DNA from: Seramator thermalis
GTDB lineage: Bacteria; Bacteroidota; Bacteroidia; Bacteroidales; Dysgonomonadaceae
Direction of reading: 5' to 3'
Assembly: GCF_004138125.1 (NCBI RefSeq)
Contig: NZ_RXHS01000008.1
Span: forward strand, 1 to 64,000
Length of the DNA: 64,000 bases
A program made the position numbers and the translations under genes. Position 1 is the stretch's first letter; each line of letters opens with the position of its first letter. This document shows, in pieces, positions 1-64,000 of this stretch. The notes below the pieces were generated by a model. That model did no database searches and was not told where the DNA came from. It saw only the letters and a program-made list of their open reading frames with translations.

Positions 1-495
1 GCCTCCAGGGGGATGGACAAGGCACAAATCCTTTCTCTGGCAACAGGAAACTATATTCGTCAGGGAGAATCGATTTTGATTACGGGAGCCACGGGATGTG
101 GAAAAAGCTTTATAGCTTCCGCATTGGGTTATCAGGCATGCAAACAGGGATTTAGCGTATACTACTTCGGTATGCAAAAGCTGATGGCAAAAATTAAAAT
201 CGCCAGAGTGGAAGGTGTTGTCATGCGGTTGTTTGAAAAGCTGGCCAAAACAGACTTATTGATATTCGATGATTTTGGCATCGGCACAATAGACAATCAG
301 CAGCAGCTGGATTTTATGGAAATAATCGAGGACAGGCATGCCAGGAAAGCAACCATCATAGCCAGTCAGCTACCTCCGGCCAGCTGGTTCGACCTGTTCT
401 CGGATGAAACGATCGCGGATGCGTTTATGGATAGAATGATCCATACTTCACATAGAATCGAATTAAAAGGAGATAGTTTAAGAAAAAAAAGATAA
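1..495 (+). CDS. istB: IS21-family transposition helper ATPase IstB (5' end outside window)
   Basis: The frame is open to the left edge, so only the C-terminal part is seen; IstB proteins are usually about 240-260 aa, so roughly a third is missing. The visible part has a Walker A loop (GATGCGKS, about nt 85-108) and a Walker B segment (LLIFDDFG), the AAA+ core of the helper that works with the DDE transposase IstA. A methionine at position 13 is internal to the family alignment and is not the likely start. It ends at TAA 493-495, 24 bp before two tandem terminal repeats. The istA partner would lie outside the window to the left. Family assignment is firm; completeness of the element cannot be judged. 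Confidence 0.9.
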   Translation, partial: ASRGMDKAQILSLATGNYIRQGESILITGATGCGKSFIASALGYQACKQGFSVYYFGMQKLMAKIKIARVEGVVMRLFEKLAKTDLLIFDDFGIGTIDNQQQLDFMEIIEDRHARKATIIASQLPPASWFDLFSDETIADAFMDRMIHTSHRIELKGDSLRKKR

Positions 496-519
496 CTTTG
501 TCAAATTGATAGTTTCAGC

Positions 520-565
520 CAGTGGGTGGATATCGCCGGAATCACTGGGTGGGTATCATCGGAAT
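520..565. repeat. Tandem terminal repeats marking the right end of the IS21-family element
   Basis: Two 23-bp copies lie head to tail: 520-542 starts CAGTGGGTGGATATCGCCGG and 543-565 starts CACTGGGTGGGTATCATCGG. They differ at a few positions only. Multiple short terminal repeats bound by IstA are characteristic of IS21-family ends. The element probably ends at or just after 565-574, because coding sequence of another gene family starts directly afterwards. Confidence 0.75.
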
Positions 566-568
566 ATC

Positions 569-858
569 AACAAACTCGAACGCTTGCTCCGACTGATGAA
601 AATGCTCACAGCCAACAACTCATTGACCGTGGATGAAATTGCCGACAAACTGGGTATTTCGTCCCGTTCTGTTTATCGCTATATCGACACCTTTCGGGAT
701 GCCGGGTTTGTCATTAAAAAACGAATAACTGCCCCAAGCTCGACAAGTCTTCGCCTTATTTCAAAGACATTAGCCGGCTCATTCACTTCACCGAAGAAGA
801 AGACTACTATATCCTCAAGTCCGCTATCGAAAGCATTGACGAAAACAACGGCAGTTGA
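569..858 (+). pseudogene. Remnant of a WYL-type HTH transcriptional regulator, interrupted by IS21 and frameshifted
   Basis: The translation from 569 (NKLERLLRLMKML, then LTVDEIADKLGISSRSVYRY) is a DeoR/HTH_11-type winged helix as found at the N-terminus of WYL-domain regulators. Homology starts immediately next to the IS21 terminal repeats, so the start codon region was lost by insertion. After VIKK (about 712-725) homology moves to another frame, which reads LDKSSPYFKDISRLIHFTEE and ILKSAIESIDENN and stops at TGA 856-858. The WYL domain itself, about 200 residues, is missing. A continuous but meaningless frame carries on to 1003. The gene is dead: 5' disruption, internal frameshift and 3' truncation. 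Confidence 0.75.
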
Positions 859-932
859 TAAACTGCTTCCCGTTTTGAGACCACGTTACGTTATCGCTAA
901 ACTCGAACGAATGGGAGCCGATTTAACAATTC

Positions 933-966
933 AGACCCAACCAGGTATTCGAGACCTGTTGGGTCT
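933..966. repeat. Long inverted repeat (hairpin) between the pseudogene and gltX
   Basis: The left arm AGACCCAACCAGGT (933-946) pairs with the right arm ACCTGTTGGGTCT (954-966) around a 7-nt loop, with one bulged base. No T-run follows, so it is not a standard terminator. It resembles an interspersed palindromic element; this cannot be confirmed from one copy. Confidence 0.55.
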
Positions 967-1090
967 CGCCAACAAGTCCACAGACGAATACCTGCAGCGG
1001 TAAAAATAAACCGACAGGATTGAAATTCGTAATTGGTAATTTGTAATTCCCATTTCTCCCTTCTCCACTTCTTAATTCCAAATTATCATG

Positions 1091-1098
1091 TAAATTTG
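1091..1098 (+). promoter_or_regulatory. Bacteroidota -7 element of gltX
   Basis: TAAATTTG matches the Bacteroidota sigma-ABfr -7 consensus TAnnTTTG and lies 20 bp before the gltX ATG. There is no clear -33 TTTG at the expected distance. Confidence 0.5.
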
Positions 1099-1117
1099 CA
1101 CCCCATAACCGAAAAAT

Positions 1118-2641
1118 ATGAATCAGAAAATAAGAGTTCGCTTTGCGCCAAGTCCCACAGGCCCGCTACACATTGGCGGAGTGCGCACTGCCTTGTATAA
1201 TTATCTGTTTGCCAAACAGCAGGGTGGCGATTTTATTCTCCGCATCGAAGATACCGATTCGCAACGATTTGTTACCGGGGCAGAAGAATATATTCAGGAA
1301 ACTTTCGATTGGTTGGGATTATCTTTCGATGAAAGTCCCCGAAAGGGAGGAAAATTTGGCCCTTACAGACAATCCGAACGGAAAGAAATATACCGGCATC
1401 ATGTGGATGAGCTTCTCGATAAGGGTGCGGCCTATATTGCGTTCGACACTCCCGAAGAGTTAGAAGCAAAGCGAAACGAAATTCCAAATTTTCAGTATGA
1501 TGCTTCAACACGCAAAACAATGCGCAATTCGCTTACGCTTTCTGCCGATGAGGTGAAGTCGCTGATCGAAAATCACACTCAATATGTGGTGCGCATAAAA
1601 ATCGAGCCCGATATTCCGATCACCGTCAACGATTTGATACGCGGCGAAGTGGTTATCAACTCGTCGGTTCTCGACGATAAAGTTATTTACAAGTCGGCCG
1701 ATGAATTGCCAACGTATCATTTGGCGAATGTCGTAGATGATCATTTGATGGAAATTTCGCATGTGATTCGGGGCGAGGAGTGGTTGCCTTCGGCACCGTT
1801 GCACGTGTGGCTCTATAAAAGTTTCGGATGGGAAAATACGATGCCGCAATTTGCACACTTGCCCCTCCTGCTCAAACCCGAGGGCAATGGCAAACTGAGC
1901 AAGCGCGACGGCGATCGTTTGGGATTTCCCGTCTTTCCGCTCGAATGGAGAGATCCGAAAACGGGAGAAATATCTTCCGGGTATCGCGAAAGCGGCTACT
2001 TGCCGGCCGCTGTGATTAATTTTTTGGCATTGCTCGGTTGGAATCCCGGAACTGAACAGGAAATTTTTTCGTTGGACGAACTCGTTCGAGCATTTTCTTT
2101 CGACCGTTGCAGCAAGAGCGGAGCAAAATTCGATTTCGAAAAGGCCAAATGGTTCAATCACAAATATATTCATGCAACACGTGATGAAGAATTGACTGCG
2201 ATGTTCATGCCGATTCTGAAAGAAAAAGGCATAGAAGCAAATCCGGAATACGTGTGCAAAGTGGTTGCATTGGTAAAAGATCGCGTGAACTTTGTTAAGG
2301 AGTTATGGGAGCAATCATCCTATTTTTTTGTTGCACCCGAACATTATGACGAAAAAACGGTCAAAAAACGCTGGAAAGCCGAAACGCCCGATCAGATGCG
2401 CGAGCTCATCCGTTTGATTGAAAATATGGAGGATTTTTCGGCCGAAAATCAGGAAAGAATCATCATGAAGTGGATCGAAGACAACCGGTATCACACAGGC
2501 AACGTGATGAATGCTTTTCGCCTTGCGTTGGTGGGCGAAGGCAAAGGACCACACATTTTCGACATCACCGTTCTGTTGGGAAAGGAAGAGACCTTGCGCC
2601 GTTTACGAAAAGCCATCGAGCGTATCTCGGTGTCGGAGTAG
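1118..2641 (+). CDS. gltX: Glutamyl-tRNA synthetase
   Basis: Charges tRNA-Glu with glutamate using ATP; cytoplasmic class I synthetase. The 507-aa product has the class I HIGH signature within [15 protein letters not shown] close to the N-terminus and the KMSKS-type loop as KLSKRDG near residue 258, at normal spacing for GltX. The length is normal for the family. The ATG at 1118 is chosen because it starts directly at the conserved N-terminus ([15 protein letters not shown]). It is followed after three bases by pabB, so the two may be co-transcribed. A tRNA-Glu(CTC) gene is present elsewhere in this window at about 49.7 kb. Confidence 0.97.
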
Positions 2642-2644
2642 AAC

Positions 2645-3679
2645 GTGGATATTCCTTGCAATTCTTTCAAAAAAACCGATATGCAATTTCCTTATTCATT
2701 GCTCTGCCGAACCGAATTGATTCGGCAAATGAATTTTCTCGGCAGTTCGAATATTCCTTTTTTCTTTTTGGTGGACTTCGAAGGACGACATGGATATATG
2801 ATCGAATGCAGCGATTTAAACAAGGATTATATACGGTTTGAACTGTCGACCGGGCATTGGTCAAAAGGCAGTAACTCCCACAATCGTTCTTTGGATATCA
2901 AATGGGAAATTGCTCCGGTTGATTTTGAAACATACCAAACGAAATTTGATTTCGTGATGGATAACATCCGACGAGGAAATTCATATTTGCTCAATTTGAC
3001 GCAGCCGACATTTGTTGACACCAACTTAAACCTGAAGGATATATACGAGTTGAGTGTTTCGAAATATAAGCTATGGGTAAAAGATTCTTTCACCGTTTTC
3101 TCACCGGAAACGTTTGTGAAAATAGAAGAGGGCAAAATTTCAACCTATCCCATGAAGGGGACGATTGATGCTTCGGTAACAAATGCCGAAGAAATGATTT
3201 TGAACGATCTCAAAGAACAGGCCGAACATGCTACCATCGTGGATCTTTTGCGCAACGATTTGAGCAAAGTGGCCGAAAAAGTGGAAGTGAAAAAATACAG
3301 ATATATCGACCGAGTTTATACGCACCGGAACGAATTGTTGCAAACGAGTTCGGAAATTATCGGACAACTACCGGAAAATTATTGTTCTCATCTGGGAGAT
3401 ATCATTTTTTCGATGCTTCCTGCAGGATCAATTTCAGGCGCACCCAAATGCAAAACCATAGAAATAATTCGCGAAGTGGAAAAATATGAGAGAGGTTTTT
3501 ACACCGGAATTTTTGGACAATTCGACGGCAGAAATCTGGATTCGGCTGTAATGATACGCTATATAGAACAAAAAGGAGAACATGTGATCTTTAAAAGCGG
3601 AGGGGGTATTACCTCGTTCAGCGATTGCCTAAAGGAATACAGGGAAATGTTAGCAAAAGTGTATGTGCCGATTTATTGA
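2645..3679 (+). CDS. pabB: Aminodeoxychorismate synthase component I (PabB-like)
   Basis: Amination of chorismate to 4-amino-4-deoxychorismate for p-aminobenzoate and folate synthesis. The 344-aa protein is a chorismate-binding-domain protein. It has the PIKGT-type active-site motif as PMKGT (about residue 169; the Lys is the nucleophile in PabB), then HATIVDLLRNDL, and AGSISGAPK followed by GFYTGIFG. The first codon is GTG at 2645, three bases after the gltX stop; an ATG at 2681 is an equally plausible start. It overlaps pabC by 17 bp, which suggests translational coupling and favours PabB over anthranilate synthase TrpE. No pabA glutaminase gene is seen nearby, so amide transfer must use a subunit encoded elsewhere or free ammonia. 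Confidence 0.88.
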   Translation: MDIPCNSFKKTDMQFPYSLLCRTELIRQMNFLGSSNIPFFFLVDFEGRHGYMIECSDLNKDYIRFELSTGHWSKGSNSHNRSLDIKWEIAPVDFETYQTKFDFVMDNIRRGNSYLLNLTQPTFVDTNLNLKDIYELSVSKYKLWVKDSFTVFSPETFVKIEEGKISTYPMKGTIDASVTNAEEMILNDLKEQAEHATIVDLLRNDLSKVAEKVEVKKYRYIDRVYTHRNELLQTSSEIIGQLPENYCSHLGDIIFSMLPAGSISGAPKCKTIEIIREVEKYERGFYTGIFGQFDGRNLDSAVMIRYIEQKGEHVIFKSGGGITSFSDCLKEYREMLAKVYVPIY

Positions 3680-4259
3680 ATCTATAAAACTATTGGATGG
3701 CGTTTTCTATCGTCTCGAGTTTCATCAAAAACGAATGAATATTTGTTCCGACTTATTTTATCCGGAGGCAAATCCCATGGATCTGCAATCGGCCCTCAAC
3801 GATTCTCATCCCCCACAAACCGGCCTATACAAATGCAGAGTGGTGTACGATTCAAAAATTCGGAAAATCGAATATCGGCCTTATCTGAAAAGAGAAATCA
3901 ACTCGTTGCGGATTGTCCAGGTTCAGATTGAATCATTGCCCTACAAGAAAGCAGATCGCTCCGATTTGGACAGGGCTTTTGCCATGAGGGGGAATTTTGA
4001 TGAGGTGTTGCTGGTGAAAAATGGGTTGTTAACCGATACTTCGATCTGCAACATAGCCTTATTCGACGGGGTTTCGTGGTTTACGCCCTCCAAACCTCTG
4101 ATTTATGGAGTCAATCGGGCTAATTTGATTGAAGAGGGGAAAATGATCGAAAAAAATATTCTCCTGGATGATTTGAAAAATTTCTCACATATCCGACTAT
4201 TTAATGCAATGATAGAATTTGGCGACATTGAATTGGAAATAGGCAATATCCATCTGTAA
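3663..4259 (+). CDS. pabC: Aminotransferase class IV, probable 4-amino-4-deoxychorismate lyase (PabC-like)
   Basis: Predicted PLP enzyme converting aminodeoxychorismate to p-aminobenzoate and pyruvate, the step after PabB. The 198-aa protein is shorter than E. coli PabC (about 269 aa) and looks like the short class IV version. Conserved features are the N-terminal FIESIKLLDG, a Lys/Tyr-containing segment LPYKKADRSDL likely to hold the PLP lysine, and GLLTDTSICNIALFDG, matching the class IV DG-x-(V/L)-TE-x-S-xxN type motif. The start overlaps the 3' end of pabB by 17 bp. The pairing with pabB supports the assignment; class IV proteins also include branched-chain and D-amino acid transaminases, but the small size and context argue against these. 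Confidence 0.82.
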   Translation: MCRFIESIKLLDGVFYRLEFHQKRMNICSDLFYPEANPMDLQSALNDSHPPQTGLYKCRVVYDSKIRKIEYRPYLKREINSLRIVQVQIESLPYKKADRSDLDRAFAMRGNFDEVLLVKNGLLTDTSICNIALFDGVSWFTPSKPLIYGVNRANLIEEGKMIEKNILLDDLKNFSHIRLFNAMIEFGDIELEIGNIHL

Positions 4260-5078
4260 ATCAATTGGAGGCTGTCAATACGTATCATCTTCAGAAATAG
4301 GTTGACTAAAAAGGCGAAAAAGACATGACAAAAAAGAATTCCAAATTACGGAATGATCTTAATTTGGAAGCCAAACAGCCATTCAAACATGATTCGCATG
4401 TGTCGATACAGGCAGGATTGAAAGATCTCGATCTCCAAATTTGCCAAATCTCCATTTTGGCAATACGGAAAAACAAAAATTGGCCTTCGATGCAAGGATT
4501 TGTCATCCCATCATATCAAAAAGTTGCTTTGAAAGATAAGTTCTGCCTTTCAGGCAGGGTTATAGCTGCTGATTCACGCCGCAGAATAAATTCTGCGGTT
4601 ATGAAAATTCGGCTTTTCAAGTCAAAAAAAGTTTTCAATTCACGAACTCATCATTGCCTGAAAGGCAAAAACATTCATAACCGCAGGTCATCGACCTGGG
4701 GACAAAGACACAACAACCAGATACAACCTGAAAGGCAGAACTATTGCAGTTGCATAGAGAATATCTGCGTCGGCGAAAGAAAACCAACAGAATTGAAATT
4801 TGTAATTGGTAATTTGAAATTTCCATCTCTCCACTCTTTCTCAGCCTCCAATTCAGCCATAGCTGACAATGATAATCTGATGAACTTCGCGTCTTTGCAT
4901 CTTCGTGGCAAGAACAGCCACAAAGGCACTAAGGCTCAAAGCAAAACTATCGATGCAAGGATTTGCAAATCCCATCATACCGCCGGTACATCCATTTTTG
5001 TGACGACACCGTCATTCGATGTCGGTTATTCAAACAATTCGTTCTTTTCATTGTTAATACTTCATACACACATTCGTC
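4260..5078. repeat. Intergenic region with composite repeat, copy 1
   Basis: I see no credible gene in these 819 bases, although a plus-strand frame is open from 4325 to 5101. Short modules here recur in the same order at 7288-7640: GTTCTGCCTTTCAGGCAGG at about 4540; CAGAATAAATTCTGCGG followed by TTATGAAAATTCGGCTTTTC at about 4580-4620; TTGCCTGAAAGGCAAAAAC and CATAACCGCAGGTCAT at about 4655-4690; CCTGAAAGGCAGAACTATTG with CAGTTGCATAGAGAATATC at about 4728-4770; and a TTTGTAATTGGTAATTTG block at about 4798. A further module, AACTTCGCGTCTTTGC then TCTTCGTGGCAA, is at about 4883-4910, and GATGCAAGGATTTG occurs twice within the region (about 4490 and 4955). A lone GGAGGCTGTC at about 4267 looks like half of the terminator hairpin found elsewhere in the window. 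Confidence 0.7.
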
Positions 5079-7166
5079 ATGGCAAAAAGCAAATTATTTG
5101 ACAAAAAGAAAATACGGATGAAAACGAGATATTTCGTCCCACTTATTTTCGTTGTCGCCATTCTGCTGATAACATACTGTTTCCCGAGACAGGGAAAGTT
5201 TCAGTATTCGTTTAGCGAAGGCCGTCCATGGCAGTACGAATTGCTGACTGCTCCTTTCGATTTCCCGATTTATAAATCGGAAGCACAGTATAAAGCCGAA
5301 CAAGACAGCATTCTTGCTTATTACGAACCTTACTATATCATCGACACGTCCGTAGAAAAAAATGCACTGGCGGAATTTGATGCCGACATCAACCTGAACG
5401 CCAACCTAAGGAATTTGGATCCTCCCTATATAACCTATATCCGACAAAAATTGCTGGAAGTGTATAAGCAGGGCATCATGAATTCGGAAGAATACGATAA
5501 GATTGCCGCTTCGCAAACTCGATCCCTCCGACTGAAAGAAGGCAATATGGCCAATTCGCGGAGCATAGAATCATTCCATACCATCCGATCGGCGTACGAA
5601 AAAATCCTGAACGAGAGACCGGGTTCACTTAGCGAAAATCTACTGAAGTCGGCCAACATAAATAATTATCTGCGGGAAAACATTATATACGATGCTTCTA
5701 CCTCCGAAAAGGCTCGAAACGAATTTATCCAGCAGGTTTCGCCATCGAGCGGAATGGTACAGGCCGGTCAACGCATCATCGACAGGGGAGAAATTGTAGA
5801 TGCCAAAACCTATGCCATTCTTTCGTCTCTCAAGCGAGTAACCGAAGAAAGAAGCGGAGGAGCAACACGCGGCTATTGGACTCTTTTCGGCGAATTTATG
5901 CTCGTGTTGGTGCTCATCGGATCGTTTTATTTGTATTTGTTGTTTTTCCGACCGATGGAATACCGAAATCGCCAGCACGTAATGTTTATGCTGTTGCTGA
6001 TCACTTTTTTTGTGATACTGACTGCGTTTTCGGTTCGATTCAATCTATTCAACGTATATATTATTCCGTATGCCATCGTGACCATTCTGATAAGGACTTT
6101 TATCGATTCCCGAACGGCACTGTTTGCCAGCATTATCACCATTTTGCTGAGTTCGCTGATGGTTTCCTACCCCTTCGAATTTATCGTCATCGAAATATCG
6201 GTGGCTATGGTCTCGATTTTTATGCTTAAAGAACTCTCCGAAAGGTCACAACTTATTCGCAGCTCGTTCTTTATTTTATTGACGTATATTTTGGTGTATG
6301 TCGGACTGTCGCTTTATTCGCAAGGAAGCTTGGAGGCTGTTAATTGGGTAGTTTTGGTTTACTTCCTCATTAATTTTATTTTCATCATGTTCTCTTATCT
6401 TTTGGTATATATTTTCGAAAAATCTTTCGGATTTATATCGGGTGTAAGCATGGTGGAGCTGGCAAATATCAACAAACCATTACTGAAAGAGCTATCGGAA
6501 AAAACACCGGGAACATTTCAGCACTCCATGCAGGTCTCGAATCTTGCTACGGCTGCTGCTGCAAAAATTGGAGCAAACGCATCGTTGATCAGAACCGGAG
6601 CTTTGTATCACGATATAGGGAAAATAATGAATCCCGCTTTTTTCACCGAAAACCAGTCGCCGGGAATGAATCCTCATGCCGGTTTGCCTTTCGAAGAAAG
6701 TGCCCGCATCGTGATTAATCATGTGAAAGATGGGGTGAAGATTGCAAAACAAAATGGACTTCCGCAGCAAATTATTGACTTTATTGAGACCCATCACGGA
6801 ACCAGCATTCCCCGCTATTTTTATGTTTCGTGGAAGAATGCCAATCCCGATAAGGAAATCAATGAGGAAGCCTTTCGTTATCCCGGTCCAAATCCGTTTA
6901 CAAAGGAAACCGCGATCATGATGATGGCCGATGCCGTAGAAGCTGCTTCACGCAGTTTAACCGAATATTCGGAAGAAACTTTGCAAAATCTCGTAAATCG
7001 AATTATCGATACTCAAGTGGCGGAAGGTTATTTTAAGAAAGCTCCCATAACTTTCAAGGATATTGATACGACAAAGGATGTTTTTGTTGAAAAATTGAAA
7101 ATTATCTATCATTCTCGCATTGCATATCCCGAATTGAATAAACCAGAAGCGAAAAGTTTAGTTTAG
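5079..7166 (+). CDS. 7TMR-HD family membrane protein with HD phosphohydrolase domain (PgpH-like)
   Basis: The 695-aa protein has the architecture of 7TMR-HD proteins, whose characterised member PgpH hydrolyses cyclic di-AMP. In order: a short basic N-terminus, one membrane helix (about residues 18-36), an extracytoplasmic 7TMR-HDED-like domain (to about 270), a block of hydrophobic helices (about 275-460), and a cytoplasmic HD domain (about 475-660). The HD domain shows FQHSMQVSNLA, then LYHDIGKIMNPAFF (about residue 510), and IIDFIETHHG, which supply the metal-binding His/Asp residues. Substrate specificity for c-di-AMP is inferred from family membership. The gene stands alone between two copies of a composite repeat. 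No clear -7 element is visible upstream. Confidence 0.9.
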   Translation: MAKSKLFDKKKIRMKTRYFVPLIFVVAILLITYCFPRQGKFQYSFSEGRPWQYELLTAPFDFPIYKSEAQYKAEQDSILAYYEPYYIIDTSVEKNALAEFDADINLNANLRNLDPPYITYIRQKLLEVYKQGIMNSEEYDKIAASQTRSLRLKEGNMANSRSIESFHTIRSAYEKILNERPGSLSENLLKSANINNYLRENIIYDASTSEKARNEFIQQVSPSSGMVQAGQRIIDRGEIVDAKTYAILSSLKRVTEERSGGATRGYWTLFGEFMLVLVLIGSFYLYLLFFRPMEYRNRQHVMFMLLLITFFVILTAFSVRFNLFNVYIIPYAIVTILIRTFIDSRTALFASIITILLSSLMVSYPFEFIVIEISVAMVSIFMLKELSERSQLIRSSFFILLTYILVYVGLSLYSQGSLEAVNWVVLVYFLINFIFIMFSYLLVYIFEKSFGFISGVSMVELANINKPLLKELSEKTPGTFQHSMQVSNLATAAAAKIGANASLIRTGALYHDIGKIMNPAFFTENQSPGMNPHAGLPFEESARIVINHVKDGVKIAKQNGLPQQIIDFIETHHGTSIPRYFYVSWKNANPDKEINEEAFRYPGPNPFTKETAIMMMADAVEAASRSLTEYSEETLQNLVNRIIDTQVAEGYFKKAPITFKDIDTTKDVFVEKLKIIYHSRIAYPELNKPEAKSLV

Positions 7167-7828
7167 ATTTGTTGATTTATCGATTTACAGATGAAATGCG
7201 GATCCGGCTGTCCCCTGCCGGCGCAAGTTTCTCAGCTTGTGTTGTTTGTGTACAGACAGATGCCTGCGCCGGCAAAAACGAAAATTCAACTTCGCGTCTT
7301 TGCGTCTTCGTGGCAAATAAATGTTCTGCCTTACAGGCAGGTTTTCGACAAGGATTCATGCCTCAGAATAAATGCTGAGGTTATGAAAATTCGGCTTTTC
7401 AAGCCAAAAACATCCTTGAATACAGAAATCCATCGCAGTCAAAACCTTCAATTCACCGGCTAACCTTTGCCTGAAAGGCAATAACCTTCATAACCGCAGG
7501 TTATGACCTGCGGACAAAAACGTCCCTGTAATCCCTGCCTGAAAGGCAGAACTACTGCAGTTGCACAGATGAATATCCGCGCCGGCAAAAAAGAATAAAC
7601 AAAATTGTAATTGGTAATTTGTAATTCTCACTTCTTATTTCTTAATTTCCTTAATGTCTTAATGGTTCAATTTCTTTAAAACATGCAGGAGTGATGATGA
7701 CATTAAGTTTGCGAATCAGAGATTTGTGTCATGCCTTAAAAAAGTTGACAGTTATTTGGCAGGGGGTAATAGTTACTTCTGAAGGACGAGACAAAGTAAT
7801 CTTAATTCATACATCGCCAAACATAACC
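7167..7828. repeat. Intergenic region with composite repeat, copy 2
   Basis: No believable gene lies in these 662 bases. From about 7288 to 7640 the modules of the region before the 7TMR-HD gene recur in the same order and orientation: AACTTCGCGTCTTTGCGTC, GTTCTGCCTTACAGGCAGG, CAGAATAAATGCTGAGG followed by TTATGAAAATTCGGCTTTTC, TTTGCCTGAAAGGCAATAAC, CATAACCGCAGGTTAT, CTGAAAGGCAGAACTACTG with CAGTTGCACAGATGAATATC, and GTAATTGGTAATTTGTAATT. Copies differ by scattered substitutions. Bases 7660-7828 contain nothing I recognise. Confidence 0.7.
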
Positions 7829-8821
7829 TTATCGAGGGTTCAATATCCGCTCCAGCTCCTTTTCCAGACTGGCCGGTTCGGTGCTGCGCGCAAGAATGAT
7901 GCCTTGAGGATCGATCAAAATTCCCGTCGGTATCCATTGAACGGCATAGGTTTTGGCCACTTCACTTTGCCATCCTTTTACATCGATCACTTGCGACCAC
8001 ACAAGTCCGTCTTTTTCGATAGCCGCTTTCCAGCGATCGGGTTCCTCATCAATGGAAACACTCAAGAGTGTAAAATTTTTATCCTTATACTTTTGGAAAA
8101 GCTCAACCAGTTGAGGATTGGATTTCCGACAATCCGGACACCAGGAAGCCCAAAAATCTACCAAGACATATTTTCCACGCAATGAGCTTAAAGAAATAGA
8201 ATCACCGTTTGCGGACGCAAGGGTGAAATCGGGTGCAGGTTTACCTGGTTGAACGTTCTCGAGTGATGCCAACGTGCGGTCGATCGACTTGATATACGGA
8301 TGATTTTTTAAGGAATCCGAAAAAAGCGAACGAATATTCTTCAACGCCTCGTAGTCGTATCTGTACAACTCGCGCGTCAGGAAATAAGCTGCGACCGGCG
8401 ACGAAGGATGATTCCGGACAAGGCTGTCAATGTTGAGTGTGCCTTGCCTGCTTTGTGGGAGAAGTCGATGAAAAAGCTCGGAATTTTCCGATCCCTTTAA
8501 GTCTTTAACTTCCCATTCCTCATCGAGTGTAATGTGCAGGGGATGATTGTCGAGAAAAACCTGTGCTCGTTGAGATTTTTGCGATGGAACGATGGCATAC
8601 ACCATTGGCTCAGTCACACTGCCCGCGAAAGTGAAAGTGCCATTCGCAATTTCGGCAGAATCGACCGTCGTATATTGTTTGTCTTCGAATCGTTGCAAAT
8701 AGATCTTACCGACAATGTCGGCAGGCACAGTGCCAAGAATGGAATATCCTTCACTATTTTGGTTGTTACTGCATGAAACGAAGAGCAGTGCAGAAATGAC
8801 GAAGTAGAAAAACTTTTTCAT
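7829..8821 (-). CDS. TlpA/ResA-like thiol-disulfide oxidoreductase lipoprotein with N-terminal DUF4369-like domain
   Basis: Predicted periplasm-facing, membrane-anchored thioredoxin-fold protein that reduces or exchanges disulfides. The 330-aa product begins with a lipoprotein signal (LLFVSC, lipidated Cys17). Residues about 25-120 resemble the DUF4369 beta domain common in Bacteroidota TlpA proteins. The C-terminal AhpC/TSA-thioredoxin domain (from PAPDFTLAS, about residue 195) carries the redox motif in DFWASWCPDCRK (about residues 224-235) and a cis-proline loop in WIPTGILID. Such proteins act in cytochrome maturation or general envelope redox homeostasis; the substrate cannot be told. It lies 42 bp downstream of guaA on the same strand and may be partly co-transcribed. 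Confidence 0.88.
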   Translation of the reverse strand: MKKFFYFVISALLFVSCSNNQNSEGYSILGTVPADIVGKIYLQRFEDKQYTTVDSAEIANGTFTFAGSVTEPMVYAIVPSQKSQRAQVFLDNHPLHITLDEEWEVKDLKGSENSELFHRLLPQSRQGTLNIDSLVRNHPSSPVAAYFLTRELYRYDYEALKNIRSLFSDSLKNHPYIKSIDRTLASLENVQPGKPAPDFTLASANGDSISLSSLRGKYVLVDFWASWCPDCRKSNPQLVELFQKYKDKNFTLLSVSIDEEPDRWKAAIEKDGLVWSQVIDVKGWQSEVAKTYAVQWIPTGILIDPQGIILARSTEPASLEKELERILNPR

Positions 8822-8863
8822 CGGAGTATTTTTTAGTACAATCTGTCGGAATTATTAAGAGGA

Positions 8864-10387
8864 CTATTCCCACTCGATCGTTGCGGGTGGTTTGGACGAA
8901 ATGTCATATACTACGCGATTGACTCCCTTCACTTTGTTGATAATTTCATTCGAAACTTTCGCCAGAAACTCGTAGGGCAGATGTGCCCAATCGGCAGTCA
9001 TGGCATCGGTGGAGGTTACTGCTCGCAAAACGATGGTGTTTTCGTAAGTGCGCTCATCGCCCATCACGCCTACAGAGTGCACAGGAAGCAGAATCGCTCC
9101 CGCTTGCCATACTTTATCATAGAGGCCTGCCATTTGCAGATTGCTGATGAAGATATCGTCGGCATCCTGAGCAACACGAACTTTTTCGGGCGTGATTTCG
9201 CCTAAAATTCTAATTCCTAATCCGGGACCCGGAAAGGGATGACGATAAATCAGATTTTTCTGCATTCCAAGTTCAAGCCCGATACGACGTACTTCGTCCT
9301 TGAAAAGCAATCGTAAGGGTTCGCAAAGTTTCAACTGCATTTTTTCGGGCAGTCCGCCCACGTTGTGATGGCTTTTGATCGTCGTTCCGGTAATGGACAA
9401 CGATTCGATGATGTCGGGATAAATCGTTCCCTGTGCCAGCCACTTGATATCTTTCAACTTAAGAGCTTCTTCCTCGAAAACATCGATAAATCCCTTGCCG
9501 ATGATCTTTCGTTTCCGTTCGGGATCGGTAACACCCGCAAGTGCTTTATAAAAACGATCTTTGGCATCGACTCCTATTACATTCAATCCCAAATGTTTGT
9601 AGTTTTCGAGAACGGTCTCGAACTCGTTTTTTCGCAGTAATCCGTGATTGACAAATACACACGTCAGATTTTTGCCGATAGCCTTGTTGAGAAGCACTGC
9701 CGTCACCGACGAATCGACTCCGCCTGAGAGCGCAAGAATCACTTTGTCGTTACCCAACTGTTGTTTCAAATCGTTAACAGTGGTTTCGATAAACGAAGCC
9801 GGCGTCCAATCTTTTTGGCAACCGCAGATAGTAAGAAAATTATCGAGAATCCGTGTTCCCTCTTCGGTGTGAAACACTTCAGGATGAAACTGAACTCCCC
9901 AGGTTGGTTCGCCTTCAATTTTGTATGCGGCTATGTGTATATCGCCGGTGGAGGCAATCACCCTGAAAGTTTCGGGAATGTTCAAAATAGTGTCGCCGTG
10001 CGACATCCACACCTGCGACTGTTCACGAATATTTCCCAGCAATGCATCCGAAGTATCCTTGATATGAAGTTTTGCTCGTCCGTATTCTCGTGAGGCACTT
10101 TTGCCGACTTCTCCACCCGACGTTTGTGCAATGAGTTGGGCGCCATAACAAATTCCCAACACCGGATAATGACTCCGAAGGCGCGTAAGATCGGTTTTAA
10201 ATGCATTTTCGTCATTCACCGAAAAGGGGCTTCCCGAAAGTATTACACCTTTCACGTTGTCGTCGTCGAAGGGAAATTTATTGTAGGGAACGATCTCGCA
10301 AAATGTGTTTAATTCTCTGATTCGTCGCCCGATAAGTTGTGTAGTTTGCGATCCGAAATCGAGGATGACTATTTTTTCGTGTATCAT
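8864..10387 (-). CDS. guaA: GMP synthase (glutamine-hydrolysing)
   Basis: Converts XMP to GMP with ATP and glutamine-derived ammonia. From ATG at 10387 the protein is 507 aa and begins [14 protein letters not shown], the family N-terminus. The glutaminase domain has catalytic Cys80 in GICYGAQ and HPE in QFHPEVFH; the ATP pyrophosphatase domain has the PP-loop LSGGVDSS (about residue 220); the C-terminal dimerisation domain ends in the conserved TIEWE. The frame is open 21 codons further upstream to 10450, but a -7 promoter element lies inside that extension, so the shorter start is preferred. Confidence 0.96.
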
Positions 10388-10412
10388 TGTTGGAATGGTT
10401 TTATTTCGATTA

Positions 10413-10420
10413 CAAAAGTA
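10413..10420 (-). promoter_or_regulatory. -7 element of guaA
   Basis: On the minus strand this reads TACTTTTG, matching TAnnTTTG, 25 bp before the guaA ATG at 10387. It supports the short start because transcription would begin downstream of the alternative upstream start. No good -33 match at the normal spacing. Confidence 0.5.
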
Positions 10421-10559
10421 CATGATAATTTTCAATCGACACACATTCATTCCGATAGAGTGTCAACAATTGTTAGGCAAGAAGTGATATAAATTACAGA
10501 TTTCTCAATTCTCCCGAACAAAAAAGTAGAAAAAACGGTCGGCATATAAACATTTATAC

Positions 10560-10567
10560 TAACTTTG
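10560..10567 (+). promoter_or_regulatory. -7 element of the TPR/PD40 gene
   Basis: TAACTTTG matches TAnnTTTG and lies 19 bp before ATG 10587. It argues for the ATG at 10587 rather than the TTG at 10578, which would fall almost on the expected transcription start. Confidence 0.45.
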
Positions 10568-10586
10568 AACATCGGAATTGATTCTT

Positions 10587-12005
10587 ATGAAATTACGTTC
10601 GATTTTATTATTTTTTGCTTTTTCGGCACTTGTCGTTCAGGCACAAACGTTGGACGATGCCAAAAAAAAATTTGGCGAAGGACGATATGCCGAAGCCCTG
10701 CCTGTTTTTCAATCCGAATATGCTTCATCTCCCGAAAACGCACAAATCAATCATTGGTTGGGAGTTTGCCTTTACGAAACCGGAAAAATTCTGCAGTCCG
10801 AAAAATATCTTGCATTTGCTGCCAAAAAAAATATTCCCGAAGCTCACCTTTATCTGGGACAATTGTTCACGCTGATGTACCGCTTCGACGATGCCGAAAA
10901 GGAATTTACCCTTTACGAGAAAGCGAAACGACGCGACAAGGAAGCTCTGGCAAAACTGTCCGAGAAAAGAGCATTCTTGGAAAAGTTGAGAAAAATGGTA
11001 TCGCGCACCGAAGATGTCCAAATCATCGATAGTGTGGTTGTTCCCAAAAAAGTCTTTTTATCGGCTTATCATCTCAGTGCGACTTCCGGTTCGCTGTTGC
11101 CTATGCAGGATTTTTTCGAAAACGCACCCATAAATGATTTTCCCGTTTTTCTGAACGAACGCAAGGACAAGGTTTATTTTTCGTTAACGGATTCATTGAA
11201 AAATATCGATCTGTACACGATGGAAAAACTCCTTGACCATTTCGGCAACCAAAAGCGCCTTCCCGAATCGATAAACGATGCCGGCGATCAGGCATACCCT
11301 TTCGTCATGTCCGACGGCGTTACGATTTATTTTGCTTCAACCGGACATAATTCCATCGGCGGATACGATTTGTATATTACGCGATATAATTTTGCAAGCG
11401 ATTCGTATCTCAATCCCAATCAACTGAATATGCCTTTCAACTCGCCTTTTAACGATTATATGTTGGCTGTGGATGAAGAAAAAGGGGTTGGTTGGTTTGC
11501 TTCCGACCGATTTCAACCGGAAGATTCGGTTTGTGTTTATACGTTTATTCCCAACAGAGAGGTTACGTTGCTCGAAAATCCCGACGAAATATTTATGGCA
11601 AATCGAGCTCGCATTTCGTCTATTCGCGCCACCTGGAAGGAAGGTGTCGATTACTCGTCACTGATTGAGGAGCTTAAGGAAAACAATTCTACAAAAGTTG
11701 CTTCGCCGAAAAAAGATTTCGAATTCGTAATTGACGATAGCCGCACCTATCATCAACTTTCGGATTTCAAAAATGCCAATGCACGCAACTTGTATGTAAA
11801 AGCCATTAATTTGCAGAAACAGCTCGAGAGCGTCGAAAAGGAGCTTTCCGATAAACGTGACCGGTATGCACAAGCAGGTCCCGCCGAAAAGAACAATTTG
11901 GCATCCTCGATTCTTGCACTCGAAAAAGAGGCCGAAGCGCTACATCGTCAAATCGATGATCTTTTCGTTCAGAGTCGCAACACAGAGATAAGAAACACAT
12001 TTTAA
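10587..12005 (+). CDS. Secreted TPR and PD40 (WD40-like beta-propeller) repeat protein
   Basis: The 472-aa product starts MKLRSILLFFAFSALVVQAQ, a signal peptide with likely cleavage after AQA. Residues about 20-125 form TPR-like helical repeats (DDAKKKFGEGRYAEALPVF, HWLGVCLYETGK, PEAHLYLGQLF). Residues about 170-320 carry PD40-type strands (KVYFSLTDSLKNIDLY; DGVTIYFASTGHNSIGGYDL; GVGWFASDR), as in TolB-like and OmpA-associated proteins. The C-terminus is predicted coiled coil (KQLESVEKELSDKRDRYAQ). The arrangement resembles the outer-membrane-linked PorE/SprE-type TPR-PD40 group, but the usual OmpA-like C-terminal domain is absent. The exact role is unknown. Confidence 0.75.
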   Translation: MKLRSILLFFAFSALVVQAQTLDDAKKKFGEGRYAEALPVFQSEYASSPENAQINHWLGVCLYETGKILQSEKYLAFAAKKNIPEAHLYLGQLFTLMYRFDDAEKEFTLYEKAKRRDKEALAKLSEKRAFLEKLRKMVSRTEDVQIIDSVVVPKKVFLSAYHLSATSGSLLPMQDFFENAPINDFPVFLNERKDKVYFSLTDSLKNIDLYTMEKLLDHFGNQKRLPESINDAGDQAYPFVMSDGVTIYFASTGHNSIGGYDLYITRYNFASDSYLNPNQLNMPFNSPFNDYMLAVDEEKGVGWFASDRFQPEDSVCVYTFIPNREVTLLENPDEIFMANRARISSIRATWKEGVDYSSLIEELKENNSTKVASPKKDFEFVIDDSRTYHQLSDFKNANARNLYVKAINLQKQLESVEKELSDKRDRYAQAGPAEKNNLASSILALEKEAEALHRQIDDLFVQSRNTEIRNTF

Positions 12006-12020
12006 ATCGAATTTTTAAAT

Positions 12021-12515
12021 ATGCCAATAGATCTTATCATTGTTTCAGTCGTTATCCTCATCGGGATTATATTTTTGTTGCTCGAAATATTTCTTTTGCC
12101 GGGTGTTGGCATTGCAGGAATTACAGGAGCGCTCTTTGTGCTCGGAGGAATCGCCTACGCGTATGTGTATATAGGATCTGCACAGGGCAATATTTTGCTC
12201 ATTTCGTCGGCCATTCTTTTTGGAGGAGGTTTTTTTCTGTTGATCCGATCGAAATCACTGCGTAAAATTTCGCTCACTGCCGAAATCGATGCAACTGTCG
12301 ATAACAGCGACCTGAAAAAAATCGCCGTGGGAGATATAGGAAAAACCGTTTCGCGTCTCAACCCGATGGGCAAAGTCGATATCAATGGCGTAAGAGTGGA
12401 AGGCAAATCTATGGATGGCGAAATGATTGATGAAGATACCGAAATCGAGGTAACGAAAGTCGAATTATCGAATGTGCTCGTAAAACGCAAATCAAATCAC
12501 TTATTATACAATTAA
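12021..12515 (+). CDS. Short NfeD-family membrane protein
   Basis: The 164-aa protein has three or four hydrophobic helices in its first 85 residues ([56 protein letters not shown]). A small C-terminal beta domain follows ([19 protein letters not shown], then [20 protein letters not shown]), typical of the OB-fold NfeD domain. Short NfeD proteins are partners of flotillins and stomatins in membrane microdomain organisation. It is followed after 11 bp by floA, the usual partner, so the pair forms one unit. Confidence 0.88.
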
Positions 12516-12526
12516 TATCTTATCTT

Positions 12527-13525
12527 ATGGAATTCAGTTTACTTATTATCATCGCAGTCATTGTCATCTTCGTGTTGATCTTCTTTCACTACGTACCCTT
12601 TTTCCTGTGGATCAATGCGTTGTCTGCCGGAGTTCATATTTCGCTGGTACAGCTTTTTTTGATGCGCTTGCGCAGAGTTCCTCCGCATACCATTGTTTAT
12701 GCCATGATCGAAGCCCACAAAGCGGGTCTTAAAAACGTTACGCGCGACAATCTCGAAGCGCATTATCTGGCCGGAGGCCACGTCGAAAAAGTGGTTCATG
12801 CACTCGTTTCGGCATCTAAAGCGAATATCGATTTATCTTTTCAAATGGCAACGGCTATCGATTTGGCAGGTCGCGATGTGTTGCAGGCCGTCCAAATGTC
12901 GGTCAATCCCAAAGTAATTGATACTCCTCCCGTTACGGCCGTTGCCATCGACGGAATTCAGTTGATAGCAAAAGCCCGAGTGACGGTTCGAGCCAATATC
13001 AAACAGTTGGTCGGTGGCGCAGGCGAAGAGACCATTTTGGCTCGTGTGGGCGAAGGTATTGTTTCTTCGATTGGGTCTGCCGTTTCGCACAAATCGGTAC
13101 TCGAAAATCCGGATTCAATCTCGAAACTCGTTCTCAAAAAAGGATTGGATGCCGGAACGGCTTTCGAAATTCTGTCTATCGATATAGCCGATATCGATAT
13201 CGGTAAAAATATCGGAGCTGTGCTGCAGATGGATCAGGCACAAGCCGACAAGAATATCGCGCAGGCTCGCGCCGAAGAACGTCGTGCTATGGCTATTGCT
13301 CTCGAACAGGAGATGAAAGCCAAAGCACAGGAAGCCAGGGCTAAGGTGATCGAGGCCGAAGCTCAAATTCCGATTGCTATGGCCGAAGCGTTTCGAAATG
13401 GAAATCTTGGCATTATGGATTATTACAGGATGCAGAACATCAAAGCAGATACCGATATGCGCGATGCGATAGCCAAACCACAGAGCGGCAGTACGTCAAT
13501 CGATAACAAATCGAGCATCAAATAA
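12527..13525 (+). CDS. floA: Flotillin-like protein FloA (UPF0365)
   Basis: Membrane scaffold protein that oligomerises in functional membrane microdomains. The 332-aa product has an N-terminal hydrophobic hairpin or helix (about residues 3-28), an SPFH-like core containing [19 protein letters not shown] and [11 protein letters not shown], and an Ala/Glu-rich coiled-coil segment ([37 protein letters not shown]) before a low-complexity tail. Length matches YqfA/FloA proteins (about 330 aa). It is the second gene of the nfeD-floA pair. Confidence 0.93.
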
Positions 13526-13561
13526 ATGAAATTTCAGATGAAATAATCTAATCAATACATT

Positions 13562-14428
13562 ATGAGAATAATACCGGAATCGGAATTTATCATTAACCCC
13601 AATGGCAGCGCTTTTCATCTTCATATCAAACCCGAACAACTGGCCGATAAAATTGTGATGATGGGCGATCCCGATCGGGTTGGCATGACGGGAAAATTTT
13701 TCGATAGTATCGAATGCGACATACAAAGTCGCGAGTTCCACACCATCACGGGTATGTACAAGGGTAAACGCATTACCGCTCTATCACACGGAATCGGAAC
13801 CGACAATATCGACATTGTTTTCACTGAATTGGATGCATTGGCCAATATCGATTTCAATACGCGTTGTGTGAAGGACAATTTTCGTCAACTTACGGTCGTG
13901 CGTGTAGGCACTTCAGGTGGAATGCAGCCTTACTGCCCCGTGGGTTCGTTTGTCGTTTCCGAAAAATCTATCGGGTTCGACGGCCTTATCCACTATTATG
14001 CCGGCTCTGAAGAGGTGCGCGAAGTGGATTTTGAAGAAGAATTTCAAAAACAGGTTAACTGGTCCCCTTTTCATTGCTCACCTTATGTGGTGAGTGCCGA
14101 TGAAGAACTTATCGACCGAATCGGATTCGATATGATTCGTGGCGTTACCATTTCGGCTATCGGCTTTTATGGACCGCAAGGACGTTATGTTCGTTTGCCT
14201 TTGGCCGATCCCGATCTCAATGCAAAAATCGAAGCTTTCCGCTATGGCGATTATTCAATCACTAATTACGAAATGGAAAGTTCGGCTGTTGCAGGACTCG
14301 GGAAAATGATGGGTCATAAGGCAATGACCGTTTGTGCCATTATCGCAAACCGGGTTGCGCTCAACTCAACCGCAAACTACCGGGGCTCTATCGAAGAACT
14401 TATCAAAATAGTTTTGGACAGAATTTAA
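13562..14428 (+). CDS. Nucleoside phosphorylase (PNP/UDP phosphorylase family)
   Basis: Phosphorolysis of a nucleoside to base and (deoxy)ribose-1-phosphate in salvage. The 288-aa protein shows the family landmarks: MMGDPDRV (phosphate-binding loop), GIGTDNIDIVFTELDAL, VVRVGTSGGMQPYCPVGS, and the ribose-binding YEMESSAVAGLGKMMG near the C-terminus. It resembles uridine phosphorylase-type sequences more than trimeric PNP, but the base preference cannot be fixed by reading. It follows floA by 36 bp and precedes the M16 peptidase by 34 bp on the same strand, without a clear promoter in between. Confidence 0.88.
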   Translation: MRIIPESEFIINPNGSAFHLHIKPEQLADKIVMMGDPDRVGMTGKFFDSIECDIQSREFHTITGMYKGKRITALSHGIGTDNIDIVFTELDALANIDFNTRCVKDNFRQLTVVRVGTSGGMQPYCPVGSFVVSEKSIGFDGLIHYYAGSEEVREVDFEEEFQKQVNWSPFHCSPYVVSADEELIDRIGFDMIRGVTISAIGFYGPQGRYVRLPLADPDLNAKIEAFRYGDYSITNYEMESSAVAGLGKMMGHKAMTVCAIIANRVALNSTANYRGSIEELIKIVLDRI

Positions 14429-14462
14429 TTATCATCAATTTCTACATCTAACAATTGCTACA

Positions 14463-17276
14463 ATGCGAAAATTTATTTTATCTGCATTCCTCTCCTTTGC
14501 GACCTTGATCATGGCGCAACAAAACCTGACGTTGCCTATCGATCCGCAAGTAAGAACAGGTAAACTCGAAAACGGTCTTACCTACTACATTCGTCACAAC
14601 AATTTGCCCGAACACAGAGCCGACTTCTATATTGCTCAAAAAGTAGGGTCGATGCAGGAAGAAGACCATCAAGCAGGACTTGCCCACTTTTTGGAACACA
14701 TGGCTTTCAACGGGACTAAAAATTTTCCCGGCAAAACCATGCTCGAATATCTGCAGAACAACGGTATCAAGTTCGGTTACAATATCAATGCCTATACTTC
14801 CTTTGACGAAACGGTTTATTATCTCACCGACATCCCGACGAACAACAAAAACCTGATGGATTCCTGTTTGCTCGTATTGCACGATTGGTCGAATGCGATA
14901 TCCCTCGAACCTGAAGAAATAGAAAAGGAGCGTGGGGTAATTCGGGAAGAATGGCGCACGCGTGGTGGTGCACAACAGCGTTTGTGGGAACAGCTCCTGC
15001 CCGTTATGTATCCTGATAGCAAGTATGCCAAACGTATGCCTATCGGCTCAATCGATGTGATCAACAATTTCAAGCCCGAAGAACTGAGGGGATACTATCA
15101 TAAATGGTATCGCCCCGATTTGCAGGGGATTATCGTAGTTGGCGATGTGAATGTGGATGAAATGGAAAAACAAATCAAGGATCTGTTTTCTCCGATTAAA
15201 CTCGATGAAAATCGCGCCGAAAGAATTTATTATCCCGTTCCCGACAACAAAGAGCCCATTGTTGCCCTTGCTACTGATCCCGAAGCAAGGACGGCACAAG
15301 TGATGGTGTTTTTCAAACACGATCCGATTCCGACAGAATTGAAAAATACGCAGGCCGGATTTATCACCCAATATGTGATGAATGTTGCTTCTGCTATGCT
15401 CAATCAGCGTTTCCGGGAAATCACCCAAAAGCCGGACGCTCCTTTTACTTTTGCTTACGCTTATGACGGCGATTACTTTGTGGCCAAAACCAAAGATGCC
15501 TGGACTGAAGTCGCAGGAAGCGCCGAAGACAAAATCGACCTGGCACTGGGCGCTTTGATTCGCGAATCCGAAAGGGTGAAAAAATTCGGATTTACGGCTT
15601 CAGAATACGATATTGCCCGAACAAACATTCTCAAGAATTACGAAAATCTTTATAACAACCGCGACAAACAGAAAAACGAGCTCTATTCGCAGGAATATGT
15701 CAGATCATTTACCGATGGCGAAGCTATTCCGGGTATCGAATTCGAATATCAATTCATTCAGGCTCTTGCTCCGAATATTCCCGTCGAAGCTATTAATCAA
15801 ACAATAAAACAACTTATTGGAGATCAAAACATCGTCATCTCGGTTACCGGCCCGCAGAAAGAGGGGCTTGTATATCCCACTAAAGACGAACTTCTAACGG
15901 TGATAAAAACAGTGCAGAACGAAAATATCGAGCCCTATAAGGAACAAATCATCAACGAACCGCTGGTGGCTACACCGCCTGCACCCGGAAAAATCGTAGA
16001 AACCGAAAGGGATGCGGATATGGACGCTACCATCTGGACATTGTCGAACGGAATAAAAGTAATTTTGAAAAACACGAATTTCAAAGATGATGAAATATTG
16101 ATGACAGCTTCGGCATTGGGCGGATATTCAAAATTTGCAGAAAAAGATCCTGTCAACTGCAAAGTAATGAATTCGGTGATGAATTTGGGCGGAGTTGGCA
16201 AATTCAGTGCTACCGATCTACCGAAAGTGCTTGCCGGCAAAACGGCTTCGGCTTCTCCCAGTGTAAGTCTGACAACTCAAGACATCAACGGATCGTCATC
16301 TATCAAAGATTTCGAAACCATGATGCAATTGGTTTATCTTTACTTTACGGCCCCACGTCGGGACGAAGATGCATTCAAATCGTTTATGCAGCGTACCGAA
16401 ACGCAACTCAAAAATCAGGAAGCCGAACCTATGGTTGCTTTCAGCGACTCGGTTACGAAAGCCATATACGGCGTTAATCCGTTGGTCGGACGTCTCAAAT
16501 TGCAAGATTTAAGCAGGATCGACTACAATCGCATTATGGACATGTATAACGAGATATTTTCAAATCCCGGCCGGTTCGTTTTTACATTGGTTGGAAATAT
16601 CGACGAGAGTAAAGTGAAACCCGTCATCGAACAATATTTGGCTTCGATTCCCGGAAAAGCCGAAAAGGGCGATTTCGTGAAAGTGCCCATGTCGATGAAA
16701 AAAGGCAAATCGGATAATATTTTTGAGCGCGAAATGAAAAACCCGAAAGCTTCCGTATTTGTCGGCGTATCGGGCGATACCCAACGTTCGCTTAAAAATC
16801 AAATTCTGATGAGTATGTTCGATCAGATTCTCGATATTGTTTACACCGAAAAGGTTCGCGAAGATGAAGGCGGATCTTATGGCGTTTACGCCGGAGGCAG
16901 CATCGCACGCTATCCCGAAGGGCAAACAATGCTTCAGATTGTTTATGATACCGATCCGGCGAAAATGGAGAAACTGAATCAGATCATTTTCCGCGAACTC
17001 GAATCGATGGCACAAAATGGTCCTCGCGAAGCCGATTTCACGAAAGTGAAGGAATACATGAACAAAAAATATAACGAAAACCTGAAAGAAAACAGTTATT
17101 GGATGAATGTCCTCGACACCAAGTATTTTTATGGCGAAGACAATCACACAGAATATCTGAAAACCGTAAATTCCGTTACTTCAAAAGATATTCAGGAATT
17201 TGCGAAAAAGCTGATTTCGCAGGGCAATCAAGCAACGGTCGTAATGATGCCGAAACAGGCAACGACCGTCAAATAA
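14463..17276 (+). CDS. Secreted M16-family (pitrilysin/insulinase) zinc metallopeptidase
   Basis: The 937-aa product begins with a signal peptide (MRKFILSAFLSFATLIMAQQ). The inverted zinc motif HxxEH is present as HFLEH (His75, Glu78, His79), with the third ligand Glu near residues 154-156 in EIEKERGVIREEW. The protein contains two homologous halves, as in the long periplasmic M16 peptidases: an active N-terminal half and a C-terminal half starting near ATIWTLSNGIKVIL that lacks HxxEH. The second half has the Arg/Tyr substrate-pocket type segment EDEGGSYGVYAGGS. It is likely a periplasmic peptide-degrading enzyme. A terminator hairpin follows. Confidence 0.93.
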   Translation: MRKFILSAFLSFATLIMAQQNLTLPIDPQVRTGKLENGLTYYIRHNNLPEHRADFYIAQKVGSMQEEDHQAGLAHFLEHMAFNGTKNFPGKTMLEYLQNNGIKFGYNINAYTSFDETVYYLTDIPTNNKNLMDSCLLVLHDWSNAISLEPEEIEKERGVIREEWRTRGGAQQRLWEQLLPVMYPDSKYAKRMPIGSIDVINNFKPEELRGYYHKWYRPDLQGIIVVGDVNVDEMEKQIKDLFSPIKLDENRAERIYYPVPDNKEPIVALATDPEARTAQVMVFFKHDPIPTELKNTQAGFITQYVMNVASAMLNQRFREITQKPDAPFTFAYAYDGDYFVAKTKDAWTEVAGSAEDKIDLALGALIRESERVKKFGFTASEYDIARTNILKNYENLYNNRDKQKNELYSQEYVRSFTDGEAIPGIEFEYQFIQALAPNIPVEAINQTIKQLIGDQNIVISVTGPQKEGLVYPTKDELLTVIKTVQNENIEPYKEQIINEPLVATPPAPGKIVETERDADMDATIWTLSNGIKVILKNTNFKDDEILMTASALGGYSKFAEKDPVNCKVMNSVMNLGGVGKFSATDLPKVLAGKTASASPSVSLTTQDINGSSSIKDFETMMQLVYLYFTAPRRDEDAFKSFMQRTETQLKNQEAEPMVAFSDSVTKAIYGVNPLVGRLKLQDLSRIDYNRIMDMYNEIFSNPGRFVFTLVGNIDESKVKPVIEQYLASIPGKAEKGDFVKVPMSMKKGKSDNIFEREMKNPKASVFVGVSGDTQRSLKNQILMSMFDQILDIVYTEKVREDEGGSYGVYAGGSIARYPEGQTMLQIVYDTDPAKMEKLNQIIFRELESMAQNGPREADFTKVKEYMNKKYNENLKENSYWMNVLDTKYFYGEDNHTEYLKTVNSVTSKDIQEFAKKLISQGNQATVVMMPKQATTVK

Positions 17277-17302
17277 TTTTACATCGTCTCTTCTATACTT
17301 TG

Positions 17303-17340
17303 GAGGCTGTCTCGAAGAAGGACAGCCTCATTTATTTTCT
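17303..17340 (+). terminator. Intrinsic terminator after the M16 peptidase gene
   Basis: GAGGCTGTC (17303-17311) pairs perfectly with GACAGCCTC (17321-17329) around a 9-nt loop, followed by a T-rich tract (ATTTATTTTCT). The stem sequence is nearly the same as that of the terminator after pgk at about 39.98 kb. Confidence 0.8.
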
Positions 17341-17413
17341 GTTTATTTATATTGCCGTCACTTAAAGTTGTAGATTGTCACAAAAAACGAATACGTATTA
17401 ACCCAGATTGCAG

Positions 17414-19297
17414 CTAACCATCGTTAATTTGCTGAAAACCGGAAAATTGATTTTTTTTGAATTCCGATTTGTGTACTACAGATTTTCGTTTGACGAAGGG
17501 ATAATTTCTGTACCCCAATGCCTGATAAATCGTCTTGACTTTTTCGTTTGGATCGGTGCAACGACGCACATAAATGGTTTCACCGAAATTGTTTTTTCCA
17601 TACGTGGTAACCACCTTTTGCGTGTTGGTTATGCGCACGATTTCCTGCCAGTCATGGTGGATCCCTTTTGCCTTCAGCTGATAGCGAATGGTATTCACCA
17701 GAGAGTAGGCAAGCAAACCAAGATATAGATGTGCCAGCGTAGCATCGTCGTTTTTATGATAAACGGGACGTAAATCCAAATCGGTCTTCAGACATCGGAA
17801 AGCGCTCTCTACCTCACGAATGGTGTTGTAAATGATCCAGAGGGTTTCTTCTCCTTCCGTTTTCAGAGATGTTCGGATGAAATAAACCCCCAAACGCTCT
17901 TCAGCCTCGATAGAGTTTTCTTTTTTCGTCAAAATAATTTCGGTGGCCGTGTCTTGCTCGCTTCTTACCTCAATAGAGTAAAACCGTGCAGCTGAGGGAT
18001 ACTTTTCAATTGCCCTGCCAATGCGTTGATGTACTTTGTCTATCTTCTTTACTCCATGTTTCTTCTCCAACGATTGCCTTATCTTCTCTATTTCCTGCAA
18101 AAACCGGCTCTCAAACTGATTTTTCATCGAGCCTTCCTTCAGGGCTTTCCCCGGACTGCTTATTTTCAGCAAATAATCAGTCATGCCAGCCGATTGCACC
18201 CTTTCAAGGGTTACCGTCTCATCGTTTTTGGTGTTTACTTTGCATACTTTCCCTTCGGGGCCAATGGCGTAATCCTTTATCTTTGTTCGGCTCACGCACA
18301 CGTAGTCGTATCCATTGGCCCGGATCAGTGCCAGATTTTCTTCAGTAGCTATACCGGCATCCAGTACAACAATGGCACGGCATTGACTCTCCGCCGTACG
18401 TACCCGTATCCTGTCGATGATTCCTGGCAGGGAGCTGCTGTCCGACATATTGCCCTCGAATACATCCGAGTATTTGATAAATCCTTCTGCATTGACTACC
18501 AAGGCCGGAACAATCAGCCTGGCATCGCTCCGCTTTTCCTTGCTCCGCCCGAAACGGGCTAAGTTGCTCCCCTTCTTTTCTCCTTCAAAATAGGTGTTGG
18601 TCAAATCGTAAAGGATGATCTTGTCCTGCAAATCGAAAAGTTCGTTCGTCCGTTTGGAGAGGTGCGCTTCCAGCCTGTCCTTTACCCGGTATAAGTCCAA
18701 TGCGCTTTGGTAGAGCTTGTCTTTGGTAATCTTTTCCATCGGATATCCGGTAATCTCGCATACGGCTGAGTTCTCCTGTATCCACCGCGTGGTGCGAAGT
18801 TCGGAGTGGGGATAAACGGCCCGACTGATGATTTGCGTAAAGGCTAACCGTATCTGTTCTTCTTCCCATCCCATCTCTTCCAGCTTTTCCCTGAAGCGCA
18901 GCTGTTCCATCCCCTGATAGCACATCCATTCCGCTCCTGCTTCCCTGCCATCCTTTAGAAGAAGTTCATCGATGTTTACCATACGCTTCTTTTCCTCATA
19001 TGCCCTGTCCGACACATCGATCTTGCCGCTTTCGACCAATTGCTGCCAATAGATGTCTGCCCAGCGAACAGCTTCTTCATCTCCTTGTTCAAAAACATTC
19101 GGGGTGCGGTTTAACCGGTCGGTTAATATGCGACGGATGTCGTTCAGCTTTTCTACTTCATACGGCAAAAAACCGATCGTGAGCAGCGGTCGGTGACAGA
19201 TGCGCCCCGATACGTTCCGGTAGCTTTCTACCAAACGATAATATCCTTCGTAACGTGCCGTTTCGGGATTCCTGCGTATGACCGATTTGAAATACAT
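17414..19297 (-). CDS. IS1634-family DDE transposase
   Basis: The protein (627 aa from ATG 19297, MYFKSVIRRNPETARYEGYY) is a large IS4-superfamily transposase of IS1634 type. Candidate catalytic residues are the Asp in ILYDLTNTYFEG, the Asp in AIVVLDAGIATEENL, and the Glu in EVESAFRCLKTDLDLRPVYH, which belongs to the Y-(2)-R-(3)-E-type signature. The frame is open 11 codons further upstream to a TTG at 19330, but a promoter-like sequence overlaps that extension. The stop lies at the inner edge of the left terminal repeat. Confidence 0.9.
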   Translation of the reverse strand: MYFKSVIRRNPETARYEGYYRLVESYRNVSGRICHRPLLTIGFLPYEVEKLNDIRRILTDRLNRTPNVFEQGDEEAVRWADIYWQQLVESGKIDVSDRAYEEKKRMVNIDELLLKDGREAGAEWMCYQGMEQLRFREKLEEMGWEEEQIRLAFTQIISRAVYPHSELRTTRWIQENSAVCEITGYPMEKITKDKLYQSALDLYRVKDRLEAHLSKRTNELFDLQDKIILYDLTNTYFEGEKKGSNLARFGRSKEKRSDARLIVPALVVNAEGFIKYSDVFEGNMSDSSSLPGIIDRIRVRTAESQCRAIVVLDAGIATEENLALIRANGYDYVCVSRTKIKDYAIGPEGKVCKVNTKNDETVTLERVQSAGMTDYLLKISSPGKALKEGSMKNQFESRFLQEIEKIRQSLEKKHGVKKIDKVHQRIGRAIEKYPSAARFYSIEVRSEQDTATEIILTKKENSIEAEERLGVYFIRTSLKTEGEETLWIIYNTIREVESAFRCLKTDLDLRPVYHKNDDATLAHLYLGLLAYSLVNTIRYQLKAKGIHHDWQEIVRITNTQKVVTTYGKNNFGETIYVRRCTDPNEKVKTIYQALGYRNYPFVKRKSVVHKSEFKKNQFSGFQQINDG

Positions 19298-19303
19298 AAC
19301 GGC

Positions 19304-19335
19304 CAAAGGTAGTCCGCTTTTTCTTATCAAACAAT
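19304..19335 (-). promoter_or_regulatory. Probable transposase promoter inside the IS
   Basis: On the minus strand ATTG (19335-19332), 20 nt, then TACCTTTG (19311-19304), a close fit to TTTG-N19-21-TAnnTTTG. Transcription would start almost at the ATG at 19297, giving a leaderless or nearly leaderless mRNA. Confidence 0.4.
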
Positions 19336-19505
19336 ACCCCCCTGAGTACTACAAACGTCATTAACCCTCCCTGAATCGCTTGAATTATTTTTTCCCGTAC
19401 CCCCTACGAGAAATTACGGAAAATAAAGTACATCTAAAGCATGATTTTGCCCGTTTTTAACTATAGTTTAACTCAATGGAACGTAATTGCTGCAACTTGG
19501 GTTAA

Positions 19506-19986
19506 ATGCTTATAAGGGGTTCGAATGGGGGTTCTGCCGTATTTACGCCGCACTTGGCTCGTATTTGCGTCTTATGAGATTTGGTCCTACTTTCAGCCCA
19601 AAAGTGTGATTAATTATCAAAAAATGTGACTTATAGCTCAAAAACATAATTTTTCAGCTGCAATATTTTTAGCCGTTTCATTTATATTTGCGAACGGTCA
19701 ACCAATTTTCACTTTCGTCGGAAAATAGTTTAAAACTTAAGCCTACGTGTCTCTATGGGTTTACTGATGTGTGTTTTCAGGGCTTCATGTTTTTTAAAAA
19801 AACAATGGCAGATATTGAGGATAGCAATATCTAATGCATTTAATGCATAGACCCAATGCCTCAATCTTTGCTCAGAGGTTCTATGTGTTGACAAAGTTTG
19901 CGAATTAAATTTCTTCAAAAAACGAATTGAAAACCGGATATCTATTTCGAAAATTCTTTCGAATACTTAAAATGGAGTTTTAAGAT
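19506..19986. other. Intergenic region between the IS and the hydrogenase operon
   Basis: I find no gene I can support in these 481 bases. A 62-codon minus-strand frame (19918-19730) looks like a decayed or repeat-derived sequence and shows no domain. Near the end of hydC, TTCGAAA (19946-19952) and TTTCGAA (19957-19963) form a short hairpin that could be a weak terminator; it lacks a good T-run. Confidence 0.4.
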
Positions 19987-20538
19987 TCAATCTTTATACT
20001 CGCCTATAATCTGCTTAACACTTTCGGGCGAAACGCGACCAAAAACTCTTTCGCCTACCATAACCACAGGGGCCAAACCGCAAGCACCAACGCATCGAAG
20101 GCAATTAATCGAAAACTTTCCGTCGGGAGTGGTTTCGCCAACTTCTATATTCAGTTCCTTTTTAAATTCTTCGAGAATTTTTTCCGATCCTCGCACATAA
20201 CAGGCCGTTCCCAAACATATCGAAATCGGATGTTCTCCTTTGGGAGTCATGGTGAAAAAAGAGTAAAACGACACCACTCCATAAACCTGAGCAACAGGTA
20301 TTCGCAAGTTTTGCGCAATCACATCCTGAACTTCTGCCGGCAAGTATCCAAATTCCGATTGAGTCTCGTGCAGCACATTGATCAATTCACCCGGATCATT
20401 ACCAAATGACCGACAAATAGCATCGATTTTTTCGATTTTATCCGCCGTAAGCTTTATTTTTACCTCAACTTGTGTCGACGATCCGTTATAGGGATATTCG
20501 TGTGCAACATTATTTTCTGTATTGGTTTTCGTGCTCAT
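19987..20538 (-). CDS. hydC: NADH-dependent [FeFe] hydrogenase subunit C (NuoE-like, [2Fe-2S])
   Basis: Small thioredoxin-fold subunit of the trimeric HydABC hydrogenase, homologous to complex I NuoE. The 183-aa protein has the NuoE core (LINVLHETQSEFGYLPAEV, VYGVVSFYSFFTMTPKGEH) and four Cys for one [2Fe-2S] cluster: ICLGTACYVRG and NCLRCVGACGLAPVV. It is the last gene of the ten-gene minus-strand operon, 20 bp after hydA. Placing hydC after hydA is unlike the common hydC-hydB-hydA order, which the second cluster in this window does have. Confidence 0.93.
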   Translation of the reverse strand: MSTKTNTENNVAHEYPYNGSSTQVEVKIKLTADKIEKIDAICRSFGNDPGELINVLHETQSEFGYLPAEVQDVIAQNLRIPVAQVYGVVSFYSFFTMTPKGEHPISICLGTACYVRGSEKILEEFKKELNIEVGETTPDGKFSINCLRCVGACGLAPVVMVGERVFGRVSPESVKQIIGEYKD

Positions 20539-20558
20539 AACTCTTTGCTTTTAGATTA

Positions 20559-22331
20559 CTATCGATGAATCGTTACTTCGTTGCCCTTCGGAAAATAGTG
20601 GGTATGCAACAGGCTATGAGCCTTCTTGCTGCCGGGCTCTCCCAAAAATTCGCTGTAGAGGCGAATAATGGAAGGATTCTCATGTGATTTGCGAATGGTT
20701 TTTCTTTCGTCTTCGGTATAAATGGCAGCGGCTCTTTGCCGGAGTATTTCGCTATAGCCATGATGATACGGTTGTCCGCCGCCCCCAATGCAACCGCCGG
20801 GGCAAGCCATAATTTCGATGGCATGGTAGTTAGAAGTCCCTGCGCGAACTTCGTCGAGCAATTTTCGCGCATTTCCCAATCCGTTGGCAATGCCGATATT
20901 CAATGGAAGTCCGTCAAAATCGATGGTAGCAGAGCGAATCCCTTCCAAGCCGCGCAGCTGCTCAAATTCAATCTTTTCCAGCTTCTTTCCTGTATATAAT
21001 TCATAAGCAGTTCGGCAAGCCGCCTCGATCACACCTCCCGTATTGCCAAAAATAACGCCTGCACCTGAGGATTCGCCCAAAGGATCGTCGAAATCTTCGT
21101 CGGGTAAATCCAGAAAGTCGATGTTCGCCAACTTGATAAATGCGGCCAGCTCACGCGTGGAAATGGAATAATCAACATCGGGATTTCCGTTTACTTTAAA
21201 CTCATTGCGCTGACATTCGTATTTTTTTGCCAGACATGGCATAATGGATACAACCACCAAATCATTCCGATTGACACCGATTTTGTCGGCAAAATACGTT
21301 TTTGCTATAGCTCCAAACATTTGTTGTGGCGATTTGGCAGTCGATGGCACGTCAAGCAGATCAGGGAAATTATGCTCAAAAAAGTTCACCCAACCCGGAC
21401 AGCAAGAGGTAAGAATCGGCAACTTAACAGAAGTATCTCCGGCCATATAGCCCTTGATTCGATTCAAAAATTCCGTGCCTTCTTCCATGATGGTGAGGTC
21501 GGCACCGAAATCGGTATCGAACACATAATCGAAACCGAGACGGCGAAGGGCAGCAACCAGTTTGCCGGTAACCAACGTGCCGGGTTCCATTCCAAATTCT
21601 TCGCCGAGAGCAGCTCTAACGGCAGGCGCCGTTTGAACGATTACTGTTTTCGAGGGATCGGATAAAGCCCGAATAATTTCATTGGTGTGATCGACTTCGG
21701 TGAGTGCTCCTGTAGGACATACCGAAACACACTGACCGCAATAAGTGCAAGGCGAATCCTCGAGATTCATTTCGAATGCCGGAGCAACTACCGACATAAA
21801 TCCACGATTGATTGCCGACAGAGCTCCTACCGTTTGCACCTGATTGCACATCATTTCGCAACGCCGGCACAGGATGCATTTGTCGATATCTCGAATGATG
21901 GATGGCGATGTATCTTTTCGATAAGTCGATTGTTCGCCTTTGTAGGGAATTTCGCGTATTCCGAGTTGAGTGGCCAAATGTTGTAACTCGCACTGTCCCG
22001 ATTTTGCACAAACAAGGCAATCGAAAGGATGATCGGAGATGATGAGTTCGAGCACCGTTCGTCGTGCATTGATCACGCGGATATTATGGGTGTTGACCAC
22101 CATTCCTTCCTGTACTTCGGTAATACACGATGGAGCCAGATTGCGACGTCCTTCGATCTCGACAACACAAATACGGCATCCACCCGGCTTATTTTCTATG
22201 CCCATGTCTCCGAGTTCGAAGTGGCACAATGTGGGAATATCGATTCCAAACTGACGTGCCGATTTCAGAATGGTTGTACCTTTTTCGACTTCAATTTTTT
22301 TATTGTCGATGGTAAGTTTTATCATTTCCAT
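20559..22331 (-). CDS. hydA: [FeFe] hydrogenase catalytic subunit HydA (bifurcating, NADH/ferredoxin type)
   Basis: Reversibly reduces protons to H2; in HydABC enzymes this is coupled to NADH and reduced ferredoxin. The 590-aa chain, from ATG 22331, has a [2Fe-2S] domain (C-x10-15-C-xx-C pattern around PGGCRICVVEIEG), a His/Cys [4Fe-4S] segment (HPFDCLVCAKSGQCEL), two [4Fe-4S] motifs (CILCRRCEMMC; CTYCGQCVSVCP), then the H-cluster domain with all canonical signatures: TSCCPGW (Thr308-Trp314), MPCLAKKYE and MACPGGCIGGGGQPY. The C-terminal small-subunit-type tail ends LLHTHYFPKGN. The start at 22331 is preferred over 22373 because homology begins at MIKLTIDNKKIEV. It is 75 bp downstream of hydB. 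Confidence 0.95.
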   Translation of the reverse strand: MEMIKLTIDNKKIEVEKGTTILKSARQFGIDIPTLCHFELGDMGIENKPGGCRICVVEIEGRRNLAPSCITEVQEGMVVNTHNIRVINARRTVLELIISDHPFDCLVCAKSGQCELQHLATQLGIREIPYKGEQSTYRKDTSPSIIRDIDKCILCRRCEMMCNQVQTVGALSAINRGFMSVVAPAFEMNLEDSPCTYCGQCVSVCPTGALTEVDHTNEIIRALSDPSKTVIVQTAPAVRAALGEEFGMEPGTLVTGKLVAALRRLGFDYVFDTDFGADLTIMEEGTEFLNRIKGYMAGDTSVKLPILTSCCPGWVNFFEHNFPDLLDVPSTAKSPQQMFGAIAKTYFADKIGVNRNDLVVVSIMPCLAKKYECQRNEFKVNGNPDVDYSISTRELAAFIKLANIDFLDLPDEDFDDPLGESSGAGVIFGNTGGVIEAACRTAYELYTGKKLEKIEFEQLRGLEGIRSATIDFDGLPLNIGIANGLGNARKLLDEVRAGTSNYHAIEIMACPGGCIGGGGQPYHHGYSEILRQRAAAIYTEDERKTIRKSHENPSIIRLYSEFLGEPGSKKAHSLLHTHYFPKGNEVTIHR

Positions 22332-22406
22332 AAAATAGTTTTTTTTGAAAGGTTGGAGAAAAACGATTTGCAATTCTTTTCTATTCAGATGCCGGGTTGA
22401 AAATCT

Positions 22407-24230
22407 TTACACCGAAACAGTTGTAGGTTTATATTCATTTTTCAAATTGATGGCATCGAATTGGCATTTTTCCATACACGATCCGCATTTGATGCAAATT
22501 TTCTGATCGATAAGGTGTGGTTGCTTTTTCTCGCCCGAAATGGCATTTACGGGACAAACACGCTTGCACGCGCCACAACCCGTACATTCTTCTTCGTCGA
22601 TTACATAATAAAGCAAATCGTGACATTGACCCGAACGACATTTTTTTTCGAAAACGTGTTCTTCATATTCTTCGATGAAATTGTTCAATGTCGAAAGTAC
22701 AGGATTGGGTGATGTTTGGCCCAATCCGCACAAAGCCGTATCTCTGATGACGTTACACAAATTGCGAAGTTTATCGAGATCTTCGGGATCGGCTTTCCCT
22801 TGAGTCATGCGTTCCAAAATTTCATACAGACGCTTGTTGCCAATCCGACAGGGCGCACATTTTCCGCAAGATTCCTCAACGATGAATCCGAGATAATATT
22901 TTGCAACCGAAACCATGCAATCATCTTCGTCGAGTACGATCATACCTCCCGATCCCATCATCGATCCGGCAGCAGTCAAACTTTCGTAATCTATCGGCGT
23001 ATCGAGATGTTTTTCTGTGAGGCAGCCACCCGACGGGCCGCCGGTTTGTACAGCTTTGAATTTCTTCCCGTTTTTGATTCCGCCGCCAATTTCGAAAATA
23101 ATCTCTCGCAGCGTTGTTCCCATCGGGACTTCGATCAACCCCACATTGTTGATTTTACCGGCAAGTGCAAAAACTTTGGTGCCCTTCGATTTTTCGGTAC
23201 CGATAGATGAAAACCACTCTGCTCCTTTCAAAATGATAACCGGAACATTGGCAAAAGTTTCTACATTATTCACGTTGGTAGGTTTGCCGAGATAGCCGCT
23301 TTGTGCGGGAAATGGAGGTTTATTGGTAGGTTCGCCGCGTTTTCCTTCCATGGAATGGATGAGCGCAGTTTCTTCACCGCACACAAATGCTCCCGCTCCA
23401 TAGCGTAAGTTGATGTCGAAAGAGAAATCGGTGCCGAAAATATGCTCGCCGAGCAATCCGTATTGATGTGCCTGATCGATGGCTACTTTCAATCGCTTAA
23501 CTGCCAGTGGATATTCGGCTCTTACATATATCAAGCCTTTGCCGGCACCGATGCAATAACCGCAAATTGCCATTGCTTCGAGGACCGAATGAGGATCGCC
23601 TTCGAGAATGGATCGATCCATGAAAGCACCGGGATCACCTTCATCGGCATTGCATACTACATATTTCTGATCAGCGGGATTCTTACTGGTGATTTCCCAT
23701 TTCAAGCCGGTAGGAAATCCTGCCCCACCTCTTCCTCGAAGCCCGGAACGCTTGATGATGTCAATCGTTTGCTCAGGTGTATATTCACTCAATACTTTAC
23801 CCAAAGCTTGGTAGGCATCGCGGGCAATGGCTTCATCAATGTTTTCCGGATCGATCAGCCCACAATTACGCAAAGCAACACGCAATTGTTTTTTGTAAAA
23901 TCCCATATGCTTAGAGTCCGAAACATATTCCTGTGTGTCGGGGTCGAGATATAGAAGCCGAGTAACCTTTCGCCCTTTAATAATATGCTCGTCAATGATT
24001 TCGGCAGTGTCTTCGGGCTTCACTTGTGTGTAAAAGGTATCATCGGGTAATATCTTGACAATTGGCCCTTTTTCGCAAAAGCCAAAGCAGCCAGTGCGAA
24101 TCACCTGAACTTCGTTTTTTAGACCTTTTCGCAGGAGTTCATCCTGAAACAGTTCACTAATCAATCCGCTTTGTGAAGACCGGCAACCCGTTCCCCCACA
24201 CACCAAAATATGCATTTTATACTGACTCAT
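22407..24230 (-). CDS. hydB: [FeFe] hydrogenase subunit HydB (NuoF-like, FMN/NADH site)
   Basis: Flavin subunit exchanging electrons with NAD(H); in HydABC it is the proposed site of bifurcation. The 607-aa protein starts with a thioredoxin-like [2Fe-2S] domain with four Cys (VCGGTGCRSSQSG; RTGCFGFCEKG). The NuoF core follows, with the NADH/FMN motif GRGGAGFPTGLKW (about residue 164), NADEGDPGAFMDR, and the [4Fe-4S] site ESCGKCAPCRIG. It ends with a two-cluster ferredoxin domain (CTGCGACKRVCP; CIKCGSCMEKC). Order and length are typical of HydB. It starts 18 bp after the small ferredoxin gene. Confidence 0.95.
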   Translation of the reverse strand: MSQYKMHILVCGGTGCRSSQSGLISELFQDELLRKGLKNEVQVIRTGCFGFCEKGPIVKILPDDTFYTQVKPEDTAEIIDEHIIKGRKVTRLLYLDPDTQEYVSDSKHMGFYKKQLRVALRNCGLIDPENIDEAIARDAYQALGKVLSEYTPEQTIDIIKRSGLRGRGGAGFPTGLKWEITSKNPADQKYVVCNADEGDPGAFMDRSILEGDPHSVLEAMAICGYCIGAGKGLIYVRAEYPLAVKRLKVAIDQAHQYGLLGEHIFGTDFSFDINLRYGAGAFVCGEETALIHSMEGKRGEPTNKPPFPAQSGYLGKPTNVNNVETFANVPVIILKGAEWFSSIGTEKSKGTKVFALAGKINNVGLIEVPMGTTLREIIFEIGGGIKNGKKFKAVQTGGPSGGCLTEKHLDTPIDYESLTAAGSMMGSGGMIVLDEDDCMVSVAKYYLGFIVEESCGKCAPCRIGNKRLYEILERMTQGKADPEDLDKLRNLCNVIRDTALCGLGQTSPNPVLSTLNNFIEEYEEHVFEKKCRSGQCHDLLYYVIDEEECTGCGACKRVCPVNAISGEKKQPHLIDQKICIKCGSCMEKCQFDAINLKNEYKPTTVSV

Positions 24231-24248
24231 TGTTTGCTCCTCCTCGAT

Positions 24249-24653
24249 TTATTGTTCTTCCTGTTCGATGGTATCATAATTCTGAGGAATAATGCCATCC
24301 ACCAATTCTCCGTGCTTGATATACCGCTCGATGATTTCGTCGGCACGGACATTATCCACATATCCAAAAACCATTGCTTCTTTGCCCGGAAGTATAACTT
24401 CGACCGTAGGTTCGGCGAAACAATAGCCCATGCATCCCGTTTGCGTAACGATGGCATCGATATTTCTTTTTTCGAGTTCTTCCACAAAATATTCCATCAC
24501 TTTTTTGGCGCCGGCCGCTATGCCACAGGTTGCCATTGCAACTTTGACTTGCACGCGTGCTTCGGGATTTTCGGCTTTGTTGCGCAAGTCGATTCTCGAT
24601 TTAACTTCCTCCTGTTTTTTTTTCAGGTCAGCTAATGTTTTGATTTCAGTCAT
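24249..24653 (-). CDS. Small thioredoxin-like ferredoxin-domain protein of the hydrogenase operon
   Basis: A free-standing [2Fe-2S] thioredoxin-like domain resembling the N-terminal domain of HydB and NuoE. From ATG 24653 it is 134 aa (MTEIKTLADLKKKQEEV, then a charged helix). The visible Cys are in MATCGIAAGAKK and QTGCMGYCFAEP: three, not the usual four, because the second position of the first pair is replaced by CGIAAG. It may bind a cluster with another ligand, or be a redox-inactive docking protein. An in-frame ATG at 24686 would add 11 residues. It lies between the GHKL ATPase and hydB, the usual place for this family in hydrogenase clusters. Confidence 0.8.
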   Translation of the reverse strand: MTEIKTLADLKKKQEEVKSRIDLRNKAENPEARVQVKVAMATCGIAAGAKKVMEYFVEELEKRNIDAIVTQTGCMGYCFAEPTVEVILPGKEAMVFGYVDNVRADEIIERYIKHGELVDGIIPQNYDTIEQEEQ

Positions 24654-24698
24654 GTCGATATTTTGATTTAAAATATTAATTCTCATTATATTGCAGAT

Positions 24699-25262
24699 CT
24701 AACAAAGGTAACTGCCGCAAGGTCGTTTTCGAAATAATTCCTCGAAATTGGCAGTAAAAAATTCTTTGAGTGCAAAAAACATTTCGGCAGTATCCAAGTC
24801 AATTCCAAGTTGTTTCAGTTCGTCGGAGTCAAAACGAAATTCGTCATCATCTAATCGGTAAAGCGCTCGAAATCGAATTTCCGGATTGGTCTTGAGCAAT
24901 AAGGCCAGTGTGCCTGCAATATCTCCCAGTGGCAAACAGTCGGGATGATCGGTTCGATAAACAGCTTTTACCCATGCCCCCATTTGGGGCTCAGATTTAA
25001 CTTCGAGACTTCCTCCCGTTTGCTCGCACGTCATCTTCAAAAGAGGTACACCCAGTCCAACTTTTCGGGTAGTGCGTGTGGTAAAAAACGGATCATCCAT
25101 TTTCTTCAGCATTTCTTTGTTTATCCCTATTCCGTCATCATTCACAACAAAAGTCAATGTGTGATCTTTTGTTTTTTCTTCGAACAGAATGTCGATCGTT
25201 TTCGCATTTGCCCGAATAGAATTTTGTACAATATCCATCAGATGCATCGATAAATCTACCAT
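24699..25262 (-). CDS. GHKL-type ATP-binding protein (histidine-kinase-like ATPase) of the hydrogenase operon
   Basis: The 187-aa protein has a HATPase_c fold without a histidine-phosphotransfer or sensor domain. Its N-box is MDIVQNSIRANAKTI (residues about 9-23), the G1 box VNDDGIGI, and the G2-like region TRKVGLGVPLLKMTCEQTGG. The remaining 70 residues are acidic and end with two Cys (RPCGSYLC). Such stand-alone ATPases are recurrent in [FeFe] hydrogenase clusters, but their partners are not defined. Its start overlaps the end of the PHP gene by 7 bp, indicating translational coupling. Confidence 0.82.
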   Translation of the reverse strand: MVDLSMHLMDIVQNSIRANAKTIDILFEEKTKDHTLTFVVNDDGIGINKEMLKKMDDPFFTTRTTRKVGLGVPLLKMTCEQTGGSLEVKSEPQMGAWVKAVYRTDHPDCLPLGDIAGTLALLLKTNPEIRFRALYRLDDDEFRFDSDELKQLGIDLDTAEMFFALKEFFTANFEELFRKRPCGSYLC

Positions 25263-26014
25263 ATCTCGGAGTCGTGATTGAGAATTTCAGATCCAAAAGC
25301 ATTCCTTTCGAAAGCCGATCTAAAAAAAATCCAGTTCAATTCGGGCATCCGAAAAAAAGTGGTGAGAGTGCCGATATCCTCCAATTGATGTGCATCGGAG
25401 TTGCGAAGAATACGCGCATTTTGCAATTCGGGATGCATTTTCAAAAATTCGGGGACAGAATGTCGCTTCGAAATTTCGAGTGCGTCGTATTTCAAATCGA
25501 AGGGAATGAACCCCAACTGACTGAAAATGCTATTTTTGAGACGATCGATATGGGCCGGCACAAAAATTCCACCCAACGCGTGAACTTGATTTGCCACATT
25601 TTCTATATCATCACGAATTCCCAAATACAGTGATCGCTTTTCTTCAAATATAATTCCATCATCCTCATCCACTGCAACCTGGTATCCAAATAAATCAGGA
25701 TCATTTTCTATTTCGGGTAACTTTCGGTCGAGATATTTTTGAAATTCCGATATCGCCTCCAAATCGGGAAAATATGCCAAACAATGCACCTCTTCCTGTG
25801 TATTTATTTCACATCCGGGAACAACAAAAATATTCTCTTTTTCGGCAATTTCAAGACAGGTTTTCACGTTCCTTGTCGAATTGTGATCCGTTATCGCAAT
25901 CATATCCAGCCCTTTTTGTATGGCTGCTTGGATAATATTGCGCGGGCTCATGTCCAAATCGCCGCAAGGAGACAGACAGGTATGAACGTGCAAATCGGCC
26001 TTGTAAAGATTCAT
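25256..26014 (-). CDS. PHP-domain metal-dependent phosphoesterase-like protein
   Basis: The 252-aa protein has the four PHP metal-binding motifs: DLHVHTCLSPCGD at the N-terminus, AITDHNST, PGCEINTQEEVHCLAY, and the late HIDRLKNS and RNSDAHQLEDIG. PHP proteins hydrolyse phosphate esters or nucleotides; the substrate here is unknown. An acidic insertion (VDEDDGIIFEEKRSLYLG) sits mid-protein. It overlaps the upstream DRTGG gene by 4 bp (ATGA) and the downstream ATPase gene by 7 bp. PHP genes of this type recur in hydrogenase operons, suggesting turnover of a small phosphorylated signal or cofactor, which is inference. Confidence 0.88.
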   Translation of the reverse strand: MNLYKADLHVHTCLSPCGDLDMSPRNIIQAAIQKGLDMIAITDHNSTRNVKTCLEIAEKENIFVVPGCEINTQEEVHCLAYFPDLEAISEFQKYLDRKLPEIENDPDLFGYQVAVDEDDGIIFEEKRSLYLGIRDDIENVANQVHALGGIFVPAHIDRLKNSIFSQLGFIPFDLKYDALEISKRHSVPEFLKMHPELQNARILRNSDAHQLEDIGTLTTFFRMPELNWIFFRSAFERNAFGSEILNHDSEIW

Positions 26015-26358
26015 TCCGCTTGATTGAGATAGACGTACAATTTGCCTGCGGTTTCGAACGCAGGAAGATGAGACGAAAGAATAACAACGCCTTCTTCATC
26101 GGCATGCTTCACGACTTCGTCGTCAATCTCACGTTCGTTCACGACTATAATGGCGCTCAACTCTTTGAGCGAAGCAACAGCCACAATATTCTTGTGTACT
26201 TGTGAGGTGATCCAAAGCATGCCCGGTTGGGCCTTGCCAATGACGTCACTCAACAAGTCCGATACGTATGCCGATTGAGGTATTCGATCCGGCAAATTTA
26301 TTCCGGACAACGGCTCGAAGTTCAAATCGGCGGCTAATTTTTTAAGATTCGTTTTCAT
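26011..26358 (-). CDS. DRTGG-domain protein, second copy
   Basis: A 115-aa DRTGG-type domain alone (family PF07085, found as a regulatory domain next to CBS domains and in phosphotransacetylases). Recognisable parts are YVSDLLSDVIGKAQPGMLWI, then IVAVASLKELSAIIVVN and the C-terminal VVILSSHLPAFETAGKLYVY. It is homologous to the first gene of the operon (28143-28484), both ending in FE(T/I)(A/S)GKLY. It overlaps the HydS-like gene by 17 bp and the PHP gene by 4 bp. A ligand, perhaps a nucleotide, is plausible but unproven. Confidence 0.82.
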   Translation of the reverse strand: MKTNLKKLAADLNFEPLSGINLPDRIPQSAYVSDLLSDVIGKAQPGMLWITSQVHKNIVAVASLKELSAIIVVNEREIDDEVVKHADEEGVVILSSHLPAFETAGKLYVYLNQAE

Positions 26359-27712
26359 CGGTATATTTGTTAAGTCGGTTCTGCCCCCAAATTTTCTCGA
26401 TTACCGAAAATGATTGTTCGGGACTTAGTTTATAGTTTTTTTCCATCACGCGTTGCACAAACACACAATAAGAAATGCTTGCTCGGTCTTGGGCAATATC
26501 TTCGGCCAGCGCCCTACAGCTGGGCGCTCCACAAGCGCCGCAATCGAAACCGGGCAAAAATGTCATCAGCTTTTTGATATGCTTCATTTTCTGAAGGGCT
26601 TTTCCCATATCCTCGTCGAGTTGCAGTCCTTCGCGTGGTTCAACCGCATCGATTTGCAGCTCCCGATGCAATTCCTCCGAAAATTCAAACAGCATATTCG
26701 TTACTTTTCCTTCATTTTGGAGTTTCAATTTTTCCAATTTTTTCTGACGTTGTTCGAGTCGTTCCACCGCAAGAAATCGGTTACAGGGACAAAGGATGCC
26801 ACCGGCACAACCCTGATCACAAGCACGCATTTCCAAAAAATCGATATGTGCCAACTGACCCGATTCGAGTTTATCGAGAAATTCGATGACATTGTTCATC
26901 CCGTCGATAGCCAAACTTCTTCCTGAAAAGTATTTTTTTTCGGTTCCCGATAACGACCAGCATACCGAATCCGGACTCATGTTGGCATACGATTTGTGCA
27001 ATCCCGAACTTTTATCTTCCCGTATGATTTTCGACACCAGATTGTAGATGATTTTCATATCGATAGTCCCGTCGATTGGCGATTCTTTTTCGGCAACAGG
27101 ATCACGGGCAGCCACAATTTTTGCCGCACATGGCGTGATGTAATAAATATAAATTTCGGATGGCGGAATGCCTTGTCTTTCTTTAGATTTTCTCAGGTAA
27201 AGCGCCGCAATGTCGTGAGGCGCTTTCAATCGAATGATTTGATCGGTGAGCGAAGGATAGAGCACTTGTATCAACCGGACAACGGCGGGACAAAATGAAG
27301 TAATTGCCGGCCGTTGGTCGATTTCATTTTCCAAATGACGGTATTCACTTTTTACCATATCCACAGCTTGTTCAACTTCGAAAACATCGTCAAATCCAAT
27401 TTGTCTGACAGCCTCAAGAATTCGCGTGGCAGAATAATCGGAAGGAAATTGTCCGATAAAAATCGAAGGTACAAGAGCGATTCGGTAACCGCTACTTTTG
27501 ACCGACGCAAGACCATCGTCCTTTACATAAATTGCCCGTTGCGGGCAAACTCTGAAGCATTCACCACAATCAACGCATCGAACCGATTGAATGCGGGCAT
27601 GTCCTCCGTCAATGCGAATTGCCTCGGTAGGACAAACCCGCATGCAATGAGAGCAACCGATGCACTTATCGGCATCGATCTGAATTGCATGAGTGTATGT
27701 GTACTGCTTCAT
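26342..27712 (-). CDS. HydS-like [FeFe] hydrogenase homologue, putative redox/H2 sensor
   Basis: The 456-aa protein has two [4Fe-4S] ferredoxin motifs (CIGCSHCMRVCP, Cys17-27; CVDCGECFRVCP, Cys46-56), a diverged [FeFe] hydrogenase large-subunit domain, and a C-terminal PF04060-type [4Fe-4S] domain (FDCGACGAPSC, Cys391-399, with Cys416). The four Cys equivalent to the H-cluster ligands remain: Cys141 in TSFCPAVV, Cys195 in TPCAAK, Cys298 and Cys302 in RACDQGCAGG. The proton-relay Cys of TSCCP is Phe140 here. A coiled coil (about 312-335) links the two halves. Loss of the relay Cys and location in a regulatory operon fit a sensory (group C-like) protein rather than a catalyst. Unlike many group C proteins it has no PAS or phosphatase domain. 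Confidence 0.85.
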   Translation of the reverse strand: MKQYTYTHAIQIDADKCIGCSHCMRVCPTEAIRIDGGHARIQSVRCVDCGECFRVCPQRAIYVKDDGLASVKSSGYRIALVPSIFIGQFPSDYSATRILEAVRQIGFDDVFEVEQAVDMVKSEYRHLENEIDQRPAITSFCPAVVRLIQVLYPSLTDQIIRLKAPHDIAALYLRKSKERQGIPPSEIYIYYITPCAAKIVAARDPVAEKESPIDGTIDMKIIYNLVSKIIREDKSSGLHKSYANMSPDSVCWSLSGTEKKYFSGRSLAIDGMNNVIEFLDKLESGQLAHIDFLEMRACDQGCAGGILCPCNRFLAVERLEQRQKKLEKLKLQNEGKVTNMLFEFSEELHRELQIDAVEPREGLQLDEDMGKALQKMKHIKKLMTFLPGFDCGACGAPSCRALAEDIAQDRASISYCVFVQRVMEKNYKLSPEQSFSVIEKIWGQNRLNKYTDENES

Positions 27713-27731
27713 TGCTGCACTTTTTTGGGTA

Positions 27732-28142
27732 TCAGAAAAGAACTTTCATTTTCAAACAGGTTCCTCTTCCCGGAACGGAAGTCAGAATCATTTCGTCAAC
27801 ATTTTTTTTGATATTGGGCAATCCCATTCCTGCGCCAAATCCCATCTGACGAACCGCTTCCGATGCCGTCGAGAACCCTTCTTCCATAGCTTTTTCGATG
27901 TCCTCGATACCGGGACCTTCATCTTCAACGATCACACGAATACTCTCGGGTTCGATATCAGCTTTCATAATTCCTTTATAGGCATGTGCCACCACATTCA
28001 CTTCGGCTTCGAACAATGCAATTGCGATTCGCCGAACAATTTGTGGATCGATGTTGAATTGTTTTAGCAATTTCTTAATTTCAGAACTTGCCTGTCCGGC
28101 CGTGCTGAAATCTCCTCCTTGTATTTCGTACTGCACCTCCAT
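27732..28142 (-). CDS. Anti-sigma-factor-like GHKL ATPase (RsbW/SpoIIAB-type)
   Basis: The 136-aa protein is a serine-protein-kinase/anti-sigma ATPase homologue: N-box ALFEAEVNVVAHAY, G1 box VEDEGPGIEDIEKAM, G2 box QMGFGAGMGLPNIKKNVDE, then TSVPGRGTCLKMKV. Families of this kind phosphorylate STAS-domain antagonists or bind sigma factors, but no STAS or sigma gene is present in this operon. The ATG follows the TGA of the DRTGG gene with no gap. It is followed after 19 bp by the HydS-like gene, so the two are likely made together. Confidence 0.88.
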   Translation of the reverse strand: MEVQYEIQGGDFSTAGQASSEIKKLLKQFNIDPQIVRRIAIALFEAEVNVVAHAYKGIMKADIEPESIRVIVEDEGPGIEDIEKAMEEGFSTASEAVRQMGFGAGMGLPNIKKNVDEMILTSVPGRGTCLKMKVLF

Positions 28143-28484
28143 TCAATATACCGGTTTGATGCCGTTCATATATAATTTGCCCGAAATTTCGAATACCGTC
28201 AGGGGTGACGAAACAAGGGCAATATGATTTTCGGATGCGAGTGCTATCATTTCGTTACTGATTTGTTTTCCACGCGCGACGACTATGCACGGCAGGTTTG
28301 ACATTTCGGCGGTGCGAACCGTTTGAATGGTTGATAAGCCGGTAATGAGAACGGCATCGTCCATATGGAAACGAAGGACATCACTCATCAAATCCGATGC
28401 AAAAGCATATCGATAATCCACTGATTTGACCGGATCATGGAGGATATTGCCTTTCACTATGTTACTCAACTGTTGCAAAGTCAT
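28143..28484 (-). CDS. DRTGG-domain protein, first gene of hydrogenase operon 1
   Basis: A 113-aa stand-alone DRTGG-type domain: FASDLMSDVLRFHMDDAVLI, MSNLPCIVVARGKQIS, and the C-terminal ALVSSPLTVFEISGKLYMNG. It shares pattern and ending with the second copy at 26011-26358. It is the promoter-proximal gene, about 175 nt downstream of the predicted transcription start, and abuts the anti-sigma-like ATPase gene. Role unknown; a ligand-binding regulatory function is inferred from the domain family. Confidence 0.82.
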   Translation of the reverse strand: MTLQQLSNIVKGNILHDPVKSVDYRYAFASDLMSDVLRFHMDDAVLITGLSTIQTVRTAEMSNLPCIVVARGKQISNEMIALASENHIALVSSPLTVFEISGKLYMNGIKPVY

Positions 28485-28665
28485 TTTAGGTACCGGTTAA
28501 AATAAATCTTTGTCAAAATTCCAAATTAGGATCAATTTAACGGTATATCCGGAATGAATTGTCGTTCGAATGCCGGCATATATATATATCAAAATGCCAT
28601 TCTTTACTCATAATTCACTCAAAAAAATCGAGAATAAAAATTCCAAATGGCATAAGACAACTGCA

Positions 28666-28673
28666 CAAATGTA
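28666..28673 (-). promoter_or_regulatory. -7 element of hydrogenase operon 1
   Basis: On the minus strand TACATTTG, matching TAnnTTTG. It lies 14 nt downstream of the palindrome at 28688-28707, so the -33 position falls inside the proximal half-site. The same eight bases occur in the same position in front of hydrogenase operon 2. Confidence 0.65.
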
Positions 28674-28687
28674 TAATTTTTCTTTCA

Positions 28688-28707
28688 TTAAAGAAATAAT
28701 TCTTTAA
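28688..28707. promoter_or_regulatory. Palindromic operator of hydrogenase operon 1
   Basis: TTAAAGAAATAATTCTTTAA: perfect 8-bp arms around a 4-bp spacer, extended to 9 bp by the flanking A and T. The same 20 bp (as reverse complement), plus one further base, occur at 46016-46035 before hydrogenase operon 2. The centre is about 203-213 bp before the first start codon. Arm sequence does not match the Rex consensus. Probable binding site of a dimeric regulator shared by both operons. Confidence 0.75.
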
Positions 28708-28829
28708 TATTTTTTTCTGATGAACATCAAGTCTATTCACTCCGACATCAAGAATCTGAAAAACAAAAAATTCCACTTTTAAAGAAAGGAAAAAAGATAC
28801 ATAAAACCAAAAGAATGCCAACAATTTTG

Positions 28830-28837
28830 TATTTTTG
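28830..28837 (+). promoter_or_regulatory. -7 element of lysS
   Basis: TATTTTTG fits TAnnTTTG and lies 40 bp before ATG 28878. It lies inside the longer open frame starting at 28815, which argues against that upstream start. Confidence 0.5.
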
Positions 28838-28877
28838 TGGACTTTTATGGGAAATCTGCAAAAAGAAGATAGACGAA

Positions 28878-30614
28878 ATGCAATTATTAGATTTAAGCGA
28901 ACAGGAAATTATACGCAGGCAAAGTCTTAACGAGTTGCGTCAATTCGGGATAGATCCCTATCCGGCGCCTTTATATGAAGTCAATGCCTATTCTACTGAC
29001 ATAAAAGATCAATTCGATGATAGCGGTGAAAAACGACAGGTAAGTATAGCCGGTCGCATTATGAGCCGACGCATCATGGGCAAAGCATCATTTATCGAAT
29101 TGATGGATTCGAAAGGACGCATTCAAGTATATATCACGCGTGACGATATTTGTCCTGAAGAAAATAAAGATCTTTACAATATTGTTTTCAAAAAATTGCT
29201 CGATATCGGCGATTTCATCGGCATCACCGGATTTGTTTTCCGGACGCAAACCGGTGAAATTTCGGTGCATGCGCAAAGCTTAACCGTATTATCCAAATCA
29301 CTTCGTCCTCTGCCTATCGTCAAAGTGAAAGACGGCGTGGCTTACGACAAGTTTAATGATCCCGAACTGCGATATCGTCAACGATATGTGGACTTATTGG
29401 TGAACGAAGGCGTGAAAGATATTTTTGTGAAACGCACGAAAATATTCGATGCCATGCGCGAGTTTTTTAATCGGCATGGTTATCTCGAAGTAGATACTCC
29501 TGTTTTGCAAAGCATTCCCGGCGGGGCTGCCGCTCGTCCATTCATCACACACCACAATGCCCTCGATATCGATTTGTATCTGCGAATTGCGAATGAATTA
29601 TATCTCAAACGTCTGATCGTTGGAGGATTTGAGGGCGTTTACGAATTTTCGCGCGATTTTCGTAATGAAGGTATGGATCGCACTCACAATCCCGAATTTA
29701 CCGTGCTCGAAATCTATGTTTCCTATAAAGATTACAATTGGATGATGGAATTCACCGAGCAAATGCTCGAGCATACTGCCCTGCAAGTGCTCGGAACCAC
29801 AAAAGTGAAAGTAGGTGAAAACGAAATTGATTTCAAAGCGCCCTACAAACGAATCACTATGCTCGATGCCATTAAGGAATTTACCGGATTTGATATTGCC
29901 GGGATGAATGAAGATGAGCTTCGAGATGTGTGCAACAAATTGGGAATCGAACACGATCCGACAATGGGAAAAGGAAAACTCATCGACGAGATATTTGGAG
30001 AAAAGTGCGAAGGACATTTCATTCAGCCCACTTTTGTGATGGATTATCCAATCGAAATGTCGCCTTTGACAAAACGCCATCGCAACAATCCACAGCTTAC
30101 CGAAAGATTCGAATTGATAGTCAACGGGAAAGAGCTCGCAAACGCCTATTCAGAATTAAACGATCCGATCGATCAACGCGAACGCTTTGAGGAACAGCTT
30201 CGCCTTTCTGAAAAAGGTGATGACGAAGCCATGTACATCGATCAGGATTTTCTGCGTGCACTCGAATATGGCATGCCGCCTACAGCAGGAATGGGAATAG
30301 GAATGGATCGCCTCACGATGCTTCTTACCGGGCAAACGACTATTCAGGAAGTTCTCTTGTTTCCTCAAATGCGCCCGGAAAGAACGGTAAAAAAAGACAA
30401 CGCTCATAAATATACGGAACTCGGCATTCCGGAAGTATGGATTTCTCCTTTACAAAGAGCCGGATACAACGAAGTTGCTGCCTTAAAAGGGGTTAATCCG
30501 AATAAAATACATCAGGAACTGTGCGAATTGAATAAAAAATACAAACTCGAATTGAACAATCCATCGCTCGAAGAGGTTAAAAGTTGGATAGAAAGTGCTT
30601 CAACTCTTGCCTGA
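28878..30614 (+). CDS. lysS: Lysyl-tRNA synthetase, class II
   Basis: Charges tRNA-Lys. From ATG 28878 ([20 protein letters not shown]) the protein is 578 aa. The N-terminal OB anticodon-binding domain includes [18 protein letters not shown]; the class II catalytic core includes motif 2 ([20 protein letters not shown]) and motif 3 ([19 protein letters not shown]). About 70 residues follow motif 3, a C-terminal extension common in Bacteroidota LysS. The frame extends 21 codons further upstream, but this part contains the promoter. First of a co-directional set with gpsA (29-bp gap) and pgi (22-bp gap). Confidence 0.96.
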
Positions 30615-30643
30615 CGATCATGCCTGAATTTTAAACATACAAA

Positions 30644-31639
30644 ATGGATTCACTCGGAAAAATCTGTGTTTTGGGAGGAGGTACATGGGGTACGGCTCTC
30701 GCCAAAATTGTACTGATGAACAACGACCATCTACATTGGTATATTCGACGTACGGAACAGATCGAAGGATTTTACAAGTTAGGGCACAATCCCGATTATC
30801 TCACAAATCTGAAATTCAATCTGGCTCAAATTACTTTTTACTCCAGCATCGAAAGAGCCATCAAAGATTCGGATACGATTATTCTTGCATTCCCTTCTCC
30901 TTACGTAAAACAATATCTGAAAAGAATTTGGAATAGCGCTTTCAAAGGAAAATTCGTGATATCGGCCATCAAGGGAATAGTCCCCAACGACAACATGGTC
31001 ATCAGCGAATATCTCGCCTATAACTTCCGAATTCCTCTCGAAAATATCGGAGTGCTCTCCGGCCCCTGTCATGCCGAAGAAATTGCGCTCGAACGTCTAT
31101 CCTTCCTCACTTCTGCTTGTATCGATACCGAAAAAGCAACCATGCTCGCCGAGGCTATCAATTCGAGAATCATGCATACACGGGTTTCGAACGATGTGGT
31201 TGGCATCGAAATGGCATCGGTTCTCAAAAATATTTATGCAATTGCGGCCGGAATATGTCAAGGACTTCAGTATGGCGATAATTTTCAGGCCGTTTTGATG
31301 ACGAATTGCGCCAAAGAAATGGAGCGTTTTTTGAGTAGCGTCGCTCCGATGGAACGAAATATTTGCGAACAGCATTACCTGGGCGACATGCTCGTAACCG
31401 GCTATTCGCAATTCAGCCGAAATAGAACGCTCGGGACAATGATTGGCAAAGGATACTCGGTGAAAACGGCTCAACTCGAAATGGAAATGATTGCCGAAGG
31501 ATATTATGGTGCAAAATGCATTATGGAGATGAATCAGCGTTTCAAAATTGATATTCCCATTGCCAATACTGTATATCAGATTTTGTACGAAAAACTTCCT
31601 CCTAAAACAGGAATTGAAAAATTGATCGAAACATTTTAA
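30644..31639 (+). CDS. gpsA: Glycerol-3-phosphate dehydrogenase [NAD(P)+]
   Basis: Reduces dihydroxyacetone phosphate to sn-glycerol-3-phosphate for phospholipid synthesis. The 331-aa protein opens with the dinucleotide-binding motif VLGGGTWGTALAK. It contains AFPSPYVKQYL, SAIKGIVP, VLSGPCHAEEIALERLSF, and the catalytic Lys region in EMASVLKNIYAIAAGICQG. Normal length. Between lysS and pgi; probable operon with pgi. Confidence 0.95.
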   Translation: MDSLGKICVLGGGTWGTALAKIVLMNNDHLHWYIRRTEQIEGFYKLGHNPDYLTNLKFNLAQITFYSSIERAIKDSDTIILAFPSPYVKQYLKRIWNSAFKGKFVISAIKGIVPNDNMVISEYLAYNFRIPLENIGVLSGPCHAEEIALERLSFLTSACIDTEKATMLAEAINSRIMHTRVSNDVVGIEMASVLKNIYAIAAGICQGLQYGDNFQAVLMTNCAKEMERFLSSVAPMERNICEQHYLGDMLVTGYSQFSRNRTLGTMIGKGYSVKTAQLEMEMIAEGYYGAKCIMEMNQRFKIDIPIANTVYQILYEKLPPKTGIEKLIETF

Positions 31640-31661
31640 ACTAAATAAACTCAATTAGTCA

Positions 31662-33005
31662 ATGGAAAAGCTCAAAATGAACATCCAACATGTGTACAAG
31701 TTCGTTACCGAAGATGAAATCTTGAAACAGGGAACGAATGCGCTCGCATGCAACCGGGCTCTGCACGATGGTTCTCGTCCGGGCAACGATTTTTTGGGAT
31801 GGGTCAATCTTCCTTCATCCATAACCGAAGATGCCATTAAAGAAATAGAAGATGCTGCTGTCAACCTCCGCACACGATGTGATGTGGTAGTGATAGTCGG
31901 TATTGGCGGAAGTTATTTAGGCGCACGCGCAGTAATCGATTCGCTTTCGAATGCTTTCGACTGGCTTCAGCAAGACCGCAAAAGTCCTGTCATTATGTAT
32001 GCCGGTAACAATATCAGCGAAGATTATCTGTTCGAACTGAAAGAATATCTGAAAAACAAAAGTTTTGGGATCATCAATATTTCCAAATCGGGAACTACTA
32101 CCGAACCGGCACTTGCTTTCCGCATTTTGAAGGAATTACTCGAAGAAAAAGTGGGTAAGGGCGAAGCTCGCCAACGCATTGTAGCTATTACCGATGCAAC
32201 TAAAGGAGCTCTTCGCATGCTTGCTTCGAAAGAAGGGTACAAAACCTTCGTCATTCCCGACGATGTAGGCGGTCGTTATTCCGTTCTCACGCCGGTCGGG
32301 CTTTTGCCGATTGCGGTAGCCGGCATCAATATCCGAAAACTCGTTGCCGGTGCGGTTGCTATGGAGAAAGCTACAGCCGATAATATTTCATTCGAATACA
32401 ATCTGTCGGCAATTTATGCAGTCATTCGCAACGAACTTTACAAAAGAGGAAAGAAAATCGAAATCTTGGTAAATTATCATCCAAAACTTCACTATTTTGC
32501 CGAATGGTGGAAACAACTTTATGGCGAAAGCGAAGGAAAAGATCATAAAGGAATTTTTCCGGCAGCGGTTGATTTCACTACCGATTTGCATTCAATGGGA
32601 CAATGGATCCAGGAAGGTGAACGCACTATTTTCGAAACGGTTATTTCCATCGCACAACCCGATAAAAAACTCGAAATACCTTCGGATAAGGAAGATCTTG
32701 ACGGGCTGAATTATCTGAGTGGAAAACGTGTGGACGAAGTCAACAAAATGGCTGAATTGGGTACACGCATTGCACATGTAGATGGGGGCGTTCCCAATTT
32801 GCTGATCGAAATTCCCCGACTGGATGAAGAATCAATCGGCCAGCTCATTTATTTCTTCGAAAAAGCATGTGGAATAAGTGGTTATCTACTCGGCGTCAAT
32901 CCATTTAATCAACCGGGAGTGGAAGCATATAAAAAGAATATGTTTGCCCTGCTCGAAAAACCGGGCTACGAACAAGAAACAGCGGCCATCAAAGCCAAAT
33001 TATAA
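31662..33005 (+). CDS. pgi: Glucose-6-phosphate isomerase
   Basis: Interconverts glucose-6-phosphate and fructose-6-phosphate. The 447-aa protein has the short bacterial PGI length and its signatures: [38 protein letters not shown] (sugar-phosphate loop), [19 protein letters not shown], and the C-terminal [16 protein letters not shown] terminator hairpin follows at 33026. Confidence 0.96.
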
Positions 33006-33025
33006 ATTCAAGATTCAATAACATG

Positions 33026-33072
33026 CCCGTCATTCTGTTGAAAAGCGGTCTGACGGGTTGTTTTTTATATTT
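33026..33072 (+). terminator. Intrinsic terminator after pgi
   Basis: CCCGTCA (33026-33032) pairs with TGACGGG (33051-33057), followed by TTGTTTTTTATATTTTT. The loop is 18 nt and may hold secondary pairing. It closes the lysS-gpsA-pgi group. Confidence 0.7.
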
Positions 33073-33084
33073 TTACTCACAATA

Positions 33085-33846
33085 ATGATCAATCGACAAG
33101 AAGCAATTTCGATTTTCGAAACCTATCTTCGTGAACATAATTACACTCGTTTTGATTTGAAAGCCGTCCTCTTCGATATGGACGGAGTATTGTACGATTC
33201 CATGCCGGCACATGCCAAATCGTGGAAACAAACAATGGATGAAATAGGAATCAATAATTCGCCGGAAGAATTCTATTTACACGAAGGACGTACGGGCGAA
33301 TCGACTATTAACATTCTTTTCCAACGCGAATTGGGACGAAAAGCTTCAAAAGAGGAAATCGAGAAAATTTATGCCCGTAAAACCGAACTCTTTACCCGAT
33401 ATAACGAAGGGAAAACTATTCCGGGAGCTAAGGAAGTGCTCGAACTCGTGAAGCGTAAGGGACTGACGCCGGTGCTTGTAACCGGTTCGGGGCAACCATC
33501 GCTCATCGATAAACTGAACGATAATTTCCCGGGAATTTTTTCTCCCGACACAATGGTAACGGCTTTCGACGTGAAAAACGGGAAGCCTCATCCTGAACCG
33601 TTTTTGATGGGACTCGAAAAAGCAGGAAACTTAAAACCAAATCAGGCAATCGTAATTGAGAATGCACCGCTCGGAACCGAAGCAGCCACAAAAGCCGGAA
33701 TTTTCACTATCGATGTCAACACGGGGCCTCTTCCGGACGAAATGTTGAAAAAATCGGGAGCACGAATCGTTCTGCATTCGATGAAAGAACTCGAAGAAAA
33801 GCTTACTGACTTCCTCGAGATTGCACGTTGTGTGAAAATCGAGTAA
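33085..33846 (+). CDS. HAD-superfamily hydrolase, beta-phosphoglucomutase-like
   Basis: The protein (253 aa from ATG 33085) has the HAD motifs: motif I VLFDMDGVLYDS (nucleophile Asp, then the acid/base Asp of the DxD pair), motif II VLVTGSGQPS, the motif III Lys region in FDVKNGKPHPEPFLMGLEKA, and motif IV VIENAPLGTEAATKAG. A cap domain between motifs I and II makes it subclass Ia. Substrate (sugar phosphate or glycolate phosphate) cannot be decided. The frame extends upstream to a TTG at 33058, inside the T-tract of the pgi terminator, so ATG 33085 is preferred. Confidence 0.88.
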   Translation: MINRQEAISIFETYLREHNYTRFDLKAVLFDMDGVLYDSMPAHAKSWKQTMDEIGINNSPEEFYLHEGRTGESTINILFQRELGRKASKEEIEKIYARKTELFTRYNEGKTIPGAKEVLELVKRKGLTPVLVTGSGQPSLIDKLNDNFPGIFSPDTMVTAFDVKNGKPHPEPFLMGLEKAGNLKPNQAIVIENAPLGTEAATKAGIFTIDVNTGPLPDEMLKKSGARIVLHSMKELEEKLTDFLEIARCVKIE

Positions 33847-33901
33847 CCGACGTGGAAAAAGCTTACTCCCAAGCGTGCGATATATTTTCAAAAGGTAAGC
33901 A

Positions 33902-33936
33902 AAAAATTGACACCTCTTCGGGAGGTGTCAATTTTT
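33902..33936. terminator. Bidirectional terminator between the HAD gene and carAB
   Basis: AAAATTGACACCTC pairs with GAGGTGTCAATTTT (arms about 33903-33916 and 33922-33935) with a TTCGG loop. The A-rich left and T-rich right flanks allow termination in both directions, as expected between two convergent genes. Confidence 0.85.
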
Positions 33937-33975
33937 AACCGGAACTAAATCTGTTTTTTCGCACAATAACAACCT

Positions 33976-36900
33976 TTACTTATATTCTCCCCAGTGCTTG
34001 ATTTGGATATCGCCTTCTTTCATCTTGCAGAAAGCTTTGATGAATGCGCTTGCCAAACGGTCGTTGGTGATGAGCGGGATGTTGAAATCGATCGCACCGC
34101 GACGAATTTTATAGCCGTTCGTCAGCTCTCGTTCCGTCAGGTTTTTGGGAATGTTGATAATCAAATCGAATTGCTTCTGGGCAATCATATCCGTTACTTT
34201 CAGGTCGGCATCCTTATCATCGGGCCAAGCCACATACGTGCTCTCTACGCCGTTGTCGGCAAGGAATTTCTGTGTCCCTCCTGTTGCATAAAGATGGTAT
34301 CCGTTTTTCACCAACAAACGGCATGCATCAAGAAGCGCCACTTTCGACTTCGTCCCTCCCGAAGAAACCATGATGTTCTTCTCGGGAATGCGATAACCCA
34401 CCGAAAGCATGGCCGTAAGCAGAGCATCATCAAAATTGGAGCCGATGCAGCCTACTTCGCCGGTGGACGCCATATCTACACCGAGCACCGGATCGGCTTT
34501 CTGCAAACGATTGAACGAGAATTGCGAAGCTTTGATTCCCACATAATCGAGATCGAATGCCGATTTTTCGGGTTTTTTCACTTCCAATCCCAACATCACT
34601 TGCGTTGCAAGTTCGATAAAGTTGATTTTCAACACTTTCGATACAAACGGGAACGAACGTGAAGCTCTCAAATTGCATTCTATCACCTTGATATCATTGT
34701 CCTTTGCCAAAAATTGAATGTTGAACGGACCTGATATCTGAAGCTCTTTTGCAATCTGACGGGCAATGTGTTTGATTCGTCTGACCGTTTCGATATATAT
34801 TTTCTGAGGTGGGAACTGAATGGTCGCATCGCCCGAATGAACACCGGCAAATTCCACATGTTCCGAAATAGCATAAACCACCAGATCGCCATTTTGTGCT
34901 ACTGCATCGATTTCTATTTCCTTGGCATGTTCGATAAATTCGGAAACTACCACCGGATGTTCCTGCGAAACTTCGGCAGCCATCGTAAGGAATCGTTCCA
35001 GCTCTTCGTTATTGGAACAAACATTCATGGCAGCACCCGAAAGAACATACGAAGGTCGAACCAGCAACGGGAATCCGACTTCGTCCACAAATTCGCGAAT
35101 ATCGTCGAAGGTAGTAACTTCACGCCAGCGAGGCTGATCGATACCCAATCGGTCGAGCATGGCCGAGAAGCGGTGGCGATCTTCGGCGTTATCGATGGAA
35201 TTGGCCGATGTGCCCAGAATGTTTACACCCGCCTTATCCAAACGTACGGCAAGATTATTCGGAATTTGTCCTCCCACAGATACGATGACACCTTTCGGAT
35301 TTTCGAGTTCTATAATATCGCGAACACGTTCGTAGCTGAGTTCGTCGAAATACAGGCGGTCGCACATATCGTAATCGGTGGAAACCGTTTCGGGATTGTA
35401 ATTGATCATCACCGAGCGATAGCCTTCCTTGCGAATCGTATTCAGAGCATTCACCGAACACCAGTCGAATTCGACGGACGAACCGATTCGGTAAGCGCCG
35501 GAACCCAGCACGATAACCGAGCGATGGTCGCCCAGATACCGGACATCGTTTGCCGTACCATTGTAGGTAAGATACAGATAATTGGTTTGGGCCGGATATT
35601 CTGCCGACAATGTATCAATTTGTTTGACAACCGGTTTGATGCCTCTACCGATGCGGTTGTTGCGTACCGTATCATCCGAAAGCGATTTTTTGAAAATCAG
35701 TTTTTCGATTTGATGATCGGAAAATCCTCTCAGTTTTGCTTCTCGGAACAATTCCGTCGGAAATTCTTCCAGCGTATTGTATTGCTCCACTTCACGGGCA
35801 ATCTCTACGATATATTTCAGTTTGTAAAGAAACCATTTGTCGATTTTGGTCAACTCATACAGTCTGTCCACCGAATAATCCTGCTGCAGAGCCTGAGAGA
35901 GATAGAAAACGCGCTTATCGGTGGGAGCACTCAGTTCTTTGTCCAACTCATCGGTAAACAAATCTTTGTTGCCGACAAAACCATGCATGCCCTGCTGAAT
36001 CATGCGCAGCCCTTTTTGGAATACTTCTTCGAAAGTGCGCCCGATAGACATGATTTCACCTACGGATTTCATGCTGCTGCCCAATTCACGCGAGACGCCG
36101 TGAAATTTTGCCAAATCCCAACGCGGAATTTTGCAGACAATGTAATCGAGAGCCGGCTCAAAAAAGGCAGATGTAACCTTCGTAACCGAATTTTTCAGTT
36201 CGGGAAGCCCGTAACCCAATCCCAATTTGGCAGCAACAAAAGCCAACGGATATCCGGTTGCCTTGGAAGCGAGTGCCGACGAACGGCTGAGACGGGCATT
36301 CACTTCTATCACCCGATAATCTTCCGATGCAGGATCGAAAGCATACTGCACATTGCACTCGCCAATGATTCCGATGTGGCGAATGATGCGGATGGATAAT
36401 TCGCGAAGCTTGAAGTATTCGCTGTTCGATAGCGTCTGCGAGGGTGCAACAACAATGCTTTCGCCGGTGTGAATGCCCAGCGGGTCGAAATTTTCCATGT
36501 TGCAAACCGTAATGCAATTGTCGTAGCGGTCGCGAACCACTTCATATTCAATTTCTTTCCAGCCTTTGAGCGATTTTTCGATTAAAACCTGTGGCGAAAA
36601 ATTAAATGCCTTCGCCACAAGCATTTTCAGTTCTTCATCATTATCGCAAAAGCCGCTTCCCAATCCGCCCAGCGCATAGGCAGCCCGCACGATGACAGGA
36701 TAACCCAATCGGTTGGCGGCGTGCAAAGCATCATCGAGATTGGTAACCGCCTCACTTTTAATGTATTTTACACCGATTTCCGAAAGCTTTTGGTTGAAAA
36801 TTTCACGATCTTCCGTATCGATGATGGATTGAACAGGGGTTCCCAATACCCGCACGTTATATTTTTCGAGCACTTTGTTGCGGAAAAGAGCAACGCCGCA

Positions 36901-38334
36901 ATTGAGTGCCGTTTGCCCGCCAAACGACAGGAAAATGCCATCGGGACGCTCCTTTTCGATCACCCGTTCCACAAAAAACGGCGTAACCGGCAAGAAATAT
37001 ACTTTATCGGCAATGCCTTCCGAGGTTTGCACCGTAGCAATATTCGGATTGATAAGAATGGTCTCCACCGATTCTTCCTTCAACGCCTTGAGGGCCTGCG
37101 AACCGGAATAATCGAATTCACCGGCCTCCCCAATTTTGAGAGCACCCGAACCCAGTACGAGTACTTTTTTGATTTGTCCCTTTTCAAAATCCGGAGCCGG
37201 ATGTTTTACCACCAATTTGGCCTCAAGTTCTTCCTCAATCAGACGAGGTATCGAAGGATTTTTTTCGTCCAGTGTCCGCATAAACACGTCGAACAAAAAC
37301 TCGGTATCGGTTGGTCCGGCAGCAGCTTCGGGATGGAACTGCGACGAAAACCAGGGCTTTGTTTTATGGCGAACGCCTTCGTTCGTTCCGTCGTTCATAT
37401 TGACAAAAAGTGGCTCCCAATCGGAAGAAAGTGTCTTGCTATCCACCGCAAAACCATGATTCTGCGAGGTAACAAATGCCCGCTGTGTTCCCATCAATTG
37501 CACAGGCTGATTACTGCTTCTGTGGCCGTATTTCAGTTTGTAAATGCTCGCACCGCTTGCCAGCGAAAGCAATTGATTTCCCATGCAGATACCGAAAATA
37601 GGTTTATCGGCAGCCATTGCTTTGCGAATATTTTCGATGGTCGGTTTGCAATAAGTCGGATCGCCCGGTCCGTTGGATATAAACAAACCGTCGTATTCCA
37701 TCTGAGTGAAATCATAATTCCAGGGAACTCTAACCACCGTCGTATCGCGTTTGAGCAGACAGCGAATAATGTTGTTTTTTACCCCACAATCTACCAAAAC
37801 TACTTTGTGACTGCCATTGCCGTACGTAATCACTTCTTTGCAGGACGCTTTTGCTACCTGATTTTCATCATCGGGATTGACAAACGGAATATCTTCTTCA
37901 TCGGGGAAAACCAGTTTACCGAGCATCGTTCCCTTTTCGCGAACAAGTTTGGTCAACTCGCGCGTATCGATGCCGTAAACGGCAGGAACTTTGTTTTCGA
38001 CAAGCCATTCGTGCAGACTTTTCACCGCATTCCAATGACTGTATTCACACGAAAAATCGGAAACAATAAGGCCGGAAGCCTGTATTTTTTCCGATTCGTA
38101 AAAAGTAGAAATACCGTTTTGGGAAACATCGTCAGGAACGCCGTAATTGCCAATGAGTGGATAGGTAAGCGTCAAAATCTGACCGAGATACGATGGATCG
38201 GAAAGGCTTTCGACGTAGCCCACCATGCCTGTGCTGAAAACAACTTCGCCGGCAACAGGGCGTTCGTAACCAAATGACTTTCCTTTGAAGGTTGTCCCGT
38301 CTTCCAGGACAAGGTGAAAGGGTTTATCGAACAT
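33976..38334 (-). CDS. Carbamoyl-phosphate synthase, small and large subunits fused in one polypeptide (CarA-CarB)
   Basis: Makes carbamoyl phosphate from glutamine, bicarbonate and 2 ATP for pyrimidine and arginine synthesis. The 1452-aa chain begins with a full CarA region (residues 1 to about 375): N-terminal domain and class I glutaminase with catalytic Cys250 in GICMGNQ and His334/Glu336 in SQFHPEAA. After a short linker (FEKGQ) CarB starts at about residue 389 (VLVLGSGALKIGEAGEFDYS). Two ATP-grasp halves follow (the second from VIVLGSGAYRIGSSVEFDW), then a C-terminal MGS-like allosteric domain (LLVKNGYHLYATGGT). There is no stop or start codon at the junction. In most bacteria CarA and CarB are separate; this fusion resembles the eukaryotic CPS arrangement. 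Confidence 0.93.
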   Translation of the reverse strand: MFDKPFHLVLEDGTTFKGKSFGYERPVAGEVVFSTGMVGYVESLSDPSYLGQILTLTYPLIGNYGVPDDVSQNGISTFYESEKIQASGLIVSDFSCEYSHWNAVKSLHEWLVENKVPAVYGIDTRELTKLVREKGTMLGKLVFPDEEDIPFVNPDDENQVAKASCKEVITYGNGSHKVVLVDCGVKNNIIRCLLKRDTTVVRVPWNYDFTQMEYDGLFISNGPGDPTYCKPTIENIRKAMAADKPIFGICMGNQLLSLASGASIYKLKYGHRSSNQPVQLMGTQRAFVTSQNHGFAVDSKTLSSDWEPLFVNMNDGTNEGVRHKTKPWFSSQFHPEAAAGPTDTEFLFDVFMRTLDEKNPSIPRLIEEELEAKLVVKHPAPDFEKGQIKKVLVLGSGALKIGEAGEFDYSGSQALKALKEESVETILINPNIATVQTSEGIADKVYFLPVTPFFVERVIEKERPDGIFLSFGGQTALNCGVALFRNKVLEKYNVRVLGTPVQSIIDTEDREIFNQKLSEIGVKYIKSEAVTNLDDALHAANRLGYPVIVRAAYALGGLGSGFCDNDEELKMLVAKAFNFSPQVLIEKSLKGWKEIEYEVVRDRYDNCITVCNMENFDPLGIHTGESIVVAPSQTLSNSEYFKLRELSIRIIRHIGIIGECNVQYAFDPASEDYRVIEVNARLSRSSALASKATGYPLAFVAAKLGLGYGLPELKNSVTKVTSAFFEPALDYIVCKIPRWDLAKFHGVSRELGSSMKSVGEIMSIGRTFEEVFQKGLRMIQQGMHGFVGNKDLFTDELDKELSAPTDKRVFYLSQALQQDYSVDRLYELTKIDKWFLYKLKYIVEIAREVEQYNTLEEFPTELFREAKLRGFSDHQIEKLIFKKSLSDDTVRNNRIGRGIKPVVKQIDTLSAEYPAQTNYLYLTYNGTANDVRYLGDHRSVIVLGSGAYRIGSSVEFDWCSVNALNTIRKEGYRSVMINYNPETVSTDYDMCDRLYFDELSYERVRDIIELENPKGVIVSVGGQIPNNLAVRLDKAGVNILGTSANSIDNAEDRHRFSAMLDRLGIDQPRWREVTTFDDIREFVDEVGFPLLVRPSYVLSGAAMNVCSNNEELERFLTMAAEVSQEHPVVVSEFIEHAKEIEIDAVAQNGDLVVYAISEHVEFAGVHSGDATIQFPPQKIYIETVRRIKHIARQIAKELQISGPFNIQFLAKDNDIKVIECNLRASRSFPFVSKVLKINFIELATQVMLGLEVKKPEKSAFDLDYVGIKASQFSFNRLQKADPVLGVDMASTGEVGCIGSNFDDALLTAMLSVGYRIPEKNIMVSSGGTKSKVALLDACRLLVKNGYHLYATGGTQKFLADNGVESTYVAWPDDKDADLKVTDMIAQKQFDLIINIPKNLTERELTNGYKIRRGAIDFNIPLITNDRLASAFIKAFCKMKEGDIQIKHWGEYK

Positions 38335-38403
38335 TGTTATATGCTGAAAATGTAAAAATTGTCAACTGATGGAAGGCATTCGTTTATGCCTGATTAATCG
38401 GTA

Positions 38404-38435
38404 CAAAAGTACAAAAAAGGTTTGAGTAAAACAAT
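38404..38435 (-). promoter_or_regulatory. Promoter of the carA-carB fusion gene
   Basis: Minus strand: ATTG (38435-38432), exactly 20 nt, TACTTTTG (38411-38404). A good sigma-ABfr match (TTTG-N19-21-TAnnTTTG) with one mismatch in the -33 element. The leader would be about 65 nt. Confidence 0.6.
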
Positions 38436-38609
38436 CGATAGATGGGTTTTCAAATTGTTATGATTTATTTTTTTGAAAGGCATTTTTTTCTTCATTCTGC
38501 ATATTTTACGATCAATATGATTATATGTTGTCTAATTTTCATCTCTCTATTCTATTCAAGGTGAATGAAAAAAGAGAAAAAATTTATCGAATGAATGACA
38601 ACATTTTAG

Positions 38610-38617
38610 TATCTTTG
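38610..38617 (+). promoter_or_regulatory. -7 element of pgk
   Basis: TATCTTTG fits TAnnTTTG exactly and lies 74 bp before ATG 38692. No convincing -33 element. Confidence 0.5.
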
Positions 38618-38691
38618 TGGCGTAAAATAGGTTTCGTATCGACGTTTGTTTTTAGGCAACAATTTACTCACAAATATAAAACACAAGCATT

Positions 38692-39954
38692 ATGCAAACT
38701 ATGGACTCTTTCAATTTCGCCGGTAAAAAGGCATTTGTTCGTGTGGACTTCAATGTTCCACTGGATGAGAATTTCAACATTACCGACGATACACGTATTC
38801 GCGCAGCGATGCCTACTCTGAAAAAAATTTTGCAGGATGGAGGCAGCGTGATTATAGGTTCTCATCTCGGCCGTCCCAAAGGTCCCACTGCAAAATATTC
38901 ACTTCGACACGTTCTTCCACGTGTCTCCGAATTATTGGGAGTGGATGTGGACTTTGCAAACGATTGCATGAGTGACGAGGCTGCGGCCAAAGCTGCGGCA
39001 CTGAAACCGGGTCAGGCTTTGATGCTCGAAAATCTTCGCTTCTATGCCGAAGAGGAAGGCAAGCCGGTTGGATTGCCCGAAACGGCTACCGAAGAAGAAA
39101 TCGCAGCTGCAAAAAAGGCCGTTAAGGAATCGCAAAAAGAATTTACCCGAAAATTGGCGTCCTATGCCGATGTATATGTGAATGACGCATTCGGAACTGC
39201 TCACCGTGCGCATGCCTCTACGGCGCTCATTGCCGACTATTTCGATGCCGATCATAAACTGTTTGGCTACCTCATGCAAAACGAAATCATGGCTGTCGAA
39301 AAGGTGATGAACGACACTCAACGTCCTTTCACTGCCATCATGGGTGGTTCTAAAGTTTCCTCAAAAATCGACATCATCAAAAAACTGCTCGAAAAAGTGG
39401 ACAATCTCATCCTTGCAGGCGGCATGACCTATACTTTTACAAAAGCCTTTGGCGGAAAAATCGGAAACTCGATTGTGGAAGACGACAAACTCCAGCTTGC
39501 CCTCGAAATCGTGGATCTTGCCAAAGAAAAAGGGGTGAATCTCGTTTTGGCTACCGATGCCAAGATTGCAGACAGCTTCAGCAACGATGCAAAAACAGCT
39601 TTTGCTCCCGTAAACGATATTCCCGACGGTTGGGAAGGATTGGATATCGGTCCCGAATCCGAAAAAATCTTTGCAGAGGTGATCAAAAACTCCAAAACTA
39701 TTCTTTGGAATGGCCCCGTTGGCGTATTCGAATTCGATAATTTCGATCATGGATCGCGTGCCGTTGCCGACGCCATCGTCGAAGCCACTAAAAAAGGTGC
39801 TTATTCGCTGGTAGGTGGTGGCGACTCGGTGGCCTGCATCAACAAATTCGGTCTGGCCGATCAGGTTTCGTATGTATCCACCGGCGGTGGCGCTCTGCTC
39901 GAAATGATCGAAGGGAAAGTGCTTCCTGGCATCAAAGCCATCAGAGGATATTAA
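38692..39954 (+). CDS. pgk: Phosphoglycerate kinase
   Basis: Glycolytic ATP-forming step between 1,3-bisphosphoglycerate and 3-phosphoglycerate. The 420-aa protein has the N-terminal signature [14 protein letters not shown], the substrate-binding [37 protein letters not shown], and the nucleotide-binding [15 protein letters not shown] near the C-terminus. ATG 38692 and ATG 38701 are both possible starts ([13 protein letters not shown]); they differ by three residues. A strong terminator follows. Confidence 0.97.
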
Positions 39955-39976
39955 TCGAAAGTTACACTAAATATCG

Positions 39977-40016
39977 AAAGAGGCTGTCCAATTTTTGGGA
40001 CAGTCTCTTTTCTTTT
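39977..40016 (+). terminator. Intrinsic terminator after pgk
   Basis: AAAGAGGCTGTCC (39977-39989) pairs with GGACAGTCTCTTT (39998-40010) with one G-T wobble and an 8-nt loop, followed by TCTTTTT. The stem is nearly identical to that of the terminator after the M16 peptidase gene. Confidence 0.88.
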
Positions 40017-40372
40017 TCATCGAATTCGAAATAAACTCATCAAAGCCCGATTCCTCTCAATTTCTCAATCCGATATTCGCTATCCTTCTTTCTCTTCACT
40101 CTTTCAATGCACCTTTTATTCATCAAAGGCCAATTAAGTTATCAAATATTATCGAATGAAAACAAGTATTTATTTGTGCCGAATTTTTCCATACACTTTC
40201 CTCCGTACCAACTCCATACCAACGCCGTACCAACTCCATACCAACTCCATGTATCCTCAGATCAAAAAAATATATAAAATAGCTATAAATTATTAACGCA
40301 TTCCTAATATTTATTCTCCTCCATGCTACCTTTCCGTATCGATATCCTAAGCCCAACTTAGCGTGCTGAAAT
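40017..40372. other. Intergenic region between pgk and hydA2
   Basis: No gene can be supported here. It contains an 11-bp tandem repeat (40201-40244), an AT-rich stretch (about 40262-40315), and a small hairpin CTAAG/CTTAG near 40346-40362 that could help end the minus-strand hydrogenase transcript, though no T-run follows it. Confidence 0.4.
40201..40244. repeat. 11-bp tandem repeat, four units
   Basis: Four consecutive units of CTCCRTACCAA: CTCCGTACCAA, CTCCATACCAA, CGCCGTACCAA, CTCCATACCAA, then a decayed fifth (CTCCATGTATC). G and A alternate at the fifth position, suggesting that a 22-bp double unit was duplicated. Confidence 0.85.
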
Positions 40373-42130
40373 TTAATACTCCCTCTCCCTATAGTGGGTG
40401 TGGAGTAAGTGATGCGACTTCTCACCCAGTGGTTTTTTAAAGAAGTCGGCATATATTGTGATAATCTCCGGATTTTCATGCGATTTCCGTATCACTTTAT
40501 GATCGTCTTCATAATAAATAGACGCAGCACGTTTTTCACGCGTTTCCGCATTAGTGGGGATAGGTTGTCCGCCGCCGCCGATACAGCCTCCCGGGCATGC
40601 CATCACTTCAATGAACACGTAGGGCGATGTGCCATTTTTGATCTGTTCCAACAAAATTCCGGCGTTCTTGAGTGTATGCGCGACAGCTACTTTAATGACC
40701 GTTCCGTTCAAATTTACGTCCGCCTCTTTTATTCCCTGAAAACCCCGTACAGATGTGAAATTAACATCATACAGCGTTTTACCGGTATACAACTCATAAG
40801 CTGTTCTGAGTGCCGCCTCCATCACCCCTCCGGTAGCACCAAATATTGCGGCGGCACCGGTTGATTCACCCAGTGGGCTGTCGAACCGTTCTTCCGGGAG
40901 ACCGGAAAAATTTATTCCCGCTTCGCTGAACATACGCGCCAGTTCACGCGTGGTAAGTGAAAAATCCACATCGAAAAAATGCTCCTCATCTTTCAGCTTT
41001 AGTTTCTCTTTCCAATAATGGAATGCCCCATCCATTTCCGGACGTTTTGCCTCGTATTTCTTGGCCGTACAAGGCATGATGGAAACCACCACGATGTTTC
41101 TCGGATCGACGCCCGTTTTTTCGGCATAGTATGTTTTTGCCACCGCACCAAACATCTGCTGCGGTGACTTACAGGTGGACAGGTGCCTCAACAAATCCGG
41201 ATAAAAATCTTCGACAAACTTGATCCATCCCGGCGAACAGGAAGTGATCATCGGTAACTCCCCACCCGTTTTGATGCGGTGAAGCAACTCGTTTCCTTCC
41301 TCGATAATGGTAAGGTCGGCAGCAAAATTAGTATCGAACACTTTCGAGAAGCCAAGCCGGCGTAATCCGGCAACCATTTGACCCGTAACCAGGCTGCCGT
41401 AGGGCATTCCCATAGCCTCTCCTATTCCGACACGCACAGCCGGCGCGGTTTGTACCAGAACAATCTTTCCGGGATCTTGTAAAGCCGACCAGACTTCGCT
41501 TACCGAATTTCTCTCCGTTATAGCTCCTGTGGGACAAACCAGGGCGCATTGCCCACAATTTGAACAGGCCACATGTCCCAGTCCCGAATCGAGGAAGGTG
41601 GAAATTTTGCTTTTTAATCCCCGTCCCGAAAAATCGATCGCCTTTACGCCCTGCATCTGGCTGCAAACGGCAACGCAACGGCCGCACAGGATGCATTTTT
41701 CCGGATCACGCACCAGCGAAAGCGATGTTTCGTCTTTTTTCAATTGCCCTTTCCTGGTGCGAACGAATCGCCTGTCTTTAATTCCTAAGGCATGGGACAG
41801 CTCCTGCAATTCACAGCTTCCGTTGCGGTCACAAATCAGACAATCCTGAGGATGATTGGCCAGCAATAACTCAACATTTACTTTTCTTGCCAGCATCGCC
41901 CGCGGGCTGTTCGTAGAAATCTCCATCCCCTCGGTAACCTGGGTAATACACGAGCGCAATAACGATTTAGCTCCTTTCACTTCCACCACACAAACGCCGC
42001 ACGACGCATTATGCGATACATCTTTCAGGTAACACAACGAAGGGACGTCTATACCCGCAGAACGGCATGCTTCCAAAACGGTTGTTCCTTCAGCTACCTG
42101 AACAGGCCGGTTATTGATGTTAATTTCCAT
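40373..42130 (-). CDS. hydA: [FeFe] hydrogenase catalytic subunit HydA of cluster 2
   Basis: The 585-aa protein has the same domain order as the first HydA: [2Fe-2S] domain (SCGVCVVEVKG, RSCITQV), His/Cys cluster (HPQDCLICDRNGSCEL), two [4Fe-4S] motifs (CILCGRCVAVC; CSNCGQCALVCP), and the H-cluster domain with MPCTAKKYE and MACPGGCIGGGGQP. The first H-cluster motif reads TSCSPGW (Thr296-Trp302) instead of TSCCPGW: the proton-relay Cys is kept and the next residue, a cluster ligand in clostridial CpI, is Ser299. I recall the same Ser in other multimeric HydA/HndD sequences, so it need not inactivate the enzyme. Last gene of the hydC2-hydB2-hydA2 operon, 17 bp after hydB2. Confidence 0.93.
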   Translation of the reverse strand: MEININNRPVQVAEGTTVLEACRSAGIDVPSLCYLKDVSHNASCGVCVVEVKGAKSLLRSCITQVTEGMEISTNSPRAMLARKVNVELLLANHPQDCLICDRNGSCELQELSHALGIKDRRFVRTRKGQLKKDETSLSLVRDPEKCILCGRCVAVCSQMQGVKAIDFSGRGLKSKISTFLDSGLGHVACSNCGQCALVCPTGAITERNSVSEVWSALQDPGKIVLVQTAPAVRVGIGEAMGMPYGSLVTGQMVAGLRRLGFSKVFDTNFAADLTIIEEGNELLHRIKTGGELPMITSCSPGWIKFVEDFYPDLLRHLSTCKSPQQMFGAVAKTYYAEKTGVDPRNIVVVSIMPCTAKKYEAKRPEMDGAFHYWKEKLKLKDEEHFFDVDFSLTTRELARMFSEAGINFSGLPEERFDSPLGESTGAAAIFGATGGVMEAALRTAYELYTGKTLYDVNFTSVRGFQGIKEADVNLNGTVIKVAVAHTLKNAGILLEQIKNGTSPYVFIEVMACPGGCIGGGGQPIPTNAETREKRAASIYYEDDHKVIRKSHENPEIITIYADFFKKPLGEKSHHLLHTHYREREY

Positions 42131-42147
42131 AATACAGCTTTTTCAGA

Positions 42148-45100
42148 TTAATGTTTCACGTCACACCTCAGGCATCTTTCCACCTCATTGCGGGCCTGCT
42201 CGCCCGTAAATCCGAAAGAAATCTCGTTGAAATTATTCACCCGGTCTTTCACCGAAAGTCTTCTCGGAACATTCTTCGAAGCCGGTTTTGGATTTGCGGG
42301 CACAACATTCCGGTAATTAAACGGACGCGAGAGCCGGTAAAACCTGTTTTCACCCGTCAATGCCCTGTCCATCGCTGCAGCCGCTTTCTTCGCCATCCCC
42401 ATCGCCTCTGCCGCCGTCGAGGGGCCGCTTACCGCATCTCCGCCGGCGTAGATTTGCGGGTCGGATGTTTGAAAAGTAAACGGATCTATAACTATTCGCC
42501 CGTCCCGTGTAAGCTCCATATTGTTTTCGACAAGGCACCCGGAATCGACCCGTTCACCAACAGCCAGCACAACAGTATCACACGGAATTTCTTCAAATAC
42601 TCCGGTGGGAACCGGTTTCTTCCTTCCGGAAGAATCGATGCTTCCAGGCAACATCTTCTCTACGCGTAACGCTTTTACTCTGCCCGATTTACCCGTAATA
42701 ATCCCGCTGGGAGAAGCCAGAAAACGATAGTTGATCATTTCTTCTTCCGATTCCGATATCTCCACGGCGTTGGCAGGCATATCCCCTTTTCCCCGCCGGT
42801 AAACGATAGTCACATCCTTTCCCAGTCGCAACAGGCTCCGGGCCGTATCGATGGCCACGTTCCCGCCGCCGACAATAACGACCCGCTCACCCACTTTCGG
42901 TGTTTTACCCAGCGCAATCTCTTTCAAAATTTTTGTTCCTGCAAAAACACCTTTTGCATCTTCTCCCGGAATTTTCAAATCGATATCTTTCCACGCACCT
43001 ATCGCCAGATAAATGGTGTCGAACTCATTTTTCAGCTCGGCCAGGGAAAGATTGTCGCCCAGCCGCTGGTTGAACCTGAACTTCACACCCAGTTTTTTTA
43101 TCAGCCGGACTTCCTTCCTCAACACATCTTTCGGCAAACGATAATTCGGTATACCAAAACGCGCTACTCCCCCGGCTTCGGACAAAGCCTCGTAAACGGT
43201 GATATCATGGCCCAGTCGCACCAGGTAAAAGGCTGCCGTAAGTCCTGCAGGCCCGGCACCTACAATGGCAATCCTTTTTCCGGTAGAAGGAAGTCTCTCT
43301 TTAACCAGTTTATTGTAGATTTCGTTCTCTTTTCCGAGCTGGTACATGGTATCTGCCAGGTATCGGTGGATTTCGCCTTGCGAAACCGGCTGATCCAGCA
43401 TTTCACGACGGCAACGCATTTGGCAATGGAAGTGGCAAATCCTCCCTATCGTTCCCGGCAGGGGATTATCGCGCAGCGTAAGCTCAAAGGCTTCTTCCAC
43501 ACGATCTTCCTTAATCAGCTCGATGTAGCCCGGAATATTCATGTGCAGCGGGCAGCTGTTTTCACACAAAGCCATGAAAAGCGATTCGCACGTCCCTGCA
43601 TGACACCGTTTCTCCCGGATGTGTTGTTCATACTCGTGCCGGAAATATTTTAACGTGGTCAGAATGGGATTAGGGGCGGTCTGCCCAAGAGCGCAAAGCG
43701 ACGAATCTTTGATAACACCGCTGAGCAACTCCAGGACGGCCAAATCGGCGAACGTCCCTTGCCCCTGGGTGATGCGGGTGAGAATAGCCAGTGCCTGTGC
43801 CGTACCTTCACGGCAGGGTGTACATTTCCCGCACGATTCTCCTGCATTGAACTCCAGAAAATAGCGAGCCACGTCCACCATGCAGTTGTCCTGATCCATT
43901 ACCACCATTCCTCCCGAACCCATGATGGCTCCAATGCCTGCCAGCGACTCGTAATCCACCGGGGTTGAAAAAAACTCCAGCGGGATGCAACCGCCGGACG
44001 GCCCACCGGTTTGCACGGCCTTTACCCGTTTGGAAGTTCCCGTACCTTCCCCGATATTGAACACAAATTGTTCCAATTTTGACCCAAGGGGGAGTTCTAC
44101 CAACCCCGTATTTTTCACTTTTCCTACCAACGAAAACACTTTTGTTCCGGGACTTCTTTCCGTCCCCATAGTGGTGAACCACTCGGCACCTTTTTCGATG
44201 ATGACCGGCACGTTGCACCAGGTTTCCACATTGTTGATGTTGGTAGGTTTACCGTACAACCCTTTGTTGGCAGGATAAGGCGGACGCGGAAGCGGCCGAC
44301 CCGCCTTCCCTTCGATAGAAGCAATCAATGCTGTCTCTTCACCGCAAACGAAGGCTCCAGCCCCTTCAACAATATCCATCTTAAAACTAAAGCCGGTACC
44401 CAATATATTTTCACCTAAAAGCCCGAGTTGTTCGACTTGCTCGATAGCCGTCCGAAGCCGCTTTACGGCAAGCGGATACTCTGCCCTCACGTATGCGATG
44501 CCCTCACTCGCTCCCATGGCGTAAGCACCTATCATCATACCTTCGAGCAGCATGTGCGGATCGCTTTCAATCTCATTCCGGTTCATATACGCGCCCGGGT
44601 CGCCTTCATCGGCATTGCAGATAATATATTTCTGCCGGGCATCCTGTTTCTGCATGATTGACCATTTTACTCCCGTAGGGAAACCTGCTCCTCCCCGACC
44701 ACGCAGTTTCGACGCCATGACCTGATCGACCACTTCTGCCGGCTTGTAACCCATAATCGCTTTTACCAGGGCATTATATCCTCCCACAGCAATATAATCA
44801 AGAATGTCTTCGGGGTCGATAAGGCCGGCATGGCGCAACACCACTTTCTTCTGCCCCTTAAAAAAAGGCACTTCATCCCAGTGAGGAATATCTTCGTAAC
44901 CCTTTCCAAATTCCACCTCCGAAGTCAGGAAATCCCATTCATCGATACGGCACAATAGCTTGTTTTTGTACAGTTTGTTTTTCTGCAAGTTATCCATGAT
45001 TCGCTTCACATCCCTCTCATCCACTTTACTGTAGACCAGCATGGGCCTACCCGGCTGATAGAGCATCACCATCGGTTCTTCGGCGCAGAAACCGAAGCAA

Positions 45101-45282
45101 CCGGTCCGCTTGAGTTTACAATCGAGGTTATTCTCCGACAGCTGCTTTTCGAAATGATGATAAACCGCACCGGCTCCGTTACCGATACCGCAGGTCCCCA
45201 TTCCAACCAAAATCATGGGAGTTGCCGGAAGAATCCTTTCCCTGTGCTGCTTTCTTAAAATTTCAATTTCGGACGGTTTCAT
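42148..45282 (-). CDS. Fusion of HydB (NuoF-like) with a GltD/NfnB-like FAD/NAD(P)H oxidoreductase
   Basis: From ATG 45282 the protein is 1044 aa. Part 1 is HydB-like: thioredoxin-like [2Fe-2S] domain (GTCGIGNGAG; RTGCFGFCAEE), NuoF core with GRGGAGFPTGVKW and NADEGDPGAYMNR, and [4Fe-4S] site ESCGKCTPCREG (about residue 482). Where normal HydB has a two-cluster ferredoxin, this protein has a Cys-rich linker (CENSCPLHMNIPGY; ICHFHCQMRC). It continues as a GltD/NfnB-type module with FAD motif AIVGAGPAGLTAAFYL (about 673), NAD(P)H motif VIVGGGNVAIDTARS followed by IVYRRG (about 800-825), and a final ERCLRCD. VYRR after the second Rossmann strand favours NADPH. The start overlaps the hydC2 stop (ATGA). 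Confidence 0.92.
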   Translation of the reverse strand: MKPSEIEILRKQHRERILPATPMILVGMGTCGIGNGAGAVYHHFEKQLSENNLDCKLKRTGCFGFCAEEPMVMLYQPGRPMLVYSKVDERDVKRIMDNLQKNKLYKNKLLCRIDEWDFLTSEVEFGKGYEDIPHWDEVPFFKGQKKVVLRHAGLIDPEDILDYIAVGGYNALVKAIMGYKPAEVVDQVMASKLRGRGGAGFPTGVKWSIMQKQDARQKYIICNADEGDPGAYMNRNEIESDPHMLLEGMMIGAYAMGASEGIAYVRAEYPLAVKRLRTAIEQVEQLGLLGENILGTGFSFKMDIVEGAGAFVCGEETALIASIEGKAGRPLPRPPYPANKGLYGKPTNINNVETWCNVPVIIEKGAEWFTTMGTERSPGTKVFSLVGKVKNTGLVELPLGSKLEQFVFNIGEGTGTSKRVKAVQTGGPSGGCIPLEFFSTPVDYESLAGIGAIMGSGGMVVMDQDNCMVDVARYFLEFNAGESCGKCTPCREGTAQALAILTRITQGQGTFADLAVLELLSGVIKDSSLCALGQTAPNPILTTLKYFRHEYEQHIREKRCHAGTCESLFMALCENSCPLHMNIPGYIELIKEDRVEEAFELTLRDNPLPGTIGRICHFHCQMRCRREMLDQPVSQGEIHRYLADTMYQLGKENEIYNKLVKERLPSTGKRIAIVGAGPAGLTAAFYLVRLGHDITVYEALSEAGGVARFGIPNYRLPKDVLRKEVRLIKKLGVKFRFNQRLGDNLSLAELKNEFDTIYLAIGAWKDIDLKIPGEDAKGVFAGTKILKEIALGKTPKVGERVVIVGGGNVAIDTARSLLRLGKDVTIVYRRGKGDMPANAVEISESEEEMINYRFLASPSGIITGKSGRVKALRVEKMLPGSIDSSGRKKPVPTGVFEEIPCDTVVLAVGERVDSGCLVENNMELTRDGRIVIDPFTFQTSDPQIYAGGDAVSGPSTAAEAMGMAKKAAAAMDRALTGENRFYRLSRPFNYRNVVPANPKPASKNVPRRLSVKDRVNNFNEISFGFTGEQARNEVERCLRCDVKH

Positions 45283-45797
45283 AACGATAGGGTATAGTTG
45301 CTGAGGATTTTCAGCAATTTTCGGGAATTCATGTTGCTGTAAATAACATTGTCTATGGCCACGACGGGCGATTGCGCGCATTGTCCGAAGCAGGACACCG
45401 TCCTGATAGTAAACAGGTTATCGGGAGTAGTATAGGATGATTCGGCATCATCACCGGTATATTTAATACCTAAAATTTTTTCTATATCATCCAGCAAGGC
45501 TTTTGAACCTTTCGTGTGACACGCCGTGCCGCGGCAAACGACAATCGAATGCTTACCCTGTGGCTTTAAATTAAAGAAGGAATAAAACGTGGCTACACTG
45601 TAGACCTGTGCATACGGCACCTTTAGTTTTTTCGATATTTCGGCTAGCGTTTCACCCGGAAGATACTTCAGGGGGTTTTTCTCCTGTGCTTCTTCCAGGG
45701 TAGTGAGCAACATCCCGGGCTTTCCACGGTGCTTTTCGATGATCTTATCGAGTATTTCTCCTGAAACCGGAGCGTTTGTCTGTGTTTCCATACCCAT
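45279..45797 (-). CDS. hydC: Hydrogenase subunit C of cluster 2 (NuoE-like, [2Fe-2S])
   Basis: The 172-aa thioredoxin-fold subunit has the NuoE core (LLTTLEEAQEKNPLKYLP; VYSVATFYSFFNLKPQGKH) and four Cys for a [2Fe-2S] cluster: VCRGTACHTKG and SCFGQCAQSPVV. It is the first gene of operon 2, with a leader of about 188 nt from the predicted start site, and its stop overlaps the hydB2 start codon (ATGA). Confidence 0.93.
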   Translation of the reverse strand: MGMETQTNAPVSGEILDKIIEKHRGKPGMLLTTLEEAQEKNPLKYLPGETLAEISKKLKVPYAQVYSVATFYSFFNLKPQGKHSIVVCRGTACHTKGSKALLDDIEKILGIKYTGDDAESSYTTPDNLFTIRTVSCFGQCAQSPVVAIDNVIYSNMNSRKLLKILSNYTLSL

Positions 45798-45991
45798 ATT
45801 TTTTATTAAACAAAATCAACCTTTAAGATTTGTAACAGATTAACAATCATTTGACTAAACACGCATTTCATCCTTGACTCCCCTCCGAAAAGTTTTTTTT
45901 ACTAAAAGTGATTCAAAACAAACCTTGATTTTCAGTGACTTGTAAACCATCAAAATCAGGTTTCGGGGTTTTCTAAGCAGACGCATCCTTA

Positions 45992-45999
45992 CAAATGTA
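45992..45999 (-). promoter_or_regulatory. -7 element of hydrogenase operon 2
   Basis: On the minus strand TACATTTG, identical to the element of operon 1, 16 nt downstream of the palindrome at 46016-46035. The -33 region is covered by the proximal half-site. Confidence 0.65.
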
Positions 46000-46015
46000 G
46001 TGCATTTCTTCCTGA

Positions 46016-46035
46016 TTAAAGAATTATTTCTTTAA
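46016..46035. promoter_or_regulatory. Palindromic operator of hydrogenase operon 2
   Basis: TTAAAGAATTATTTCTTTAA: perfect 8-bp arms and a 4-bp spacer; the exact reverse complement of the site at 28688-28707, with one more identical flanking base. I found no third copy in the window. Confidence 0.75.
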
Positions 46036-46251
46036 ATATTTATGTTTCTTTTTCTATTTGGAATAATTCTACATAAAACACCAGTTACCTATTGCTAAAG
46101 AACAGATGGGACATTCTCCTGAGGGAAAAATTAGGATTCAGTTTGCCTAAAATTGAATTTTACAAACAATTTCACTCATATTACACTTGCTACTTGACTC
46201 TGTCTATCGCATTTTGAAACAACCATTTTTCCTTATTCCATGAATTTTATG

Positions 46252-46259
46252 TAATTTTG
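46252..46259 (+). promoter_or_regulatory. -7 element of pheT
   Basis: TAATTTTG fits TAnnTTTG and lies 46 bp before the pheT ATG. It is more than 200 bp from the hydrogenase palindrome, so pheT is probably not controlled by it. Confidence 0.45.
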
Positions 46260-46305
46260 AGGGCTTTTTTCGGAATCATTCCGAATCAATCAAGGATTAC
46301 ACGCA

Positions 46306-48762
46306 ATGAATATTTCGTACAATTGGCTCAAAGACTATTTGCAATTCGACTTGTCTCCTGCCGAAACGGCAGAAGCATTAACTTCCATAGGCCTCGAAAC
46401 GGGAAGTGTAGAAGAAATTGAAACCATAAAGGGTGGGCTCGAAGGATTAGTTATCGGAAAAGTTCTCACCTGTACAGCACATCCCAATTCCGATCATCTC
46501 CATCTGACAACCGTAGATATCGGCAACGATGAACCACTTCGAATTGTTTGTGGAGCACCTAATGTTGCAGCCGGACAAAAAGTGGTGGTTGCTACTATCG
46601 GCACCAAACTTTATTTCGGGGGCGAAGAAATTACGATCAAACGCTCCAAAATCCGTGGCGAAGAGTCGTTCGGGATGATTTGTGCCGAAGACGAAATCGG
46701 CATAGGCACTTCTCACGATGGCATCATTGTTTTGCCAGAAGATGCTCCCGTAGGAATGCCTGCAAAAGAATATTATCATGTGGAAAGCGATTACGTGCTC
46801 GAAGTAGATATCACGCCTAACCGCTCCGATGCCGTTTCGCATTTCGGCGTTGCTCGCGACTTGGCAGCCTGGCTCAAACAAGCGGGCAAATCTTATTCAC
46901 TGAACAAGCCTTCGGTAGCCGATTTTAAAATCGATAGAAAGGAAGGTGGCATCGAAGTCGTGGTCGAAAACATGGATGCCTGTCCTCGTTATTCAGGCCT
47001 TACCATTCGCAATGTTACCGTAAAAGAAAGCCCCGACTGGCTCAAAAACAAATTGCGCACTATCGGACTTCGCCCGATCAACAATATTGTGGACATCACC
47101 AACTTCATCCTTCACGAAACGGGGCATCCCATGCATGCTTTCGATGCCGATTACATTACCGGCAACGAGGTTATCGTTCGCACACTGCCCGACAAGACCA
47201 AATTCGTCACACTCGACGGTCAGGAACACGAACTAAGCTCCGGCGACTTAATGATTTGCAATTCCGAAGAAGGAATGTGCATCGCAGGTGTTTTTGGAGG
47301 ATTGAAGTCCGGAGTAACAGACGATACAAAAAATATATTCCTTGAGTCGGCTTACTTCAATCCGACATGGATTCGAAAGACTGCTCGCAGACATGGATTA
47401 AGCACCGATTCGTCGTTTCGTTTTGAGCGCGGAGCCGATCCCAATAACACGGTTTATGTGCTCAAACGGGCGGCCATGCTCGTAAAAGAACTTGCCGGTG
47501 GCGAAATTGAAGGCGAAATTCGCGATATTTATCCACAACCCATCGAAAAGCCACGTGTCGAATTGACTTATAATAAACTGAATTCTCTGGTAGGAAAAGA
47601 AATTCCGAAAGCAGTTGTCCGCAGCATTCTCGAAAGTCTGGAAATAGAAATCGAAGAGGAATCGGAAGATAAACTCACCCTCCGAATCCCGACTTATCGT
47701 GTGGACGTTTTGCGGGACGTGGACGTAATCGAAGATATATTGCGCATTTACGGATATAACAATATCGAGATTGGCGATTCGCTCCGTTCGAGTCTTTCAT
47801 ATCAAACGGCTACCGACCGCAAACATCGTTTGCAGACACTCGTTTCGGAACAACTGACGGCAAACGGATTTTTCGAAATTATGAATAATTCGCTCACAAA
47901 AAAAGTTTACTACGAAAATAATGAAGCATTTCCGTCCGTCAATTGTGTTGCACTGATCAATCCGCTAAGCAACGATCTCGGTGTTATGCGCCAAACGCTG
48001 CTTTACGGAGGACTGGAGAGCATTGCATATAACCGAAATCGCAAAAATGGAGATTTACGTTTCTACGAGTTCGGTAATTGCTACTTTTTCGATGCATCAC
48101 AAAAGAATCCTGATAAAATTCTTGCCGAATATTCCGAAGAGACACATTTCGGATTGTGGATATGTGGCAAACATAACCGCAAAAATTGGGCTGCGCCCGA
48201 ATCGGAAAGCTCGATTTTCGAGTTAAAAGCTTATGTCGAAAACGTACTGAAAAGATTGGGCATTTATCAACAGGTAAAATTCGAAACATTACAATCTCCT
48301 ATCTTTGCGGCCGGATTGAAAATCGATCTTCGCAATAAAAGTTTGGGACAAATGGGAATTGTTTCCAAATCGATTTGTCGTTCCTTCGATATCGACACCG
48401 ATGTTTATTTCGCTGAATTAAATTGGGACGTAATTCTCAAAGCGATAGGGAAAAATTCGGTAGAATTTACAGAAATTTCCAAATTCCCCGCTGTGAGCCG
48501 CGACTTGGCATTGCTCGTTGACAAAAAAACGACATTTGCCGAAATCGAACAGATAGTTCGCAAATCGGAAAAGAAACTGCTAAAGGAAATCACGCTTTTC
48601 GACGTATATGAAGGGAAGAATCTACCCGAAGATAAAAAATCGTATGCCGTAAATTTTGTTTTACAGGACGAAGAAAAAACGTTGAACGAAAAACAAATCG
48701 ACACGGTGATGCAAAAAATTCGGCAAAGTCTGGAAAAAGAATTGGGCGCAGTGCTCAGATAA
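46306..48762 (+). CDS. pheT: Phenylalanyl-tRNA synthetase beta subunit
   Basis: Beta chain of the alpha2-beta2 PheRS. The 818-aa protein begins MNISYNWLKDYLQF and has, in order, the tRNA-binding OB domain (about residues 40-150, VIGKVLTCTAHPNSDHLHL), B3/B4 editing domain (GLRPINNIVDITNFI), B5 domain, the catalytic-like core (RKTARRHGLSTDSSFRFERG upstream; MRQTLLYGGLESIAYNRNR), and the C-terminal FDX-ACB anticodon-binding domain (FPAVSRDLALLVDKKTTFAE). Length is normal. pheS is not adjacent, so the two subunits are encoded apart. Confidence 0.97.
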   Translation: MNISYNWLKDYLQFDLSPAETAEALTSIGLETGSVEEIETIKGGLEGLVIGKVLTCTAHPNSDHLHLTTVDIGNDEPLRIVCGAPNVAAGQKVVVATIGTKLYFGGEEITIKRSKIRGEESFGMICAEDEIGIGTSHDGIIVLPEDAPVGMPAKEYYHVESDYVLEVDITPNRSDAVSHFGVARDLAAWLKQAGKSYSLNKPSVADFKIDRKEGGIEVVVENMDACPRYSGLTIRNVTVKESPDWLKNKLRTIGLRPINNIVDITNFILHETGHPMHAFDADYITGNEVIVRTLPDKTKFVTLDGQEHELSSGDLMICNSEEGMCIAGVFGGLKSGVTDDTKNIFLESAYFNPTWIRKTARRHGLSTDSSFRFERGADPNNTVYVLKRAAMLVKELAGGEIEGEIRDIYPQPIEKPRVELTYNKLNSLVGKEIPKAVVRSILESLEIEIEEESEDKLTLRIPTYRVDVLRDVDVIEDILRIYGYNNIEIGDSLRSSLSYQTATDRKHRLQTLVSEQLTANGFFEIMNNSLTKKVYYENNEAFPSVNCVALINPLSNDLGVMRQTLLYGGLESIAYNRNRKNGDLRFYEFGNCYFFDASQKNPDKILAEYSEETHFGLWICGKHNRKNWAAPESESSIFELKAYVENVLKRLGIYQQVKFETLQSPIFAAGLKIDLRNKSLGQMGIVSKSICRSFDIDTDVYFAELNWDVILKAIGKNSVEFTEISKFPAVSRDLALLVDKKTTFAEIEQIVRKSEKKLLKEITLFDVYEGKNLPEDKKSYAVNFVLQDEEKTLNEKQIDTVMQKIRQSLEKELGAVLR

Positions 48763-48909
48763 TTCCTGACAGTAAGGGTCAAGTGAACAAAACGCCGAAA
48801 TTTGACTCTATTTTCTGACGAAAAAACATTGTGTTAAAACATTAAAATAATTCAAGCCGTCACCAAGCGGCATCAACGCTTCTCACTACGAGAAAACAGG
48901 AGGATATAT

Positions 48910-49638
48910 ATGGGAAGAGCATTTGAATACCGCAAAGCAAGAAAGCTGAAACGTTGGGGCAATATGGCCCGCACATTCACAAAATTGGGAAAGGAAATCA
49001 CTATTGCTGCCAAGGAAGGCGGACCCGATCCCGATACCAATCCGCGTCTTCGCGTGCTGGTGCAGCAGGCAAAGAAGGAGAATATGCCCAAAGAAAACGT
49101 GGAAAGAGCTATCAAAAAAGCAACCGACAAAGATTATACGGACTATAAAGAGGTTGTTTACGAAGGCTATGGGCCACATGGCATCGCAATCGTCATCGAA
49201 ACTGCAACCGACAATCCGACCCGAACGGTAGCCAATATCCGCAGCTATTTCAACAAACATGGGGGCTCTTTGGGAACTTCGGGAAGTTTGGAATTCCTTT
49301 TCGACCATAAATGTGTCTTCCGAATCGCGCCCAAAGATGGCGTTTCGCTCGAAGACCTCGAACTGGAGCTCATCGACTATGGCGTGGACGAGGTTGAAAC
49401 TGATGAAGACGAAATTGTCTTGTATGGCGATTTCAAATCGTATGCCGATATTCAGTCCTATCTCGAGTCGAACGGATTCGAAATTCATTCAGCCGAATTT
49501 GAGCGCATTCCTCGCGACACAAAATCACTGAATGCGGAGCAGCGGGCACAAATCGAAAAACTGATCGAAAAATTTGAGGAGGACGATGACGTTCAAAACG
49601 TTTTCCATAACATGGAAGAGCCGGACGAGGAGGAATAA
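48910..49638 (+). CDS. YebC/PmpR family DNA-binding or translation-associated protein
   Basis: The 242-aa protein starts MGRAFEYRKARKLKRWGNM, then ARTFTKLGKEITIAAKEGGP, the YebC N-terminal helical domain; the middle has VYEGYGPHGIAIVIETATDN and HGGSLGTSGSLEFLFDHK. The tail is highly acidic (FEEDDDVQNV, EPDEEE). YebC proteins were described as transcriptional regulators, and recent work links some to ribosome stalling at proline stretches; which role applies here is unknown. The gene is 147 bp after pheT. Confidence 0.92.
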   Translation: MGRAFEYRKARKLKRWGNMARTFTKLGKEITIAAKEGGPDPDTNPRLRVLVQQAKKENMPKENVERAIKKATDKDYTDYKEVVYEGYGPHGIAIVIETATDNPTRTVANIRSYFNKHGGSLGTSGSLEFLFDHKCVFRIAPKDGVSLEDLELELIDYGVDEVETDEDEIVLYGDFKSYADIQSYLESNGFEIHSAEFERIPRDTKSLNAEQRAQIEKLIEKFEEDDDVQNVFHNMEEPDEEE

Positions 49639-49653
49639 ACTTTGAATGAAGCG

Positions 49654-49725
49654 TAGCGCATAGCGGAATCGAACCGCTATTGCCTGCGTGAGAAGCAGGA
49701 TTCCTGACCGTTAGAAGAATGCGCC
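49654..49725 (-). tRNA. tRNA-Glu (anticodon CTC)
   Basis: Minus strand, 72 nt without an encoded CCA. The cloverleaf can be drawn by hand: acceptor GGCGCAT/ATGCGCT (G1-U72 wobble), D stem TTC/GAA, anticodon stem CCTGC/GCAGG with loop TTCTCAC (anticodon CTC), T stem AGCGG/CCGCT with loop TTCGATT, discriminator A. It lies tail to tail with the YebC-family gene, 15 bp beyond its stop codon. Confidence 0.88.
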
Positions 49726-49780
49726 TCCTGAAAGTTTTTGCAAAGATAAAACAAATTACAATTCGGACAACCTGTCGCCA

Positions 49781-50875
49781 TCAAATTTTATTGCGACGAC
49801 GATAATACTGTTGCAAAGCCTGATTGGCTGCTACGAAAGAACTTTTTCGAGCCGAAAGCACTTCTTCTTCCAACCGGGGCAAGAGTTTTTCAATTTCTTC
49901 ATCGCGATAAAAATCGTTTTTCAGCCGTTCATTGATAGTTTCATACATCCAATATTTCGATTGTTCGTTGCGTCGGCGTTCAAAATAGCCGTTTTGTTTC
50001 ACAAAATCGATGTACCGATGAATCATATCCCAAACTTCTTCTATTCCGATTCCATAATAACCTGAATAGGTAAGCACTTCGGGCGTCCATCCCGATTCGG
50101 GTAAGGGATAAAGGTGCAACGCATTTTTGAAATGTCGCTGCGCCATCTTTGCCTTTTCGATATTGTCTCCATCGGCTTTGTTTATGACAATCCCGTCGGC
50201 CATTTCCATAATTCCACGTTTAATTCCTTGCAATTCGTCGCCGGTTCCGGCCAATTGGATAAGCAGGAAGAAATCCACCATCGAATGAACAGCCGTTTCA
50301 GACTGTCCCACTCCTACCGTTTCCACAAAAACGTAATTGAAACCGGCAGCTTCGCAAAGAATAATTGTCTCACGCGTTTTGCGCGCAACCCCGCCGAGCG
50401 ATCCGGCTGAAGGTGAAGGCCGAATAAAAGCATTTTTCTCGACGGCAAGTTTTTCCATACGTGTTTTATCGCCCAAAATGCTTCCTTTCGAACGTTCGCT
50501 TGAAGGATCGATAGCAAGCACGGCAAGTTTATGGCCCTGCTTGATCAGATACATGCCAAAAGCATCGATAGAAGTACTTTTACCGGCTCCGGGAACACCC
50601 GTTATCCCGACACGAATAGATTTGCCTGAATGAGGCAAACATTTTTCGATAATAGCCTGCGCCACGTCCTGATGTTCGGGATTGGCACTCTCCACCAGCG
50701 TTACGGCCTGGCTGAGCATAGGAATATTACCCGATAAAATGCCATCGACATATTCATCCACCGTGTATTGGCGTCGTGATCGTTTTTTAAGTTGCGGATT
50801 AACGCTGGGTGGCTGAGGAATACCCTTATTCACCTTCAAGCCTTGATATTGAGGGTCGTCTTCGGGATGTTTCAT
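49781..50875 (-). CDS. meaB: Methylmalonyl-CoA mutase-associated GTPase MeaB
   Basis: G3E-family P-loop GTPase that guards and reloads adenosylcobalamin-dependent methylmalonyl-CoA mutase. The 364-aa protein has Walker A GVPGAGKS (residues 93-100), AIDPSSERSKGSILGDKTRM (switch and Walker B region), VFVETVGVGQSE, and the base-recognition segment VINKADGDN. Length and order match MeaB/ArgK. The mutase genes are not in the window. It has the best-formed promoter of the window, and points to the methylmalonyl-CoA (propionate/succinate) route in this organism. Confidence 0.95.
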   Translation of the reverse strand: MKHPEDDPQYQGLKVNKGIPQPPSVNPQLKKRSRRQYTVDEYVDGILSGNIPMLSQAVTLVESANPEHQDVAQAIIEKCLPHSGKSIRVGITGVPGAGKSTSIDAFGMYLIKQGHKLAVLAIDPSSERSKGSILGDKTRMEKLAVEKNAFIRPSPSAGSLGGVARKTRETIILCEAAGFNYVFVETVGVGQSETAVHSMVDFFLLIQLAGTGDELQGIKRGIMEMADGIVINKADGDNIEKAKMAQRHFKNALHLYPLPESGWTPEVLTYSGYYGIGIEEVWDMIHRYIDFVKQNGYFERRRNEQSKYWMYETINERLKNDFYRDEEIEKLLPRLEEEVLSARKSSFVAANQALQQYYRRRNKI

Positions 50876-50918
50876 CTCTTAAAATTTAAAATAAAAAAAC
50901 CGACTGAAATCTTTTCTA

Positions 50919-50950
50919 CAAAGATATTCCATTCGGTTTCGTTCTGCAAA
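50919..50950 (-). promoter_or_regulatory. Promoter of meaB
   Basis: Minus strand TTTG (50950-50947), exactly 20 nt, TATCTTTG (50926-50919): a perfect match to the Bacteroidota consensus TTTG-N19-21-TAnnTTTG. Leader about 38 nt. Confidence 0.75.
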
Positions 50951-50964
50951 TATTGCAGCGATAT

Positions 50965-51354
50965 TTATTTTTTGTCGGGAATCACATTGCCTTTAATGGT
51001 TAATACATAAGTTGTATCGGGAACATTGGTGTAAACGGTAATTGTTTTATTGAAATTTCCCGGACGTCCCGTAGTAGAATAACGAGCAGTGATTTTCCCT
51101 TTTTTGCCCGGCAAAATCGGTTCACGGCTATATCCCGGCGTGGTGCAACCACAAGAAGCGGCTACACGTTGAATAATGAGAGGCGCATCACCGATATTGG
51201 TAAATTCGAACTCAGTAGTAACAGCACCTAACGATTCGCGAACCGAACCGAAGTTATGCTCCGTTCTGGTAAACTGAGCCGCCGGCTTCGATTGTGCAAA
51301 AGCTACTCCGCCCAGCATTAAGCAACATAGTAAAAGAAAACTTACTTTTTTCAT
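50965..51354 (-). CDS. Small secreted DUF1573-domain protein
   Basis: The 129-aa product has a signal peptide (MKKVSFLLLCCLMLGGVAFAQ). One DUF1573 immunoglobulin-like (ASH/MSP-type) domain follows: FTRTEHNFGSVRESLGAV, then FEFTNIGDAPLIIQRVAASC and GCTTPGYSREPILPGKKG. These small periplasmic proteins are very common in Bacteroidota and have no proven function. It has its own -7 element at 51396-51403. Confidence 0.9.
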   Translation of the reverse strand: MKKVSFLLLCCLMLGGVAFAQSKPAAQFTRTEHNFGSVRESLGAVTTEFEFTNIGDAPLIIQRVAASCGCTTPGYSREPILPGKKGKITARYSTTGRPGNFNKTITVYTNVPDTTYVLTIKGNVIPDKK

Positions 51355-51395
51355 TATGGATTGGTTTTAAATTGATTTATTCCTATCAAATGACA

Positions 51396-51403
51396 CAAAA
51401 GTA
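51396..51403 (-). promoter_or_regulatory. -7 element of the DUF1573 gene
   Basis: TACTTTTG on the minus strand, 41 bp before the start codon at 51354. The -33 region is not conserved. Confidence 0.45.
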
Positions 51404-51424
51404 GAGGAAAAGTTTAGATGTTGC

Positions 51425-54400
51425 TCACTCTTTAACATTAATTCGTATGCCACTTGTATGCGAGGCAAATTCGGGAGCATACATGCACCGAATTGTGGTA
51501 ATGCCGTTCGAATAGTTTCCCACTCGATTGACATATACCGGATATTCCAATACGTAAGTGCCGCGTGGCATGACATCGAAATAAAAATTGGTAGATGCAT
51601 CTTTCGAGGTCTGATAATAAATCAATCTGTCCTGCCAACGAACTCCCGAAAATTGCTCTATCGGTTCTAAACAGGCAGCTCTCATATCTTTGAGGTGAAC
51701 AAATTCAAAATCGCGATCGCTGCGGACAGTTAGTCGAACGACTATTTTATCTCCTACTTTCAAAGTACAGTCACTATCAAGCGGAATGAGTTTTTTGCCC
51801 GAAGCTTCAATTTTTTCAATGAAAAGTTTTTTCTCTACATCAAGGCCCGCATCGGTTTTCGAAATTTTATCCGTTTCTTCGAAATATTGCCAATAAAGAG
51901 CACCCCAAGCCGGGGCTTTACCCTTGTTCTCAATCTTCACGCTTCCCATATCGGGATCGATCTCTTTCCCACTCCACGTCGTTTTGAAATATCCTGTACC
52001 CAATTCTTCTTGCTGCGGCTCAATTACTGTTTTGCCGATCGTTAGTTGCACTTCATTTTCAGCCGAGAACCAATCCGTGCCGGTACTCAAAAGAGCATAA
52101 ACGGCATCAAGCGTGGCTTGAGTCGATTCCCAAAGTTGGGTTTGTTTTTGCTTGAGCAGCCATTTTTTCATTAAATCCATTTCGTCGGCTTTCGAGCCAG
52201 CAATTCTGAAAGCGTCCATAATAAACGTATGTACCGAAACTGCCGATTGCGATAGAAAGACGTGCGATCGATTGTTTGCCCAAAACATTCCCTTTTCGGG
52301 ATCTATTGTTGCATGTTCGCGAAACGATTTCAAAATAGCCGAAGTCAAATCGCTATTTCCATTTCGCTGCATGATTACTGCAATAAGCGAACGTTGATAC
52401 AAATCGAAATTTGTCCGGTTTTTAATCAATATGGAGGTGTAAAAATCGATCATCGATTTTGATTCGGGCGACAGCTTGTATTGGCTGTACATCGATCGAA
52501 CAAACATATACTCCAAATCGAGGGAGGGAATAGCCGTTACAGACCTCCAGTTTTTATTATTTTTCTTCAACTGCTCAAAACTACGCAATGCTTGCGCATC
52601 TATATAATTCACTGCCTTTTCACTCATAACAGCAATAGCCGTATCAGCCTCGTTCGCGATCAACTCGTCGAGGCGACCCAATCCGTAAAGCACGTATTGC
52701 GTAATGCTTCGGCTCGGATAAAACCCTTTGATCCAACTCCAACCGCCTTCATCGGTTTGCAGTTCCTGCAATTTATCAATGGCTGTCCGGGTAAGATTTT
52801 GATTCCGATTCAAATCGAAAAGCAGCGACAAGCGTTGTTTTTGTTCCGTTTCATTTTTGGCTTCGAGCACCCACGGTGTTTCTTCGATCAATACATTTTT
52901 GAGTTCCTCATTCTTTTCGAGATTCGATAGCAGTGTCTCACTATCGCCTCCTTGCTTTTTCCATGCATCAATCATTGCGGCAACTTTGGGAAATGTTTTC
53001 GAAATATGGCTTCCAAGAGTGTTTGCATAGTAAGCGGCAAACCATGAAACGGCATTGTCATTGTCCGGTGCGCTTAAAACGGGCAACGCCTGAACGGCAT
53101 ACCAGGCCGGATTTGATGCAAACTCAAGCGAGAGTCGATAATTTTGCAACGTTGACGATTGGGGATGAAGCAAACGATCCATCGAGAAAACTTTCGTTTG
53201 ATTACCATTGACATCCATTGGCATACTTTCGGTAACAAGCATCCGATTGGGCAAAACGGCCAACGCATGCTGTTCGCCGTCACTGAACAATTTACTGTCG
53301 GCAACGATTCGAACACCCAGCAAATCAATATCGGTTGGCACGTCGAAAGTCCATGAAACACTCGAAGATTCTCCTTTCGACAACAAAAATGCTTGCTTTT
53401 GATTCGGAAGAACTATCTTTTCCAAAATACGGTCAGTCAATGGATCGAAAAGTTCCATCGAAACAGTCCCCTCAAGAGTTTTTTCGGAAAGGTTCGAAAT
53501 TTTGGTAGAAACAGCGCTTTGATCTCCTTGACGAAAGAATCGAGGAAGATTTGGCGTAATCATCAACTCTTTTTGAGAGACCGCCAAAGTATCCGTTGTG
53601 CCCACATTCAGATTTCGGTCGTGCGCCAATATGCGAAAACGCCATCGAGTGTTGCTTTCAGGCACGGTAAATGCGAGCCGGACTTCTCCATTGGTATTAG
53701 TACGCAATTGCGGATAAAAGAAAGCCGTTTCATTGAAATTTTTTCGAATTTGAGATACAGTAGTTTTTGTTTCCCGCGATTCTTTTTCCGTATCAATATT
53801 TACAGATTGCGCATCGGCAACCATCATCACTTCATCAAGATTACCCGATTCCGCTTTGAAAACAGGAGCATTCTGTTTGACTGCTCCGGCTGTCGAGCGT
53901 AGAATATATCCACCGTAACCTCCGCCAAATTGCAAGCCAAACCAATTGAAAGAATCGAAAACGAACTCGGGAGTTTTAAATTGCGGTATCGAGCCTGCAT
54001 AAACCCCATAAATTTTGCCCAATGAATTGTCGGTTCGATAAGAAGGAAGCGAAATATAGCTTCTCGAAACAGGTCTGTTAAATATCCAGTCGGGCGATTT
54101 GTAAATGGCATCCAGCGATAAATCGTACATCGAGGCAAGCACTTCAGCCGACACCGGATTTCCACTTGCATCACGCACCGTCATCCGCCATTCTTCTTTT
54201 TGACCGGGCAAAAGTTTATCGCGAAAAACATCGAGCTTAATCTTCAAATCGTTCGATTTTTTTGGTGTAGAAAGAATTGCAGAATGCGTATAGAACTTCT
54301 GATCTTTCATATAAGTCAAAAAAACCGAAACGCCGTTTTTATAAGTTTCATCATAAGGAATCGTAAAAGTACGAATTTCGTTATTGAGCGTGACCCATTC

Positions 54401-57292
54401 GCGTTTCAACAACTTTTGTTCCTGCCAAAGTTCGAATAAAACATGAATATCTCTATCCGAAACGCCCAACATGATTTCAGCCGGTTTCTCAGGTGTAAAA
54501 TCGGCGTTCCGAACAATATACCAATCGTTGGTTTTGATGGGCGGACGTTTGTCGGCATACGAAAACAGGACAAAATCCTTTTCGGCTTCAACCTTGTTGC
54601 CGGCATCATCTCTCGATTGTAGTTTCAACCGATATTTTCCGGAAGGCAGCTTTTGAAGTTTTGCCGATAATTCGGGTTGCATACCTGTTCGAAAATCACT
54701 CTCGAAAAGTTGCGAGGCAATACTGTCATTTTCGTTTACGGAAAAAAGTCGATATATTCCTTTTGCATCAATCTTCTGCCCGTCGAGATTGGTTGCCGTA
54801 ATGCGAATGTTGTCAGTTGAGGATTTTTCGATCCGATCTTTGCAATCAACCTCGAGCATCATGCCTATATCGCCCACACTCAACACATAATGTGCCGACT
54901 GCGTTTCGCCATTCATATCGGTAATACTTGCTTCGATTGTAAAGGAAAATACCGATGGGGTTGAACGCAAAAAAAGATTGGTTTCGCTATCGGGCTTTGA
55001 AGGCTTGAATGTGATATCGAATTTTCCGTTCTCGTCGGTTATCGTGCTGCCTTGTTCGATTTGCTCGGCCGAGCCATTTATACTGCTCCACCACCATAAA
55101 GGCGAACGCGTGATGACGTAATCGACGGTTGAATGCTGCAATTTTATGCCCGAATAGTTTTCGGCCTTGCCCGTCAACGTAACCTCATCGCCAAACCTGT
55201 AGGTTTTGGTAATAGGTTCGAAAGTGATTTCAAACGTTGGTCGTTTGTATTCCAACACCTGAAAATTTGCCTGAACATTGTCGATTCTGATTTGATAATT
55301 TCCCGACAATTTACCTTCGAGCAAAACAAATTCGCCAGAAATGGAGCCAAATTCGTTTGTTCGCAACTGTTTTGTAGCAATCGTCTGATTATTTGCATCT
55401 ACCAAAATCACCGAATAGGATTTTTCGGCAACCGGCAGAGTTTTTTCGTCCTGCAATATTGTTGCAATCGCTTTGAAATAAACGGTTTGTCCCGGACGAT
55501 AGATGCCCCGATCGGTGAAAATCGAAATGTTCTCGAGACCTTCCCTATCGTTTTGCCGATAAAAATAATAATTCGGCATATTTTCGGGAAGCGAACCTTG
55601 ATCGTCCCCTGAAACAACCCGATAAAAATAGGCATACCGATCTTTTTCATCGCCCGGCGAAAATTTCGCCAGGCCATTCTCGTCGGTAATCAAGGTGTCG
55701 ATTTTTTTGATCTGCTCTTGAGAAGTCTGATAAACCCGCTTAAAAATTTCGATTTGTGCATTTTTTATCGGTTTCCCCGATATGCGATCAACAACGAAAA
55801 ATTCCGCTTGTCCTTCCGAAATCAGGCGCGAAAACGTGGCCAGATCCGAAATTGCAAACGAATAGGTATTTTGGTTCTCCTCAATCGGTTTATCGGCCGA
55901 AAATACGGCAATGTAAGCACCAAATTCGTCAATATCGAGCGTGATGGTGTCTTTCTTCGTCTCGTAGGGTTCGCCTTTGGGCAACGATATGGTTTGTTTT
56001 TTCACAAACCGTTTCGCAATGTTTTTATTTCCATTAAATCTATCGATAAACAGATCAGTAGGATTCACTTGATAGATATCGATTTCGAGTTCCGTAATAT
56101 TTCTGTACGAAATCTCCATTCCCTTTTTCCATCGAAGCGGGTAGGTATTCTGCCCCGAAACGGAAACTGTGGGTTGGGTAAGTTTCGTCAATCTGTTTTG
56201 AAGCAGCCCGATGCGCTCATATCGAGGATATCGTTGAACCGTGCGATTGAGCAATTCGTAAATTTCTTTCGTTTTTGCATTTTCCACGTCCGAATCTTCT
56301 GTCGAGATAAAATAGGATTCATAATATTCGGCAATTTTATCTACAACTTCCACACTGAAATCGTTGTCGTTCCATTTTGTCAACATAGCTTTGAGGGCAG
56401 CCAAAGCATAACTTTTGTACGCCGAAGTCAACTGCCTCAGATAATCGAGCTTGTCAAACTCTACCAAAACTAACGATCGATTCATTCCGCGTTGCATGAG
56501 CGATGTCATATAATTGCGAAAGGTTTGCAGCGTCCATAAACCAACATCCTGTTTCTGCGGATCGAACTGCAAGTGAACAAATTCTTCGGCAGGAGCAAAA
56601 AGAGATTGCTGAGAAATATTTTTTCGGGCAAGCGAACGACCTAAATCATTGCCTTGCGGCAACCGGCGAAAGAGATCAATTGCCCGCAATGACAGAAAAT
56701 CGTAGAGAGTGGGGAAAAAACGTCGAGAATCTTTCCCAAGTTCCACAACAGCGGCATAATCTTCCACTTTTGTCTTTAACAACAAATCTCGTTCTGCAAT
56801 CGATGCGTTGAGATTTTCAACTACTCGGTCGAAGAAAATATTTTTTGTCCATTCTTTCATGTCATCGGGCACAAATCCGATAACGGCAGTTCTTCGATCG
56901 ATGATCCATTGATTGCTGAAATAATAATTCAGATATAACTCGGCGAGCATCGAATGCAATACCGATTTTTCCACCTCATCATCACTTTTGGAAAGCATTT
57001 CATTCACTTTTTCGAAAACCGACGCATCGTTTTCGGCATCGATCTCCAAATCGTATTTTCCCTGATGTATAATGGCTTTCACCGCTTGCGGCGAATTTCC
57101 CTCACTGATTGCTTTGCGTAAAATTTTATCTACTTCTTGTGAAGCAGATTTGGGAAGAGATTTTTGTTCAAAAGCCACAACATTTTTCCATAGTTGATCG
57201 TAACTATCCGATTTGCCGCCCGTTGATTGTTGGGCATTGAGACTTGAACAGCACACCACAGATAAAAGAATATTAAGAATTGATTTTTTCAT
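51425..57292 (-). CDS. Large secreted alpha-2-macroglobulin family protein without a CxEQ thioester motif
   Basis: The 1955-aa protein starts with a signal peptide (MKKSILNILLSVVCCSSLNA). An alpha-helical N-terminal region (to about residue 350) precedes a series of macroglobulin beta domains; ENISIFTDRGIYRPGQTVYF is the MG2-type signature. Then come the bait-like and A2M regions (FNETAFFYPQLRTNTNGEV; RWRFRILAHDRNLNVGT) and the alpha/alpha-toroid thioester-type domain (TDEGGWSWIKGFYPSRSIT). Where homologues with a thioester have CxEQ after NPAWYAVQALP, this protein reads LSAPDNDNAVSWFAAYY, so it cannot form one. It may trap or bind proteases by other means or serve in envelope maintenance. 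Cys are nearly absent after the signal sequence. Confidence 0.92.
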   Translation of the reverse strand: MKKSILNILLSVVCCSSLNAQQSTGGKSDSYDQLWKNVVAFEQKSLPKSASQEVDKILRKAISEGNSPQAVKAIIHQGKYDLEIDAENDASVFEKVNEMLSKSDDEVEKSVLHSMLAELYLNYYFSNQWIIDRRTAVIGFVPDDMKEWTKNIFFDRVVENLNASIAERDLLLKTKVEDYAAVVELGKDSRRFFPTLYDFLSLRAIDLFRRLPQGNDLGRSLARKNISQQSLFAPAEEFVHLQFDPQKQDVGLWTLQTFRNYMTSLMQRGMNRSLVLVEFDKLDYLRQLTSAYKSYALAALKAMLTKWNDNDFSVEVVDKIAEYYESYFISTEDSDVENAKTKEIYELLNRTVQRYPRYERIGLLQNRLTKLTQPTVSVSGQNTYPLRWKKGMEISYRNITELEIDIYQVNPTDLFIDRFNGNKNIAKRFVKKQTISLPKGEPYETKKDTITLDIDEFGAYIAVFSADKPIEENQNTYSFAISDLATFSRLISEGQAEFFVVDRISGKPIKNAQIEIFKRVYQTSQEQIKKIDTLITDENGLAKFSPGDEKDRYAYFYRVVSGDDQGSLPENMPNYYFYRQNDREGLENISIFTDRGIYRPGQTVYFKAIATILQDEKTLPVAEKSYSVILVDANNQTIATKQLRTNEFGSISGEFVLLEGKLSGNYQIRIDNVQANFQVLEYKRPTFEITFEPITKTYRFGDEVTLTGKAENYSGIKLQHSTVDYVITRSPLWWWSSINGSAEQIEQGSTITDENGKFDITFKPSKPDSETNLFLRSTPSVFSFTIEASITDMNGETQSAHYVLSVGDIGMMLEVDCKDRIEKSSTDNIRITATNLDGQKIDAKGIYRLFSVNENDSIASQLFESDFRTGMQPELSAKLQKLPSGKYRLKLQSRDDAGNKVEAEKDFVLFSYADKRPPIKTNDWYIVRNADFTPEKPAEIMLGVSDRDIHVLFELWQEQKLLKREWVTLNNEIRTFTIPYDETYKNGVSVFLTYMKDQKFYTHSAILSTPKKSNDLKIKLDVFRDKLLPGQKEEWRMTVRDASGNPVSAEVLASMYDLSLDAIYKSPDWIFNRPVSRSYISLPSYRTDNSLGKIYGVYAGSIPQFKTPEFVFDSFNWFGLQFGGGYGGYILRSTAGAVKQNAPVFKAESGNLDEVMMVADAQSVNIDTEKESRETKTTVSQIRKNFNETAFFYPQLRTNTNGEVRLAFTVPESNTRWRFRILAHDRNLNVGTTDTLAVSQKELMITPNLPRFFRQGDQSAVSTKISNLSEKTLEGTVSMELFDPLTDRILEKIVLPNQKQAFLLSKGESSSVSWTFDVPTDIDLLGVRIVADSKLFSDGEQHALAVLPNRMLVTESMPMDVNGNQTKVFSMDRLLHPQSSTLQNYRLSLEFASNPAWYAVQALPVLSAPDNDNAVSWFAAYYANTLGSHISKTFPKVAAMIDAWKKQGGDSETLLSNLEKNEELKNVLIEETPWVLEAKNETEQKQRLSLLFDLNRNQNLTRTAIDKLQELQTDEGGWSWIKGFYPSRSITQYVLYGLGRLDELIANEADTAIAVMSEKAVNYIDAQALRSFEQLKKNNKNWRSVTAIPSLDLEYMFVRSMYSQYKLSPESKSMIDFYTSILIKNRTNFDLYQRSLIAVIMQRNGNSDLTSAILKSFREHATIDPEKGMFWANNRSHVFLSQSAVSVHTFIMDAFRIAGSKADEMDLMKKWLLKQKQTQLWESTQATLDAVYALLSTGTDWFSAENEVQLTIGKTVIEPQQEELGTGYFKTTWSGKEIDPDMGSVKIENKGKAPAWGALYWQYFEETDKISKTDAGLDVEKKLFIEKIEASGKKLIPLDSDCTLKVGDKIVVRLTVRSDRDFEFVHLKDMRAACLEPIEQFSGVRWQDRLIYYQTSKDASTNFYFDVMPRGTYVLEYPVYVNRVGNYSNGITTIRCMYAPEFASHTSGIRINVKE

Positions 57293-57635
57293 TATCTACA
57301 GATTAATTGAAGATAAACGTTTTTTACATATTTACATAATAGTGAGATATTAAAAACCGATAAAGGTTGCATGAGCCACATAAAATAACACAAATGTTAA
57401 CTATTTGTACAACGGTTTAAAATCGCTTTTGTTGAGCTTTGGCAGGATATTTGTCTCTTAGAAATCGAGTTATTATATGCAAAATGCAAGCCTTACAAAT
57501 GAAATCGGCCACAGCGTTTTTCATTCAAAATCGAATAATGGGGATTACACCGACAGATTGTTCGCAGGTATACTGAAAAGAAAAGACGAACCCGATAACG
57601 AGTCCGTCCTCTCTCCACTAAAAAATAATTTTCGA
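57293..57635. other. Intergenic region between the GH78 operon and the macroglobulin gene
   Basis: The 343 bases contain the terminator of the GH78 operon (57575-57608). I could not find a clear -7 element for the macroglobulin gene. No coding sequence is visible. Confidence 0.5.
57575..57608 (-). terminator. Intrinsic terminator of the GH78 operon
   Basis: On the minus strand GACGGACTCG pairs with CGGGTTCGTC (57608-57585) with two G-U wobbles and a TTAT loop, followed by TTTTCTTTTC. Confidence 0.75.
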
Positions 57636-60374
57636 TTACTTGCTTTTTAATTGATATCTTCCTGATCCTAATTCGATTTCAATTGCGTCATCGGTTTCGG
57701 TCACTTTGTGTATGCCTTTGCCCGATGGTGAAGCAATATTGAGTTGCTTCGGCAGCTTGACGGTGGCAGAAGTGTTCGCAGGAATGACAATATCCCAAGT
57801 GAAAGAATTGTTTTCCTTAGTCCATTCGCTTTTGATTTCGCCATACACAAAATTATAAGATGCTTTCACATGCGATAATCCTTCGGGAAATTTCGGCTCC
57901 ATCCACAGCTTTTTGTAAGCTACACTGCCCGGTGCACATTTGATGCCCGCCAGATCTTCGTAATACCAGATGATCAGATCGCCCAGCAGCATCACATGAT
58001 TTCCGGAGTTCATAGCAGGATCGGCAGTATCTCCGTTCCAAAGTTCCCAGATAGTAGTAGCACCTTTGCGGATCATATATCCCCAACTCGGATAAGTGTC
58101 GTTTGTCGCAATTTTATAGGCCAAATCAACGTTTCCGTATTGTGTGAGCCCCCGCATCAATTGTTGAATTCCCAATACACCCGTACTAACATGTCCGTCG
58201 AAATCGACTTCGGTTTTCCTTACGACATTATCGAAAACCTTTTGTTCATATCCTTCGGGAACCAATCCCAGACAAAGCGAAAGGATATTGGCCGTTACCG
58301 TATTGTTGTCGTATTTTGCCGAATCGGCATTGAAGTATTTTGCATTGTAGGCTTCCTTGATTTTTGCAGCCATATCCTTAAATTCGGTTGTATCTTGCTG
58401 ATTACCGGAAATTTCGGCAAATTGCGTCATCAGGTTCAATAGGCTGTAATACATCGTCGTGCTCAGAATCGGTCCCGCCGTTTTGCGTGCCGGATCTTGA
58501 GAGTGAATGAGATCTTGTCTTTCGGGAGGCATACACCAATCGCCATAGGTGTCTTTGATAAGGATGTAATCCTGCATGGATACCTGTTGGATGCGCTCCA
58601 GATAACGTTTCATCGAAGCATAGTGCTTGATGATCGGATTGGTGTCGCCATACTGATGATAAAGCATGTTTGCAGCATAAAAGTAAGCGGCCGGCCAGGT
58701 TACGTCGTCATTATAGATAGTCCAGTAACGCGGCGAGACTACTGAAATGCTCCCTTCCGGACTTTGAGAATCTTCGATATCCTGCACCCATTTGCTGTAA
58801 AGCAAGGCGTTGTCGAAAACGAAAGCTTCGCCGAAACATCCCGTGGCGCGATCGCCCAACCAGCCCATGCGTTCGTCGCGTTGCGGACAGTCGGTGGGCA
58901 TGCCGCGATAATTTCCACGAATGCCCCAATAGGCATTTTTGAAAGTCTGGTTGATGATTTCGTTGTTGGTTTCAAATTGTCCGGTAGTTTCCATTTTGTC
59001 GTATATCACTTTCCCGGTGAATGCCGACAAGTCAGGCATTGCATCTAAGCCCGAAATTTCAACAAAACGAAATCCGTGATATACAAACGATGGCTCCCAA
59101 CTGAATTCTCCGTCTTTTGCGGGTGTATAGATGTCCGTAACTTTGGCTCCTCGAAGGTTTGCCAAATACAGTGTGCTGTCGGGATTGAGCAGTTCGGCGA
59201 AGCGCATGGTGATAGGTTGGCCTTTTTTCCCGTTCAGTTTTTCGATTTTCAACCAACCCACCATATTTTGCCCCATGTCGAGGATATATTTTCCGTCAGG
59301 AAGTTTGGTAATTTTTATCGGTTTTATTTCCTCCATCACGCGGAGGTTGGGATTGGGTTGTGCCGTAAGTTTTCCTTTCGGAGCCGGCATCAAGTCCGCC
59401 TGCAGCCATGAACTGTCGTCGAAAGTGGTTGTGTTCCAACCGGGCATTTCGAGGTTGGCGTCATATTCCTCACCATCGTATTCGTTGTTGGCCACGATAG
59501 GTCCCTTTGAGGTAACTTTCCACGATTCATCGCTTACTACGATCTGAGAAGTACCGTCGGTGTACTCTATTTCCAATTGCGCAAGCAAACTCGGCAGTCC
59601 GAAGACTTGCAGATTGTCGAAATCGAATGCCGATCCGCGCATACCGAAATAACGTCCGTTACCAAGCTTTACGGCGATTACGTTCGTCTCGGGCGAAATC
59701 AAATTTGTAACATCGTAGGTATTGAAGTAAACTCTTTCGGGATACCACGACACCGTTGGAGCAAAAACGTCTTCCGACACCCGTTTCCCGTTGATATAAG
59801 CTTCGCTTGACCCCAATCCCGAAATGTAAAGAACGGCTCTTTTTACTTCTTTGTCTGTAGTAAAGGGCTTGCGTAGGTAACGCGCAGCTAACCGCGTATC
59901 ACCTTTCATGGTTTCGCCGGGATTCGACAGCGAATCTTCGCCGATCCATTTGGCCTGCCAATCAGCATCGTTGAGCAGCGCCATCGACCAACGTCCGATT
60001 GCACTCCAATCACTGTTTCCTTGGTTTGTAAATACTTTCACTCTCCAAAAACAAACTTGGCGCGAAGACAGCTCACTGCCTTCGTAAGGAATCAGAATCG
60101 ACTGATCACTTTTCACCTTCTTTGTGTCCCACAGCAGATTTTTACCCTGCACCAAATCTTCTTCGGAACTTGCTACTTGAATTTGATAAGCACTTTGCAT
60201 CAAATCCGGAGTGTTCGATGCTATTTGCCAGGAAAATCGAGGCTGCGTGGTGACAACTCCTTCGGGATTTTCCTGCATTTCAACTTTCAGAGAGGAAACT
60301 GTTGGTTTTTCTCCCTGACATGCACTCATCACAATAGCGAATAAAATGCTGATAAATAAATAAATGCGTTTCAT
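57636..60374 (-). CDS. GH78 alpha-L-rhamnosidase, lipoprotein
   Basis: Predicted to release terminal alpha-L-rhamnose from plant or microbial glycans or glycosides. The 912-aa protein has a lipoprotein signal (IVMSACQG). The GH78 order is visible: N-terminal fibronectin-like domain (QENPEGVVTTQPRFSW), beta-sandwich domains (WQAKWIGEDSL; RYFGMRGSAFDF), the (alpha/alpha)6 catalytic domain with CPQRDERMGWLGD (about residues 496-508), which holds the acidic triad region, and TTIWELWNGDTADPAMNSG (about residue 776) with the other catalytic Glu, then a C-terminal beta domain. It follows the second GH78 gene by 33 bp on the same strand; the pair is an operon. Confidence 0.93.
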   Translation of the reverse strand: MKRIYLFISILFAIVMSACQGEKPTVSSLKVEMQENPEGVVTTQPRFSWQIASNTPDLMQSAYQIQVASSEEDLVQGKNLLWDTKKVKSDQSILIPYEGSELSSRQVCFWRVKVFTNQGNSDWSAIGRWSMALLNDADWQAKWIGEDSLSNPGETMKGDTRLAARYLRKPFTTDKEVKRAVLYISGLGSSEAYINGKRVSEDVFAPTVSWYPERVYFNTYDVTNLISPETNVIAVKLGNGRYFGMRGSAFDFDNLQVFGLPSLLAQLEIEYTDGTSQIVVSDESWKVTSKGPIVANNEYDGEEYDANLEMPGWNTTTFDDSSWLQADLMPAPKGKLTAQPNPNLRVMEEIKPIKITKLPDGKYILDMGQNMVGWLKIEKLNGKKGQPITMRFAELLNPDSTLYLANLRGAKVTDIYTPAKDGEFSWEPSFVYHGFRFVEISGLDAMPDLSAFTGKVIYDKMETTGQFETNNEIINQTFKNAYWGIRGNYRGMPTDCPQRDERMGWLGDRATGCFGEAFVFDNALLYSKWVQDIEDSQSPEGSISVVSPRYWTIYNDDVTWPAAYFYAANMLYHQYGDTNPIIKHYASMKRYLERIQQVSMQDYILIKDTYGDWCMPPERQDLIHSQDPARKTAGPILSTTMYYSLLNLMTQFAEISGNQQDTTEFKDMAAKIKEAYNAKYFNADSAKYDNNTVTANILSLCLGLVPEGYEQKVFDNVVRKTEVDFDGHVSTGVLGIQQLMRGLTQYGNVDLAYKIATNDTYPSWGYMIRKGATTIWELWNGDTADPAMNSGNHVMLLGDLIIWYYEDLAGIKCAPGSVAYKKLWMEPKFPEGLSHVKASYNFVYGEIKSEWTKENNSFTWDIVIPANTSATVKLPKQLNIASPSGKGIHKVTETDDAIEIELGSGRYQLKSK

Positions 60375-60407
60375 TGTAAAAAAATTTAATATGTGAATCG
60401 ATAAATC

Positions 60408-63191
60408 TTAATTTGTGAATTGGTAATTACCCGCCGAAACTTCGAATAACAGACATCCGTCTTTCTTGCCGATTTTATTTGCCAATCCCGTTTTTTCGTG
60501 CACCGTTTTCCCCTTTTCATCAGGAAAATAAATCGTGGCCGTACAATTTGGCGGTACTGTTACGTTTAATTCTGTCTTTCCGTCACTACGTTCCCAATGC
60601 GATTTAATTAAACCTGCGGGAGAATCGAATTCGGCTTTCGCCCACGAAATTTGTGCTTCGGTCAAGAGAGGGATGCGAATGATGAATTTTCTGAATCCCG
60701 GAATTTCCGGATCACGTCTTATGCCTGCCACGCCATCAACGTACCATGCGCCAGGATAAAGGTAAGAACTGTGTAACAGGGAATGTCCGGGCAAATCTTT
60801 TTCCCACATTTCCCATATTGTTGTAGCCCCGTTTTCGCGCATGAATCCCCAACTTGGATAAGTGGTTTGCGATGTCATCGAATAGATAAGATCATCTCGG
60901 CCTTCTTCGCGCAAAACCTTGAAAAGCATGGCTCCGCCGGTAATCCCCACATCGATATGTCCTTTCTGATTGACAAGAATTTCCTGCTCGAGCCGTTCCA
61001 TCACGGCCTGCCGCAATTCTTTTGGCATGATATCGCCATATAAGGCAGCTGCCAAACTTCGCATGGTTCCATCAGAATAATTGTGATCATCGGCATGATA
61101 ATATTTTGCATGGAGAATCTTGCTCGAAATGTCAGCCTGATGTTCCCACTCCTCTGCTTCATTTGTTTTGCCGATGACTCGCGCAATCTTGGTCGCAGTC
61201 TTCAGGTTGTAAATCCAGTAACAATTGTTGAAAAACAGGTTTTCATCAGAGTTGTTGTTCATGCCTTGTTCAGTAGCATGTGGCCATAACCAGTCTCCCA
61301 GGAAATCCCAATTACCGCCATAACGCGTGAGCATATTGTCTTTGACTTTCGTATCCAGAAAACTCATCCAGCCTTTGATCATTTCGAAATTTTCACGAAG
61401 GACATCGGCGTCTCCCTCATGTTGATACATGAACCACGGTAACGTTACCACAATTCCGCCCCAAGCCGGGCCACCTCCACCATGATAGGTAGGTGCAGTT
61501 TGTGGAAGAATGCCACCTCCAAGCAGTCTGCCGCTGCCAACTTGTTTTCGAGCCCAATTCGGATCGTTCATATTGCCGACCATCGGTTCCGTACCCTGTA
61601 CGTCGCGCCAGTCTTCGAGCCATTTGTTGTAGAAAGCTCCCAACTGATAATTGAACATGCCGGTTTCGGATGTCGCATGCGCATCGCCGCCATACCCCAG
61701 CCTTTCGCGTTGTGGACAATCAACCACATATCCGCCGAGCGTCAGATTTTCGAAAGTCCATCGAATGGTTTTGTATATCCAATTTTGTAAAGGATCGGAA
61801 CATTCGAAGGTTGTTGCATTTTCGTAATCCGTTCGAACGTTCCATCCTTTGATGTCTTCCTTACGAAGTTCAGATTTCAATCCGAGAATCGTGATCCATC
61901 TGCCTGAGCTGTAATTGAATCGATTACGAAAGGTACCTTCACCTGTCTGTCCGATAACGAAAGCATTTTGCAAACCAAAAGTCATATCGTTCTGTTCCCG
62001 TTCGGAAAATAAGAAGCGAACCGTATCACCCGGATTTCCCTTAACGGGTATCTGCGTCCATCCGGCAAAATTTACGCCCATGTCCACGCGATAACTTCCA
62101 TCGGAACGTTTTTCAATACTGATGGGCTGAATTTCACGAAACAGTTTATTTGTTTCCACTCGTTGAGCCGACAATTTTAGTTTTGGAGTATAAACGGTTG
62201 CTTTCTGCCACGATTGATCGTTGTAGTTTGGCTGATCCCAACCGTCGATTTCCCGATTGGCATCCCAAATCTCCCCGCCATAGCCGCCCGCTCCAAAGTC
62301 CCAATTTCCGATGAGCTTGTTGGGACTGGGATGCGTTCGCCAAGATTCATCGGTAATGACTCTGGCAAGTTTGTGGCGGTTGCTGCCGTAAATATCGACT
62401 TGAGCAATGACAATGGGTGCTCTGGGTTTATCGGGAGTAGCGTAAGCTCCGAAAATCGACCATGAAGTTCCGAGCCAAAAAACGATCGTGTTTTTGCCTT
62501 TTTTCAGTGCGGGAGCAATGTCATAAGCAATATATCGGGCACGTTTGGTATGATCGGTTACTGCCGGTGCAAGCACGTGGTCACCAATTTTCTGCCCGTT
62601 CACATACACTTCGTGATATCCGACCGATGCCACAAAAAGGATTGCTCTTTCGGGCTTTTGATTCAGATCGAAATTTTTTCTGAACCAAGGATCGTACATT
62701 TGATTGCTACCCCAGTTCGGATCATATACTTCAGAGGTCCCGATCCATTTGGCCGTCCATTCTGCCTGATTGAAATGACCTGTGCTGAAAGTCGCAGTTT
62801 CGCTTACGGCGGAAATATTGCCTGTTTCGTCTTTGACGGTTACGTTCCAGAAATAATCCTTATCGGATTGAAGTTCTTTGCCCTCGTAACGAATCAGTTG
62901 CATATCGTCGGACTTTACCCAGCCGGAGTCCCAACAATCACCGATTTTTTTGTCGAGATTGTTTGTTGAGGAAGCAACTAAAATACGATAAGCCGTTTGT
63001 AATTGGCCGAATTTCTTTTCATCAGTTGCATTCAGTGTCCAGCTGAATCGCGGCTGCGTTACGTCCAAGCCGGTTGGATTCGACAGATATTCGCAAGTGA
63101 GACTTTTGGGAATGATTGTGCAGATTTGCTGACCATTAACCATGAAGGCCAGAATAAATGAAATGAAGGATATGATTAAGTATGTTTTCAT
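60408..63191 (-). CDS. GH78 alpha-L-rhamnosidase, secreted
   Basis: A second GH78 enzyme of 927 aa with a signal peptide (ISFISFILAFMVNGQQ) but no lipobox Cys, so probably periplasmic. Domains as in the neighbour: N-terminal NPTGLDVTQPRFSWTLNA, carbohydrate-binding-like sandwiches, catalytic domain with DCPQRERLGYGGDAHA (about residue 495) and TTIWEMWEKDLPGHSLLH (about residue 789). The first motif reads RERLGYGGD rather than RDERMGWLGD, and the sequence differs widely from the neighbour, so the two likely act on different rhamnosides. It is the promoter-proximal gene of the pair, 92 bp downstream of an AraC-type regulator. Confidence 0.92.
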   Translation of the reverse strand: MKTYLIISFISFILAFMVNGQQICTIIPKSLTCEYLSNPTGLDVTQPRFSWTLNATDEKKFGQLQTAYRILVASSTNNLDKKIGDCWDSGWVKSDDMQLIRYEGKELQSDKDYFWNVTVKDETGNISAVSETATFSTGHFNQAEWTAKWIGTSEVYDPNWGSNQMYDPWFRKNFDLNQKPERAILFVASVGYHEVYVNGQKIGDHVLAPAVTDHTKRARYIAYDIAPALKKGKNTIVFWLGTSWSIFGAYATPDKPRAPIVIAQVDIYGSNRHKLARVITDESWRTHPSPNKLIGNWDFGAGGYGGEIWDANREIDGWDQPNYNDQSWQKATVYTPKLKLSAQRVETNKLFREIQPISIEKRSDGSYRVDMGVNFAGWTQIPVKGNPGDTVRFLFSEREQNDMTFGLQNAFVIGQTGEGTFRNRFNYSSGRWITILGLKSELRKEDIKGWNVRTDYENATTFECSDPLQNWIYKTIRWTFENLTLGGYVVDCPQRERLGYGGDAHATSETGMFNYQLGAFYNKWLEDWRDVQGTEPMVGNMNDPNWARKQVGSGRLLGGGILPQTAPTYHGGGGPAWGGIVVTLPWFMYQHEGDADVLRENFEMIKGWMSFLDTKVKDNMLTRYGGNWDFLGDWLWPHATEQGMNNNSDENLFFNNCYWIYNLKTATKIARVIGKTNEAEEWEHQADISSKILHAKYYHADDHNYSDGTMRSLAAALYGDIMPKELRQAVMERLEQEILVNQKGHIDVGITGGAMLFKVLREEGRDDLIYSMTSQTTYPSWGFMRENGATTIWEMWEKDLPGHSLLHSSYLYPGAWYVDGVAGIRRDPEIPGFRKFIIRIPLLTEAQISWAKAEFDSPAGLIKSHWERSDGKTELNVTVPPNCTATIYFPDEKGKTVHEKTGLANKIGKKDGCLLFEVSAGNYQFTN

Positions 63192-63283
63192 TGTAAATTA
63201 GAATGGAATGATAAAAGAGCAATATCGAAAAGAAGATTATTTTCTTGTCTTTATTTATGTTGTGGAATCTGCAGGTGGGAAAT

Positions 63284-64000
63284 TTATTTTCCCATATTCC
63301 GGTATTCTAAAGGAGTCAGGCCGACTCTTTTTTTAAAGAATGATAAGAAATATTCATAGGAACTAAAATTGAGATGATAGGCAATTTCTTTGACCGATAA
63401 GTTTGATTCGATTAGCAGTTCCTTAGACTTTCTGAGTTTTAATTCCTGAAAATATTGTGAGGGTGCAAATCCGGTGTATTCTTTAAATACTTTTCTGAAC
63501 CAGGAATAGCTCGTTCCCAAATTCGAAGCTATTTCGTGAATATCAATTTCTTTATTGATATTTTCGAGCATGATCACTTTGGCCCGCTCAACTATTTGAG
63601 TGGTTTCTTTGGAATCAGAATCTTTATTATAGGACAGATAAAGTATAGATCCCAGAATATTGAGAACAATACCTGATAAATGTTGCTGAGACGCCTTTTT
63701 ATCCTCTTTAGCAACTTTGATTGCTGTCGAATATAAGTCAACCAATTCTTCGCTTACGCCGATGTCGAATATTTGTTTCTCCGTTGATATAAATCCATTG
63801 GCAACAATATTATCGATAATGCGGCCTTCGAATCCGATATAATATTCATTCCATCCGGTTTCGTAGGAAGGGCAGTAGGTATGCCATTGACCCGGAAAGA
63901 GAAGAATAGCTTGACCTTTCTCGATGGTGGTTTTTTTGGTAGATTCCGAAGTAAAAGTCCCTTTTCCTTTGCTGATATAAAGAATTTGATATTCAGATAA
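63284..64000 (-). CDS. AraC-family transcriptional regulator (5' end outside window)
   Basis: The minus-strand frame is open from the stop at 63284 to the right window edge, giving at least 238 residues. The upstream part is an AraC-type cupin sensor domain: EYQILYISKGKGTF, QAILLFPGQWHTYCPSYE, WNEYYIGFEGRIIDNIV. The C-terminal part has two helix-turn-helix motifs: IDIHEIASNLGTSYSWFRKV (first) and SVKEIAYHLNFSSYEYFLS with FFKKRVGLTPLEYR (second). Adjacent and co-directional with two rhamnosidase genes, it is the natural candidate for their sugar-responsive activator; rhamnose as inducer is inference. Confidence 0.9.
   Translation of the reverse strand, partial: LSEYQILYISKGKGTFTSESTKKTTIEKGQAILLFPGQWHTYCPSYETGWNEYYIGFEGRIIDNIVANGFISTEKQIFDIGVSEELVDLYSTAIKVAKEDKKASQQHLSGIVLNILGSILYLSYNKDSDSKETTQIVERAKVIMLENINKEIDIHEIASNLGTSYSWFRKVFKEYTGFAPSQYFQELKLRKSKELLIESNLSVKEIAYHLNFSSYEYFLSFFKKRVGLTPLEYRNMGK

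Follow-up and report, generated by a model that had tools for sequence, protein, structure and literature searches.

A conserved six-gene cassette as a candidate H2- or redox-gated control unit of NuoEF-type electron-bifurcating enzymes

What might be the function of six small genes that are packed together at the head of an operon for an electron-bifurcating [FeFe] hydrogenase, one of them encoding a sensory hydrogenase (HydS)? How sensory [FeFe] hydrogenases relay their signal is a question raised by the authors of the work on TamHydS, who ask by what means signal transduction comes about (PMC8163306). Within the window, the whole stretch of 64,000 nucleotides analysed here, six minus-strand open reading frames run from 28484 to 24699 directly ahead of a four-gene bifurcating [FeFe]-hydrogenase set, and this near-invariant unit names likely partners for such a relay. 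The genes may constitute a split H2- or redox-gated sensor-ATPase cassette controlling a NuoEF-type electron-bifurcating enzyme, here a HydABC-type [FeFe] hydrogenase, a reading to which we assign a probability of about one half.

Layout and conservation of the cassette

The cassette and the structural genes that follow it comprise:

28143..28484, minus strand, DRTGG1, DRTGG-type domain protein, 113 aa
27732..28142, minus strand, RsbW/SpoIIAB-like Bergerat ATPase without sensor domain, 136 aa
26342..27712, minus strand, HydS, group D-type sensory [FeFe] hydrogenase (putative) without PAS or kinase domain, 456 aa
26011..26358, minus strand, DRTGG2, second DRTGG-type protein, 115 aa
25256..26014, minus strand, PHP-family phosphoesterase, 252 aa
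24699..25262, minus strand, second GHKL/Bergerat ATPase with an 80-aa C-terminal domain, 187 aa
24249..24686, minus strand, [2Fe-2S] thioredoxin-like ferredoxin, structural gene 1
22407..24230, minus strand, HydB/NuoF-like subunit of the bifurcating hydrogenase
20559..22373, minus strand, HydA, catalytic [FeFe] subunit with complete H-cluster motifs
19987..20538, minus strand, NuoE/HydC-like subunit, final gene of the structural set

An earlier sequence-only reading had described six packed genes at 24699-28484, and the ORF coordinates reproduce its spacings exactly (0 bp, 19 bp, then overlaps of 17, 4 and 7 bp); a further 12 bp separate the cassette from the structural genes. Its family calls (DRTGG, RsbW-like, HydS-like, DRTGG, PHP and GHKL) are all backed by Pfam and NCBIfam profile matches, the Pfam domains being HPrK_N and a sub-threshold DRTGG match in DRTGG1, HATPase_c_2 in the RsbW-like protein, two Fer4 with Fe_hyd_lg_C and FeS in HydS, and DRTGG, PHP and HATPase_c in genes 4, 5 and 6. 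Its statement that no sigma factor, STAS partner or response regulator is encoded beside the cassette was likewise confirmed, and a search of the genome for STAS (PF01740) returned as sole match an ORF of 608 aa that probably encodes a SulP-type transporter. Neither cassette ATPase contains a HisKA domain (Pfam), and no receiver-domain gene is found among the six. Classical sigma-factor partner switching was rejected for want of a STAS partner and a sigma gene, and a two-component system for want of HisKA and receiver domains.

By sequence, the active sites of both ATPases and of the PHP protein are intact. In the RsbW-like ATPase, E45, N49, D74-x-G76-x-G78 and G103-G107 are invariant across 111 homologues, with anti-sigma F (spIIAB; 2.5e-16, under the curated cut-off) as best NCBIfam match; the corresponding motifs of the second GHKL ATPase are D10, N14, D42-x-G44-x-G46 and G69-x-G71. 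The PHP protein has a full metal-binding set of His, Asp and Glu residues (H9, H11, D43, H44, E69, H77, H155, D207 and H209, invariant in 104 homologues), and its nearest solved folds are the PHP domain of endonuclease Q (closest), RNase AM and an AMP phosphatase. Against PF07085, DRTGG2 scores 27.7 bits (cut-off 25.2) and DRTGG1 22.9, slightly under the cut-off; DRTGG1 also matches HPrK_N at 26.3 bits, above the cut-off of that family. SDLMSDVL, TGL, Q54, R57-T58, E60, R71 and K73 are conserved in DRTGG1, and DRTGG2 has its own invariant set of Y31, S37-D38, W49, T51, Q53, H55 and N57.

Co-occurrence of the six families, which the earlier reading had named as a check on its proposal, is borne out by identical genes in identical order in 100 of 114 loci. 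Over the loci surveyed, the median gap is at most 5 bp within the cassette vs 77 bp to the structural genes. Since conservation extends across many genera (with a clostridial copy in Subdoligranulum), the cassette is not a chance grouping, and on comparative grounds the six genes are best regarded as a real conserved unit. Cassette and hydrogenase are unlinked within one genome in three pairs of loci, one locus places DRTGG2-PHP-GHKL before DRTGG1-RsbW-HydS, and three loci have only the first three genes; such separable sub-units suggest two arms. Fusion of DRTGG1 to the RsbW-like ATPase in four loci tells which two parts act together.

HydS and the enzymes beside the cassette

HydS comprises two [4Fe-4S] sites, an H-domain and a C-terminal Cx2Cx4Cx16C cluster (C391-C394-C399-C416, exact spacing), and retains all 16 Fe-S cysteines. 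With reference residues taken from PMC10407848 and PMC8163306, F140 occupies the C299 position and T193 the M353 position, the former being Phe or Tyr and the latter Thr or Ser in 109/109 Bacteroidales loci, while S255, E258, D270 and E294 correspond to the TamHydS proton path S249-E252-D265-E289, E258 and D270 being retained in all 109. Domain order and residue pattern thereby assign HydS to the group D (M2e) type, and in a tree built without TamHydS the module HydS forms its own clade (support 100/99) apart from Ruminococcus albus HydS and kinase-fused HydS. The "HydS-like" call thus stands, with the correction that the protein is probably of group D specifically, a type whose link to an adjacent ATPase at bifurcating hydrogenase loci has been published before.

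TamHydS of Thermoanaerobacter mathranii (group D/M2e; PMC8163306, PMC10407848, PMC13104023) has the same domain order without PAS and the same Cx2Cx4Cx16C C-terminal cluster; both proteins have lost C299, carry Ser or Thr for M353 and retain the Ser-Glu-Asp-Glu proton path, and the TamHydS gene, too, is located upstream of a bifurcating hydrogenase of group A, next to a gene for a histidine-kinase-like ATPase. The two differ in that TamHydS has Ala at C299 and Leu at M497, whereas the window HydS has Phe and Arg, and H2 reactivity of the latter is not assured because of the Phe, bulkier than the Ala found in characterised HydS proteins, and of the Arg that replaces M497. Group C sensory HydS (T. 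maritima, R. albus and, fused to a histidine kinase, Bacteroidota) share the Fer4-Fer4-H-domain-FeS sensor part and a kinase or phosphatase output, as in a long HydS relative in which HisKA-HATPase is attached to this sensor part, and in R. albus, where a SpoIIE-type phosphatase gene adjoins HydS. Module HydS differs from these in its separate clade, and the module ATPases in being separate proteins without HisKA.

The sequence-only reading had stated that these families recur near [FeFe] hydrogenases, which was seen, but the cassette is not tied to them: relatives, unexpectedly, also occur at bifurcating [NiFe]/Hdr and NuoEFG-molybdopterin operons, and it is lacking at operon 2 of the same window and at many HydA genes. 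Proton-path residues are gone in 18/18 HydS copies linked to [NiFe] or Mo operons, a natural experiment in H2 sensing vs redox sensing, and HydG is mostly missing where the cassette adjoins such operons; the common theme is therefore likely to be the NADH/ferredoxin bifurcating core, not H2 alone. HydE, HydF and HydG are all present in the host genome, separate from the cassette. In nine genomes with the cassette its HydS is the sole H-domain protein and HydG is lacking, which disfavours a pure H-cluster assembly role, the outcome that the earlier reading had set against its own proposal. Absence of HydG was not accepted alone as proof of a HydS without H-cluster, as several genomes have no HydG match though their HydA is apparently normal.

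Candidate mechanism and alternative outputs

Two fusions give the cassette the look of a split sensor-kinase: that of DRTGG1 with the RsbW-like ATPase, seen in part of the relatives, and that of a histidine kinase with a related HydS. These fusions, the HydS type, the intact ATPase and PHP sites and the near-invariant order make a signalling unit reporting redox or H2 state, as first proposed, the best reading; phosphorylation, small-molecule binding and output are carried here as conditional steps. We infer sensing, phosphorylation, direction and output as follows. The H-cluster of HydS would receive electrons from ferredoxin and/or H2; the C-terminal [4Fe-4S] domain would then convey the state of HydS to the RsbW-like ATPase/kinase, with DRTGG1 as the other member of a working pair. 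In Bacillus partner switching the partner of the kinase is a STAS protein; DRTGG1 would take that position, as a phosphorylated or nucleotide-dependent partner. Compared with the SpoIIAB/RsbW modules of Bacillus, the cassette likewise has a stand-alone Bergerat Ser/Thr-kinase-like protein with intact Glu, Asn and Asp and a small partner, but lacks a STAS partner, sigma factor and PP2C phosphatase, the partner apparently being DRTGG and the phosphoesterase PHP. The RsbW-like protein could instead act as a non-phosphorylating ATPase switch. A separable second arm, made up of DRTGG2, PHP and the second GHKL ATPase, would reset the first or work against it. Within this arm PHP would act as a phosphoesterase, either on a nucleotide signal or on a phospho-protein, though its nearest folds, nucleic-acid and nucleotide hydrolases, do not favour a protein phosphatase.

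The output would fall on the bifurcating enzyme, more probably at the protein level than on DNA, since a DNA-binding domain is missing from the cassette and the target enzymes with which it travels differ chemically. On the best reading, the cassette is an H2- or redox-gated, ATP-dependent control unit for NuoEF-type bifurcating enzymes by which anaerobes probably tune hydrogen and electron traffic. A more tentative extension, which we consider possible though on balance doubtful, is a new kind of partner switching in which HydS gates an RsbW-like kinase with a DRTGG partner. Such a system would control flavin-based bifurcating enzymes of the NuoEF type in general, and where it serves [NiFe]/Hdr or molybdopterin enzymes, the H2 input (with HydEFG and the proton path) would have given way to plain Fe-S redox sensing. 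All parts of the cassette are small, soluble and amenable to testing, and they bear on H2 production in anaerobic digesters, syntrophs and gut Bacteroidales.

The common operator and the tight linkage are also compatible with an output at the level of transcription. The elements concerned are:

28666..28673, minus strand, TACATTTG, match to the Bacteroidetes -7 box (consensus TAnnTTTG), upstream of DRTGG1
28687..28708, unstranded, palindrome ATTAAAGAA-N4-TTCTTTAAT, overlapping the site where the cassette promoter should have its -33 region
46015..46036, unstranded, same palindrome with 1 mismatch, upstream of hydrogenase operon 2

A second TACATTTG box lies at 45992-45999, upstream of operon 2, whose first ORF (NuoE-like, minus strand) starts at 45797. 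At up to 3 mismatches the palindrome has 2 sites in 64 kb vs 0.15 expected, one ahead of each hydrogenase operon, and at up to 2 mismatches these are the only sites in 453 kb of host genome; both operons thus have a palindromic, putative operator in common. Its GAA-N4-TTC core is that of the known Rex operator consensus, but the flanks differ, and identification as a Rex site was not adopted. A switch in which HydS gates a phosphorylation whose final target is a palindrome-binding regulator encoded outside the cassette would account for the placement and rarity of the palindrome, for its retention at the transcription-unit head in relatives (it shifts to the operon 2 NuoE gene where the operons are joined), and would agree with the proposal that R. 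albus HydS regulates HydA2 synthesis (PMC11837493). We nevertheless regard it as rather unlikely, as the cassette has neither DNA-binding domain nor sigma factor, the genome offers no STAS match beyond the 608-aa ORF, the operator is recognisable in only part of Bacteroidales, and the palindrome may be the site of a general redox regulator that also controls the cassette.

Less likely still is a role in assembling or repairing the bifurcating Fe-S/flavin enzyme, with the ATPases as chaperone-like switches and HydS as cluster scaffold. Chaperone-like machines do occur among GHKL ATPases, and tight co-transcription with three kinds of NuoEF-type complex and the many Fe-S sites of HydS agree with such a role; it sits poorly with operon 2 and the many HydA genes that lack the cassette, with the complete and separate HydEFG of the host, and with group D HydS being itself a reversible H2 enzyme (PMC8163306). 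A nucleotide signal circuit, in which DRTGG would bind an adenine-nucleotide messenger made by an ATPase and degraded by PHP while HydS sets its level, seems improbable to a marginally greater degree: the cassette has no nucleotide cyclase or polyphosphate synthase, and in CBS-pyrophosphatases nucleotides bind the CBS part, not DRTGG. The fold of PHP and the differing invariant residues of the two DRTGG proteins speak for it, as does the fact that pyrophosphatases combine DRTGG with CBS domains that sense nucleotides (PMC7226116, PMC11172384).

HydS and an ATPase beside bifurcating hydrogenases are already known, as in Thermoanaerobacter, where a group D gene and a histidine kinase gene lie upstream of the bifurcating set (PMC3608648). 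In the passages found, the TamHydS papers speak of the ATPase (and of an AraC gene) alone, with no mention of DRTGG, PHP or a second ATPase; in the literature searched, the six-part unit, its portability and the DRTGG1-RsbW fusion were not found, and DRTGG appeared with hydrogenase only in unrelated Desulfovibrio papers. For Petrimonas mucosa, hydA (ING2E5A_0849, classed group C1 by HydDB) and hndABCD (0853-0856) are reported, the genes between not being described as a unit (PMC7768429), and the locus numbering fits HydS, three genes and then the Hnd genes, as in the window.

A conserved cassette of two arms

The sequence-only reading placed six putative signalling genes ahead of hydrogenase operon 1, and re-examination of the open reading frames and family profiles bears out the genes, their families and their spacings throughout.

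24699-28484, minus strand (28484 to 24699 in gene order): cassette of DRTGG1, RsbW-like ATPase, HydS-like protein, DRTGG2, PHP and second GHKL ATPase

The first two junctions between genes measure 0 and 19 bp, and at the remaining three the genes overlap by 17, 4 and 7 bp; the structural genes, encoding a [2Fe-2S] protein, HydB, HydA and a NuoE-like subunit, start 12 bp past the cassette. A 638-aa transposase-like ORF (17414-19330, minus strand) lies directly past the end of the operon. The 2.98 Mb host genome is of Dysgonomonadaceae type, with Proteiniphilum, Petrimonas and Fermentimonas as its closest named relatives. It encodes only three good H-domain proteins, all within the window (the HydA of both operons and the cassette HydS), as well as HydE, HydF and HydG. 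A degenerate remnant of an H-domain, interrupted by three in-frame stops, lies at C32:76846-77034.

Cassette-type HydS is present in 58 of 198 genomes sampled across the order (E < 1e-50, by our own count), and 57 of these 58 encode a second H-domain protein. The order DRTGG1-RsbW-HydS-DRTGG2-PHP-GHKL is found at 100 of 114 loci with cassette-type HydS, a set in which a few genomes are counted twice and most exceptions are cut off by a contig edge. Median spacing within the cassette is at most 5 bp, versus a median gap of 77 bp between cassette and [2Fe-2S] gene. In the clostridial copy of Subdoligranulum variabile (L185), DRTGG1-RsbW and HydS-DRTGG2-PHP lie divergent from NuoE-GHKL-2Fe2S-HydB-HydA, and thus the association of cassette and hydrogenase covers two phyla. 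Cassettes without an adjoining hydrogenase also occur (L081, L082, L083 and L186 of Parabacteroides distasonis), and for L082, L083 and L168 the hydrogenase genes lie at a separate site of the same genome (L182, L169 and L167, respectively); the cassette can therefore act in trans.

At one locus (L081) DRTGG2-PHP-GHKL precedes DRTGG1-RsbW-HydS, and three others (L173, L174, L180) carry DRTGG1-RsbW-HydS alone; the cassette is therefore made of two arms. DRTGG1 and DRTGG2 are separate paralogues, both conserved, and their invariant residues differ. Fusion of DRTGG1 and the RsbW-like ATPase into a single protein of 265-279 aa (L066, L067, L217, L219) suggests that they act as a pair. Group D HydS and an ATPase adjoining bifurcating hydrogenases are already known (PMC3608648, PMC8163306), as is the hydA/hnd locus of Petrimonas mucosa (PMC7768429). 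The literature searched, which included few subscription papers, where parts may be described, yielded no account of the six-part unit, its two arms or the DRTGG1-RsbW fusion.

HydS and its putative signalling partners

The N-terminus of HydS carries two [4Fe-4S] motifs, its H-domain retains the four cluster cysteines, and a Cx2Cx4Cx16C motif follows at the C-terminus, a layout matching that described for the group D protein TamHydS of Thermoanaerobacter mathranii (PMC8163306). C299 is absent (Phe instead) and M353 is replaced by Thr. Mapped by the common SGxE motif and spacing, S255, E258, D270 and E294 correspond to S249, E252, D265 and E289 of the TamHydS proton path (PMC10407848); E258 and D270 are conserved at 109 of 109 Bacteroidales loci. 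Cassette HydS proteins form a single clade (support 100/99) that excludes both the R. albus protein and the long HydS proteins. In the one long HydS tested (L008:1489-3480), the same sensor part is followed by fused HisKA and HATPase_c domains, and by its domain content this protein is a predicted hydrogenase-histidine kinase in one piece. In R. albus a SpoIIE-type phosphatase gene follows HydS. Related sensors are therefore coupled to an ATPase or a phosphatase, an arrangement that the cassette seems to present in split form. An APH/RIO-like phosphotransferase is encoded close upstream of R. albus HydS (L187:4715-5464) and may be another kinase-like partner for sensory hydrogenases.

Active-site residues were scored over about 100 homologues per protein. 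Conserved positions include E45, N49, D74-x-G76-x-G78 and G103-A-G-M-G107 in the RsbW-like protein; D10, N14, D42-x-G44-x-G46 and G69-x-G71 in the GHKL protein; and H9, H11, D43, H44, E69, H77, H155, D207 and H209 in PHP. All three look like functional enzymes. The confident predicted structure of the GHKL protein (pLDDT 88.9) is similar to MutL/PMS2 and kinase CA domains. That of PHP (pLDDT 94.1) is nearest to PHP endonuclease Q (TM 0.75), followed by RNase AM and PHP AMP phosphatase; nucleotides are as likely as phospho-proteins to be its substrate. From anatomy and conservation alone, the most economical model would have H2/ferredoxin read at HydS, whose state would be passed on to the RsbW-DRTGG1 pair; DRTGG2-PHP-GHKL2, as a second arm, would reset the first, and the common target would be the NuoEF-type bifurcating enzyme.

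Cassettes at [NiFe] and molybdopterin operons

At 14 loci from a distant class of the same phylum, the cassette accompanies HdrA/B/C-like genes, NuoE-2Fe2S-HydB, [NiFe] hydrogenase subunits and a HydA-like protein without an H-domain, similar to the bifurcating NiFe-HydABCSL enzyme (PMC8880783). At four further loci a reduced cassette precedes NuoE, NuoF and a NuoG-like molybdopterin protein, with NfnAB-like genes at L066, where this was tested, and probably at L067. HydS has lost the Glu and Asp of the proton path at all 18 loci; the C-terminal cluster motif is complete in 18/18 and the H-cluster cysteines in 16/18. Family-profile searches found no HydG in 16 of the 18 genomes, and nine of the 18 have no H-domain protein besides HydS. 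HydG absence by itself is a weak argument, because HydG matches are likewise missing from some genomes whose HydA looks normal. We read these loci, from their gene content and residues, as probably the same cassette using a HydS that has given up H2 handling. No description of the cassette at [NiFe] or molybdopterin enzymes, or of the accompanying loss of the proton path, was found in the literature searched (few subscription papers). Six genomes (G031, G124, G269, G302, G200, G240), one of them a single contig, have convincing HydA-type [FeFe] hydrogenase genes, but no HydG in them scores above the family cut-off, and in several HydE and HydF are absent too; the family models may miss HydG in these genomes.

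A palindrome shared by the two hydrogenase operons

28687-28708: operator-like palindrome ATTAAAGAA-N4-TTCTTTAAT, upstream of the cassette
46015-46036: palindrome ATTAAAGAA-N4-TTCTTTAAT with one mismatch, upstream of hydrogenase operon 2

No third site occurs in the window at up to 3 mismatches (0.15 expected), and no other across 453 kb of the host genome at up to 2. An identical TACATTTG box lies 13-15 bp downstream of the palindrome at both sites. In relatives the palindrome precedes DRTGG1 or, where the operons are joined (L087, L090, L103), the operon 2 NuoE gene. Elsewhere in the order it is enriched but weaker, at 10/81 upstream regions versus 9/600 random stretches (up to 4 mismatches). 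Operon 2 itself encodes a 1077-aa protein (42148-45381, minus strand) in which a NuoF-like subunit is fused to a GltD/NfnB-like pyridine-nucleotide oxidoreductase.
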